Part shown: positions 1 to 37,540 of the stretch, piece by piece
How positions within the stretch are numbered: position 1 is the first letter of the stretch
Layout of the letters: each line of letters begins with the position of its first letter
IMG/VR virus record: IMGVR_UViG_3300044641_001089
Location: 1 to 37,540 of that record
Length of the DNA: 37,540 bases
Reading direction: 5' to 3' (one strand)
DNA from: a virus
Translations under genes and position numbers: made by a program
The notes under the pieces: model-generated
What the model saw: the letters and a program-made list of their open reading frames with translations, nothing else
The model's database searches: none
What the model was told of the DNA's origin: nothing

Positions 1-517
1 GGTAGTTAGATCAGCTATACGCGTCTTGCGTATAGTGATTGATATGTTGTTACAGAAACACCAGCAAGTTCACATTATCATGGCTGATGCCAACCACGAT
101 CCAGTAAGTCAGATATGGTTGCGAGAATGGTTCAGCGTGTTATACGAAAATGAACCTCGCATTACTGTGGATAAGTCACCCAACCCCTACAATGCCTATG
201 AGTTTGGTAAGACGGCATTATTCTTTCACCATGGACATAAGCGCAAAGTAACCAATGTGAGTGAAGTGTTTGCTGGTCAATTCCGCGAAATGTTTGGTCG
301 GACTAAATATGCTTATGCGCACACTGGTCATTTACACCACATCGATGTAAAAGAAAATAATTTAATGATTGTGGAACAACATAGAACCCTTGCCCCTGCT
401 GATGCTTATTCTGCTCGAGGTGGATGGCGCACTGGTCGGGATGCCAAAGTTATTACTTACCATAAAGAATTTGGCGAAGTCAGTCGATTAACTATTAGCA
501 GTGATATGCTTGCTTAA
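1..517 (+). CDS. Metallophosphoesterase, 3' part (5' end cut by window)
   Basis: This is the C-terminal 171 residues of a calcineurin-like/Mre11-type metallophosphoesterase, open from base 2 to the stop at 515-517. It aligns without gaps to residues 216-386 of the complete copy at 36256-37416. It keeps the later metal-binding motifs of the family: ANHD, a HHGHK block and a GHLHH block. By eye about 16 residues differ between the copies while many more codons differ silently, so both copies have been under purifying selection. A TTG at 26 could be mistaken for a start, but homology continues upstream of it to the window edge. The N-terminal HTH and the first metal motifs would lie outside the window. 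The substrate is unknown; a nucleic-acid phosphodiester is an inference from the Mre11/SbcD-like pattern. pqqA follows 89 bases after the stop. Confidence 0.85.
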   Translation, partial: VVRSAIRVLRIVIDMLLQKHQQVHIIMADANHDPVSQIWLREWFSVLYENEPRITVDKSPNPYNAYEFGKTALFFHHGHKRKVTNVSEVFAGQFREMFGRTKYAYAHTGHLHHIDVKENNLMIVEQHRTLAPADAYSARGGWRTGRDAKVITYHKEFGEVSRLTISSDMLA

Positions 518-538
518 ATAATGATTTTCTCTATATGT

Positions 539-568
539 TGTGTATTATTTTACACATAATATTACACA
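539..568 (+). promoter_or_regulatory. Nested inverted repeats in the pqqA leader
   Basis: The gap between the phosphoesterase stop and pqqA holds competing inverted repeats. GTGTA at 540-544 can pair with TACAC at 551-555, and TGTGTA at 539-544 can pair with TACACA at 563-568. The second pqqA copy has a differently spelled but similar arrangement at 37434-37483. No convincing sigma-70 promoter was found here, so pqqA may be the last gene of the late transcript. Function (operator, mRNA stability or attenuation) is not known. Confidence 0.45.
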
Positions 569-606
569 CAAGCACTTTTGCTTTGTATGGATTAAGGACT
601 AATATC

Positions 607-678
607 ATGTGGACATCACCATCAGTTACGGAAATGCGTTTTGGCTTTGAAGTTACAATGTATGTAATGAACAAATAG
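607..678 (+). CDS. pqqA: PqqA, pyrroloquinoline quinone precursor peptide
   Basis: The gene encodes a 23-residue peptide starting MWTSPSVTEMRFGFEV and ending TMYVMNK. PqqA is the ribosomally made substrate from which PQQ, the redox cofactor of methanol, ethanol and glucose dehydrogenases, is cut: PqqE, with the carrier PqqD, crosslinks a Glu and a Tyr in an E-x3-Y motif. Here these are Glu15 and Tyr19, exactly the canonical positions, and the MW start, Pro5, Arg11, Gly13 and EVT context also match bacterial PqqA. Total length equals the usual 23 residues. An AAGGA ribosome binding site lies at 594-598. No pqqB, C, D or E is in the window, so maturation would need host enzymes. It stands between the phosphoesterase gene and a strong terminator, and a second copy starts at 37504. 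Too short for ordinary gene callers, but the match is specific. Confidence 0.93.
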   Translation: MWTSPSVTEMRFGFEVTMYVMNK

Positions 679-680
679 TC

Positions 681-694
681 TAAACATTTGTTTA
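681..694. repeat. Small perfect inverted repeat
   Basis: TAAACA and TGTTTA, separated by two T residues, form a perfect dyad just after the pqqA stop and just before the terminator. It could be a protein-binding site or an extra small hairpin; nothing in the sequence decides. Confidence 0.35.
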
Positions 695-700
695 AACATT

Positions 701-723
701 CCCACTTCGGTGGGATTTTTTTT
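701..723 (+). terminator. Intrinsic terminator after pqqA
   Basis: CCCAC and GGTGG-type arms close a TTCG tetraloop (CCCACTTCGGTGGG, 701-714), followed by an A and eight T residues at 716-723. This is a textbook rho-independent terminator with an extra-stable UUCG loop. It ends the late/lysis/pqqA transcript and separates it from the early promoter at 761-787. Confidence 0.93.
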
Positions 724-760
724 GCCTAAAAATTATTTTTAATTATTTTAACTAAAACGA

Positions 761-787
761 TTGACTGACTTATAAAGTTTATATAAT
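761..787 (+). promoter_or_regulatory. Early promoter P1
   Basis: TTGACT at 761-766 and TATAAT at 782-787 are separated by 15 bases; TAATAT at 784-789 would give the more usual 17. The same 15-base spacing recurs at 1329-1355 and 5306-5332, and the 17 bases at 779-795 recur exactly at 5325-5341. It follows the pqqA terminator and faces the early genes. Confidence 0.75.
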
Positions 788-795
788 ATTCAGTT

Positions 796-831
796 ATGCC
801 AGTTCGGCATTGAAACGAAAAGGAAACTAAA
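796..831 (+). promoter_or_regulatory. 5' hairpin plus conserved RBS leader of the 832 gene
   Basis: A 15-base hairpin (ATGCC, loop AGTTC, GGCAT; 796-810) begins 8 bases after the -10 box and so would sit at the extreme 5' end of the mRNA. It is followed by a 21-base purine-rich stretch with GAAACGAAAAGGAAAC that carries the ribosome binding site. The same design, with a differently spelled stem, precedes the gene at 1400. Confidence 0.7.
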
Positions 832-1137
832 ATGAAATACGCAAATCACCATGGTTATTCAGATGTAAACCCTTATGAAATCATAAGCCATGTATCAGAA
901 AAAACTATCGAAATCCGCGCAATGGATGCTGAAAAAAATCCCGATGTTAAAACATCATTTCAAATTGGTGGATTTTCTGCTCATAGCGATAATGCTCAAG
1001 AATGGTTTATTACATCAAATGTTGAACGCCCGATCATTAGAATTAGAAAAAATGTAAAAGGTATTTGGCAAGATAAGTATCGGAACAAATATTACTTATC
1101 AGATAAACCTTGTAAATTTTACGACTATAATTTTTAA
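832..1137 (+). CDS. Conserved phage protein of unknown function (101 aa)
   Basis: A 101-residue soluble protein with no signal peptide or membrane segment. I recognise it as a conserved hypothetical protein of phages and plasmids by its pattern: a YANHHGYSDVNPYE start, an EIRAMDAEKN segment, GGFSAH near residue 47, an ITSN segment and a KFYDYNF C-terminus. The His, Asp and aromatic-rich motifs are well conserved in what I remember of the family, but no function is known to me. It is the first gene after promoter P1 and the 5' hairpin leader, so it is probably expressed early and strongly. The start is fixed by AGGAAAC ten bases upstream. Confidence 0.85.
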   Translation: MKYANHHGYSDVNPYEIISHVSEKTIEIRAMDAEKNPDVKTSFQIGGFSAHSDNAQEWFITSNVERPIIRIRKNVKGIWQDKYRNKYYLSDKPCKFYDYNF

Positions 1138-1144
1138 TCCAAAT

Positions 1145-1181
1145 GGGGCGCAAGCCCCTACTGAACGAAAGGGAAACTATC
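1145..1181 (+). promoter_or_regulatory. GNRA hairpin plus RBS leader of the 1182 gene
   Basis: GGGGC and GCCCC pair around a GCAA (GNRA) tetraloop at 1145-1158, followed by GAACGAAAGGGAAAC, a variant of the leader seen at 811 and 1379. No clear -35 box precedes it, so it is more likely an internal processing or translation element than a separate transcription start. Confidence 0.6.
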
Positions 1182-1340
1182 ATGCGTTATCAAGTTACTA
1201 AAAGTTTTATTGCTGGTATTTTAAAAGGTCAACAAGTTACTGAAATTACCAATGTGCCATTCAAACTTGGCAAAGAATATAAGAGCTGTGTCAATTCATC
1301 TATTTACTTAATTGTGGATGTAAAAAGATTGACAACATAA
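1182..1340 (+). CDS. Small hypothetical protein (52 aa)
   Basis: A 52-residue protein beginning MRYQVTKSFIAGILKG and containing a NVPFKLGKEYKSC segment. It looks like a small beta-strand-rich protein; no family known to me fits with confidence. An in-frame ATG at 1143 would add 13 residues, but it lies before the GC-rich hairpin; the GGGAAAC ribosome binding site and the leader shared with neighbouring genes support the start at 1182. The promoter of the next gene (-35 at 1329) overlaps its last codons. Confidence 0.7.
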   Translation: MRYQVTKSFIAGILKGQQVTEITNVPFKLGKEYKSCVNSSIYLIVDVKRLTT

Positions 1341-1355
1341 TAATTATTCTATAAA
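1329..1355 (+). promoter_or_regulatory. Early promoter P2
   Basis: A perfect -35 box TTGACA (1329-1334) and TATAAA (1350-1355) are spaced 15 bases, as in P1 and P3. The -35 box lies inside the end of the 1182 gene. A 5' hairpin starts 8 bases after the -10 box, exactly as at P1. Confidence 0.75.
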
Positions 1356-1363
1356 GTGTAGGT

Positions 1364-1399
1364 ATAGCAATTTGCTATTGAAACGAAAAGGAAACGAAA
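1364..1399 (+). promoter_or_regulatory. 5' hairpin plus RBS leader of the 1400 gene
   Basis: ATAGC, loop AATTT, GCTAT (1364-1378) gives a 5-bp stem and 5-base loop, the same geometry as 796-810 but with a different stem, so pairing rather than sequence is conserved. It is followed by the 21-base leader containing GAAACGAAAAGGAAAC and then the ATG. Confidence 0.7.
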
Positions 1400-1621
1400 A
1401 TGGGATTACAAACTATTCAAGTGTGTGGCGTAGATTTAGATGTTTACTATGATTGCACTATCACAAGAGATCCGTATGGAGTTGGTGATTCACCTACCGA
1501 GTATGAGGTCGAAATTCAAGCCATAGAAGTTGCTGGCGATACCCAAGACATTCAAGAGATTTTAGCTGATCGATGTATTGATTACATCATCGATATAATT
1601 ATTCAGATTGAGAGGGATTAA
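1400..1621 (+). CDS. Conserved phage protein of unknown function (73 aa)
   Basis: A 73-residue acidic protein with an N-terminal beta-strand part (IQVCGVDLDVYYDCTI), a central YEVEIQAIEVAGDTQDIQEIL segment and a helical C-terminus rich in Ile and Asp. The layout (a small protein about its own EI-x2-I-x2-G-D-x-D-I element followed by a helix) is one I associate with conserved hypothetical phage proteins; no function is known. It has its own promoter and hairpin leader. Its stop overlaps the next start region (TAAATG). Confidence 0.8.
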   Translation: MGLQTIQVCGVDLDVYYDCTITRDPYGVGDSPTEYEVEIQAIEVAGDTQDIQEILADRCIDYIIDIIIQIERD

Positions 1622-1786
1622 ATGAGATACAAAATTTATGCAAGTGAAATTGTTTACTACACGATTGAAGTGGATGCAGAGGATGAGGATGACGCATTCA
1701 ATCAAGCGGATAGTCAAGCGGTAAACTTTGAGGTAGTCAATAACAGTGGCTATCAGATTGATAGATGGGAAGTAATAGGGGAATAA
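1622..1786 (+). CDS. Small hypothetical protein (54 aa)
   Basis: A 54-residue acidic protein starting at an ATG immediately after the previous stop. It has a beta-strand start (YKIYASEIVYYTIEVDAE), a cluster of Asp and Glu, and a C-terminal IDRWEVIGE. The pattern of a short two-domain-like strand/helix/strand protein with an AEDEDDAFNQA helix is common among small phage proteins of unknown role. It is translationally coupled to the 1400 gene, and the next start follows after one base. Confidence 0.75.
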   Translation: MRYKIYASEIVYYTIEVDAEDEDDAFNQADSQAVNFEVVNNSGYQIDRWEVIGE

Positions 1787-1787
1787 T

Positions 1788-1883
1788 ATGGATAACTTAC
1801 TAATTATTTTAATTGGATTAACTGGACTTATTGGCTTATTGGTTTTATCTTGCGCTTTAGCTGAAATATTTGGATGGGAATAA
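1788..1883 (+). CDS. Single-pass membrane peptide (31 aa)
   Basis: A 31-residue peptide that is almost entirely one hydrophobic helix (residues 4-26, Leu/Ile/Gly-rich with one Cys) followed by AEIFGWE. It starts one base after the preceding stop and its stop overlaps the next ATG (TAATG), so coupling to neighbours supports that it is real. Presumably inserted in the inner membrane; role unknown. Confidence 0.6.
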   Translation: MDNLLIILIGLTGLIGLLVLSCALAEIFGWE

Positions 1884-2548
1884 TGAGCCAACAACAATTT
1901 TACGAAACGGTACAAAAAGAGCAGGAATATTTGGAAACTTTAACAGAGGGCAAAAAAATGAATTATCAAAAAATGAGTGAAATGAATGTCAATGATCATG
2001 TTGAAACCAAAAATGGTCTTAACTATTTGTCATGGGCGTGGGCGTGGGATATTTTTAAAAAAGCATACCCTGAAGCTAGTTACAAAATAATTAAATCAGA
2101 TTGTGGTTTACCTTATTTTGAAAGTCAGGCTGGCGTAATGGTATATACAGAAGTTACTGCCAATAATATGACACACGAAATGTGGTTGCCTGTTATGGAT
2201 GGCGCAAATAAAGCCATGAAGCGTGAAGCATATACATATAAAACCAAATTTGCAGAAAAGACTTGCGATGCGTTTGATATGTTTGATGTGAATAAAACAA
2301 TCATGCGGTGTTTAGTTAAAAATTTGGCAATGTTTGGTCTTGCTATTTATATTTATGCTGGTGAGGATTTGCCTACTATTGAAGTAGATACTGAACCAAT
2401 GATCAATGGAATGAAGCAAGCAAAAAATCTTGAGGATCTTAAAACTTCGTTTGGTGTTGCATGGAAAATGGTTGGCAAGGATGTGAAGTTGCAGAATGAA
2501 ATCAAATCTGCTTATGACAAACTTAAAGAGCAGTTAGAGGGCAAATAA
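1883..2548 (+). CDS. DUF1071-family protein, putative single-strand annealing recombinase
   Basis: A 221-residue protein matching DUF1071, a phage family regarded as single-strand annealing proteins. Diagnostic segments are LNYLSWAWAWDIFKKAYPEA (about residues 45-65), MTHEMWLPVMDG, NKAMK and NKTIMRCLVKNLAMFGLAIY, followed by YAGEDLP. Such proteins bind single-stranded DNA and promote strand annealing during phage recombination and concatemer formation. The N-terminal 27 residues before MNYQKM are longer than I remember for the family; starts at 1874 (ATG) or about 1959 are possible, but the TAATG overlap with the upstream membrane peptide supports 1883. Neighbours (Gp157, SSB-like protein, VRR-NUC) fit a recombination/replication cluster. 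Confidence 0.85.
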   Translation: MSQQQFYETVQKEQEYLETLTEGKKMNYQKMSEMNVNDHVETKNGLNYLSWAWAWDIFKKAYPEASYKIIKSDCGLPYFESQAGVMVYTEVTANNMTHEMWLPVMDGANKAMKREAYTYKTKFAEKTCDAFDMFDVNKTIMRCLVKNLAMFGLAIYIYAGEDLPTIEVDTEPMINGMKQAKNLEDLKTSFGVAWKMVGKDVKLQNEIKSAYDKLKEQLEGK

Positions 2549-2549
2549 T

Positions 2550-2756
2550 ATGAAACAGTATGAACGCTTACACGCATATCTAAATCAATGTGGATCAATT
2601 ACTCCACTGGTTGCTTGGACTGAACTTGGGATATACCGTTTGTCCGATGCTATTTTTAAATTACGCAGACGAGGAGTAAAAATTGAAACTGCCCATATTG
2701 AAGTTAAAAACCAATTCGAGGAAACCTGCCGTGTTGCTAAATATATTATCCAATAA
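2550..2756 (+). CDS. Small helix-turn-helix protein
   Basis: A 68-residue protein with the pattern of the phage helix-turn-helix family written as HTH_39: YERLHAYLNQCGSITPLVAW, then ELGIYRLSDAIFKLRRRG, then a strand ending in CRVAKYIIQ. The GSITP turn before the recognition-like helix and the LRRRG basic segment are typical. It probably binds DNA; targets are unknown. It begins one base after the annealing protein stop and its end overlaps the next gene, which starts at 2731. Confidence 0.8.
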   Translation: MKQYERLHAYLNQCGSITPLVAWTELGIYRLSDAIFKLRRRGVKIETAHIEVKNQFEETCRVAKYIIQ

Positions 2757-2898
2757 TGGTGGCACTATTGATAGTGTTTATGGAGTGATCAAGACTGATT
2801 ACGATGCAGTTAAGAATCGAGAAAATAAGGTTGCTGATCTAATTAAAACAATGGGACATAAATATATACTTTCACGCCCATTGCCGAGGATTAAATAA
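2731..2898 (+). CDS. Small hypothetical protein, GTG start (55 aa)
   Basis: A 55-residue basic protein. I choose GTG at 2731 because GAGGAAA lies six bases upstream (2718-2724); the longer reading from TTG at 2683 lacks such a site. The product contains LNILSNNGGTIDSVYGVI and a Lys/Arg-rich helix, giving a helix-turn-helix impression (NGGTIDSVYGVIK), possibly a partner of the HTH protein just upstream. Its stop overlaps the next ATG (TAATG). No family recognised. Confidence 0.65.
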   Translation: MLLNILSNNGGTIDSVYGVIKTDYDAVKNRENKVADLIKTMGHKYILSRPLPRIK

Positions 2899-3395
2899 TG
2901 AGTTCACTTTACGAGTTGAGTAACGAATACCAATTGGTGCAGATTAAATTAAGCGAATCTGATTACGATGAGCAGACCATTGCTGATACTTTGGAAAGTC
3001 TATCGGGAGACCTAGAAGCTAAGTCAGTCAATGTTGCAATGTTTATCCGTAATCTTGAAGTAACTGCCGATGCAATCAAGCAGGCAGAAAAAGAGATGGC
3101 AGATAGACGCAAAGCAATAGAACGCAAAACAGATGCAATGAAATTATATTTAAAAGAGAATATGCAACGCTGTGGCTTGTTGAAAATTGAAAGCCCATAC
3201 TTTGCTTTAACTCTTAAGAAAAACCCGCCCAGCGTCGTTATTGATGACTTGGCGGCTATTCCTAGTCAGTTTATGGTTACCCCTGAACCAGTTGCCCCTT
3301 ATCCTGATAAAAAAGCGATAGCGGAACAACTTAAAGCAGGGAATGTAGTGGATGGTGCTCATCTTGAGCAAGCGGAACGATTAGATATTAAATAA
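2898..3395 (+). CDS. Siphovirus Gp157-family protein
   Basis: A 165-residue protein fitting the siphovirus Gp157 family: an N-terminal LYELSNEYQ segment, a long central coiled coil (about residues 40-95, AKSVNVAMFIRNLEVTADAI onward with many Lys and Glu), then CGLLKIESPYFALTLKKNPP and VVIDDLAAIPSQF. Gp157 proteins were first linked to phage resistance in streptococcal phages and are usually next to recombination and SSB genes; the biochemical role is not settled. Here it lies between DNA-binding proteins and an SSB-like protein. TAATG overlap with the previous gene fixes the start. Confidence 0.88.
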   Translation: MSSLYELSNEYQLVQIKLSESDYDEQTIADTLESLSGDLEAKSVNVAMFIRNLEVTADAIKQAEKEMADRRKAIERKTDAMKLYLKENMQRCGLLKIESPYFALTLKKNPPSVVIDDLAAIPSQFMVTPEPVAPYPDKKAIAEQLKAGNVVDGAHLEQAERLDIK

Positions 3396-3405
3396 AGGAA
3401 ATCAA

Positions 3406-3669
3406 ATGGCAATAACACATGAATTAATTGCAGTAACTGGTGAATATAAAACCAAAGATGGACAAGTAAAGACCAGCTTTCAAAAAGTTGGCGTAGCAAT
3501 GGAAAATGCAAAGGGCGGCACATCACTTTTGATCGAGGCTTTGCCAGTCAAGTTTGATGGATGGATTCACATGAGATTACCTACGCCTAAAAAAGATGCT
3601 GGCGGCAATGATCAATCTGCACCTAAATCAATTGCGCCTGAAGACATTGAAAGCGATATACCATTTTAA
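3406..3669 (+). CDS. SSB-like phage protein with acidic C-terminal tip
   Basis: An 87-residue protein with an N-terminal beta-rich part (HELIAVTGEYKTKDGQVKTS, then LPVKFDGWIHMRLPTP), a flexible linker (KKDAGGNDQSAPKS) and an acidic end, EDIESDIPF. The D-x-PF tip is the hallmark by which bacterial and phage single-stranded DNA-binding proteins contact partner proteins. The body is shorter than a typical OB-fold SSB (about 100-115 residues), so SSB function is inferred from the tail and from neighbours (annealing protein, Gp157, nuclease). AAGGAAA gives a good ribosome binding site. Confidence 0.7.
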   Translation: MAITHELIAVTGEYKTKDGQVKTSFQKVGVAMENAKGGTSLLIEALPVKFDGWIHMRLPTPKKDAGGNDQSAPKSIAPEDIESDIPF

Positions 3670-3671
3670 TT

Positions 3672-4031
3672 ATGAAGCTCAATGAACATCAGGAACAGAA
3701 AATATTAGTTCGCTGGTTTCGATTGCAATATAACCAATATGCTCAATACTTTTTTGCAATACCCAATGGGGGTGTTAGGCATATTGGAACTGCAATTAAG
3801 ATTCGGGATGAAGGCGGAATGGCTGGAATCCCTGATCTTTTTTTAATGATTCCTAAAGCTGGATGGCATGGGCTGTGGATCGAAATGAAAGCGCAAGGCG
3901 GTAGAGTGTCAGACGATCAAAAAAAATTCATTGGTGCGGCAATACTTATGGGCTATCAGGCGGTTGTTTGCTATGGGTTCGAGGAAGCCAAAGACGCAAT
4001 CAATAATTATTTGCATGATAATAAAAAGTAA
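3672..4031 (+). CDS. VRR-NUC domain nuclease
   Basis: A 119-residue stand-alone VRR-NUC (PD-(D/E)XK superfamily) nuclease. Visible motifs: HQEQKILVRWFRLQY at the N-terminus, FFAIPNGGVRH, GGMAGIPDLFLM containing the catalytic Asp, then LWIEMKAQGGRVSDDQKKF with the catalytic Glu-x-Lys. The family makes structure-specific or Holliday-junction-type cuts in DNA, and in phages small versions usually sit in recombination modules. The gene starts two bases after the SSB-like gene and is followed by the structured element at 4046-4151. Confidence 0.92.
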   Translation: MKLNEHQEQKILVRWFRLQYNQYAQYFFAIPNGGVRHIGTAIKIRDEGGMAGIPDLFLMIPKAGWHGLWIEMKAQGGRVSDDQKKFIGAAILMGYQAVVCYGFEEAKDAINNYLHDNKK

Positions 4032-4045
4032 AGTAATATGATCAC

Positions 4046-4151
4046 ATCACTTGGCAGTGATTATCTAGTAAGCCTTAGTCAATACTCTGCTGGTACTAGC
4101 CAGTCTGCCAACGCCAATAAAACGGTGAGAGTATTGTCTAGGGCTTTTTTT
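4046..4151 (+). terminator. Large structured attenuator-like element
   Basis: The 133-base gap holds two structures. ATCACT and AGTGAT pair around TGGC (4046-4061). Then an 18-base arm at 4071-4088 pairs with 4128-4145 (17 of 18 pairs, one G-U), closing a 39-base loop that contains CTGG/CCAG arms of its own, and runs straight into seven T residues (4145-4151). This looks like an intrinsic terminator or a regulated attenuator placed just 13 bases before the replication genes. No promoter is evident after it, so expression of the 4165 gene would need read-through or antitermination. Confidence 0.8.
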
Positions 4152-4164
4152 ATGGGGTAAAACA

Positions 4165-4857
4165 ATGAAATGGTTTAAGCATGATTCAGATGCAAGTAAT
4201 GATGCAAAGCTAAAAAAATTGCGATTAAAGTATGGCGCACAAGGCTATGGGATATATTGGTATTGTTTAGAGTTAATTGCTAGGAATGTTGAAAAGCATA
4301 ATTTAACTTTTGAATTAGAACATGACGCAGAATTGATCGCTGATGATTTCAAATTAAGCACTGAATTAACACAGCACATTATGACTTTCATGGTCGAGAT
4401 TGGATTATTTGAAAACACCAATGGCATTATTAGTTGCCTAAAAATGGCAAGTAGAACAGACGAATACACTCAAAAGTTAATACAAAGCGTTAAGAAAACT
4501 CCCGACAATGTCGAGATAGTATCGGGACAAAATCCGAGAATGTCCGTTCTAATAGAACAGAACAGAATAGATGAGATTAGATTAGATAAGAAAATAAAAC
4601 CATTACGCACAAATGTGCTTGATGATGGATTTGAGGAGTTTTGGCAAGCATACCCAAAAAAAGTTGGAAAGGAAGCGGCTAGAAAATCTTGGACTAAATC
4701 TAAACTTAATGTTGATCAGGTATTAAATGCGTTGGAGTGGCAAAAGGAGTCGGATCAATGGCAAAAAAGCGATGGTCAGTTTATACCAAACCCTGCCACA
4801 TATTTAAACCAAGGTCGCTGGCTAGATGAGCAACCAATTATGACTGCGCCATTTTAG
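4165..4857 (+). CDS. Phage replisome organizer (DnaD/Lin1244-like)
   Basis: A 230-residue replication initiator-like protein. The N-terminus (MKWFKHDSDASNDAKLKKL, then YGAQGYGIYWYCLELIA) is the Lin1244/Lin1753 (DUF4373) winged-helix domain, residues 1-100. A charged linker with LIEQNRIDEIRLDKKIK follows (about 130-147), and the C-terminus (FEEFWQAYPKKVGKEAARKSW and ATYLNQGRWLDE) is the helical domain seen in phage replication proteins. Such proteins bind the origin and recruit the host helicase through a loader, probably the next gene. The linker DNA is repetitive and may be the origin. The gene lies right after a terminator-like element, suggesting regulated expression. Confidence 0.87.
   Translation: MKWFKHDSDASNDAKLKKLRLKYGAQGYGIYWYCLELIARNVEKHNLTFELEHDAELIADDFKLSTELTQHIMTFMVEIGLFENTNGIISCLKMASRTDEYTQKLIQSVKKTPDNVEIVSGQNPRMSVLIEQNRIDEIRLDKKIKPLRTNVLDDGFEEFWQAYPKKVGKEAARKSWTKSKLNVDQVLNALEWQKESDQWQKSDGQFIPNPATYLNQGRWLDEQPIMTAPF
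4501..4600. other. Candidate replication origin inside the replisome organizer gene
   Basis: The linker region has features unlike the rest of the gene: an 11-base palindrome CGACAATGTCG (4503-4513) nested in CCCGA/TCGGG arms (4501-4505, 4522-4526), then AATGTCC, then short direct repeats AGAACAGAACAG and GATTAGATTAGAT in an A+T-rich tract. In many phages with organizers of this kind the origin repeats lie in the initiator gene itself. This is inference from position and repeats only. Confidence 0.35.
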
Positions 4858-4865
4858 GGGGATAT

Positions 4866-5300
4866 ATGATTGATACAGATAAAAAAGCATTTAAAGATAT
4901 GATCGATGCGGTATTTATTATTTATGGAAAACAAGCCCCTGAAAAAGAGGTGCTACGAGTTTGGTGGCATAAATTAGAGCGATTTGAGTTTAATGCAGTT
5001 GGTCGGGCTTTTGATCATTGGACTGATACCCCAAATAAACTTCCACAACCTGCCGATATAGTCCAGTTGTGCAAGCCAAGGGAATCCGAATACCATGCGT
5101 TGCCAGCACCAGTAGCAACGGCTGAAACTAAAGCAAATATTGAAAGGATGAATAGATTGATTAAAGAGAAAATTAAACCGAAGCAAAACTTTCGCGCATG
5201 GGCTGATCGTATATTAAACAACCCTGCTTTATTTCCTGAATATGCGGTTGAATCAGCTAAAAAAGTAAAAAATGAAAATAATTTACCGATTACTGAATAA
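4866..5300 (+). CDS. Putative helicase loader (G39P-like)
   Basis: A 144-residue protein resembling phage replicative helicase loader/inhibitor proteins of the G39P/gp59 style: an N-terminal helical domain with EVLRVWWHKLERFEFNAVGR and a conserved TPNKLPQPADIVQLC segment (about residues 55-70), then a disordered Pro/Ala linker and a C-terminal helical segment (FRAWADRILNNPALFPEY). In related systems the N-terminal domain binds the organizer and the C-terminal part contacts the replicative helicase. No helicase gene is in the window, so the host DnaB would be the partner. It follows the organizer gene by 8 bases with a GGGG-type ribosome binding site. Confidence 0.7.
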   Translation: MIDTDKKAFKDMIDAVFIIYGKQAPEKEVLRVWWHKLERFEFNAVGRAFDHWTDTPNKLPQPADIVQLCKPRESEYHALPAPVATAETKANIERMNRLIKEKIKPKQNFRAWADRILNNPALFPEYAVESAKKVKNENNLPITE

Positions 5301-5305
5301 AATGC

Positions 5306-5332
5306 TTGCATTGGTAATAATATTTATATAAT
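5306..5332 (+). promoter_or_regulatory. Early promoter P3
   Basis: TTGCAT (5306-5311) and TATAAT (5327-5332) with 15-base spacing. The 17 bases at 5325-5341 are identical to 779-795 of P1. The following leader (5351-5378) again has GAAACG and AAAGGAAAC, but the 5' hairpin present at P1 and P2 is missing or degenerate here. Confidence 0.7.
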
Positions 5333-5378
5333 ATTCAGTTGTAGGTTGATTGAAACGAAACTTTTAAAGGAAACTAAA

Positions 5379-5654
5379 ATGAAAAATGTTGAAAAATTAA
5401 TTGAAAAATTACCATTGTTATCAAATTGGAAATATGACCGTGAATCAAAAGATTTTGTTGAATTTTTTGTAAAGCCAAAAGCTTTTATTCGTGATGGTTA
5501 TATGTTTATCAGTGGCGAAGAGGGTGATAACGCAATGAACTATTATGATTCTGATTACCCTTGGATCAATCCAGTTTTAGAAAAGTTTGCAAAAAATAAC
5601 AAAGGTTATTTTGAATGGGAAAATGCTGGCTGTATTGTTTTTAACCCTAATTAA
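5379..5654 (+). CDS. Hypothetical phage protein (91 aa)
   Basis: A 91-residue acidic protein starting MKNVEKLIEKLPLLSNWKYD. It is rich in aromatic residues (YYDSDYPWINP, GYFEWENAG) and ends IVFNPN. No membrane segment or known motif. The start at 5379 is chosen because AAAGGAAAC and the leader shared with the genes at 832 and 1400 end there; an in-frame TTG at 5346 would add 11 residues but lies in the leader. It resembles in style the small early phage proteins whose roles are unknown. First gene after promoter P3. Confidence 0.75.
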   Translation: MKNVEKLIEKLPLLSNWKYDRESKDFVEFFVKPKAFIRDGYMFISGEEGDNAMNYYDSDYPWINPVLEKFAKNNKGYFEWENAGCIVFNPN

Positions 5655-5683
5655 TTTAACGAAACGAAAAAGGAAACAAAAAA

Positions 5684-6166
5684 ATGAAACAAACTTCTAC
5701 TCACGCACAAGCGGCTAAATTAATCCGTCAGTTTTTAAAAGCAAATAACATTGATGGTCGAGTTACTAGCAGTAGTTATTCAATGGGCAGCTCAATTAAT
5801 GTAAGAGTTAATGATTTGGATCCAGCAAGACTAAAAGTGGTTGAATTATTTGCCGCTCAATTCGAGTATGGATCATTTAATGGCATGACAGATTGTTATG
5901 AATACGACAACAAAAACGATGATATTCCGCAGGTGAAGTTTGTTTTTGTAAACAATGAAATGTCAAATGAAGTCGGGCAGGATGTGTGGGATTTTGCAAG
6001 ACGGTATTTTTCAGGCATGAATTTTGCGCCAAGCGATTATGCTAATGCTGGTAGTTTTTACATAGATGGATTTGATATGTATGGCAACCAATTAGTATGG
6101 AAGCTATATAGCGGTCAATTCTTAGGTTACTGGGAATTTAAAGGGAATTTACAAAAAGCGGCATGA
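5684..6166 (+). CDS. LPD29-domain protein
   Basis: A 160-residue protein whose N-terminal part (STHAQAAKLIRQFLKANNID, then GRVTSSSYSMGSSINVRVND, residues 5-50) fits the LPD29 domain, one of the domains first described in large polyvalent proteins of phages and conjugative elements. The SSYSMG segment is the most diagnostic. The C-terminal half (VWDFARRYFSGMNF and an aromatic-rich end) is typical of longer members. The function is unknown; it may act early in takeover or as an anti-defence protein, but that is speculation. Its leader keeps GAAACGAAAAAGGAAAC. The stop overlaps the next start (ATGA). Confidence 0.78.
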   Translation: MKQTSTHAQAAKLIRQFLKANNIDGRVTSSSYSMGSSINVRVNDLDPARLKVVELFAAQFEYGSFNGMTDCYEYDNKNDDIPQVKFVFVNNEMSNEVGQDVWDFARRYFSGMNFAPSDYANAGSFYIDGFDMYGNQLVWKLYSGQFLGYWEFKGNLQKAA

Positions 6167-6351
6167 CAAACATTGAATTAAAAGAGACCCGACAACGGTT
6201 GGGTCTTACTCAAAATAAATTGGCTAAACTATTATTTAGGACTACGGACTGCATTGCAAAATGGGAAAGTGGTAAATACCCAATACCCAAGCAGATTCAT
6301 TTATTGATCAAAGGCATTACCCATGAGCATTATATGGAAGCAGATAAATAA
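6163..6351 (+). CDS. XRE-family helix-turn-helix regulator
   Basis: A 62-residue Cro/CI-type HTH protein: LKETRQRLGLTQNKLAKLL, then TTDCIAKWESGKYPIPKQIH. The Q-x3-A helix, the recognition helix and the W-E-x-G-x-x-x-P motif are all present. It is little more than the DNA-binding domain, so it probably acts as a small Cro-like repressor or antirepressor. There is no divergent partner gene and no integrase, so it is not evidence for lysogeny. It overlaps the genes on both sides (ATGA upstream; 29 bases downstream). Confidence 0.88.
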   Translation: MTNIELKETRQRLGLTQNKLAKLLFRTTDCIAKWESGKYPIPKQIHLLIKGITHEHYMEADK

Positions 6352-6547
6352 ATATTATTTAGCGACAGATGGATACACTATTTCAAAATCACTGGTTTAT
6401 GATGTATGGATCTATCAATTATGGCAAGGCAATAAATTTTTAGGAAAGTCACAGGATGTCAAAGAACTTAAACAGCTTCATTTGGATGCCATCAAAAACA
6501 AACCTACCTTATCTGCAAGCGAAAATAAATTCCATAGAAAATATTGA
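6323..6547 (+). CDS. Hypothetical phage protein overlapping NinB gene (74 aa)
   Basis: A 74-residue protein with WKQINKYYLATDGYTISKSL and a YQLWQGNKFLGKSQDVKEL segment, resembling small phage proteins that pair a YYL-x-S/T-x-GY-x-I start with a helix from 'ELKQLH' on. It overlaps the XRE gene by 29 bases and the NinB gene by 92 bases, which is long for this compact genome; the conserved-looking strand pattern makes me accept it. No function recognised. Confidence 0.6.
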   Translation: MSIIWKQINKYYLATDGYTISKSLVYDVWIYQLWQGNKFLGKSQDVKELKQLHLDAIKNKPTLSASENKFHRKY

Positions 6548-6827
6548 GGACTATGAAATTCATGTTAGACCAAGGAAAGATAAAAGAACCTTAGAACAGA
6601 ACTCAAGACTATGGTCAATATATCAAAGCATTGCGGATCACATTGGAATAAGTAGCGATGACATACATCAATTGATGGGCAATAAATTTTTAAAGACAGA
6701 ACGAGTTATAAACAATGAAACGATTGTTTCAATTACTTCAACAACGAAACTTAATACTAACGAGATGGCAGATTACCAAATGAAAATAGAATCTTGGGCT
6801 GCCACCGAAATTGGATGGAGCTGGTAA
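6456..6827 (+). CDS. ninB: NinB-like recombination protein
   Basis: A 123-residue relative of lambda NinB (Orf), a recombination mediator that binds single-stranded DNA and SSB and can replace RecFOR. Conserved segments: DYEIHVRPRKDKRTLEQNSRLWSI (about residues 32-55), DDIHQLMGNKFL, VSITSTTKLNTNEMADY and a C-terminal IESWAATEIGW. It is slightly shorter than lambda Orf (146 residues) at the N-terminus. AGGAAA lies eight bases before the ATG at 6456; the alternative ATG at 6486 lacks a ribosome binding site. The next gene starts in the stop codon (TAATG). Confidence 0.87.
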   Translation: MSKNLNSFIWMPSKTNLPYLQAKINSIENIEDYEIHVRPRKDKRTLEQNSRLWSIYQSIADHIGISSDDIHQLMGNKFLKTERVINNETIVSITSTTKLNTNEMADYQMKIESWAATEIGWSW

Positions 6828-7030
6828 TGGGCATAAATGAAATCACGGGCGATAATATTATCACCAAAACTAAATCATCAACATTTGATGAGAACTTCGA
6901 CAATATATTCCGCAAGCCAAAAGATTACTTTTGCAAGTATTGTCAAAAATACCATGATCACCAAGTAATTTATAAGCAATCTAAACGGTGTCAATCTTGT
7001 GCAGATAAAGCGAGGGCAAATTCAAAATGA
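6827..7030 (+). CDS. Four-cysteine zinc-binding small protein
   Basis: A 67-residue protein with C-x2-C (CKYC) and C-x2-C (CQSC) pairs about 20 residues apart in its C-terminal half, a likely zinc ribbon or knuckle, preceded by an acidic, disordered-looking N-terminus. The start at 6827 overlaps the NinB stop as TAATG; a longer reading from 6794 would run inside ninB. Next to NinB it could be a small DNA-binding partner, but no family is recognised. Its end overlaps the next ATG (ATGA-type). Confidence 0.72.
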   Translation: MGINEITGDNIITKTKSSTFDENFDNIFRKPKDYFCKYCQKYHDHQVIYKQSKRCQSCADKARANSK

Positions 7031-7314
7031 AACGCAAACTTATAGCATTATCATTAGTGGCATTTTCAATGACCGCAAATGCAGAGGCAATAATGTGGAG
7101 TATGAATACAGAGGGCGGAAAAATAGTTTTAACTGATGAGCGATGCTCAAACAAGACAGGAAACATTGCTTATATATTAAGCCAAAAATCAGACACAATA
7201 ACTGGATGTTGGACAAGTGATTCGGTTGCAATACATGTATTGTGGTCAGGTCAATATTTGCGTTCTTATGATTATGTTGGTTGGACAATTGTTAAAAAAG
7301 AATCAACTTTATAA
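7027..7314 (+). CDS. Conserved exported protein (95 aa)
   Basis: A 95-residue protein with a clear Sec signal peptide (MKRK basic start, hydrophobic core, ANA-EA cleavage near residue 19). The mature part has GGKIVLTDERC, a TITGCW segment and a C-terminal YDYVGWTI. I recognise the pattern (signal peptide, E-GG-x-I-x-LTDE-C, GCW) from small exported proteins carried by betaproteobacterial phages; two cysteines in the mature part may form a disulfide. Location is periplasmic; a role at the envelope, such as superinfection exclusion, is only a guess. Confidence 0.75.
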   Translation: MKRKLIALSLVAFSMTANAEAIMWSMNTEGGKIVLTDERCSNKTGNIAYILSQKSDTITGCWTSDSVAIHVLWSGQYLRSYDYVGWTIVKKESTL

Positions 7315-7330
7315 TTAAAAGGAAATAAAA

Positions 7331-7552
7331 ATGCCATGCAATCAAAATTGCCAGCAAGGCCGTGACTGCCAATGTGGTCGTGATAGAAGTTTAGATAGAT
7401 CAACAGTAGTTGTAGCAACATTACTACTTATTTGTATTGTTGCCATGTGTTTTGGGTTTTATAAGCTTTTACATGGAACTAAAGGACAAGAATGCGCTAT
7501 TGAGGTGCAATTTAAAGACAGTAAAGCAACTTATATCGGAACTACTGTATGA
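7331..7552 (+). CDS. Cys-rich single-pass membrane protein (73 aa)
   Basis: A 73-residue protein with four cysteines in its first 15 residues (MPCNQNCQQGRDCQCGRD), one strong membrane helix at about 25-44 (VVVATLLLICIVAMCFGFY) and a polar C-terminal tail. The Cys cluster could bind metal on the cytoplasmic side. AAAAGGAAATAAAAATG gives a good start. The stop overlaps the next gene. Unknown function. Confidence 0.7.
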   Translation: MPCNQNCQQGRDCQCGRDRSLDRSTVVVATLLLICIVAMCFGFYKLLHGTKGQECAIEVQFKDSKATYIGTTV

Positions 7553-7632
7553 GCAGATGGCAAATAGCAATTAAAGTGGTGGAGTTAGTAACTTGCATTC
7601 ACATTATTGCTGGCATTTGGAAACATTGGTAA
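7549..7632 (+). CDS. Short membrane peptide (27 aa)
   Basis: A 27-residue peptide (MSRWQIAIKVVELVTCIHII then AGIWKHW) beginning in the stop codon of the preceding membrane protein (ATGA). It is hydrophobic in the middle with Trp near both ends, consistent with a single membrane-spanning or interfacial helix. Accepted as real only because of the tight overlap and composition; no function known. Confidence 0.5.
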   Translation: MSRWQIAIKVVELVTCIHIIAGIWKHW

Positions 7633-7645
7633 ATATATCACTTTT

Positions 7646-7675
7646 TTGCGTATAACTAAACTCATAGTTTATAAA
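7646..7675 (+). promoter_or_regulatory. Possible promoter P4
   Basis: TTGCGT (7646-7651) and TATAAA (7670-7675), 18-base spacing, in the 74-base gap between the membrane peptide and the Cys-rich gene. A TAGGATAT-type ribosome binding site follows before the ATG at 7707. Confidence 0.5.
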
Positions 7676-7706
7676 TAAAACAAAAAGTGAACCATAGGAT
7701 ATGTAA

Positions 7707-7889
7707 ATGAATGGATGTCATAGTAAGTTAGTACCAAATAGATGCCAAAGCGATAAGGTTTATCATAGCGATGGAAAAACATCATGGCCGTATATTTTTA
7801 GCCGAGATTGTCAATATAGCAAACAAGACATCTTAGATCATGGCTGTGCTGGATGTAAGTTTAATCAAAAACAAATGGGCGAATTATGA
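7707..7889 (+). CDS. Cys-rich hypothetical protein (60 aa)
   Basis: A 60-residue protein with five cysteines, the last two as C-x2-C (GCAGCKF), plus MNGCHSKLVPNRC at the start. The spacing suggests metal binding or a disulfide-rich fold; small proteins of this type (H/C-rich with a C-x-G-C-x-F end) occur in phage accessory regions. First gene of a short run of small genes to 9004 that overlap by a few bases. Function unknown. Confidence 0.7.
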   Translation: MNGCHSKLVPNRCQSDKVYHSDGKTSWPYIFSRDCQYSKQDILDHGCAGCKFNQKQMGEL

Positions 7890-8257
7890 AACGAATCACA
7901 AGGGCAGAATCAATTATTAAAAGACAGCAAATTTTAGATGCGTGCAAAGATAAACCGCTAATTATTGCTGAAATATCTGAAGCAATTGGAATGGTTAAAA
8001 CACAGTTAAATCATCATTTAGTGAATTTAGTTGCGGCTGGATATTTGTCGAAAAATCAATGCCCTACCCCTATACATGGTCAATGGGGGTATAATTATAA
8101 AACAATAAATTTTGAGCCTTATGAATGGTCAACTTATGTCGAGGTAGAGGAAAAACCAGTCACCTGTGAAGTCAATTTTGATCAAAAACTTATGTTTTTA
8201 ATGGGCTATACAAACATTCAACCGCCTAAAGGCGAAATCTATCGGGCGTTAATATAA
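7886..8257 (+). CDS. Winged-helix DNA-binding protein
   Basis: A 123-residue protein whose N-terminal 60 residues form a winged helix: RRQQILDACKDKPLIIAEI-type helix 1, EAIGMVKTQLNHHLVNLVAA (the recognition helix and the ArsR/MarR-like H-x-x-x-L-V-A-AGY-L wing). The C-terminal part is acidic and unfamiliar. Probably a transcription regulator of phage or host genes; ligand and targets unknown. ATGA overlap upstream, TAATG overlap downstream. Confidence 0.75.
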   Translation: MKRITRAESIIKRQQILDACKDKPLIIAEISEAIGMVKTQLNHHLVNLVAAGYLSKNQCPTPIHGQWGYNYKTINFEPYEWSTYVEVEEKPVTCEVNFDQKLMFLMGYTNIQPPKGEIYRALI

Positions 8258-8382
8258 TGAAAAACGGCTACTGGTGCATATTTTGTCAAAGGTTTATTGA
8301 AGCAGATGAATATGGGGTAATTGTGCATGATGATGTTGACCACGATTATGCTGATTTTAATGATGAAAGCAATCCACAATGA
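8257..8382 (+). CDS. Small acidic C-x2-C protein (41 aa)
   Basis: A 41-residue protein, MKNGYWCIFCQRFIEADEYG onward, with one C-x2-C pair at residues 7-10 and a His/Asp-rich C-terminal half (VHDDVDHD). It starts in the stop of the winged-helix gene (TAATG) and ends in the start of the next (ATGA). It may bind a metal ion; I associate the W-C-x2-C-...-HDD pattern with small phage proteins of unknown function. Confidence 0.62.
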   Translation: MKNGYWCIFCQRFIEADEYGVIVHDDVDHDYADFNDESNPQ

Positions 8383-8714
8383 CTAAAGACGAAGCATTAA
8401 AGATGGCGATTGAAGCAATGACATTACCAAATAACTTGTCTTTTTTAATGGCAATTACCGCCTGTAAAGACGCATTAGAACAGCCAGCACAAGAACCTGT
8501 GGCTATGTATGAAAATGGCAATGTAAATTGGATAAATACACCAAAAGACAATTTACCACTCTACACCCACCCTGCACCATCATGGCGAGGATTAAGTGAT
8601 GATGAAAAGTTAGCAATAATTCGCAAATGGAAAGACGCACACACAATGCGTGCACAAGAATTGATTGGATTAGGCGATGCTATTGAACAAGCATTAAAAG
8701 AAAAAAATTTATGA
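8379..8714 (+). CDS. Conserved phage protein (EPVAMY/PLYTHPA type, 111 aa)
   Basis: A 111-residue protein made of an N-terminal helix (DEALKMAIEAM, then ITACKDALEQPAQEPVAMYE), a short strand region ending in PLYTHPAP, and a C-terminal helical segment starting WRGLSDDEK. The EPVA...PLYTHPA combination is widespread in phages and prophages of Gram-negative bacteria. Despite being common, no function is known to me. Overlaps both neighbours by four bases. Confidence 0.8.
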   Translation: MTKDEALKMAIEAMTLPNNLSFLMAITACKDALEQPAQEPVAMYENGNVNWINTPKDNLPLYTHPAPSWRGLSDDEKLAIIRKWKDAHTMRAQELIGLGDAIEQALKEKNL

Positions 8715-9004
8715 CCAAATATGAAAGATTACATTACGGCAGACTAAGCCATCTTGGGTGCATTGTTTGTTTAATAAAAGGTCATGGATACTCACAGCCT
8801 GAAATACATCACCTGCGAACAGGAATGGGCGTTGGGATGCGTAACGATTACATGAATGCCATCCCCTTGTGCCCTGCTCATCACCGAACTGGTGGTCATG
8901 GTGTTGCGTATCATGCTGGCAGATTAGCCTTTGAAAAAATGATCGAGATGTCCGAATCAGAATTACTTACCAAAACATTAAATTTATTAGAGGGCGAAAA
9001 ATGA
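8711..9004 (+). CDS. Ref-like HNH nuclease
   Basis: A 97-residue HNH-type nuclease resembling the C-terminal domain of phage P1 Ref (recombination enhancement function), a nuclease activated by RecA filaments. Motifs in order: LGCIVC (C-x2-C), PEIHHLRTGMG (catalytic His pair), IPLCPAHH, then GVAYHAGRLAFEKM and a C-terminal ELLTKTLNLL. The layout of the metal-binding Cys and His residues fits the family. In the phage it may act in recombination or host DNA degradation. It overlaps both neighbours as ATGA. Confidence 0.85.
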   Translation: MTKYERLHYGRLSHLGCIVCLIKGHGYSQPEIHHLRTGMGVGMRNDYMNAIPLCPAHHRTGGHGVAYHAGRLAFEKMIEMSESELLTKTLNLLEGEK

Positions 9005-9627
9005 AGTTAAAAATTGAGTATAAAAAAGTCGAGGATCTAGCACCTTATGAATTAAACAGCCGAACTCATAGCGAGGATCAGGTTGTGCAGATAGCAAATA
9101 GCATTAAAGAGTTTGGATTTACAAACCCCATTCTGTTAGATGGTGACAATGGCATTTTGGCTGGTCATGGACGGCTTGCGGCTTCCAAACTGTTAGAGTT
9201 GAAAGAAGTGCCCACGATTCAGTTGTCAGGGCTTACAGCGGATCAGAAACGGGCTTATGTCATAGCCGATAATAAGATTGCTTTAAATGCCGACTGGGAC
9301 ACCGACATCCTAAAGTTAGAGATAACGGATTTAATGGATGCAAAATACGATGTTTCGCTAGTGGGGTTCAATGATAAAGAGATACTTAAACTTTTTGATG
9401 ACGAAAAAGACACGGTGGTCGGTGAGATCAAATTCAGCGAGGAATTATTAGAGAGCCATAACTATGTAGTTTTATACTTTGACAATGACATTGATTGGCT
9501 ATCTGCTCAAACTCACTTTAAACTTGATAGCGTTTATAGTAAAAGATCAAACGGCAAGCCTTGGAGCAAAGGGATTGGCAGAGTAGTTCATGGCGGCAAT
9601 TACTTAACCAATCTGAATGAGGGCTAA
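9001..9627 (+). CDS. ParB/Srx-fold protein
   Basis: A 208-residue protein with an N-terminal ParB/Srx domain (residues 3-90): LAPYELNSRTHSEDQVVQIA, GFTNPILLDGDNGILAGHGR and the ADNKIAL segment are all typical; the GHGR motif corresponds to the nucleotide-binding GxxR box of ParB. In phages this domain is often fused to DNA methyltransferases; here it is fused instead to an unfamiliar domain from about residue 140 (NYVVLYFDNDIDWLSAQ and a KPWSKGIGRVV segment). The glycosyltransferase gene starts two bases after its stop, so the pair probably works together, plausibly in DNA modification. Confidence 0.85.
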   Translation: MKLKIEYKKVEDLAPYELNSRTHSEDQVVQIANSIKEFGFTNPILLDGDNGILAGHGRLAASKLLELKEVPTIQLSGLTADQKRAYVIADNKIALNADWDTDILKLEITDLMDAKYDVSLVGFNDKEILKLFDDEKDTVVGEIKFSEELLESHNYVVLYFDNDIDWLSAQTHFKLDSVYSKRSNGKPWSKGIGRVVHGGNYLTNLNEG

Positions 9628-9629
9628 CC

Positions 9630-10361
9630 ATGTCGGATATACTTTACTTTTCACCGTCTTATAAACGACCCGATGATGTCATAACCCAAAAATACCTGCC
9701 GTTCTGTAAATATGTGGTTGCAGACTTTGAGGCTGATAAGTATTTAGCGGCTGGACATGATTGCTGGGTAGTGCCTGATAGCGCACAAGGAAGTGTTGCT
9801 AGGATTCGCAATTACATATTAGATCATGCTGAAAGCGATAAGATTGTAGTGCTTGACGATGATATGTCTTACATCGGTAGGTGGAATGAACAAAAGATCC
9901 AAAAGCTAACTCCAATGGCTGTGCAAGAGTTTTGCGAAAGTGGATTCAATCTTGCCGCCGATTTAGATGTCAAATATTGGGGAATGAATCTATTACCCGA
10001 CAAGGGGGCTTACCGAGAATATACCCCATTTTCATTAAAGCAATGCGTGCTTGGACCGTTTCAGGCATTTAATAATTTAGATTTGCGATACGATGAAAAA
10101 CTCCCACTTAAAGAGGATTACGACTTATCGCTTCAGGTGTTGAATAAATACCGAAAAACTCTGCGATTCAATATGTATTTTTATTCAGTCAAACAACATA
10201 CCAATACTGGTGGATGTGCGGCATATAGAACTAAACAAAAAGAGGAGCAACAGTTCGAGTTATTGCAGAAAAAATGGGGATCTAAAATAATACAAAAAGA
10301 TCCAAATGCTCAAGGATTCGATATAAACCCAATAGTCAAAGTGCCTATTGGTGGAATTTAA
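9630..10361 (+). CDS. TAGT-type glycosyltransferase, putative DNA base modifier
   Basis: A 243-residue GT-A-fold glycosyltransferase of the TET-associated (TAGT) type. It starts with DILYFSPSYKRPDDV and has a VVLDDDMSYIG sugar-nucleotide/metal site (DDD at residues 76-78), a GPFQAFNNL segment, KEDYDLSL (161-168) and a VKQHTNTGG motif (188-195). TAGT enzymes of phages are predicted to attach sugars to modified bases in DNA; the usual partners are a TET/JBP oxygenase or a methyltransferase. None is in this window; only the ParB-like protein is adjacent. Length is typical. The -35 box of the late promoter lies inside its last codons. Confidence 0.82.
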   Translation: MSDILYFSPSYKRPDDVITQKYLPFCKYVVADFEADKYLAAGHDCWVVPDSAQGSVARIRNYILDHAESDKIVVLDDDMSYIGRWNEQKIQKLTPMAVQEFCESGFNLAADLDVKYWGMNLLPDKGAYREYTPFSLKQCVLGPFQAFNNLDLRYDEKLPLKEDYDLSLQVLNKYRKTLRFNMYFYSVKQHTNTGGCAAYRTKQKEEQQFELLQKKWGSKIIQKDPNAQGFDINPIVKVPIGGI

Positions 10362-10376
10362 TTGCATTTATATAAT
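10348..10376 (+). promoter_or_regulatory. Late promoter ahead of terminase genes
   Basis: TTGGTG (10348-10353) and TATAAT (10371-10376), 17-base spacing. It lies at the end of the glycosyltransferase gene and drives the 160-base leader before the packaging genes. Confidence 0.6.
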
Positions 10377-10382
10377 AATTAT

Positions 10383-10532
10383 GCTAGGATTATATTAAAT
10401 CGACAACGGTTCGCTACCTTGCGTTGATTGCGGTGCAAACAGAGATGGCTACCTAAGTTTGCGTTGAATACTAGATACAACAAAGCTCTTGGATGGCTTT
10501 GCCGCAAAAATCCTCTTTCATAAGGAAATACT
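10383..10532 (+). ncRNA. Structured leader upstream of the packaging operon
   Basis: This stretch has no plausible gene. It holds a direct repeat TTGCGTTGA (10419-10427 and 10459-10467), a stem GCAAAC/GTTTGC (10435-10440 with 10457-10462), a stem AAAGC/GCTTT (10482-10486 with 10496-10500) and GGT/ACC arms near 10408-10418. Because GCAA at 10435 can pair with either copy of the repeat, alternative folds are possible. It ends with TAAGGAAA, the ribosome binding site of the 10533 gene. It may be a structured 5' UTR; no known RNA family was recognised. Confidence 0.5.
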
Positions 10533-10673
10533 ATGCCGCTTAAAAAAGGTTATTCCCAAAAGACAATCCATTCAAACATCAAAGCCGAGATTCAATCAGG
10601 CAAATCACAAAGTCAAGCAGTAGCAATAGCGTTATCAGTTGCAGAGAAAGCTAAAAAGAAAGCTAAAAAATAA
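10533..10673 (+). CDS. Small basic protein preceding terminase (46 aa)
   Basis: A 46-residue, very basic protein, MPLKKGYSQKTIHSNIKAEI, then a QSQAVAIALSVAEKAKKK-type C-terminus. This MPLKKG-S-x-K-x-I-x-x-N-I ... QAVAIAL pattern is common in phages immediately upstream of terminase genes and is seen in small proteins annotated as DUF6496-like. Its highly basic tail suggests binding to DNA, but its role is not established. TAAGGAAA precedes the ATG; its stop overlaps the small terminase start as TAATG. Confidence 0.85.
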   Translation: MPLKKGYSQKTIHSNIKAEIQSGKSQSQAVAIALSVAEKAKKKAKK

Positions 10674-11044
10674 TGAGTGAAACAAACTTAGGTGGTCGAC
10701 CTCGTATTGAATTTACCGATAAAGAGTGGTCTATTATAGAAAACGCTTGCAAGATTCAATGCACTGGCGAAGAGATTGCATCATTACTTGGTATCGATTA
10801 CGACACAATGAATGCCCGAATAAAAGAACTCTATAACGAAGGTTTTTCGGATTATATAAAAAGGTTTTCGCTAAGTGGAAAGACTTCATTAAGGCGATTG
10901 CAGTGGAAAGCTGCCGAGGGTGGTAATTCAACCATGCTCATTTGGCTTGGTAAGCAATACCTTGATCAGTCTGATAAACAGCAGGTCACAGCCGATGTAA
11001 CTACTACATCATTGCCCAATGTAAGCATAGACGAGTTCATTTAA
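10673..11044 (+). CDS. terS: Terminase small subunit
   Basis: A 123-residue protein with an N-terminal helix-turn-helix: EWSIIENACKIQCTGEEIAS followed by LLGIDYDTMNARIKELYNEG, then a central helical part (SLRRLQWKAAEGGNSTMLIW, with the LGKQYL segment) used for oligomerisation in many small terminases. It recognises the packaging site on the phage concatemer and regulates the large subunit. The position directly before the large subunit and the one-base TAATG-type junctions on both sides support the call. Confidence 0.9.
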   Translation: MSETNLGGRPRIEFTDKEWSIIENACKIQCTGEEIASLLGIDYDTMNARIKELYNEGFSDYIKRFSLSGKTSLRRLQWKAAEGGNSTMLIWLGKQYLDQSDKQQVTADVTTTSLPNVSIDEFI

Positions 11045-12267
11045 TGCCATTGAGTGAAGTGCAAAAGGCATTTGCTACTTCAAAAGAGCCGTTTCCTGCA
11101 TTCGTTGGTGGGTTCGGTAGCGGCAAGACTGCGGCAGGTATTGCTAGGATCATGGCACTCAAAGGTGCTTTTAAAGATTGCGATGTGGCTTATTATCTGC
11201 CTACCTACCCATTGGTCGAGGATATTGCCTTTAAGCGATTCCCTGAACTATGTGAGCGCAAAGGGTGGAAATATAGAATTAACCGTCAAAGCTCTTACAT
11301 TGAATTTGAGGGCGCAGGGCGCATTATATTTCGCACCATGGAAAATCCTCAAAGGATCGTTGGTTATGAGGTTGCGCATAGCCTATTGGATGAACTAGAC
11401 ACACTCCCGATTGATAAGGCAAGAGAAGTTTGGAATAAAGTAATTGCTCGTAACCGTCAAAAGTGTGCGATGCGTAATACAGTTGCAGTCGCAACCACTC
11501 CTGAAGGCTTCCGTTTTGTTTACGAAAGATGGGTAAAGAATAATGCCGAAGGCTATAAGATATTCAAAGCCCGAACAATGGACAATGCGGCTAATTTGCC
11601 CGAAGGCTACATAGAAAACCTACAAAACACTTATTCAACAAATTTGCTATCTGCTTACCTAGATGGTGAGTTTGTCAATTTAACTGCTGGCAGTGTGTAT
11701 GCAGAATTTGATAGATTACTAAATCAATCGAATGAAGCTATAATTGCTGGCGAACCTTTGCATATTGGTTTAGACTTTAACGTAACTAAAATGGCGGCAG
11801 TTATTCATGTGCTTAGAGGTGATAACCCTCACGCAGTAAATGAACTTACAGGGATATTTGATACCCCAGCCATGATCCAGTCTATAAAAGCTAAATACAG
11901 TGCGCATAAGGTTTTTATTTATCCTGATGCTAGTGGAAATAACCGCAAGTCACAAAATGCCAGTGAAAGTGATATTGCGTTATTAAAACAAGCTGGGTTT
12001 AATATAATGGTTAATCCTGCCAACCCTGCCGTTAAAGATAGGGTGTTGTCAATGAATAGACTGATTAGAGAGCGCAAATATTTGGTCAATCCTGATACTT
12101 GCCCCGAATTGGTGGAATCATTAGAGAGACAGGCTTACGATAAGAATGGCGATCCTGATAAAACAGCAGGCTTCGATCATGTGCTTGATGCAACTGGGTA
12201 TTGCATTGCGTACCGTTACCCTATTAGGGCGAGAACAATTCAACACATAAAAATGAGTGGTGTTTAA
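11044..12267 (+). CDS. terL: Terminase large subunit
   Basis: A 407-residue packaging ATPase/nuclease. Walker A is GGFGSGKT (residues 22-29), Walker B and catalytic Glu are in SLLDELD (113-119), and a coupling-type motif VATTPEG follows. The C-terminal RNase H-like nuclease begins with HIGLDFNV and has further acidic residues at IYPDASG and FDHVLDATGY. The motor pumps DNA into the prohead and cuts the concatemer. The protein is compact but all motor and nuclease motifs are present. The portal gene follows after one base. Confidence 0.95.
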   Translation: MPLSEVQKAFATSKEPFPAFVGGFGSGKTAAGIARIMALKGAFKDCDVAYYLPTYPLVEDIAFKRFPELCERKGWKYRINRQSSYIEFEGAGRIIFRTMENPQRIVGYEVAHSLLDELDTLPIDKAREVWNKVIARNRQKCAMRNTVAVATTPEGFRFVYERWVKNNAEGYKIFKARTMDNAANLPEGYIENLQNTYSTNLLSAYLDGEFVNLTAGSVYAEFDRLLNQSNEAIIAGEPLHIGLDFNVTKMAAVIHVLRGDNPHAVNELTGIFDTPAMIQSIKAKYSAHKVFIYPDASGNNRKSQNASESDIALLKQAGFNIMVNPANPAVKDRVLSMNRLIRERKYLVNPDTCPELVESLERQAYDKNGDPDKTAGFDHVLDATGYCIAYRYPIRARTIQHIKMSGV

Positions 12268-12268
12268 T

Positions 12269-13729
12269 ATGAATGACAACAAACATAACAAATATGAAGC
12301 CTTTGCAGAAAAATGGTTTAAGACTAGATCGGCTTGTGAGGGACAAAGTGCAATTCATAATGCTGGCGAAAAATTCTTACCTAGACTAGCAGATCAAACC
12401 GACCATGATTATCGGTCTTACAAATTAAGAGCCACATACTTTAATGCCACTGGTCGAACCCTTGAGGGTTTAGTTGGCATGGTATTCCGTAAAGACATAG
12501 AAAAAGAATACCCAACAGCAATGGAATCCATATTTGATGATTTGGATTTAAAGGGCAATAGCTTAGATGCGGTTGCCATGATGACTGTAACAGATTTAAT
12601 ACAGGTAGGACGCGCTGGCATATTAGTTGAATACCCAAGCGTCACCGAAGCCCCAAATAGCCTTGCTGATGCCGCCAAAGCTAACCTGCGCCCATATACA
12701 ACTTATTATCCTGCCGAATCAATCTTGGATTGGCGAGTGACTAGGGTAAATAATGTCATGCAACCTGTAATGATTAAATTGCAGGAATCTTATGAAATCC
12801 AAAAAAATGAATTTGAGTATGATACACAGCCGCAGATTCGCGCATTGTTACTTACTGAAATAGGCTATATACAGCGCATATACCGCAAAGATGGCAAAGG
12901 TAATTGGGTTCAATTTGAAAACGATATAGTGCCGCTTATTAAGGGCTCACCAATTCCGTTTATTCCATTTTGGGCGTTTGGCGCAAAAGAAAATTGCCTT
13001 GATTTGCAAGACCCACCAATTTTAGATTTGGCTGATTTAAATATTGCCCATTATCGAGTTACCGCTGATTACGAACGGGGATGTCATTTTGCTGGATTGC
13101 CAACCCCTATGTTAGCTGGATTCGTGTTTGATGAAAACGAAAAGGTCAGCATTGGATCATCTACCGCCATAGTGTCAAGTGATAGTAGTGCTAATTGGGG
13201 ATTCTTAGAGTTTACTGGGCAAGGTTTAGGCGCATTAGAGAAAAACCTATTGCAAAAAGAAGCGCAAATGGCGGCTATTGGAGCAAGGATGCTTGCCCCT
13301 GAAAAAGCTGGCGTAGAATCTGCTGGCACATTGTTGATGAGGTCAAATGGCGAAGCTAGTGTTTTAGCGGCTTTAGTCAAATTGACTGGCGAAAACTTTG
13401 AGCAGATTACTCGATTTATGGCTACATGGTATGGGGTAGATGGCGATATTGAGATTGAATTAAATTCTGACTTTATGCCAGTGCCTATGACTGCACAAGA
13501 ACTTGATTCATTGATGAAGGCATGGCAAGTCGGTGGAATACCTAAAGAGGAATTATTCTATGCGCTAAAACAAGGCGAGGTAATTCGTGAATCTACTACT
13601 TATGATGATTATTTACTTGGTTTAGAGGCTGACGCAACCAATAACGCTGCCACAATGATTGATGATGTAGATCAACCTGACGATAACACTGGCGTATTAG
13701 CGCAAATTAGGTCAAAACTTGGTCTATGA
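12269..13729 (+). CDS. Portal protein (DUF4055 family)
   Basis: A 486-residue portal protein of the DUF4055 type: N-terminal helical part with FLPRLADQTDHDYRSYKLRA, then GRTLEGLVGMVFRKD, a central ADLNIAHYRVTADYERGCHF segment, and the helical AGVESAGTLLMRSNGEASVL stretch before an acidic C-terminus. The portal forms the dodecameric ring at the head vertex through which DNA passes. I choose the ATG at 12269, right after the terminase stop, rather than GTG at 12257, which would overlap terL. Its stop overlaps the fibre gene as ATGA. Confidence 0.92.
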   Translation: MNDNKHNKYEAFAEKWFKTRSACEGQSAIHNAGEKFLPRLADQTDHDYRSYKLRATYFNATGRTLEGLVGMVFRKDIEKEYPTAMESIFDDLDLKGNSLDAVAMMTVTDLIQVGRAGILVEYPSVTEAPNSLADAAKANLRPYTTYYPAESILDWRVTRVNNVMQPVMIKLQESYEIQKNEFEYDTQPQIRALLLTEIGYIQRIYRKDGKGNWVQFENDIVPLIKGSPIPFIPFWAFGAKENCLDLQDPPILDLADLNIAHYRVTADYERGCHFAGLPTPMLAGFVFDENEKVSIGSSTAIVSSDSSANWGFLEFTGQGLGALEKNLLQKEAQMAAIGARMLAPEKAGVESAGTLLMRSNGEASVLAALVKLTGENFEQITRFMATWYGVDGDIEIELNSDFMPVPMTAQELDSLMKAWQVGGIPKEELFYALKQGEVIRESTTYDDYLLGLEADATNNAATMIDDVDQPDDNTGVLAQIRSKLGL

Positions 13730-15915
13730 ATGAGTTAGTCGCATTATTAACCGAAGCCCTAGCAAAACTTAAGGATCGAGTTGATGCAATTGTCATGCCT
13801 GAATCAATTAAAGGTGACAAAGGCGAAAAAGGTGACAAGGGCGATAAAGGTGATCAAGGCGATGCTGGAAAAGATGGCGCAGACGGCATTGCTGGTGAGC
13901 GTGGGACTGATGGTGTAGATGGTAAAGACGGCAAAGATGGCGTAGATGGAGCAGATGGCATTGATGGCAAAGATGGTAAAAATGGGCAAGATGGAAAAGA
14001 TGGGCAAGATGGAAAAAATGGCATTGACGGTAAAGATGGCATTGATGGTTTGTCTATTAAAGGCGATAAAGGCGATAAGCCGAATCACGAATGGAAAGGC
14101 ACAAAATTAAGATTTGAATTGCCTAATGGCGAGTGGGGCAAGTCCATTGATTTAGCTGGTAAAGATGGATTAAGTCGTTTCATGGGTGGATCTACTGGCG
14201 TTCAATCATTAACATCTACTGGCAATACCGTTCAAATTACAAATGATGGAACTACTTTCAATTTGGAAGTTTCGCCTACCAGTGGTGGAATAACCGAAAT
14301 AACATCATTAGATGGTAGCCTTGTTGTAACTCAAGACGGCACAGTTGCCAATGTCCAAGTATCGGAAGCATCGCCAGCGTCAACAATATTAGCGCAAGTT
14401 CGTAATGCCACTGGCGCAACCTTGACAAAAGGAACTGTGGTTTATATTAGTGGAGCAATAGGAAATAAAGCCACCGTTTCAAAAGCATTAGCAACATCCG
14501 ATGCGACTTCTGCTCAAACCCTTGGATTAATTACTTCTGATTTAGCAAACAATAGTAACGGTTATGTTACTGTAATGGGTCAATTGGTTGGATTAAATAC
14601 ATCCGCATTTAATGAGGGCGATCAGTTATATTTAAGTGGAACGGTTGCTGGAACATATACGGCAACAAGACAATTAGCACCAACTCATTTAGTTTATATT
14701 GGCATAGTCACAAGAAGTCATAATAATTTTGGCGCAATTGAAGTCAAAGTGCAAAATGGCTATGAATTGGATGAATTACATGATGTTTCCATTGTAAGCA
14801 AAACAAACAATCAAGCCTTAGTCTATGAATCTGCCACAGGATTATGGAAAAATAAAACAATCGATTATTCATGGCTTAATAACAAGCCAACAATTCCGAC
14901 TGCCGTCAGTCAATTAACCAATGATAGTGGTTTTATTACTGGCGTAACTTGGGATCAGGTTACTAGCAAACCAACATTTGCCACAGTAGCAACTTCAGGC
15001 TCATATAGCGATCTATCAAACAAGCCCACTATTCCAGTTGTGCCTACAAATATAAGCGCATTCACTAATGATAGTGGATACATAACTGGTTATACCGAAA
15101 CAGATCCAGTTTTTGTTGCTCATGCCGCTTATAATGTTACATCATTAAAAATAACCAACTGGGATACTGCTTATAGTTGGGGAAATCATGCGACTGCTGG
15201 CTATTTAACAAGCATTAGCGGATTAATGGTTACTACCGCATTAGGGTTTACGCCATATAATGCAACTAACCCATCGGGATATATCAGCACTGAAACGGAT
15301 CCAATATTTACTGCTCATGCGGCTTATGGAATTACCAGCACAAACATAAGTAATTGGAGCACTGCCTATGGGTGGGGCAATCATGCAAGTGCAGGATATT
15401 TAACTGCCGCCAGTGTTGGAACTATTGCTACTCAAAATAGCGATTCAGTCAATATAGATGGCGGTAATATAGATAACACGCCAATTGGTGCGACTACTGC
15501 AAGCACTGGCGCATTTACTACTATTACATCAGATATTGCAAGCGGTAAGTTTGTTACATTTAAAATATCGGGGACAGAAGCAGGATCAATTGCCGTCAAT
15601 GGCGCAACAACAATCTATAACACCACCTCGGATTATCGCCTTAAAACAAATCAAAGACCGTTGTGCAATTATGAACAATTTATAAATGCGTTAAAGCCAA
15701 AACAATGGGAGTGGTTCGGTAGCAATATAACAGCAAGCGGATTTATTGCCCATGAAGTGCAAGAAGTTGCCCCAACATCGGTTATGGGTGAAAAAGATGG
15801 CGATGATTATCAAAGCATGGATGCCAGCTCACCTGAAATCATGGCGAACTTAATTGCCTATGTTCAAAACCTAAGTGCAAAAATTGCACATTTGGAAAAC
15901 CAATTAAATGGCTAG
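13726..15915 (+). CDS. Collagen-like fibre with S74 chaperone domain
   Basis: A 729-residue fibre. Residues 29-120 are collagen-like Gly-X-Y triplets (GDKGEKGDKGDKGDQGD and GKDGKDGVDGADG types), which should trimerise. The middle contains beta-structured segments and two repeats of the form NW-x-TAY-x-WGNHA-x-AGYLT (about 470-500 and 540-570). The C-terminus, from SDYRLKTNQRPL through GFIAHEVQEVAPTSV to a leucine-zipper-like end, is the intramolecular chaperone of peptidase S74, which trimerises and cuts itself off, probably at the Ser of SDYRLK. It lies between portal and MuF genes rather than with the tail fibres, so it may be a head or neck fibre. Overlaps both neighbours. Confidence 0.9.
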   Translation: MNELVALLTEALAKLKDRVDAIVMPESIKGDKGEKGDKGDKGDQGDAGKDGADGIAGERGTDGVDGKDGKDGVDGADGIDGKDGKNGQDGKDGQDGKNGIDGKDGIDGLSIKGDKGDKPNHEWKGTKLRFELPNGEWGKSIDLAGKDGLSRFMGGSTGVQSLTSTGNTVQITNDGTTFNLEVSPTSGGITEITSLDGSLVVTQDGTVANVQVSEASPASTILAQVRNATGATLTKGTVVYISGAIGNKATVSKALATSDATSAQTLGLITSDLANNSNGYVTVMGQLVGLNTSAFNEGDQLYLSGTVAGTYTATRQLAPTHLVYIGIVTRSHNNFGAIEVKVQNGYELDELHDVSIVSKTNNQALVYESATGLWKNKTIDYSWLNNKPTIPTAVSQLTNDSGFITGVTWDQVTSKPTFATVATSGSYSDLSNKPTIPVVPTNISAFTNDSGYITGYTETDPVFVAHAAYNVTSLKITNWDTAYSWGNHATAGYLTSISGLMVTTALGFTPYNATNPSGYISTETDPIFTAHAAYGITSTNISNWSTAYGWGNHASAGYLTAASVGTIATQNSDSVNIDGGNIDNTPIGATTASTGAFTTITSDIASGKFVTFKISGTEAGSIAVNGATTIYNTTSDYRLKTNQRPLCNYEQFINALKPKQWEWFGSNITASGFIAHEVQEVAPTSVMGEKDGDDYQSMDASSPEIMANLIAYVQNLSAKIAHLENQLNG

Positions 15916-17746
15916 TGCCAATGAGAAGTTATTAAATGCAGAAATTAACCATGCCATTGATGTGCTTGGTTATAGCAATGCTGTGTCAAAAAAAATCATT
16001 AATATATTAAATAAAGCCGATGTTGATCTTTTTAATAAATTAACTACCGAATTAAATAAAGTAACACCAAGCCCTGAAAAGGTTAGCAGGATTAATGCTC
16101 TTTTAAAGTCAGTTGATAAACTTAACTCTGCCGCTTATGGGAAAGTGTCAAATCAATTAAAATTAGAATTAAAAGGGTTTACTGAAGCTGAATTAAATTA
16201 TCAGGAAGGACTTATCGGTAGCGTTGCGCCTGTAAAAGTTTTGCCTATTTCACCTGAAGCCGCTTATGCCGCGGCAGTTGCCACTCCGTTTCAAGGTAAG
16301 TTTTTAGATGAATTTTTATCAGGAATGGAATTGCAAAAAGCAAACCTTATTCGCAATGCCGTGAGAATGGGATTTATTGAAAGCCAAACCACTGGCGAAA
16401 TAGTCAATAAAATAAGAGGCACAAAAGCGTTAAATTATACTGATGGCATATTAAATATCACTAGAGCAAATGCCGAATCCGTTGTATTGACTGCAATTGC
16501 CCATACAGGCAATGTTGCCCAACAAAGGTTATATGATACAAATGATGATATTATTAAAGGGTATCGCTATACAGCAACCCTTGATACTCGCACCACTGAA
16601 TTGTGTGCTAGTAGAGATGGAAACTTTTATAAAGTCGGGATGCCAAAGCCTGCCATTCCAGCGCATTTTAGATGCCGAAGCAGATATGTTGCTGTTATTA
16701 AGTCATTCAAAGATTTAGGGCTGGATGTTGATTTGCCTGAAAGCACTAGGGCGTCAATGGATGGGCAAGTGCCAGCTAAGACCACATATCAAGATTGGCT
16801 AAAAAAACAGTCTGTGCAGAGGCAAAACGAGGTGCTTGGGGTTACTAAAGCAAAGCTATTTAGAGATGGCGGTTTATCAATCGATAAGTTTGTAAGCCCA
16901 ACTGGTCATGTATATACATTAGATGAATTAAGAATCCGCAATGCCAAAGCGTTTGATAATGTTGTTACTGATAATTTTATTAGATCACCAAATCTTACCG
17001 AAAAAGAAAGAACAGTAGAAACTAAATTCTATAATGCAATAAAAGCCAATAAAAAAGCATTGATGGATAGTTATAGAAAAGTTTATGGCAATGTAATTGA
17101 TCCCGATTTAGTAAAAACATTAAGCCGTGATTTTGTTGCTGATCGTGATTTGGTTGGCGCAGTCCATGAGCCTAGTTCTTATTTGGCTAAAGAACTTTAT
17201 ACGGATGCGTTAAATGTAAAACGCATTAATAATGATAAGTCAGCCACATTATTTACTGCTGGTGGTAGTGGATCAGGCAAATCTGCCACTATGTCATTAG
17301 CCGCAGAAACCTTAGGCATTAAAAAAGATGGGCTTATTTATGATTCAGTATTAGGTAGTTTTGAATCAGCTAGAATTAAAATTGAACAAGCCCTTGAAGC
17401 AACCAAAGGCAATGTTGCTATTGTTTATACAAATACACCTATTGAAAATGCTTTAAGTTTTAATGCAAGCAGACCAAGAGCCGTTGATATAAATACTTTA
17501 ATTAGAGCGCATACTGGGGCAAGCAAAACAATTAAAGAGTTGGCTGCGTTTTATGCAAATAACCCTAGAGTGCAAATTCAAGTTATAAATAATGGCGGCA
17601 CACCTAAGTCAGTTGCACTTGGAAGTGTGAATGATGTGCCAGTTTATAATGACGCAAAATTAAAAACTTTATTAAACGCAAAAGCTAAAGATTTGCTAGA
17701 TAATGGATCAATCAATATTGATCGCTATAATTTATTGGTGAAATAA
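15908..17746 (+). CDS. MuF head morphogenesis protein fused to zeta-toxin-like kinase
   Basis: A 612-residue two-part protein. Residues about 130-265 are the Mu gpF/SPP1 gp7 head morphogenesis domain, ending in the signature ELCASRDGNFYKVGMPKPAI followed by PAHFRCRSRY (His253, Cys256). Minor head proteins of this type sit inside the capsid near the portal and may be ejected with DNA. Residues about 350-612 form a second domain with a Walker A motif AGGSGSGKS (451-459), an IYDS acidic site (Asp479), AIVYTNTPIENAL and RAVDINTLIRAHTGA, the pattern of zeta-toxin/P-loop kinases that phosphorylate UDP-N-acetyl sugars. MuF proteins with C-terminal toxin domains are known as a polymorphic toxin class in prophages. 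Activity here is inferred. The 56-residue gene overlapping its stop could be its antitoxin. Confidence 0.88.
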   Translation: MASANEKLLNAEINHAIDVLGYSNAVSKKIINILNKADVDLFNKLTTELNKVTPSPEKVSRINALLKSVDKLNSAAYGKVSNQLKLELKGFTEAELNYQEGLIGSVAPVKVLPISPEAAYAAAVATPFQGKFLDEFLSGMELQKANLIRNAVRMGFIESQTTGEIVNKIRGTKALNYTDGILNITRANAESVVLTAIAHTGNVAQQRLYDTNDDIIKGYRYTATLDTRTTELCASRDGNFYKVGMPKPAIPAHFRCRSRYVAVIKSFKDLGLDVDLPESTRASMDGQVPAKTTYQDWLKKQSVQRQNEVLGVTKAKLFRDGGLSIDKFVSPTGHVYTLDELRIRNAKAFDNVVTDNFIRSPNLTEKERTVETKFYNAIKANKKALMDSYRKVYGNVIDPDLVKTLSRDFVADRDLVGAVHEPSSYLAKELYTDALNVKRINNDKSATLFTAGGSGSGKSATMSLAAETLGIKKDGLIYDSVLGSFESARIKIEQALEATKGNVAIVYTNTPIENALSFNASRPRAVDINTLIRAHTGASKTIKELAAFYANNPRVQIQVINNGGTPKSVALGSVNDVPVYNDAKLKTLLNAKAKDLLDNGSINIDRYNLLVK

Positions 17747-17916
17747 TGAAAAACGCTGAAATTGTTGGATCTAATTTGCCCGAAGATAAAGTTAAAGAAA
17801 ACTTTGAAATTGCAAAAGAAAAATGGCTAAACATGTTAAATGGTCAAACTCTTGCAGAATACGAAGATAATCTTGAGAATAATGCAATTAAAAAAATTAA
17901 GGCGTATAATATTTAA
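17746..17916 (+). CDS. Small acidic protein, candidate partner of the MuF-zeta protein (56 aa)
   Basis: A 56-residue, mainly helical and charged protein (MKNAEIVGSNLPEDKVKENF, then EIAKEKWLNMLNGQ and a LAEYEDNLENN segment). It begins in the stop codon of the MuF-zeta gene (TAATG), so it is translationally coupled to it. Zeta toxins are normally held by small helical epsilon-type antitoxins; this size, helical character and position fit an antitoxin or immunity protein, but there is no sequence match I can point to. The alternative is a small structural or chaperone protein of the head. No membrane segment. Confidence 0.7.
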   Translation: MKNAEIVGSNLPEDKVKENFEIAKEKWLNMLNGQTLAEYEDNLENNAIKKIKAYNI

Positions 17917-17935
17917 TAAGTTTTATTGGAATCTG

Positions 17936-18013
17936 TTAGCCGTGCTGATGGGTTTTGTTTCGTGGCAGTGCCACAAAGTAATGAGCCAGTGGCTTAAATG
18001 ACGGCAGTGCCGT
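17936..18013 (+). promoter_or_regulatory. Four tandem triloop hairpins before the scaffold gene
   Basis: Four short stem-loops with 3-base loops follow one another: TTAGC-CGT-GCTGA (17936-17948), GTGGC-AGT-GCCAC (17962-17974), AGCC-AGT-GGCT (17984-17994) and ACGGC-AGT-GCCGT (18001-18013). Stems differ by compensating changes while the AGT loop is kept in three, which argues for selection on structure. The last ends immediately before AAAGGGG, the ribosome binding site of the scaffold gene. A translational operator or mRNA-processing element is likely; the ligand is unknown. Confidence 0.7.
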
Positions 18014-18026
18014 AAAGGGGTATGAC

Positions 18027-18641
18027 ATGAAGTTAGAGGAATTAACGCAAGATAAATTAGATGGGTTATTAAGTAAATTTGAAGCATTAGAGGAAAGCAA
18101 CAAAGGATTAAAGTCCGACTTGGTTAAGTTAAAAGCTAAAGCCAAAGGCGCAGATATAGATCCCGATGAATATGCTAATCTACAAAATCAAGTTGCTGAA
18201 CTATCTAGCAAGCTAGAGAATGATGGAAAATTAAGCAAAAAAGAGGTTGAAAGGCTATCGGGACTTGTTAAAGAGAAAGATGGCGCATTAACAACTTATT
18301 TATTAGATGCTAATTTAACTGATTCATTGGCTAAATCTAAAGTTAAACCTGAGCTTATGGATGCCGCAAAGGCATTGCTGAAAATGCAAGCCACAATCAA
18401 AGCTGAAAATGGTAACTACCAAGCTGTGATTGGTGATAAAGCACTAGGCGATTTTGTTAAAGAGTGGGCTACAAGTGAAACAGGTAAGCATTTTGTAGCG
18501 GCTGAAAACAATTCGGGTGGCGGTGCGCAAGGTGGTAACAATAATTCTCAAACCAAGACTATAAGTAGGTCTGAATTTGATGCTAAATCGCAGTTTGAAA
18601 GAGCTACATTAGCAAAAGACGGATTTAAAGTGGTCGATTAA
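18027..18641 (+). CDS. Scaffolding protein
   Basis: A 204-residue, highly charged protein with predicted coiled coil over residues 1-90 (LEALEESNKGLKSDLVKLKA and LQNQVAELSSKLEND), a helical central part and a Gly/Asn-rich linker (NNSGGGAQGGNNNSQ), ending with a short basic-hydrophobic segment. Length, coiled coil and position right before the coat gene are those of phage capsid scaffolds, which guide coat assembly and then leave or are degraded. The gene is preceded by a run of small hairpins and an AAAGGGG ribosome binding site. Confidence 0.82.
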   Translation: MKLEELTQDKLDGLLSKFEALEESNKGLKSDLVKLKAKAKGADIDPDEYANLQNQVAELSSKLENDGKLSKKEVERLSGLVKEKDGALTTYLLDANLTDSLAKSKVKPELMDAAKALLKMQATIKAENGNYQAVIGDKALGDFVKEWATSETGKHFVAAENNSGGGAQGGNNNSQTKTISRSEFDAKSQFERATLAKDGFKVVD

Positions 18642-18656
18642 ATTTAAGGAAATAAT

Positions 18657-19799
18657 ATGGCAAACGTATTAACCGATTTAGCCGCTGATCTATATAAAGC
18701 GGCAGACACAGTAGGTCGTGAACTTACTGGTATTACTTCTAGTGCTACTATCAATGGTAGCGGTTCAGAGCGCGTTGCGTTAAACGACGTTGTTCGTTCA
18801 CATTTCACTCGTTCAGCAAGTGCCGTTGATAATGCACCTGCAATGACAATCCCTGAAGGCACTGATCAAACAGTTGATAGCAAAACTCTATCAATTACTA
18901 AATCACGCGGCGTTCAAATCCCTTGGACTGGCGAAGACATCCGTCATGTAAACAATGGTTCAGGTTTTGAAACAATCTACGGTGATCAAATTCGCCAAGC
19001 TATGCGCACATTAGCTAACGAAATCGAAGTGGATCTAGCTACTGCGGCTTATGTTGGTGCTTCACGCGCTTACGGTACTGCTGGCACTACTCCATTTGGT
19101 TCTAACTTCAATGATGTTGCTGAATTGCGTAAAATCTTAGTGGACAATGGCGCACCTATGACCGATGTAACAATGGTCTTAAATACTGCCGCTGGTACTA
19201 AATTGCGTAACCTTGCTCAATTGCAAAAAGCTAATGAAAATGGCTCTGATCAATTGTTGCGTAATGGCGTGTTGTTAGATTTGCAAGGCATTATGCTTAA
19301 AGAATCTGCTGGCATCCAATTACCTAGCATTGGTACTGGTACTTCTTATGCTGTGAATAAAGTTGGCGGCTATGTTGTTGGTGACACTGCAATTACTTTA
19401 GATACTGGTACAGGTACAGTTTTAGCTGGTGACATTGTTACATTTGCTGGTGATACCAACAAATATGTTGTTGCTTCTGCTTTGGCTTCAAATGTGGTTA
19501 CTTTAGCCGCACCAGGCTTGCGTCAAACATTAGCAAATGATGTTGTTATGACCGTTGTTGGTGCTTCTACTCGCAATGTGGTATTCCACCGCAATGCTTT
19601 AGAGTTGGCTATTCGTGCTCCAGCAATGCCAAACGGTGGTGATGCCGCTGTGGACGCTATGACCATTCAAGATCCATATTCAGGTCTAGTGTTTGAAGTT
19701 CGTGCATACAAGGGCTTCCAAAAAGCTATGTTTAATGTATCTGCGGCTTGGGGTACTAAACTATGGAAACCTGAATTTGCGGCTGTATTGTTAGGCTAG
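18657..19799 (+). CDS. Major capsid protein (P22 coat-like)
   Basis: A 380-residue coat protein of the P22 gp5-like HK97-fold type. It opens with ANVLTDLAADLYKAADTVGR, has TIPEGTDQTVDSKTLSITKS and a helical backbone (QIRQAMRTLANEIEVDLATA), a probable insertion domain at about 240-300 with LAGDIVTFAGDTNKYVV and LAAPGLRQTL, and a C-terminal AVDAMTIQDPYSGLVFEVRA. Codon use looks biased to a smaller codon set than neighbours (for example cgt and gct), as expected for the most abundant product. TAAGGAAATAAT gives a strong ribosome binding site, and a 9-bp hairpin follows the stop. Confidence 0.93.
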   Translation: MANVLTDLAADLYKAADTVGRELTGITSSATINGSGSERVALNDVVRSHFTRSASAVDNAPAMTIPEGTDQTVDSKTLSITKSRGVQIPWTGEDIRHVNNGSGFETIYGDQIRQAMRTLANEIEVDLATAAYVGASRAYGTAGTTPFGSNFNDVAELRKILVDNGAPMTDVTMVLNTAAGTKLRNLAQLQKANENGSDQLLRNGVLLDLQGIMLKESAGIQLPSIGTGTSYAVNKVGGYVVGDTAITLDTGTGTVLAGDIVTFAGDTNKYVVASALASNVVTLAAPGLRQTLANDVVMTVVGASTRNVVFHRNALELAIRAPAMPNGGDAAVDAMTIQDPYSGLVFEVRAYKGFQKAMFNVSAAWGTKLWKPEFAAVLLG

Positions 19800-19810
19800 T
19801 AATTCAAGTG

Positions 19811-19834
19811 GAAAAGCTCTTAACGGGGCTTTTC
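19811..19834 (+). terminator. Hairpin after the coat gene
   Basis: GAAAAGCTC and GGGCTTTTC pair (9 bp, one G-U) around TTAACG. There is no U-tract after it, so it is more likely an mRNA 3'-end stabiliser, partial terminator or processing site that sets the coat message apart from downstream genes. Confidence 0.6.
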
Positions 19835-19860
19835 TGCTGGGGTTATTACAAAGGATTATT

Positions 19861-20382
19861 ATGAGTTTAATTGTTGAAAACGGAACTGGATTAGCTAATG
19901 CTGAAAGTTATATCAGTGTAGCCGATGCCGACACTTACCATTCTAATCGTGGGAGCTCTGCTTGGACGAGTTTAACGACTGCCGTTAAAGAGCAAGCATT
20001 ACGCAAAGCGACGGATTACATTGAGCAAGTTTATCGTTTGCGCTTTTTAGGATTCCGTCATACAGAATTACAGGCGTTAAGTTTTCCAAGGGATGAGGTT
20101 CAAAGAAAAGATTTTACTTATCTAAATCAGTTTTCTTTTTATCCAAATGATGTTGTGCCCACTGAAGTTGCAAATGCTTGTGCGGATTTAGGATTAAGAG
20201 CATCGACTGATGATTTAGCCCCTGATATTGAAAGAATTGCCAAAAAAGAAAAGGTTGCTAGTTTAGAAGTTGAATATGATGATACTAAACAGGCTTATAC
20301 CAAATATCGCGCAATAGATAATTTACTTGCGCCATTTTTAAGCAGTAGTTCAGGGATTAACCGCGATGTGGTGCGTGCGTGA
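19861..20382 (+). CDS. Head-tail connector (DnaT-like family)
   Basis: A 173-residue protein of the family labelled 'putative DnaT-like ssDNA-binding protein' in databases, which in phages is a head completion/adaptor protein. The typical pattern is visible: MSLIVENGTGLANAESYISV, ADADTYHSNRG, then KATDYIEQVYRLRFLGFR and LSFPRDEV. It should attach to the portal ring after packaging. RBS AAAGGATT. The next gene starts at an overlapping GTG (GTGA). Confidence 0.85.
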   Translation: MSLIVENGTGLANAESYISVADADTYHSNRGSSAWTSLTTAVKEQALRKATDYIEQVYRLRFLGFRHTELQALSFPRDEVQRKDFTYLNQFSFYPNDVVPTEVANACADLGLRASTDDLAPDIERIAKKEKVASLEVEYDDTKQAYTKYRAIDNLLAPFLSSSSGINRDVVRA

Positions 20383-20732
20383 ACTATAACAACTTAAAAA
20401 ATACTGCTCGTAGTTTGTTGGCTAAATTTGGTCAGTCCATGACATTAACTAAATATTTAGTTGGAACTTATGATGCCACTACTGGTGAGAATAGTTCTAC
20501 TACTAGCGAAACAACCGATATTGGTGTGATCATGCCTTATGGCGATGGATTAAAGGCGAGCGAAAATAGTTTAATTAAAGCTGACGATCAGCAAATATTT
20601 ATACAGATGGCTACTGTGCCTAGTGTTGCAGATAAAATAAGCGTTGCTGGTGTAGTTTATGATGTTGTCAGCGTAAAAGCCATTGAGCCTGCTGGCATAA
20701 ATGTATTGTATGAATTACAGGTAAGAAAATGA
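20379..20732 (+). CDS. Head closure/neck protein, GTG start
   Basis: A 117-residue protein with strand-rich segments (SMTLTKYLVGTYDATTGENS, then VIMPYGDG, DQQIFIQMATV and a C-terminal INVLYELQVRK), resembling siphovirus head closure (stopper) proteins in size and position, second after the coat. It uses a GTG start in the stop codon of the connector gene (GTGA). The stopper plugs the portal channel after packaging and offers the surface for tail attachment. Confidence 0.75.
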   Translation: MNYNNLKNTARSLLAKFGQSMTLTKYLVGTYDATTGENSSTTSETTDIGVIMPYGDGLKASENSLIKADDQQIFIQMATVPSVADKISVAGVVYDVVSVKAIEPAGINVLYELQVRK

Positions 20733-21169
20733 CAAATACAGGCGTTTTAACCGTTGATTTAAATAAGATACTAAATAAATCAATGGCAAATGCCTCGCAA
20801 GTTGCTAGAGCGATTGCATTAGAATTAGAAAGTAGGGTTGTATTAAAAAGCCCCGTTGATAGTGGTAGATTGCGTGGTAATTGGAATGTCGGACTAAATA
20901 TGCCCGACAAAACAGAACAGGCAGAGGATAAAAGCGGCAGTATGGCTAATTCTAGAGCCGTAGGCGCGTTATCTAGCTTTAAGCTAGGGGATAGTATATT
21001 TATTACAAATAATCTGCCCTATACGCACAAGCTGGAGTTTGGCTTATATGGTAATGGACCAAAAACCACTGGTGGATTTTCAAAACAAGCCCCACATGGA
21101 TTTATAAGAATAACTTACCAAGAAGTTATGAGCGCATTCGATAACATTGGTCGCAAGGTGGTGAAATGA
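20729..21169 (+). CDS. HK97 gp10-like neck/tail completion protein
   Basis: A 146-residue protein with the HK97 gp10-family pattern: an N-terminal helix (ANASQVARAIALELESRVVL), the KSPVDSGRLRGNWNV motif at about residues 38-53 (S-P-V-D-x-G-x-L-R is diagnostic), a beta-rich middle with SIFITNNLPYTHKLEFG and a C-terminal PHGFIRITYQEV. Members sit at the head-tail interface. ATGA overlaps link it to both neighbours. Confidence 0.85.
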   Translation: MTNTGVLTVDLNKILNKSMANASQVARAIALELESRVVLKSPVDSGRLRGNWNVGLNMPDKTEQAEDKSGSMANSRAVGALSSFKLGDSIFITNNLPYTHKLEFGLYGNGPKTTGGFSKQAPHGFIRITYQEVMSAFDNIGRKVVK

Positions 21170-21573
21170 GTTTAGTCAAAATTAGTGCCGCATTTGAAAA
21201 GAAACTTGCTACTATTGCCAGCAACTTATCGACTGCATTTGAAAATGTTGCATTTACGCCAGTTGAGGGCACACCTTATCAAAGGGTAAGGATTTTGCCT
21301 GCTCAACCAGAGAACCCAACTTTAGGCGATGGGTATTATAGGGAAGTAGGTTTTTTTGAGATAATTTTGTTTTATCCGTTGAATAAGGGCAGGGGTGCGG
21401 CACAAGCAAAAGCGGAAGCAATTAAATCGCATTTTTATCGTGGGTTATCCATGACGGAAAGCAGCTTAGTTGTTAAAGTTATGCGAACACCAATTATAGG
21501 GTCGGCTATTCAAGATGACAAAAATTATGTTTTACCTATTTCCATAAACTATTTTGCGGAAATAAACCCGTAG
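21166..21573 (+). CDS. Tail terminator (DUF4128-like)
   Basis: A 135-residue protein with an N-terminal helix (LVKISAAFEKKLATIASNLS), a strand segment around YQRVRILPAQPENPTLGDGY, a helix rich in Ala (GRGAAQAKAEAIKSHF) and a C-terminal NYFAEINP. This matches the tail terminator/DUF4128 profile, which caps the tail tube at the head end and sets it ready for joining. Position between gp10-like and tail tube genes fits. Confidence 0.8.
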   Translation: MSLVKISAAFEKKLATIASNLSTAFENVAFTPVEGTPYQRVRILPAQPENPTLGDGYYREVGFFEIILFYPLNKGRGAAQAKAEAIKSHFYRGLSMTESSLVVKVMRTPIIGSAIQDDKNYVLPISINYFAEINP

Positions 21574-21576
21574 TAA

Positions 21577-21608
21577 GCCGTAAAAGGCACTTGTCGCCCT
21601 TTGCGGGC
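21577..21608 (+). promoter_or_regulatory. Hairpins before the tail tube gene
   Basis: In the 55-base gap GCC/GGC (21577-21579 with 21586-21588) and GCCC/GGGC around TTTGC (21596-21608) form two small hairpins; TAAGCC at 21574 can alternatively pair with GGCTTA at 21606-21611. The ribosome binding site AAAGGAAAG follows. Function unknown. Confidence 0.45.
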
Positions 21609-21628
21609 TTAATTTGAAAGGAAAGAAA

Positions 21629-22816
21629 ATGGCTTCAGCTCAAGGTATTAATAAGCTACTCATAGCTAAAAAAGAAACTACATGGGGGACTAAACCTTCA
21701 GCGTCAGGTGCATCTTATTACAGACGCGTAACAGGTTCATTCCAATTAGAAAAAGATACATATAATTCAAATGAGATTTTGCCTTCACAGCAAATGCGTG
21801 ACTTCCGTCATGGCACTCGCAAATCAAGCGGCACAATTGATGGTGAATTATCAGGTAGTGCTTACGAGGAATTTATCCAAGCCGCAGTGCGCAGAGATTT
21901 CACTTCAGGCGCAACTACTGGTGCAATCATTACCTTATCATCCACAGTGACAACCATTGTTAGATCATCAGGTTCATTCGTTACTGATGGCTTTAATACT
22001 GGCACGGTGATTAATGTTACTGGCTTTACTGATGCTGGCAATAATGGCTTATTTTTTATTACCGCTTTAACTGCTACTGTTTTAACTGTTACTGGCTTAA
22101 ATAGTCAAACTAGAACAATCGAAGCGGCTGGCGATACAGTTACAGTGGTTGAGCAAGGTAAAAAAACATACATTCCATTAACCAATCAAACTGATGACAG
22201 CTTTACTTTTGAGGAATTTTATCAAGATACTTCAGTGTCACGCACTTTCTTAGGTCAGCAAGTAAACACAATGGATGTTGCTTTACAACCTAACTCAATG
22301 GCTACAATTAATTTTGGCTTTATGGGTAAGGATGCAGAAGCGGCTACATCAAGTGCTTACTTCACATCACCATCAGCAATTTCAGGTGAGAGTATTTATT
22401 CTGCTCCCGATGGCAAGTTATTTATTAATGGCGTGGCTAATGGTGTTGTTACTGCATTAAATATTAAAATTAATAATAACATTCAACAAACTGCTGTTAT
22501 TGGATCAAATTCAATTGGTGCTAAATCACGCGGCAAAGTTGCTGTGTCAATTGATGGGTCTGCAATTTTCCAAGATACAACAGTTTTGAATTATTTTGAT
22601 GCCGAAAGCGAAATCAGTTTGTCTTATGTGTTGCTTAATGCTGATCGTACCGAAGCATTTGCAATTCACATGCCAAAAGTGAAAATTGGTAGCGCAAGCA
22701 CCAATGATGGCGAAAACATTATCTTGTTATCATTCAGTGGCGTTGCTCTTGAATATACTGGTAGCACTGCTGGCGTTCAAACCACTACTATTCAAGTTCA
22801 AGATACAACCTTGTAA
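21629..22816 (+). CDS. Major tail (tube) protein
   Basis: A 395-residue tail tube protein of the 'phage tail tube' type. Recognisable parts are LLIAKKETTWGTKPSASGAS at the start, FQLEKDTYNSNEILPSQQMR, TIDGELS, an inserted beta domain (about residues 95-175, Thr/Val-rich with TVINVTGFTDAG), YIPLTNQTDDSFTFEEFY and a C-terminal ALEYTGSTA. The inserted domain is probably displayed on the tail surface. The ATG at 21629 follows AAAGGAAAG; a start at 21614 would place the ribosome binding site inside the gene. Confidence 0.9.
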   Translation: MASAQGINKLLIAKKETTWGTKPSASGASYYRRVTGSFQLEKDTYNSNEILPSQQMRDFRHGTRKSSGTIDGELSGSAYEEFIQAAVRRDFTSGATTGAIITLSSTVTTIVRSSGSFVTDGFNTGTVINVTGFTDAGNNGLFFITALTATVLTVTGLNSQTRTIEAAGDTVTVVEQGKKTYIPLTNQTDDSFTFEEFYQDTSVSRTFLGQQVNTMDVALQPNSMATINFGFMGKDAEAATSSAYFTSPSAISGESIYSAPDGKLFINGVANGVVTALNIKINNNIQQTAVIGSNSIGAKSRGKVAVSIDGSAIFQDTTVLNYFDAESEISLSYVLLNADRTEAFAIHMPKVKIGSASTNDGENIILLSFSGVALEYTGSTAGVQTTTIQVQDTTL

Positions 22817-22822
22817 CAGTTT

Positions 22823-22874
22823 AGCCATGACTAGCATTAGCGAAAAGGTAGCTGCCCTCTACCCTGTCATGGCT
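22823..22874 (+). ncRNA. Cloverleaf-like RNA between tail tube and tail chaperone genes
   Basis: AGCCATGAC (22823-22831) pairs perfectly with GTCATGGCT (22866-22874), closing a junction that contains GGTAG/CTACC (22847-22851 with 22859-22863) and a small CTA/TAG hairpin (22831-22840). No U-tract follows and no tRNA features are present. It may stabilise the 3' end of the abundant tube message or act as a processing site. Confidence 0.6.
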
Positions 22875-22899
22875 TCCAATAGGGCATAAAGGGCTTATT

Positions 22900-23301
22900 A
22901 TGAAACAAATTGATATTACCTCGTTTAATGCAATCAAAGATTCAGAGCAAGGTTATGACCTTGAGATGAAAGCGGCTGATGGTCAAGACACTGGAATTAT
23001 ATTTACCATATTAGGCAAATATGCAGAGCCAGTTCAAAAATGGTCAAAAAAGATATTTTCAGAATACCAACGCGACATTGAATTTGCAAAGCGCAAAGGT
23101 AAAGATCCCGAACAAAAAACAATTGATGAGTTACGCGAACAAAATATACAGGGCGCAGTGATTCGTGTGGTTGGTTGGAAAAATGTAAAACAAGAGTTTT
23201 CTGCTGAATTATTAAAAACAGTCTTATTAAACAATCCGCATTTTGTTGATCAGATTATTGAGGAAAGCGATAACGCAGGAAATTTCACGAAAGCCTTGTA
23301 A
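22900..23301 (+). CDS. Tail assembly chaperone, short form (gpG-like)
   Basis: A 133-residue protein in the position of lambda gpG, between the tube and tape measure genes. It has FNAIKDSEQGYDLEMKAADG, a TGIIFTILGKYAEPVQKW strand-helix part and a helical IDELREQNIQGAVI region. Chaperones of this type coat the tape measure protein and recruit tube subunits. A -1 slippery site AAATTTC at 23280-23286, five codons before the stop, allows part of the ribosomes to continue into the next frame and make the long form. Confidence 0.85.
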   Translation: MKQIDITSFNAIKDSEQGYDLEMKAADGQDTGIIFTILGKYAEPVQKWSKKIFSEYQRDIEFAKRKGKDPEQKTIDELREQNIQGAVIRVVGWKNVKQEFSAELLKTVLLNNPHFVDQIIEESDNAGNFTKAL

Positions 23302-23327
23302 GCGAGCTGTTAGAGTATTGCAAGGCT
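23280..23327 (+). promoter_or_regulatory. -1 programmed frameshift signal
   Basis: AAATTTC (23280-23286) is read in phase as A-AAT-TTC, a canonical X-XXY-YYZ slippery heptamer. Five bases later AGCCTTG (23292-23298) can pair perfectly with CAAGGCT (23321-23327), placing a 7-bp stem-loop at the ideal distance; the zero-frame stop TAA (23299-23301) lies in its loop. The -1 frame is open to 23630. Confidence 0.9.
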
Positions 23328-23630
23328 GAATTTGCATTAAATAAAATTAGCGTTGATGGCAAAAATACCATTAGGCAACATTATATATCTGCGAATATTC
23401 CTAGAGATCAATGGGGTATTCCTGATATGCCTGAACCGCTATTTTATGTCTGGGCATGGTTTGTTAAATTACATGGCACTAGATCATCGGGGATGTCACT
23501 TAACCCAATAAATTTCCAAGAGATTTATTCATTTTGCCGACTTTATGGCATTATAATGACCGAGTGGGAAATTGATCTAGTTTGCCGACTTGATAGTGTT
23601 GCTTTAACGGAAATGCAAAAGGACAAATGA
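23286..23630 (+). CDS. Tail assembly chaperone, frameshift extension (gpT-like)
   Basis: This reading frame has no start of its own upstream of 23427 and is entered by -1 frameshifting at 23286. The joined product is 22900-23286 plus 23286-23630, 243 residues, with the added part beginning HESLVSELLEYCKAEF and containing PEPLFYVWAWFVKLHGTRSS, a C-terminal gpT-like helical domain ending MQKDK. This corresponds to lambda gpGT. Independent start at ATG 23427 (67 residues) is possible but has no ribosome binding site. The stop overlaps the tape measure start as ATGA. Confidence 0.88.
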   Translation, partial: HESLVSELLEYCKAEFALNKISVDGKNTIRQHYISANIPRDQWGIPDMPEPLFYVWAWFVKLHGTRSSGMSLNPINFQEIYSFCRLYGIIMTEWEIDLVCRLDSVALTEMQKDK

Positions 23631-25903
23631 TGGCTGTTGATATTCTTAGTTTAGGGTTTAAGGTTGATACCGCCCAAGTCAAAACCGCATCTAAAGACCT
23701 CGATTCATTAAGCGTATCTGCTAGAAAAACCAATGATTCATTAATTGGTGCTGGCAATAGCGCAAAAAAAGTAAGCACTGATACAGTTGCGTTATCTGAT
23801 TCCGTTGCTAGATTAGCAAAGGCTTATATTGGATTGCAAAGCGCAAAAGCCCTTGTCGGAATAGCTGACGATTACACAAAATTAGTTGCTCAATTAAAAT
23901 TAGCGACTAAATCTCAAGACGAATTCCAAGCCGCGTTTAGTAATGTTCAAAAAATAGCTTTAACAGCTCAAGCTGGGCTATCTGAAACAGCAGTTTTATA
24001 TTCTCGCATATCAAATGCCACAAGGGAACTTGGAGCAAATCAAACAACAGTTGCCGCTATTACCGAAACAATTGCATTAGGCTTAAAGGTATCAGGTGCT
24101 ACTGCTTCAGAATCTGCAAGTGCAATGCTTCAATTGTCACAGGCATTTGGATCAGGGGTGTTGCGTGGTGAGGAATTTAATGCAGTAAATGAAGCCGCGC
24201 CTAGATTAATGAAAGCATTAGCTGATGGAATGGGCGTGCCTATTGGTAGATTGCGCAATTTAGCCAGTGAAGGCAAGATTACTTCCGATATATTAGGCAA
24301 TGCCCTTGTTAAATCATTAGAACAAGTTAGAACCGAAGCAGAGCAAATGAATACCGTCAGCGGTGCGTTTGTTGGATTAAAAAACAATATTTTACTTACT
24401 GCTGGTGAATTAGATAAAGCAACTGGCGCAAGTACCGAATTTGCAAAATCAATCAAATCATTTACAGAAAGCGGTGCAATTCGAGTGATATTTGAAGCCA
24501 TTGCTGTGTTTGGCGTCAATGTCGCTTTTGTTTTCCAAACATTAGGTCGTGAAATAGGCGGATTTGCCGCACAACTTGAAGCGTTATCAAGATTGGATTT
24601 TAAAGGCGCAATTGCTATTGGTGATCAAGTTGGGAAAGATGCCGAGGAAGCTAGGATTAAAGTAGATAAATTAACCGAATCAATACTTAATCCAAAGGTT
24701 ACAAATGCTCCAATTAATGCAGAATTAAAAGAATTAAAAAAAGTTACTGGCGAATTAACTGCCGAACAAATTGCAAAAGCAAAACAAGTTGCAAAAGAAA
24801 ATAGAGATTTGCTAACTAGCATTAAAGAGTTGGTGGATGGCGAACGAAGTAACATTCAAGTCTTGCAAGATAAGTTAGATCACAATGAAAAAATAACTGC
24901 AAGCAATAGAAAATTAGCACAAGGTTATTTAGATTTAGCAAAATCATTAGCATTTGCAAAAGCTGATATGGATGCCTTTAACCAAGGCATGGAAAATGAA
25001 GCCGATATGTTTAATGAAGCATTAAAAGCGGAACAAGACTATACAGAAAAAATGTCTGCCAATTACACATCGATGGCAGATGATTTGTTAAAAGAAAATG
25101 AGGATTTAAATGCTCGTTTAATTGTAAATGATCAGGAAAGAGCAACGGAGCAATTGCGCATAGAGCATGACCGTAAAGTGCAAATGATTCAAAGCACGAC
25201 TGAACAAGGCGATGCACAAGATGATTTAATCCGTCAGGAAATGGAAAATTATCGTTTGCGCAATAAAGAATTGGAAATGTCACAAGGATTGGTCAAAGAT
25301 TTAGGGATGACTTTTACTAGCGCATTTGAGGATGCCGTTGTTGCTGGTAAAAAATTGTCAGAGGTGTTGCAAAGCGTATTGCAAGATGTTTTACGCCTTG
25401 TTACTAGACAACTTATTACTAATCCATTAATGGGCGCAATTGGTGGTGCATTACAAAATATATTGCCAAGTAGCATGGGTGGATATACTGCTTTGCCTGA
25501 TTTTGTACCAGCTTATGCAGGGGCTACTGCCAGTGCAAATGGTAATGTTATGACCCCAAATGGACCAGCAAAATTAAATACTTATGCCAATGGCGGTATT
25601 GCTACCAGCCCACAAGTTTCATTGTTTGGTGAGGGTAGAATGAATGAGGCTTATGTGCCTTTGCCTGATGGTCGAACAATTCCAGTTAGCATGAAAGGTG
25701 GCGGATCAAATGTGCAAGTGGTGGTCAATAATAACACTCCAGCACAAGCCACTACTTCTGAAACCGTAGATAGTCGCGGAAATCGTAGAATTGAAGTTAC
25801 AGTCAGCGAGTTGGTGGCTGGTGAGATTAGACGCAATGGTAGTTCTGCCAATTCTGCCATTAAAAATACATTTAATACACAACCAGTTTTGATTGGACGA
25901 TAA
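23627..25903 (+). CDS. Tail tape measure protein
   Basis: A 758-residue tape measure protein. The N-terminal 250 residues carry the lambda-like tape measure domain (VDILSLGFKVDTAQVKTASK, then LPQ-type helix KALVGIADDYTKLVAQLKLA, and a conserved VNEAAPRLMKALADGMGVPI segment). A long helical middle (about 330-600, Lys/Glu/Gln-rich) sets tail length. The C-terminus is beta-rich and Gly-rich with ATSPQVSLFGEGRMNEAYVP and LPDGRTIPV, typical of the lambda gpH tip region. By the usual helix rise it suggests a tail near 110 nm. The start has two ATGs (23627 and 23630). Confidence 0.93.
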   Translation: MMAVDILSLGFKVDTAQVKTASKDLDSLSVSARKTNDSLIGAGNSAKKVSTDTVALSDSVARLAKAYIGLQSAKALVGIADDYTKLVAQLKLATKSQDEFQAAFSNVQKIALTAQAGLSETAVLYSRISNATRELGANQTTVAAITETIALGLKVSGATASESASAMLQLSQAFGSGVLRGEEFNAVNEAAPRLMKALADGMGVPIGRLRNLASEGKITSDILGNALVKSLEQVRTEAEQMNTVSGAFVGLKNNILLTAGELDKATGASTEFAKSIKSFTESGAIRVIFEAIAVFGVNVAFVFQTLGREIGGFAAQLEALSRLDFKGAIAIGDQVGKDAEEARIKVDKLTESILNPKVTNAPINAELKELKKVTGELTAEQIAKAKQVAKENRDLLTSIKELVDGERSNIQVLQDKLDHNEKITASNRKLAQGYLDLAKSLAFAKADMDAFNQGMENEADMFNEALKAEQDYTEKMSANYTSMADDLLKENEDLNARLIVNDQERATEQLRIEHDRKVQMIQSTTEQGDAQDDLIRQEMENYRLRNKELEMSQGLVKDLGMTFTSAFEDAVVAGKKLSEVLQSVLQDVLRLVTRQLITNPLMGAIGGALQNILPSSMGGYTALPDFVPAYAGATASANGNVMTPNGPAKLNTYANGGIATSPQVSLFGEGRMNEAYVPLPDGRTIPVSMKGGGSNVQVVVNNNTPAQATTSETVDSRGNRRIEVTVSELVAGEIRRNGSSANSAIKNTFNTQPVLIGR

Positions 25904-25904
25904 A

Positions 25905-26267
25905 ATGGCGGCTTATACTTTCCCTGCTACATTGCCACAATATGTGACTACTAATTATAGCGAAGCATCGGGCGTATTAACATTGGTCACTCCGATGGAT
26001 ATGGGACCCCCAAAAATGCGTAGGCGTGGAGTTAAGCCAACTAACTTTGCCGTCAGCTTTGTTATGGATAATACTCAAATTGAAACATTAGATGATTTCA
26101 TTAAAGATACAATAAAAGGCACTGCAAGATTTGATTTTCCGCACCCTAGAACACGATCAACAATTGAGGTCAGAATAATACCTAATTCAGACGGCACATA
26201 TTATAATATCGATTATCTTGGTGTAGAACATTACACTGTGTCCATGAAATTAGAGCAAATGCCATGA
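25905..26267 (+). CDS. Minor tail protein (distal tail region)
   Basis: A 120-residue beta-rich protein, starting AAYTFPATLPQYVTTNYSEA, with TPMDMGPPKMRRRGVKP and NFAVSFVMDNTQIETLDDFI, ending HYTVSMKLEQMP. Size, the M-x-MGPPK-x-RRR motif and position match the small distal tail proteins (lambda gpM-like) that join the tube to the tip. I prefer the ATG at 25905 over TTG at 25893. The stop overlaps the next start (ATGA). Confidence 0.82.
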   Translation: MAAYTFPATLPQYVTTNYSEASGVLTLVTPMDMGPPKMRRRGVKPTNFAVSFVMDNTQIETLDDFIKDTIKGTARFDFPHPRTRSTIEVRIIPNSDGTYYNIDYLGVEHYTVSMKLEQMP

Positions 26268-26779
26268 GTAGATTAAATTCATTATCGCCAGCCGCTTTAA
26301 GGGCTATGTTTAGCCAAGATGCTGACGATACATTGGCAGTTTTGGTAACTATTAGCGGCACTGGATTAGATACTCCAATTAGGATTGCCGATAACTATAT
26401 TCAACGATTATCTGAAACAGATGATGAGGTTATTTATGGCATAGTAAGTCGCACAAATAGTTTTGTTTTTATTCCGTTTGATATTAATTTACCAACAGAG
26501 GAAACAGAATCCGCTCCAAGATGCCAAATTACAATTAATGATGTTACTCGCTATATTATTCCAATGATAAGAGAGGCAAGCGTTACATTGAATGTCTTAA
26601 TTGAATTGGTTTTAATTAGCACACCAAATACAGTGGAAGTGGCTTTTGATGGATTTTTAATGTCAGGAATTAGTTACAATGCCAATAGCGTCACTGCTGA
26701 TTTGGTTGTTGATAGCTTGTCGGCAGAGCCGTTTCCTGCTCATACTTTTACCCCGTCTTATTTCGCAGGGCTATTCTAA
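26264..26779 (+). CDS. DUF1833 tail protein (gpL-like)
   Basis: A 171-residue protein of DUF1833: LNSLSPAALRAMFSQDADDT at the start, then LAVLVTISGTGLDTPIRIAD and FIPFDINLPTEETESAPRCQ, and a C-terminal FPAHTFTPSYFAGLF. DUF1833 proteins occupy the place of lambda gpL at the tail tip. It is followed directly, sharing a base with its stop, by the giant tip gene. Confidence 0.88.
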   Translation: MSRLNSLSPAALRAMFSQDADDTLAVLVTISGTGLDTPIRIADNYIQRLSETDDEVIYGIVSRTNSFVFIPFDINLPTEETESAPRCQITINDVTRYIIPMIREASVTLNVLIELVLISTPNTVEVAFDGFLMSGISYNANSVTADLVVDSLSAEPFPAHTFTPSYFAGLF

Positions 26780-29700
26780 TGCACAATTGGTGGAATGATT
26801 ACATAACAATCCCATATAAAAAAATGGGTAGAGATATTGATGGATTAGATTGCTGGGGCTTAGTGCGTCTAATATATAAAGATCAATTTAATATTGATTT
26901 GCCATCTTATGTTGATCAATACAATGCTGATGATACTCATAGCACTCTTGCCGAATTAATCGCCATAAGCAAAGAAAGTTGGACTAAAACCGATAGTCCA
27001 GTTGTTGGCGATGTTTTACTACTTCGTGCCGAAGGCAGTTTATCCCATGTTGGTGTCGTTATTTCGCCTACGCATTTTATCCATGTTATAGAGGATGTTA
27101 ATGTAGCCATTGAGAGATATGATCAAGGCAAATGGAAAAGTCGCTTAGAGGGGGCATACCGTTATGATAGCAACCTTACTGTCGGGGATGTTTCTATTGT
27201 TGCCTGCCCAAATCCATTAAAAAATGTGCGTATTGATGGTCATGTGCCTGCTGATTCTACTATCAACGAAATTGTAGAATATATTAAAAAAGAATATGCG
27301 TCTGATTTGCATATAGATAGCAATGTAGCAATTATGGTAAATGGCATGCCAGTACCGCAAGAGCAATGGGATATGAAACCAGTCAATGGAGACATGATTC
27401 AGTATCGTGCCGTTGCTGGTAAAGGTGCAATTAAATTAATTGCTACCATTGCAGTTGTAGTTGCCGCGGCTTATTTTGCTCCCGCTGTTTTAACTGGGCT
27501 TGGTATTGAAGCTACTGCCACAGCTTTAGCAGTTGCGTCTGCTGGAATTTCAATTGTTGGAACTATGCTAATTAATGCCATATTTCCAATTCGCCCACCA
27601 TCCGCTCCCGAAAGTGCAGGAACTGCTGAAAATCAAAATTTATTACAAGGTGGTAGTAATAAAGCAAACCCTTATGGGGCAATACCAGTTGTATTGGGAA
27701 AAATTAGGTTTACTGCACCACTTGGTGCGCAAATTTATGCTGAAGCAAATGCCGATACATCTTATTTAAGAATGTTATTGGTTTGGGGTTATGGCGGTTT
27801 GCAAGTGTCTGATATGCGTATTGGTGATACTGAAATTAATACGCTTGAGGAAATTCAAATTGAAACCCTACATGGTTTTAAAGATCCCAACATTTCAAAA
27901 AATAGATTTAATGCAATTTATCCAAAAGATGTTGAGCAGGAAATAATTAATTTAACTCTTACTGGTTCAAATGATAGCCCACCTAGTGCATGGGTTGAAA
28001 GAACAATGAATGAATTATGTTCATCAATTAATGTTATTTTGCATTTTCCTGAAGGCTTAAGACGAATTGCTTTAGATGGCGATAATGCAGGAAAAATTTA
28101 TAGCACTCCATTTACTGGCGATGTCCAAATACGAGAAGTAGATCCTGATACATTAGCCCCACTTACAGATTGGGGAAATATTGAAAAAATTACTTCAGAA
28201 GTTAAACTTGATCTTGGTGCAAGTTTTTATCAAATAGTTACCGGTTGGTTTAATCAACAGCCTACTTCTGTTTATCAGTGGAGTAGCATAATTTTAGATA
28301 AATACAATAAAGTTATAATTAGAAAAGGCTCATACACCGCAGATCCAAATGCAGATCCAAGTGGTGAAATATTGGCAAGATTAAAAAAAGATACAAAAAA
28401 TTTAAGTACAACTTATTCAAGATTGGCTGTTATTCAGCCAAGCGAAACTGAGTTATGGCGAGTTTGTTTATATGGGAATACTGTTTATCAAACTGTTGAT
28501 TTAAGATCATCCATAGATGGCACTTACAGTGGATTTAATTTAACTACTACTCCAATATTTGGGAATATTGGAATATTTGGCTTTCAAGATGTAGTTGGTC
28601 GATTTGTAACTTTATCTGCTGGATCAATTGATAGAACAGGTAGAACTCAAACTGTTAGTTTGGGTGTTACTGGGACAAGTTTTGTTAAGCGCAAAGATGC
28701 TTTTAGCTATAATGTTTCATTTGATGTGCCTTATGGCAAATATCAAGTTAGAGTAAGGCGAATTACATCAACATCGGATGAGGAAACTGTTAATGGTGTT
28801 AAATACCATTATTACCATTCATCTATATTGTCTGCTATTACTGCTTATGGTAATACTAGACCAGTTGTAGAGCCTAAACCATTGGCAATGTCAGCCATTC
28901 GAGTTAAAGCCACTGATCAATTTAATGGCAATTTAGAGGGGATATCAGCTACTTTACATTCAATTTGTAAAGATTGGAATGATGCAACTTCTACTTGGAT
29001 TGAAAGACCAACTAGAAATCCAGCCTCATTGTTTAGATATGTATTGCAACATCCAGCAAATGCAAAAGCCTTGCCAGATTCAAAAATTGATCTTAATGCC
29101 TTAATTGAATGGCATGATTATTGTAATGAGAATGGATTTACTTACGATAATGTCATTACAAGTCGCAGAAGTTTATTGGATGTATTAAAAGATATTTGTG
29201 CGGCTGGCAGATCCTCGCCAACATTAAAAGATGGGGTATGGACTGTTATTACAGATAAACCCCGTACTACTACAACTCAATTTTTTACCCCACATAATTC
29301 ATGGGGGTTTGAATCAGTTAAAACATTACCTACTATTCCACATGCTTTTAGAGTGCCATTTATTAATAGTGAACAAGGCTTTCAGCCTGATGAGTATGTT
29401 GTTTACAATGATGGCTATAGTGCATCAAATGCTACTCTTTATGAGCAAATTAATTTAAATGGCGTAACTGTTAGAGAAGCAATTTATAAACACGCTAGAT
29501 TTCATTTTGCTCAAATTAAATTGCGCCCTGAAACCTATACGCTTAACGCGGATATAGAGCATTTAGTCTGCACTAGAGGTGATTTGGTTAAAGTTAGCCA
29601 TGATGTGCCAATGTGGGGTCTTGGATCAGGCAGGATTAAGTCGCGCATTACATCCACTCAAATTGAGTTAGATGAAGCGATGCCGATGGATGCAGGTGTG

Positions 29701-32076
29701 CAATATACAATCAGAATTCGATTGGTTGATGGCACTAGCGTTACTCGAACAGTAGTAGCTAAAGTAGCAGATGGATATTACACAACAATTGATTTGACCA
29801 GTTCTGTTACCACTACCGAAGCCGAGGATGGCAATTTATTTATGTTTGGCGCAATTGATAGCGCAACAACAGATTTAATTGTGCAAAGCATAGAGCCTAT
29901 TTCAAATTTAACGGCTCGCATTACATTAGTTGATTATTCACCTGCCGTTTATGATAGCGATTCAGAGCCAATACCTGAATTTGATAGCAACATTACTTTG
30001 CCGCCTACATTGTTGCAACAAAAGATTTATGTAAACCCTACAATTAGCAAAATAGTTAGCGATGAATCTGTGATGATGGTTTTATCACCTAAAGATTTTA
30101 TGTATCGCATTAAAGTTTCATTTACTAATCCAGCTCAATTACCACTTATTGCAAAATTTGTAGAGGGGCAAATAGATTATTCCGATGATGCCGCATTATT
30201 ATGGCAAACGACAAAAAGTGTGCCAATTAGAGATGGTTGTATTTATTTTGAGGATGTACAAGAATCCAGCGATTACAAAATGCGTTTGCGTTATGTGACC
30301 GATGATGGTCGTGCTGGACCATGGGTTTATTCAAGCAACCATACCGTTGTTGGAAAACTAAATCCACCATCTACTCCAACTGGCGTAAGCGCATCGGTTG
30401 TTGATAATCAAATAAAATTGCAATGGGCTGATAATCCTGAAGTTGATATATATGGCTATGAAGTGCGGACAAGCAATTCAGGATGGGGCACTGCTGGATA
30501 TGTTTACAGAGGCGTTTCGTCAGAATGTTTGGTTGCTGGGATAAGTCAAACTTATTATATAAAATCAATTGATGTTGTAAATTTATATAGCACCAATGCC
30601 GTATCTTTTACATTTACTATTAATGCAGTTACACCAGTTGCAACAATTAATTATGAATTTCAAGATACAAGTTTAACTAATGCAAGCATTACATTGGATT
30701 GGACTGATGTAACTCCGCAGTTTGGATTAAGCCATTACATTGTTGCTTATGATTCCGTTACCGTAACTGCTCGCACATCAAAAATCATATTGCCTGCAAA
30801 TTGGATAGGTAATAAAACATTTACTGTTACCACCGTTGATGCTAATAACAATCAATCTACTGCAACAAGTTTATCTGTCACCAAATTATCACCTAATCCA
30901 GTTTCAAACTTACGAGCACAAATTATTGATAATAATATTTTGCTTTACTGGGATTTGCCTGCGGCTACAACATTGCCTGTGCAAGATGTGTTATTGAAAA
31001 AAGGCGCAACATGGGCTACGGCTACTGTTATTGGTCATAAGTCAGGCGGATTTACTAGCTTATCTGAAGTGACTGGCGGCACATATACTTATTGGGTTGC
31101 CGTTCGTGATACGGATGACAATTACTCAACTCCACATAGTATTTCTACCAAAGTGAGTGAGCCACCTGATTTTGTATTTCATGCGTCATATTCAAGTGAT
31201 TTTAGTGGAACTAAATCATCTGCCATAAATGATCAAGGCGGAATATTAATTCCAGTCAATACAACCGAAACATGGACAGACCATTTTGATGATAGATCTT
31301 GGACTGATCCTGCGGATCAAATTGCGGCTGGTTATCCTATATTTATTCAGCCAAGTGCAACCAGTGGTTATTATGAGGAAGTGTTTGATTACGGAACTAT
31401 CCTAGGAAGCAGTCAAATTACTGTTACTTATACTGGCGATACCATTGCCACTACTGCTACCGTATCGGTGGATATTTCCGTATCGGATGACAATGTAACT
31501 TATACAACCTATAATAATGTAACTTCGTTATTTGCTAGTGCGTTTAGGTATATAAAAATTAAATTTAATGCAACAGCTAGTGCGACTGGCGTTTATTTAT
31601 TAAATTCATTGGATGTTTTATTAAATGCAAAATTAATTAATGATGCTGGAACTGCTAGTGCTGTTTCAACTGATGCCAGTGGCACTGTGGTTAATTTTAA
31701 TAAAGAGTTTTTAGATATATCAAGCATTACTGTTTCACCAAATGGCACTACTTTATTAACGCCTGTTTATAATTTCCAAGATGCTATAATTACAGGCACT
31801 TATTCAGTCACTAGCAATGTGGCAACAATTAATGTCACTGGACATGATTTAATTGCTGGACAAAAAGTAAGGTTAAATTTTACAAGTGGAACTGCACCAA
31901 ATGGAGTATATGCCGTTGCTAGTGTTGTCAATGCAAATCAATATACTGTAAATATAACAACTGGCAACACAAGCGGAAACATAAGCACTTACCCTGAAGG
32001 CTTTAGAGTTTATTTATTTAATAGTGCTGGCACAAGAGTTAGTGGAACTATATCTTGGTCAGTAAAAGGATATTAA
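26779..32076 (+). CDS. Giant tail tip protein: NlpC/P60 - gpI-like - gpJ-like fusion
   Basis: A 1765-residue protein combining three lambda genes. Residues 1-130 are an NlpC/P60 peptidoglycan peptidase with Cys25 (GLDCWGLV), His90 (LSHVGVV) and His102, like lambda gpK. Residues about 150-270 resemble gpI, with Gly/Ala-rich membrane-like helices at 213-268. From about 290 onward the sequence is gpJ-like: NPYGAIPVVLGKIRFTAPLG, LRMLLVWGYGGLQVSDMRIG, and the LDVLKDICAAGRSSPTLKDG hub region. Fibronectin-like domains follow from about 1192 (PPSTPTGVSASVVDNQIKLQ), and the C-terminal 450 residues are Thr/Ser-rich beta structure. It should bind the receptor, digest the cell wall and open the tip. Confidence 0.9.
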   Translation: MHNWWNDYITIPYKKMGRDIDGLDCWGLVRLIYKDQFNIDLPSYVDQYNADDTHSTLAELIAISKESWTKTDSPVVGDVLLLRAEGSLSHVGVVISPTHFIHVIEDVNVAIERYDQGKWKSRLEGAYRYDSNLTVGDVSIVACPNPLKNVRIDGHVPADSTINEIVEYIKKEYASDLHIDSNVAIMVNGMPVPQEQWDMKPVNGDMIQYRAVAGKGAIKLIATIAVVVAAAYFAPAVLTGLGIEATATALAVASAGISIVGTMLINAIFPIRPPSAPESAGTAENQNLLQGGSNKANPYGAIPVVLGKIRFTAPLGAQIYAEANADTSYLRMLLVWGYGGLQVSDMRIGDTEINTLEEIQIETLHGFKDPNISKNRFNAIYPKDVEQEIINLTLTGSNDSPPSAWVERTMNELCSSINVILHFPEGLRRIALDGDNAGKIYSTPFTGDVQIREVDPDTLAPLTDWGNIEKITSEVKLDLGASFYQIVTGWFNQQPTSVYQWSSIILDKYNKVIIRKGSYTADPNADPSGEILARLKKDTKNLSTTYSRLAVIQPSETELWRVCLYGNTVYQTVDLRSSIDGTYSGFNLTTTPIFGNIGIFGFQDVVGRFVTLSAGSIDRTGRTQTVSLGVTGTSFVKRKDAFSYNVSFDVPYGKYQVRVRRITSTSDEETVNGVKYHYYHSSILSAITAYGNTRPVVEPKPLAMSAIRVKATDQFNGNLEGISATLHSICKDWNDATSTWIERPTRNPASLFRYVLQHPANAKALPDSKIDLNALIEWHDYCNENGFTYDNVITSRRSLLDVLKDICAAGRSSPTLKDGVWTVITDKPRTTTTQFFTPHNSWGFESVKTLPTIPHAFRVPFINSEQGFQPDEYVVYNDGYSASNATLYEQINLNGVTVREAIYKHARFHFAQIKLRPETYTLNADIEHLVCTRGDLVKVSHDVPMWGLGSGRIKSRITSTQIELDEAMPMDAGVQYTIRIRLVDGTSVTRTVVAKVADGYYTTIDLTSSVTTTEAEDGNLFMFGAIDSATTDLIVQSIEPISNLTARITLVDYSPAVYDSDSEPIPEFDSNITLPPTLLQQKIYVNPTISKIVSDESVMMVLSPKDFMYRIKVSFTNPAQLPLIAKFVEGQIDYSDDAALLWQTTKSVPIRDGCIYFEDVQESSDYKMRLRYVTDDGRAGPWVYSSNHTVVGKLNPPSTPTGVSASVVDNQIKLQWADNPEVDIYGYEVRTSNSGWGTAGYVYRGVSSECLVAGISQTYYIKSIDVVNLYSTNAVSFTFTINAVTPVATINYEFQDTSLTNASITLDWTDVTPQFGLSHYIVAYDSVTVTARTSKIILPANWIGNKTFTVTTVDANNNQSTATSLSVTKLSPNPVSNLRAQIIDNNILLYWDLPAATTLPVQDVLLKKGATWATATVIGHKSGGFTSLSEVTGGTYTYWVAVRDTDDNYSTPHSISTKVSEPPDFVFHASYSSDFSGTKSSAINDQGGILIPVNTTETWTDHFDDRSWTDPADQIAAGYPIFIQPSATSGYYEEVFDYGTILGSSQITVTYTGDTIATTATVSVDISVSDDNVTYTTYNNVTSLFASAFRYIKIKFNATASATGVYLLNSLDVLLNAKLINDAGTASAVSTDASGTVVNFNKEFLDISSITVSPNGTTLLTPVYNFQDAIITGTYSVTSNVATINVTGHDLIAGQKVRLNFTSGTAPNGVYAVASVVNANQYTVNITTGNTSGNISTYPEGFRVYLFNSAGTRVSGTISWSVKGY

Positions 32077-32077
32077 G

Positions 32078-34216
32078 ATGGCAGACCATAGCAAACCAAC
32101 CAATACAAGTTTTTATACAGACTACACAACCGAGATTGATGCTCGATTTGATGATATAACAATTGGTTTAGATCCAGCATTAACTACGGCTACTAATTTA
32201 CCAACTGGTGCAATCAGATGGAATAGCGCATCAAATAAATGGCAAAAATGGAGTGGCAGTGCTTGGGGCGAATTAAGTAGTTCATATTCAATTAATATAA
32301 ACGGTACTCTAGGTGCTACAACTCCATCTACCGTGGCTGCTACTACCATTAGTGCTAGTGGTGTATCTACATTCTCTGCTGGTACTGCTGGCGCACCTGC
32401 TATTACAACTACTGGTGATACCAACACAGGTATATTCTTTCCTGCTGCCGATACCATAGCCTTTGCTGAAGGTGGTGCTGAAGCTATGCGTATTGACTCT
32501 GCTGGTAATGTTGGGATTGGTACTGCTAGTCCTGCTACGAAACTTCAAGTTGTAGGTGAAATCCGTAGTAATTCTGATATCAGTAACTCAGGTGACCCAG
32601 TAATTTATTCTTATAATGGAGGAACTGCTGGAACTGTGCGGTCTGGTATACAGCTTATTGGCACTTTACAAGAAATGCGATTTCTAACTGCTGGAACTAC
32701 CAAAGCAACCTTAGACTCATCAGGCAACGTAGGTTTAGGTGTAACTCCTAGTGCTTTGAATCTTGCAGGATATAAATCCTTAGAAGTGGGGGCTGTTGGT
32801 AACGGGATTCTTTCAGGTAATAACGACACAATTATAACATCCAATGCTTATTACAATACTGGATTTAAATATGCTGCTAACTACCCAGCAACTTTTTATG
32901 AACAGAATAATGGTGCTCATATTTGGAAAACATCAGCATCAGGCACAGCAGGAAACGCTATCACCTTCACCCAAGCAATGACACTAGATGCTAGTGGTGA
33001 CTTATTACTAAATAGAACAACTACTATTGATTCATCTCAATTTGCTATTAATACCACATCAGGTTCAGGTGTACAACAAGGCATTGTAATTAACAACCCA
33101 CATGGGTTTGGTGCTGGTGTAGGAACTGCCGCAAGTGGATTGACATTTACACGAATGACTGGCGCTACTTATGTACCTGTAGCAAGTGTACAAGGTTGGA
33201 ATGTATCTGAAACATCAAGTAACCGTGGTCACTTAACATTTTCTACTCAAACAACTGTAGCAGGTGGGTTGGTAGAACGTATGCGTATTGACTCTGATGG
33301 TAACGTAGGGATTGGAACTGCTAGTCCTACTGCTAAATTAACTGTTATTGGGGATGGGATATCTTTAGGAGATAGAGGTACTGTAGGATTAGTAAGTATA
33401 GGACTTACTGCTAGTGGAACTGTATCTGTAGGTGGAAATACATCAGGTATTGGTATAAATACTACATCTTCTGCCGTTGCAGATATTATTATTCAGTCTT
33501 ATTCTGGAAATACAATATTTAGAACAAGCCCATCCGCAGAACGTATGCGTATTGACTCTAGTGGGAATTTGTTGGTGGGAAAAACTGCTTCTAATGATAA
33601 TGTTGGTACTTTGATAACGCAAGGCGGACTTCTATATGTTGTAAGGAGTGCAGATACTCCTGTAGCAGTAAATAGATTGTCAAATGATGGGCAATTAATA
33701 GCTTTCTATCAAGCCACAATTTTAGAAGGAAACATATCAGTATCAGGAACTACTGTTTCATACAATGGCGGTCACTTAGCACGATGGTCACAACTTCTTG
33801 ATAACAATAAAGATACTACAATCTTAAAAGGCACAGTCCTTTCTAACCTTGATGATATGTGCATTTGGGAAAAAGACGGTGTAGTTGCTGAAAATGAACA
33901 GTTAAACAAGATGAAAGTATCAGATGTAGAGGGCGATACTAATGTTGCTGGCGTATTTGTAAACTGGACCATTGACGATGTTTATGGTGTAGACGATATG
34001 AATGTGGCTATGACAGGCGATATGATTATCCGAATTGCACAAGGGGTGACAGTTGTACGTGGTGATTTACTGATGTCTGCTGGCGATGGTACTGCCAAGC
34101 CACAGGATGACGATATTATTCGTGCTAAGACAATTGCTAAAGTAACATCAACTCATATTACTTGCACTTACGAAGATGGTTCATATTGCGTACCTTGTGT
34201 ATTGATGGCTTGCTAA
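32078..34216 (+). CDS. Tail fibre with GNVGIGTASP repeats
   Basis: A 712-residue fibre starting one base after the tip gene. The N-terminal part (TDYTTEIDARFDDITIGLDP, then TGAIRWNSASNKWQKWSGSA) is the attachment-type segment seen in many phage fibres. Repeats of the form MRIDSxGNVGIGTASP occur near residues 138-157, 402-421 and 489-505. The C-terminal 150 residues (LARWSQLLDNNKDTTILKGT, NVAGVFVNW, GDLLMSAGDGTAKPQDDDII, SYCVPCVLMAC) match a module I associate with aquatic (cyano)phage fibres. There is no S74 domain, but its remnant seems to follow the stop (34217-34279). Confidence 0.87.
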   Translation: MADHSKPTNTSFYTDYTTEIDARFDDITIGLDPALTTATNLPTGAIRWNSASNKWQKWSGSAWGELSSSYSININGTLGATTPSTVAATTISASGVSTFSAGTAGAPAITTTGDTNTGIFFPAADTIAFAEGGAEAMRIDSAGNVGIGTASPATKLQVVGEIRSNSDISNSGDPVIYSYNGGTAGTVRSGIQLIGTLQEMRFLTAGTTKATLDSSGNVGLGVTPSALNLAGYKSLEVGAVGNGILSGNNDTIITSNAYYNTGFKYAANYPATFYEQNNGAHIWKTSASGTAGNAITFTQAMTLDASGDLLLNRTTTIDSSQFAINTTSGSGVQQGIVINNPHGFGAGVGTAASGLTFTRMTGATYVPVASVQGWNVSETSSNRGHLTFSTQTTVAGGLVERMRIDSDGNVGIGTASPTAKLTVIGDGISLGDRGTVGLVSIGLTASGTVSVGGNTSGIGINTTSSAVADIIIQSYSGNTIFRTSPSAERMRIDSSGNLLVGKTASNDNVGTLITQGGLLYVVRSADTPVAVNRLSNDGQLIAFYQATILEGNISVSGTTVSYNGGHLARWSQLLDNNKDTTILKGTVLSNLDDMCIWEKDGVVAENEQLNKMKVSDVEGDTNVAGVFVNWTIDDVYGVDDMNVAMTGDMIIRIAQGVTVVRGDLLMSAGDGTAKPQDDDIIRAKTIAKVTSTHITCTYEDGSYCVPCVLMAC

Positions 34217-34279
34217 ATTAAACAACAAGCAATGATAGACGAATTAAAGGCTAAAGTGGCTGCCTTAGAAGCTGCTTAA
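34217..34279 (+). pseudogene. Remnant of an S74-type fibre C-terminus
   Basis: Directly after the fibre stop, in the same frame, 20 codons read IKQQAMIDELKAKVAALEAA before another stop. This is the heptad-repeat helix that ends S74 chaperone domains (compare the end of the 13726 gene). It has no start with a ribosome binding site and is best read as a scar left when the end of the fibre gene was replaced. Confidence 0.6.
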
Positions 34280-34297
34280 ATTTAATAGGAGAACATA

Positions 34298-34510
34298 ATG
34301 GCTGAAACCAAAAAAACCACCATTACTGTTGACGATGTAGATTATGTTTATGAAGACATGACTCCACAACAACAAGCAATGGTCAATCACATATCAGACT
34401 TAGACCGTAAAATAGGCTCAAGTCAGTTTAACCTAGACCAATTGAATGTAGGAAAGAACGCATTTGTAAATTTGCTCAAAGAGTCATTAATTGAAAAGGC
34501 AGTAGAATAA
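34298..34510 (+). CDS. Conserved small protein downstream of fibre (DUF6447-like, 70 aa)
   Basis: A 70-residue protein: TTITVDDVDYVYEDMTPQQQ, then a helical LDRKIGSSQFNLDQLNVGKN region. The pattern T-I-x-V/I-D-G/D-x-x-Y-x-Y/E-D-x-S/T-x-x-x-x-x followed by a coiled coil is shared by small proteins found after fibre genes in cyanophages and other aquatic phages. TAGGAGAAC is a strong ribosome binding site. It probably travelled with the fibre C-terminal module. Function unknown, perhaps a fibre chaperone. Confidence 0.75.
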   Translation: MAETKKTTITVDDVDYVYEDMTPQQQAMVNHISDLDRKIGSSQFNLDQLNVGKNAFVNLLKESLIEKAVE

Positions 34511-34511
34511 T

Positions 34512-34793
34512 ATGGAAAGTCTGATATCGATAGCCAATTCTTTTTTTGCAAAACTATACATACCTTGTCGTGTACCTGCTGATAAACAGGCTCATGCGTT
34601 ATCAGGCTTTATTATTGCAATATTTTTAACCTTTTTTGTTGGTGCATACTCTGTAATGGTAGTCGCTATAATAGCGTTACTCAAAGAGATATACGATTAC
34701 ATAAATAAGGACATTCATACCCCAGACTTTTGGGATTGGTTGGTAACTGCACTAGGTGGCGTAATTGGTTTTATTGTAGTAACTTTATTTTAA
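34512..34793 (+). CDS. Multi-pass membrane protein (93 aa)
   Basis: A 93-residue protein with two or three membrane helices (about 30-48, 49-63 and 76-93). The pattern DKQAHALSGFIIA, then KEIYDY and DFWDWLVTALGGVIG is recognisable from small YfiM-like/phage membrane proteins (D-K-x-x-H...G, K-E-x-x-D, D-x-x-x-T-x-x-G). It lies at the head of the lysis region and could take part in lysis, but the holin candidate at 35809 is a better fit. The start is two bases after the preceding stop. Confidence 0.72.
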   Translation: MESLISIANSFFAKLYIPCRVPADKQAHALSGFIIAIFLTFFVGAYSVMVVAIIALLKEIYDYINKDIHTPDFWDWLVTALGGVIGFIVVTLF

Positions 34794-34811
34794 ATTTTTA
34801 GGCATTTAATC

Positions 34812-35045
34812 ATGGATAATCAATCAATCTTAAACATAGTCTTATCATCATCATCACTTGTTTTAGGTTGGTTTTTGCGTGAGATGTGGTCGGCAGTCAA
34901 AGAATTAAAAAGCGATCTAGCTAAACTTCGTGAGGAATTGCCAAAAGACTATGTAGCCCGTGATGATTACCGCCAAGATATTAGAGAATTTAAAGAGATG
35001 CTTAATAAGTTGTTTGATCGTTTGGATACTAAGGTCGATAAATGA
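34812..35045 (+). CDS. Membrane-anchored coiled-coil protein (77 aa)
   Basis: A 77-residue protein with an N-terminal membrane helix (about 5-23, ILNIVLSSSSLVLGWFL) and a charged helical rest with REMWSAVKELKSDLAKLREE, then YVARDDYRQDIREFKEML and a C-terminal LDTKVDK. This N-in helix plus periplasmic or cytoplasmic coiled coil resembles phage lysis-region proteins of the XhlA type. Its role is probably in lysis or at the membrane. The stop overlaps the next start as ATGA. Confidence 0.72.
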   Translation: MDNQSILNIVLSSSSLVLGWFLREMWSAVKELKSDLAKLREELPKDYVARDDYRQDIREFKEMLNKLFDRLDTKVDK

Positions 35046-35212
35046 AACAATCATTTATAAACAAAATTGTATTGTGTAAGCAATGCCGTCATGCCTTTAT
35101 TATCAATGAGCAAGGATCAGAGGATACCTGCGATTCCTGCTTATCTGAATTTGAGATTCGTGGCAGATTAGTTGATGAGTTCAAAAACGAAAACGATAGT
35201 GCGCCAGAATAA
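35042..35212 (+). CDS. Small zinc-ribbon protein (56 aa)
   Basis: A 56-residue protein with two C-x2-C pairs (LCKQCRHAF and TCDSCLSEF) 19 residues apart, a likely treble-clef or zinc-ribbon, followed by an acidic helical tail. It overlaps the genes on both sides (ATGA and TAATG). Similar zinc-ribbon proteins occur as free-standing phage genes; no role is recognised. Confidence 0.72.
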   Translation: MKQSFINKIVLCKQCRHAFIINEQGSEDTCDSCLSEFEIRGRLVDEFKNENDSAPE

Positions 35213-35403
35213 TGTCAGTCGTTAAACTTAGAGGCAGGTTACAGGATTATTTTGAACACATGACAGGTAAGACTATTGATATGGTTGCCATATTTGATGG
35301 CGAATTAGTCATATTTTTAGATGATCAGTCAGAAGTTTGCATATTCCAGAATGATGATGGTTTGGCTATGCAAATAAACGAGAGCGTAGAGCCAGATGAT
35401 TAA
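35212..35403 (+). CDS. Hypothetical protein (63 aa)
   Basis: A 63-residue acidic protein with alternating hydrophobic residues (KTIDMVAIFDGELVIFLDDQ, then VCIFQNDDGLAMQI), suggesting a small beta fold. No known family. It starts in the stop of the zinc-ribbon gene and its end overlaps the endolysin start by eight bases, so it belongs to the same transcript. Confidence 0.7.
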   Translation: MSVVKLRGRLQDYFEHMTGKTIDMVAIFDGELVIFLDDQSEVCIFQNDDGLAMQINESVEPDD

Positions 35404-35812
35404 TTCACGAAAGATAGAGGATCTGCATCCTAAAGTTGCATTGATGTGCAATCAATTCATTCAAAAGTGCGATATGGCTGGCATCGATGTCATTATTACT
35501 AGCACATACCGAGATTTTGAATCACAGACTGCCCTATTCAATCAAGGGCGCACCACTGCTGGCAAAAAAGTAACTAATGCTAAAGCTGGACAATCATTCC
35601 ACAATTACAAAGTAGCATTTGATTTCGTGCCAGTTATTAATGGCAGGCCAGTTTGGACTGATGATGGTGGATTATTTACTAAATGCGGTACTATTGCGGA
35701 ATCTTGCGGATTGGAGTGGGCTGGTCGCTGGACAAAGTTTAAAGAATTGGCTCATTGTCAATATACTGGAAGTTTATCATTAAGAGATTTTCAACAAGGA
35801 AAAACATTATGA
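35396..35812 (+). CDS. Endolysin, M15-type L,D/D-alanyl peptidase
   Basis: A 138-residue peptidase of the VanY/L-alanyl-D-glutamate endopeptidase type (M15). It starts INSRKIEDLHPKVALMCNQF, has IITSTYRDFESQTALFNQGR, the zinc motif SFHNYKVAFDFV (His-x6-Asp) and a second site in GRWTKFKELAHCQYT (the His of E-L-A-H). It cuts the peptide stems of peptidoglycan at lysis. No signal peptide, so it needs the holin encoded immediately downstream. Typical length for this class. Confidence 0.93.
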   Translation: MINSRKIEDLHPKVALMCNQFIQKCDMAGIDVIITSTYRDFESQTALFNQGRTTAGKKVTNAKAGQSFHNYKVAFDFVPVINGRPVWTDDGGLFTKCGTIAESCGLEWAGRWTKFKELAHCQYTGSLSLRDFQQGKTL

Positions 35813-35979
35813 AAACATATTTACTAGCACGATTATCTGAAGCCTCTACATGGCGAGGTCTAGCCGCATTATTAACTGCGATTGGAGTTACGCTATCACC
35901 AGAGCAAACAAACGCCATAGTGGGGCTAGGATTAGCCGTCATTGGCGCATTGGGTGTATTTACTAAAGACAAAACCTAA
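35809..35979 (+). CDS. Holin (two-helix, 56 aa)
   Basis: A 56-residue protein with two hydrophobic helices (about 15-29 and 36-52) joined by a turn (LSPEQTNA) and a short charged tail (TKDKT). The pattern LSEASTWRGLAALLTAIGVT recurs in phage holins annotated next to M15 and lysozyme endolysins. It would form the membrane lesion that releases the endolysin. ATG at 35809 lies in the endolysin stop and follows AAGGAAAAA; an upstream in-frame ATG at 35755 would overlap the endolysin by 58 bases and lacks that site. Confidence 0.8.
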   Translation: MKTYLLARLSEASTWRGLAALLTAIGVTLSPEQTNAIVGLGLAVIGALGVFTKDKT

Positions 35980-36186
35980 ATGTTTAACTTAATCTCTATT
36001 ATTGATCGGCTTTTAACGCTACTCGTTAAATGGTCGATTGATAGAGAGCAAGCGAAAGCACAAAGAGAGCGTGATGCCTTACATAAAAATCCTGCCGATT
36101 GGTTTGCTGATCATTTTGACGGCTTGCCAAACTCAAACGATAATCAAACCAACAAAACCAATTCTACAAATACTACCCCAGAATGA
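35980..36186 (+). CDS. Inner-membrane spanin subunit candidate (i-spanin, Rz-like)
   Basis: A 68-residue protein with an N-terminal hydrophobic/amphipathic helix (NLISIIDRLLTLLVKWSI), a charged helix (REQAKAQRERDALHK) and a polar, Asn/Thr-rich C-terminus. An N-terminal anchor, charged rod and overlap in another frame with an o-spanin-type lipoprotein make it a plausible Rz-like i-spanin, though it is short and no family match is certain. It starts directly after the holin stop. Confidence 0.6.
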   Translation: MFNLISIIDRLLTLLVKWSIDREQAKAQRERDALHKNPADWFADHFDGLPNSNDNQTNKTNSTNTTPE

Positions 36187-36259
36187 TGGTGGTATCTGCT
36201 TGGACAGGGATAGCACTGCCAAATTGGGTGAGTATATTCTCGAATTGGAACGCAGATGA
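36074..36259 (+). CDS. Outer-membrane spanin lipoprotein (o-spanin, Rz1-like)
   Basis: A 61-residue lipoprotein nested in the +1 frame of the preceding gene, overlapping it by 113 bases. It has a short signal sequence (MPYIKILPIGLLIILTAC) with lipobox LTAC and Cys18, then a Pro-rich segment (KPTKPILQILPQ) and the pattern GGICLDRDSTAKLGEYILEL common in Rz1-like proteins. Together with the i-spanin candidate it would fuse inner and outer membranes at the last step of lysis in a Gram-negative host. The start at 36074 follows AAAGAGAG. Confidence 0.82.
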   Translation: MPYIKILPIGLLIILTACQTQTIIKPTKPILQILPQNDGGICLDRDSTAKLGEYILELERR

Positions 36260-37416
36260 AAATTGATGAGCAACTAAAGCAGTTTGCTACTGAAAGGCAG
36301 ATAGAATATATTGATGCCGTCAATAAGTATGGCTCACTGCAAAATGCCGCAGATCGATTAAAAGTCTGTAAGGGATCAGTGCAAAACGCCATTGATCAAG
36401 TAAGGCGTAAAGCGGCGGTGCGTGGATATGCCCCAGATGCAGATATGACTAGGATAACCCCTGCGCCATTCGTGGTGAGGGGTACAAGCAATCTATATGA
36501 TGGGGATGGGGTATTAAAAGCCTCATGGGTTAAGACTAGGCTAGATGATGATCAATTCCAGCAGATGCTACTGGATGCCATAGAGGGCTTTAAAGACGAT
36601 ATTCCTAGGGTATCAATGCTTGCCCCACCACCATTAGGCAATAGCAACATACTCAACTGCTATGTGATCACTGACTATCACATGGGGATGCTAAGTTGGA
36701 AACCCGAAACAGGCGAGGACTGGGATCTTAAGCTGGCAGAGGAATTAATAGTCAAATGGTTTGCTCAAGCCATTGTACAATCACCAGATGCCGATACTGC
36801 CGTATTTGCCCAGATGTCAGACTTTTTACATTTCGATGGCATGGATGCGGTAACGCCAGCCTCAAAACATCTGCTAGATGTCGATACTCGATTTGCAAAG
36901 GTAGTTAGATCAGCGATTAGGGTATTGCGGACTGTGATCGATATGTTGCTACAAAAGCACCAGAAAGTTCACATTATCATGGCTGATGCTAACCATGATC
37001 CAGTAAGCCAGATCTGGTTGCGTGAATGGTTTAGCGTGTTGTATGAGAATGAGCCTAGGATTACTGTCGATAAATCACCATCACCATATAATGTCTATGA
37101 GTTTGGTGCTACTGCACTATTTTTCCATCATGGACATAAGCGCAGAGTAACTAATGTAAGTGAAGTATTTGCGGCTCAATTTAGAGAGGTCTATGGCCGC
37201 ACTAAACACGCCTTTGCTCATACTGGGCATCTGCACCATCTTGATGTTAAAGAGAATAACCTTATGATAGTCGAACAGCATAGGACACTAGCCCCTGCTG
37301 ATGCTTATGCCGCCCGTGGTGGATGGATCACTGGGCGAGATGCCAAGGTCATTACCTATCACAAAGAGTTTGGCGAGGTAAGTCGATTAACGATCAACTC
37401 GGATATGCTTAAATAA
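36256..37416 (+). CDS. HTH-metallophosphoesterase, complete copy
   Basis: A 386-residue protein with an N-terminal helix-turn-helix (about 20-55, NKYGSLQNAADRLKVCKGSV) and a calcineurin-like/Mre11-type phosphoesterase domain from about 130: Asp140-x-His142 (ITDYHMG), Asp189 (AQMSDFLHFDG), ANHD (245-248), HHGHK (291-295) and GHLHH (324-328). All metal-binding motifs are present. HTH-linked phosphoesterases of this kind recur in phages; a role in processing phage or host DNA is inferred. Its last 171 codons are repeated in diverged form at 1-517. The start overlaps the spanin stop (ATGA). Confidence 0.87.
   Translation: MKIDEQLKQFATERQIEYIDAVNKYGSLQNAADRLKVCKGSVQNAIDQVRRKAAVRGYAPDADMTRITPAPFVVRGTSNLYDGDGVLKASWVKTRLDDDQFQQMLLDAIEGFKDDIPRVSMLAPPPLGNSNILNCYVITDYHMGMLSWKPETGEDWDLKLAEELIVKWFAQAIVQSPDADTAVFAQMSDFLHFDGMDAVTPASKHLLDVDTRFAKVVRSAIRVLRTVIDMLLQKHQKVHIIMADANHDPVSQIWLREWFSVLYENEPRITVDKSPSPYNVYEFGATALFFHHGHKRRVTNVSEVFAAQFREVYGRTKHAFAHTGHLHHLDVKENNLMIVEQHRTLAPADAYAARGGWITGRDAKVITYHKEFGEVSRLTINSDMLK
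36900..37416. repeat. Homology to the left end of the window
   Basis: Bases 36901-37416 align with 2-517 at a constant offset of 36,899 with no indel. A sampled 60 bases (1-60) show about 12 mismatches, and 61-120 show about 5, so identity varies around 80-92%. This is too divergent to be a terminal redundancy of a single genome. It marks where the genome unit closes and the sequence enters a second, related version of the same locus. Confidence 0.9.
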
Positions 37417-37433
37417 TGATTATCCGTATGGCG

Positions 37434-37483
37434 ATATGTATAAAAAAGAGCAAAATCTATACATATACACAATGACGTGTATA
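37434..37483 (+). promoter_or_regulatory. Nested inverted repeats in the second pqqA leader
   Basis: ATATGTATA (37434-37442) pairs perfectly with TATACATAT (37458-37466), and TATACAC (37464-37470) with GTGTATA (37477-37483). The two stems share bases and so exclude each other. The first pqqA leader (539-568) has a similar competing arrangement with different bases. AGGAGAA (37490-37496) is the ribosome binding site. Confidence 0.55.
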
Positions 37484-37503
37484 AAAAACAGGAGAATTTG
37501 AAC

Positions 37504-37540
37504 ATGTGGACATCACCATCAGCTACTGAAATGCGTTTTG
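37504..37540 (+). CDS. pqqA: PqqA, second copy (3' end cut by window)
   Basis: The window ends 37 bases into a second pqqA: MWTSPSATEMRF, identical to the first copy except Ala for Val at position 7, and 35 of 37 bases the same. The stretch holding Glu15 and Tyr19 lies beyond the window. It follows the complete phosphoesterase gene by 87 bases, the same order as at the left end, so pqqA is a stable resident of this locus in both versions. Confidence 0.85.
   Translation, partial: MWTSPSATEMRF

Follow-up and report, generated by a model that had tools for sequence, protein, structure and literature searches.

Why would a phage carry pqqA, the gene for the PQQ precursor peptide, and carry it alone? 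The question is raised by a 37,540-base virus record in IMG/VR (hereafter the window, meaning this whole stretch of DNA), in which an open reading frame of 23 codons runs on the plus strand from an ATG at 607 to a TAG at 676-678 and encodes the peptide MWTSPSVTEMRFGFEVTMYVMNK. This peptide scored 40.3 bits (E 2.9e-10) against the Pfam family PF08042 PqqA, for which the curated cut-off is 21.1 bits, and 40.1 bits against NCBIfam TIGR02107, the PqqA equivalog model for the PQQ precursor peptide, for which it is 20 bits. The Glu-x3-Tyr pair, which in a PqqA is expected within some 20-30 residues, is present as E15 and Y19 in the 23 amino acids. A general PqqA DNA pattern fixing W2, P5, R11, G13, E15, T17 and Y19 matched the window once and gave no match in 100 shuffles. 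These data show that the phage pqqA is complete and canonical; a first, sequence-only reading had described it as such, with its crosslink pair, ribosome binding site and terminator, and each of these features was borne out (Table 1).

Table 1. Features of the metallophosphoesterase-pqqA locus in the window (positions are those of the window)
Feature	Position	Strand	Description
Metallophosphoesterase, C-terminal part, diverged second allele	26..517	+	Left end of the contig; 77% identical to the right end
Ribosome binding site AAGGA	594..598	+	8 nt before the pqqA start codon
pqqA	607..678	+	23-aa PQQ precursor peptide MWTSPSVTEMRFGFEVTMYVMNK plus stop; crosslink residues Glu15, Tyr19
Intrinsic terminator-like hairpin TCCCACTTCGGTGGGA-TTTTTTTT, then eight T	700..715	+	Downstream of pqqA
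Small gene of unknown function	832..1137	+	Downstream of pqqA; order matched in related contig L250
Metallophosphoesterase-like protein	36256..37416	+	Full gene; immediately precedes pqqA once the genome is closed
Second pqqA allele, start only (MWTSPSATEMRF...)	37504..37540	+	Last 37 bases; broken off by the contig end

Comparison of the peptide with 50,697 phage records by tblastn, a search that the sequence-only reading had proposed, matched nine Methylophilales/Methylophilaceae phages (P19250A, Venkman, MEP301, MEP401, MEP402 and four Melnitz), the uncultured phage ctXG6705 and two records entitled 'Acinetobacter phage'. The GenBank phage records with a lone pqqA thus number at least ten, isolates included, and the gene is mostly unannotated in them: none is marked at this place in P19250A, Venkman, MEP301, MEP401 and MEP402, and in Melnitz and ctXG6705 pqqA lies beneath an apparently wrong antisense frame. 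A search of PHROGs with the peptide returned no match. The expectation that standard annotation misses the gene thus held in the phage records examined. Annotated hypothetical genes on the strand opposite to pqqA in two loci (L007 4961-5056 and L005 2067-2195) are probably spurious and hide pqqA. The two 'Acinetobacter phage MD-2021a' matches were rejected as phage cases; the one examined (L008, CAKLQF020000010.1) has a full pqqABCDE operon together with ppk and fur; it is evidently bacterial DNA, apparently from a chromosome deposited under a phage name. Its pqqABCDE was retained as a positive control.

To find relatives of the 23-aa peptide among uncultured viruses, degenerate DNA patterns served as the search method; these patterns fix some residues, and conservation was therefore judged at the free positions and in a scan with E15 and Y19 left open. 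In IMG/VR the general MW-type pattern matched at least 120 loci, all of those listed translating to exactly 23 residues and essentially all having a ribosome binding site, and an MKW-type pattern also matched at least 120, with exactly 24 residues in 118 of those listed. Together with two further scans, about 300 distinct viral pqqA loci were collected, which is a lower bound. A ribosome binding site comparable to AAGGA precedes 191 of 192 viral pqqA genes, and a terminator follows within 100 nt in 71 of 188, versus 17 of 1920 random stretches. No shared sigma-70-like promoter was enriched upstream (23% versus 22% in shuffles). The MKW matches (L384-L502) form a second large viral PqqA set whose types, IANR, INNK and FKQV, are unlike the Methylophilaceae VMNK type, and a 266-kb contig (L410) encodes an alphaproteobacteria-like PqqA of 29 aa.

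We then asked what accompanies the gene. With PqqB, PqqC, PqqD and PqqE from the bacterial control as queries, none was found in the 120+ MW-type viral loci or in the 120 MKW-type matches, each locus covering part of its genome, and only the control was recovered; pqqA does not adjoin pqqB-E in the viral loci, as it does in the bacterial pqqABCDE operon. The window and six GenBank phage genomes were searched whole, and these contained exactly one PqqA each and neither PqqE nor a PQQ-type alcohol dehydrogenase. PqqA, PqqE and the PQQ alcohol dehydrogenase were all found in a host Methylophilus genome, which was used as a positive control. The carriers differ widely: pqqA occurs in siphovirus-like genomes with exonuclease and single-strand-binding genes, in T4-like genomes that encode a translation repressor and Hsp20, after a major head protein, or beside a metallophosphoesterase. 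Among the carriers in culture are members of Zobellviridae (MEP402) and Kyanoviridae (Melnitz), and the terminases, capsids and replication genes of the carriers are unrelated. These differing backgrounds and gene neighbourhoods indicate that pqqA was probably acquired by phages on several occasions, a reading drawn from backgrounds and neighbourhoods, the synonymous sites of the 69-base coding sequences being near saturation. Clustering of the loci by shared genes gave 4 to 29 clusters depending on the threshold, and hence no number of acquisitions is given.

In the scan with residues 15 and 19 open, Glu and Tyr were kept in 120 of 120 matches, a result that concerns peptides already near consensus, because 12 other residues were fixed. 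The loss of E-x3-Y in related phages, which the sequence-only reading had named as evidence against itself, was thus not observed. Among 173 distinct viral coding sequences, with the 15 codons left free in the first scan, dS was 1.3 and dN 0.18, giving an omega of 0.13, and in the Methylophilaceae-like subset omega was 0.09. Viral pqqA is therefore under purifying selection, with omega about 0.1 (0.09-0.13 across 146-173 distinct viral sequences), which means that the gene is maintained by selection in viruses. With synonymous sites near saturation (dS 1.1-1.3), selection acts on the peptide and not on the RNA.

On the host side, a genome scan for T[ED][ML]RFGFE[VI]T[ML]YVMN[KR] returned at least 120 loci. 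Titles among the matches listed named Methylotenera, Methylophilus, Methylopumilus, OM43 and other Methylophilaceae, and the remaining ones were a few MAGs with no finer label than Nitrosomonadales, Betaproteobacteria, Pseudomonadota or uncultured, which is consistent with Methylophilaceae. The host peptide is mostly MWT[TK]PAATEMRFGFEVTMYVMNK, and the Methylophilaceae-type phage peptide is almost identical to it. We infer that the PqqA type of the window phage points to a Methylophilaceae host, and PqqA type might serve as a host marker for other uncultured phages. PqqA was present in 60 of 60 Methylophilaceae genomes, in 1-12 copies each (median 5). A previous study counted 3-12 pqqA copies in Methylophilaceae versus a typically single pqqBCDE set (PMC4109929), so that the hosts, like the phages, amplify only the precursor. 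The solitary host copies resemble the viral ones in their 23-aa type, ribosome binding site and terminator; they are chromosomal, whereas the viral copies are flanked by phage genes and vary more in sequence.

Further genes of C1 oxidation accompany pqqA in two of 15 mostly large pqqA-bearing contigs searched. A 188-kb viral contig (G070; pqqA in L449) encodes PmoC (402 bits, L504 8949-9701), among genes that by reading of their translations look like ligase, ClpP and helicase. A 72-kb viral contig (G078; pqqA in L058) encodes an XoxF-like PQQ alcohol dehydrogenase (608 bits), followed directly, again by reading of translations, by a 946-aa formate dehydrogenase-like protein (both within L503 7990-12784). 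The presence of pmoC or of a PQQ alcohol dehydrogenase beside pqqA in these contigs ties phage pqqA to C1 oxidation. Curli-like and ClpS-like genes are also found near the PQQ alcohol dehydrogenase of the 72-kb contig.

Considering the solitary state, the conserved crosslink residues, the purifying selection, the near-identity to the host peptide, the recurrence in unrelated phages and the co-occurrence with pmoC or a PQQ-dehydrogenase in two contigs, we consider it likely that viral pqqA is an auxiliary metabolic gene for the PQQ precursor peptide, which would keep methanol dehydrogenase loaded during infection. A precursor-only auxiliary gene is what the sequence-only reading had proposed, and its support, which is strong, is that of sequence. 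According to this model, the phage would produce PqqA during infection, host PqqD and PqqE would bind the peptide and form the crosslink between Glu15 and Tyr19, and PQQ would then be completed by PqqB, PqqC and peptidases of the host. One PqqA is used per PQQ, while the Pqq enzymes are reused. Because of this, the peptide would be the first component to be lost when the phage curtails host expression, and the part needing renewal then or when demand rises, so that supplying the peptide alone would be the least costly means of keeping up PQQ and, with it, methanol dehydrogenase. The extra PQQ would keep methanol dehydrogenase (XoxF/MxaF) loaded, and the loaded enzyme would go on providing energy and carbon while the phage replicates. 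That the gene is expressed in infection, that host PqqD/E process its product, that PQQ rises and that the phage benefits is what we infer from these sequences. With somewhat less assurance, we think it probable that phages infecting PQQ-dependent methylotrophs and other PQQ producers have repeatedly evolved precursor-only PQQ supply as a general strategy, in which ~35-kb siphoviruses up to ~190-kb phages would each have taken a lone pqqA because the consumable peptide, and not the enzymes, limits the cofactor in infection. A comparable case is cyanophage psbA, which encodes a protein subunit that gets damaged, the phage replacing the fastest-turnover component of a host energy pathway. Both genes would renew the fastest-turnover part, PqqA differing in that it is a substrate turned into a cofactor. 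The size of the effect may be small: in Acetobacter, extra pqqAB raised PQQ by 29%, whereas the full pqqABCDE set raised it eightfold (PMC7936290), and thus the precursor alone may give a modest gain and a large effect is not to be assumed.

Other functions for the peptide were weighed against this auxiliary role. The best placed of them, although unlikely, is that PqqA or its RNA is a regulatory or moonlighting molecule that signals or regulates and is not a PQQ substrate. Hosts have many solitary pqqA copies that respond differently to conditions, according to Ge 2015 as far as that work is cited in PMC9851590, but the features of a PqqD/PqqE substrate are kept by selection in the viral peptides, and the near-saturated synonymous sites place that selection on the peptide and not on the RNA. 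A little less likely again is a decoy, in which phage PqqA would tie up PqqD/PqqE and block PQQ synthesis, starving competing phages or halting host metabolism. Surplus substrate could in principle titrate PqqD, but none of the results obtained favours this reading; in a decoy the crosslink residues should have been lost or altered, and the viral peptides keep both of them and nearly the whole host sequence. In addition, hosts themselves have about five pqqA copies, and of the genes found with pqqA in the two contigs the PQQ-dehydrogenase needs PQQ. Disfavoured like the decoy, and slightly more improbable, is that short host copies were captured by recombination and are carried without benefit. 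The many dispersed solitary copies of the hosts raise the chance of such capture, but the 23-24-aa frame is intact in nearly all of the about 300 loci and almost always preceded by a ribosome binding site, many unrelated phage backgrounds carry it, and neither broken copies in numbers nor an omega near 1 was seen while synonymous change approached saturation.

An auxiliary role for phage PqqA has been proposed before. The sequence-only reading knew of no phage pqqA, which was wrong, since PqqA was reported in 2020 in the Lake Baikal virus VP_266, a Methylophilaceae virus, and proposed there as an auxiliary gene for methanol oxidation (PMC7678222). VP_266 shares its presumed host family and this proposal with the window phage; it is a metagenomic genome of T4-like type in which methanol dehydrogenase is encoded too, and was reported as a single case, whereas the window phage is unrelated, of ~38 kb, and has PqqA alone. 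A 2026 list of viral genes from reservoir sediments includes pqqA, pqqE and pqqD (PMC13188868). Phage pmoC and other auxiliary genes of methane and C1 metabolism (PMC10904782) resemble pqqA in that they would support host C1 oxidation, but pmoC encodes a whole enzyme subunit and pqqA a consumable precursor peptide. The main text of a wide-ranging survey of methane-metabolism genes in viruses makes no reference to pqq, and the accessible papers on the pqqA-bearing isolates do not name PqqA as an auxiliary gene. Phage PqqA itself is thus known; what appears unreported is how broadly it occurs, that cultured isolates have it, that it recurs in unrelated phages, that it is conserved and that the precursor is supplied alone, most subscription journals lying outside the search. 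If the auxiliary role is true, phages would be able to control a redox cofactor, and through it the oxidation of methanol and methane, by means of a 72-base gene missed by standard annotation. Several carriers are cultured together with their hosts, which makes the question directly testable, and the case suggests that other consumed precursor peptides deserve a virome search.

The locus in the window has a further peculiarity, which bears on its origin. The two ends of the window, 1-643 and 36899-37540, are diverged alleles of one metallophosphoesterase-pqqA locus, 77% identical over 647 aligned positions, and the start of a second pqqA allele at the right end was absent from the sequence-only reading. 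In the related contig L250 the phosphoesterase (95% to the right end of the window), pqqA and the later genes (these 98.7% to window positions 592-1521) form a single unbroken stretch, and the gene order around metallophosphoesterase-pqqA is the same in L127, L249 and L251-L254. Taken together, the diverged ends and the uninterrupted relatives indicate that there is a single metallophosphoesterase-pqqA locus, of which the window would be a permuted or chimeric linear version. The diverged ends suggest either that sequence of two strains was joined into a permuted genome or that recombination took place around this region. In more distant relatives (~69-77% in the phosphoesterase) pqqA is patchy, and therefore the wider lineage can do without the gene. 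An origin as host DNA, either misassembled into a viral contig or contaminating it, for which the chimeric or permuted termini might speak and which the sequence-only reading had named as fatal to its claim, has a negligible probability and was rejected, since pqqA follows the same phage gene in nine of nine close relatives with room downstream and in L127, an order repeated in ten related viral contigs, the closest DNA is viral (2 differences) and not host (7 differences), and complete genomes of cultured phages contain the gene. The window is a virus record whose terminase shares 60% identity with the one from Caulobacter phage DMCA and whose capsid protein shares 49% with the one from Rhizobium phage P106B, and with the gene order of its relatives and the near-identical host peptide, pqqA has the marks of a host-derived metabolic gene in a genuine virus genome. 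Elsewhere in the window, 13726-15915 encodes a large protein in which a collagen-like GxY repeat lies close to the N-terminus and the C-terminal region resembles a tail-fibre chaperone domain.
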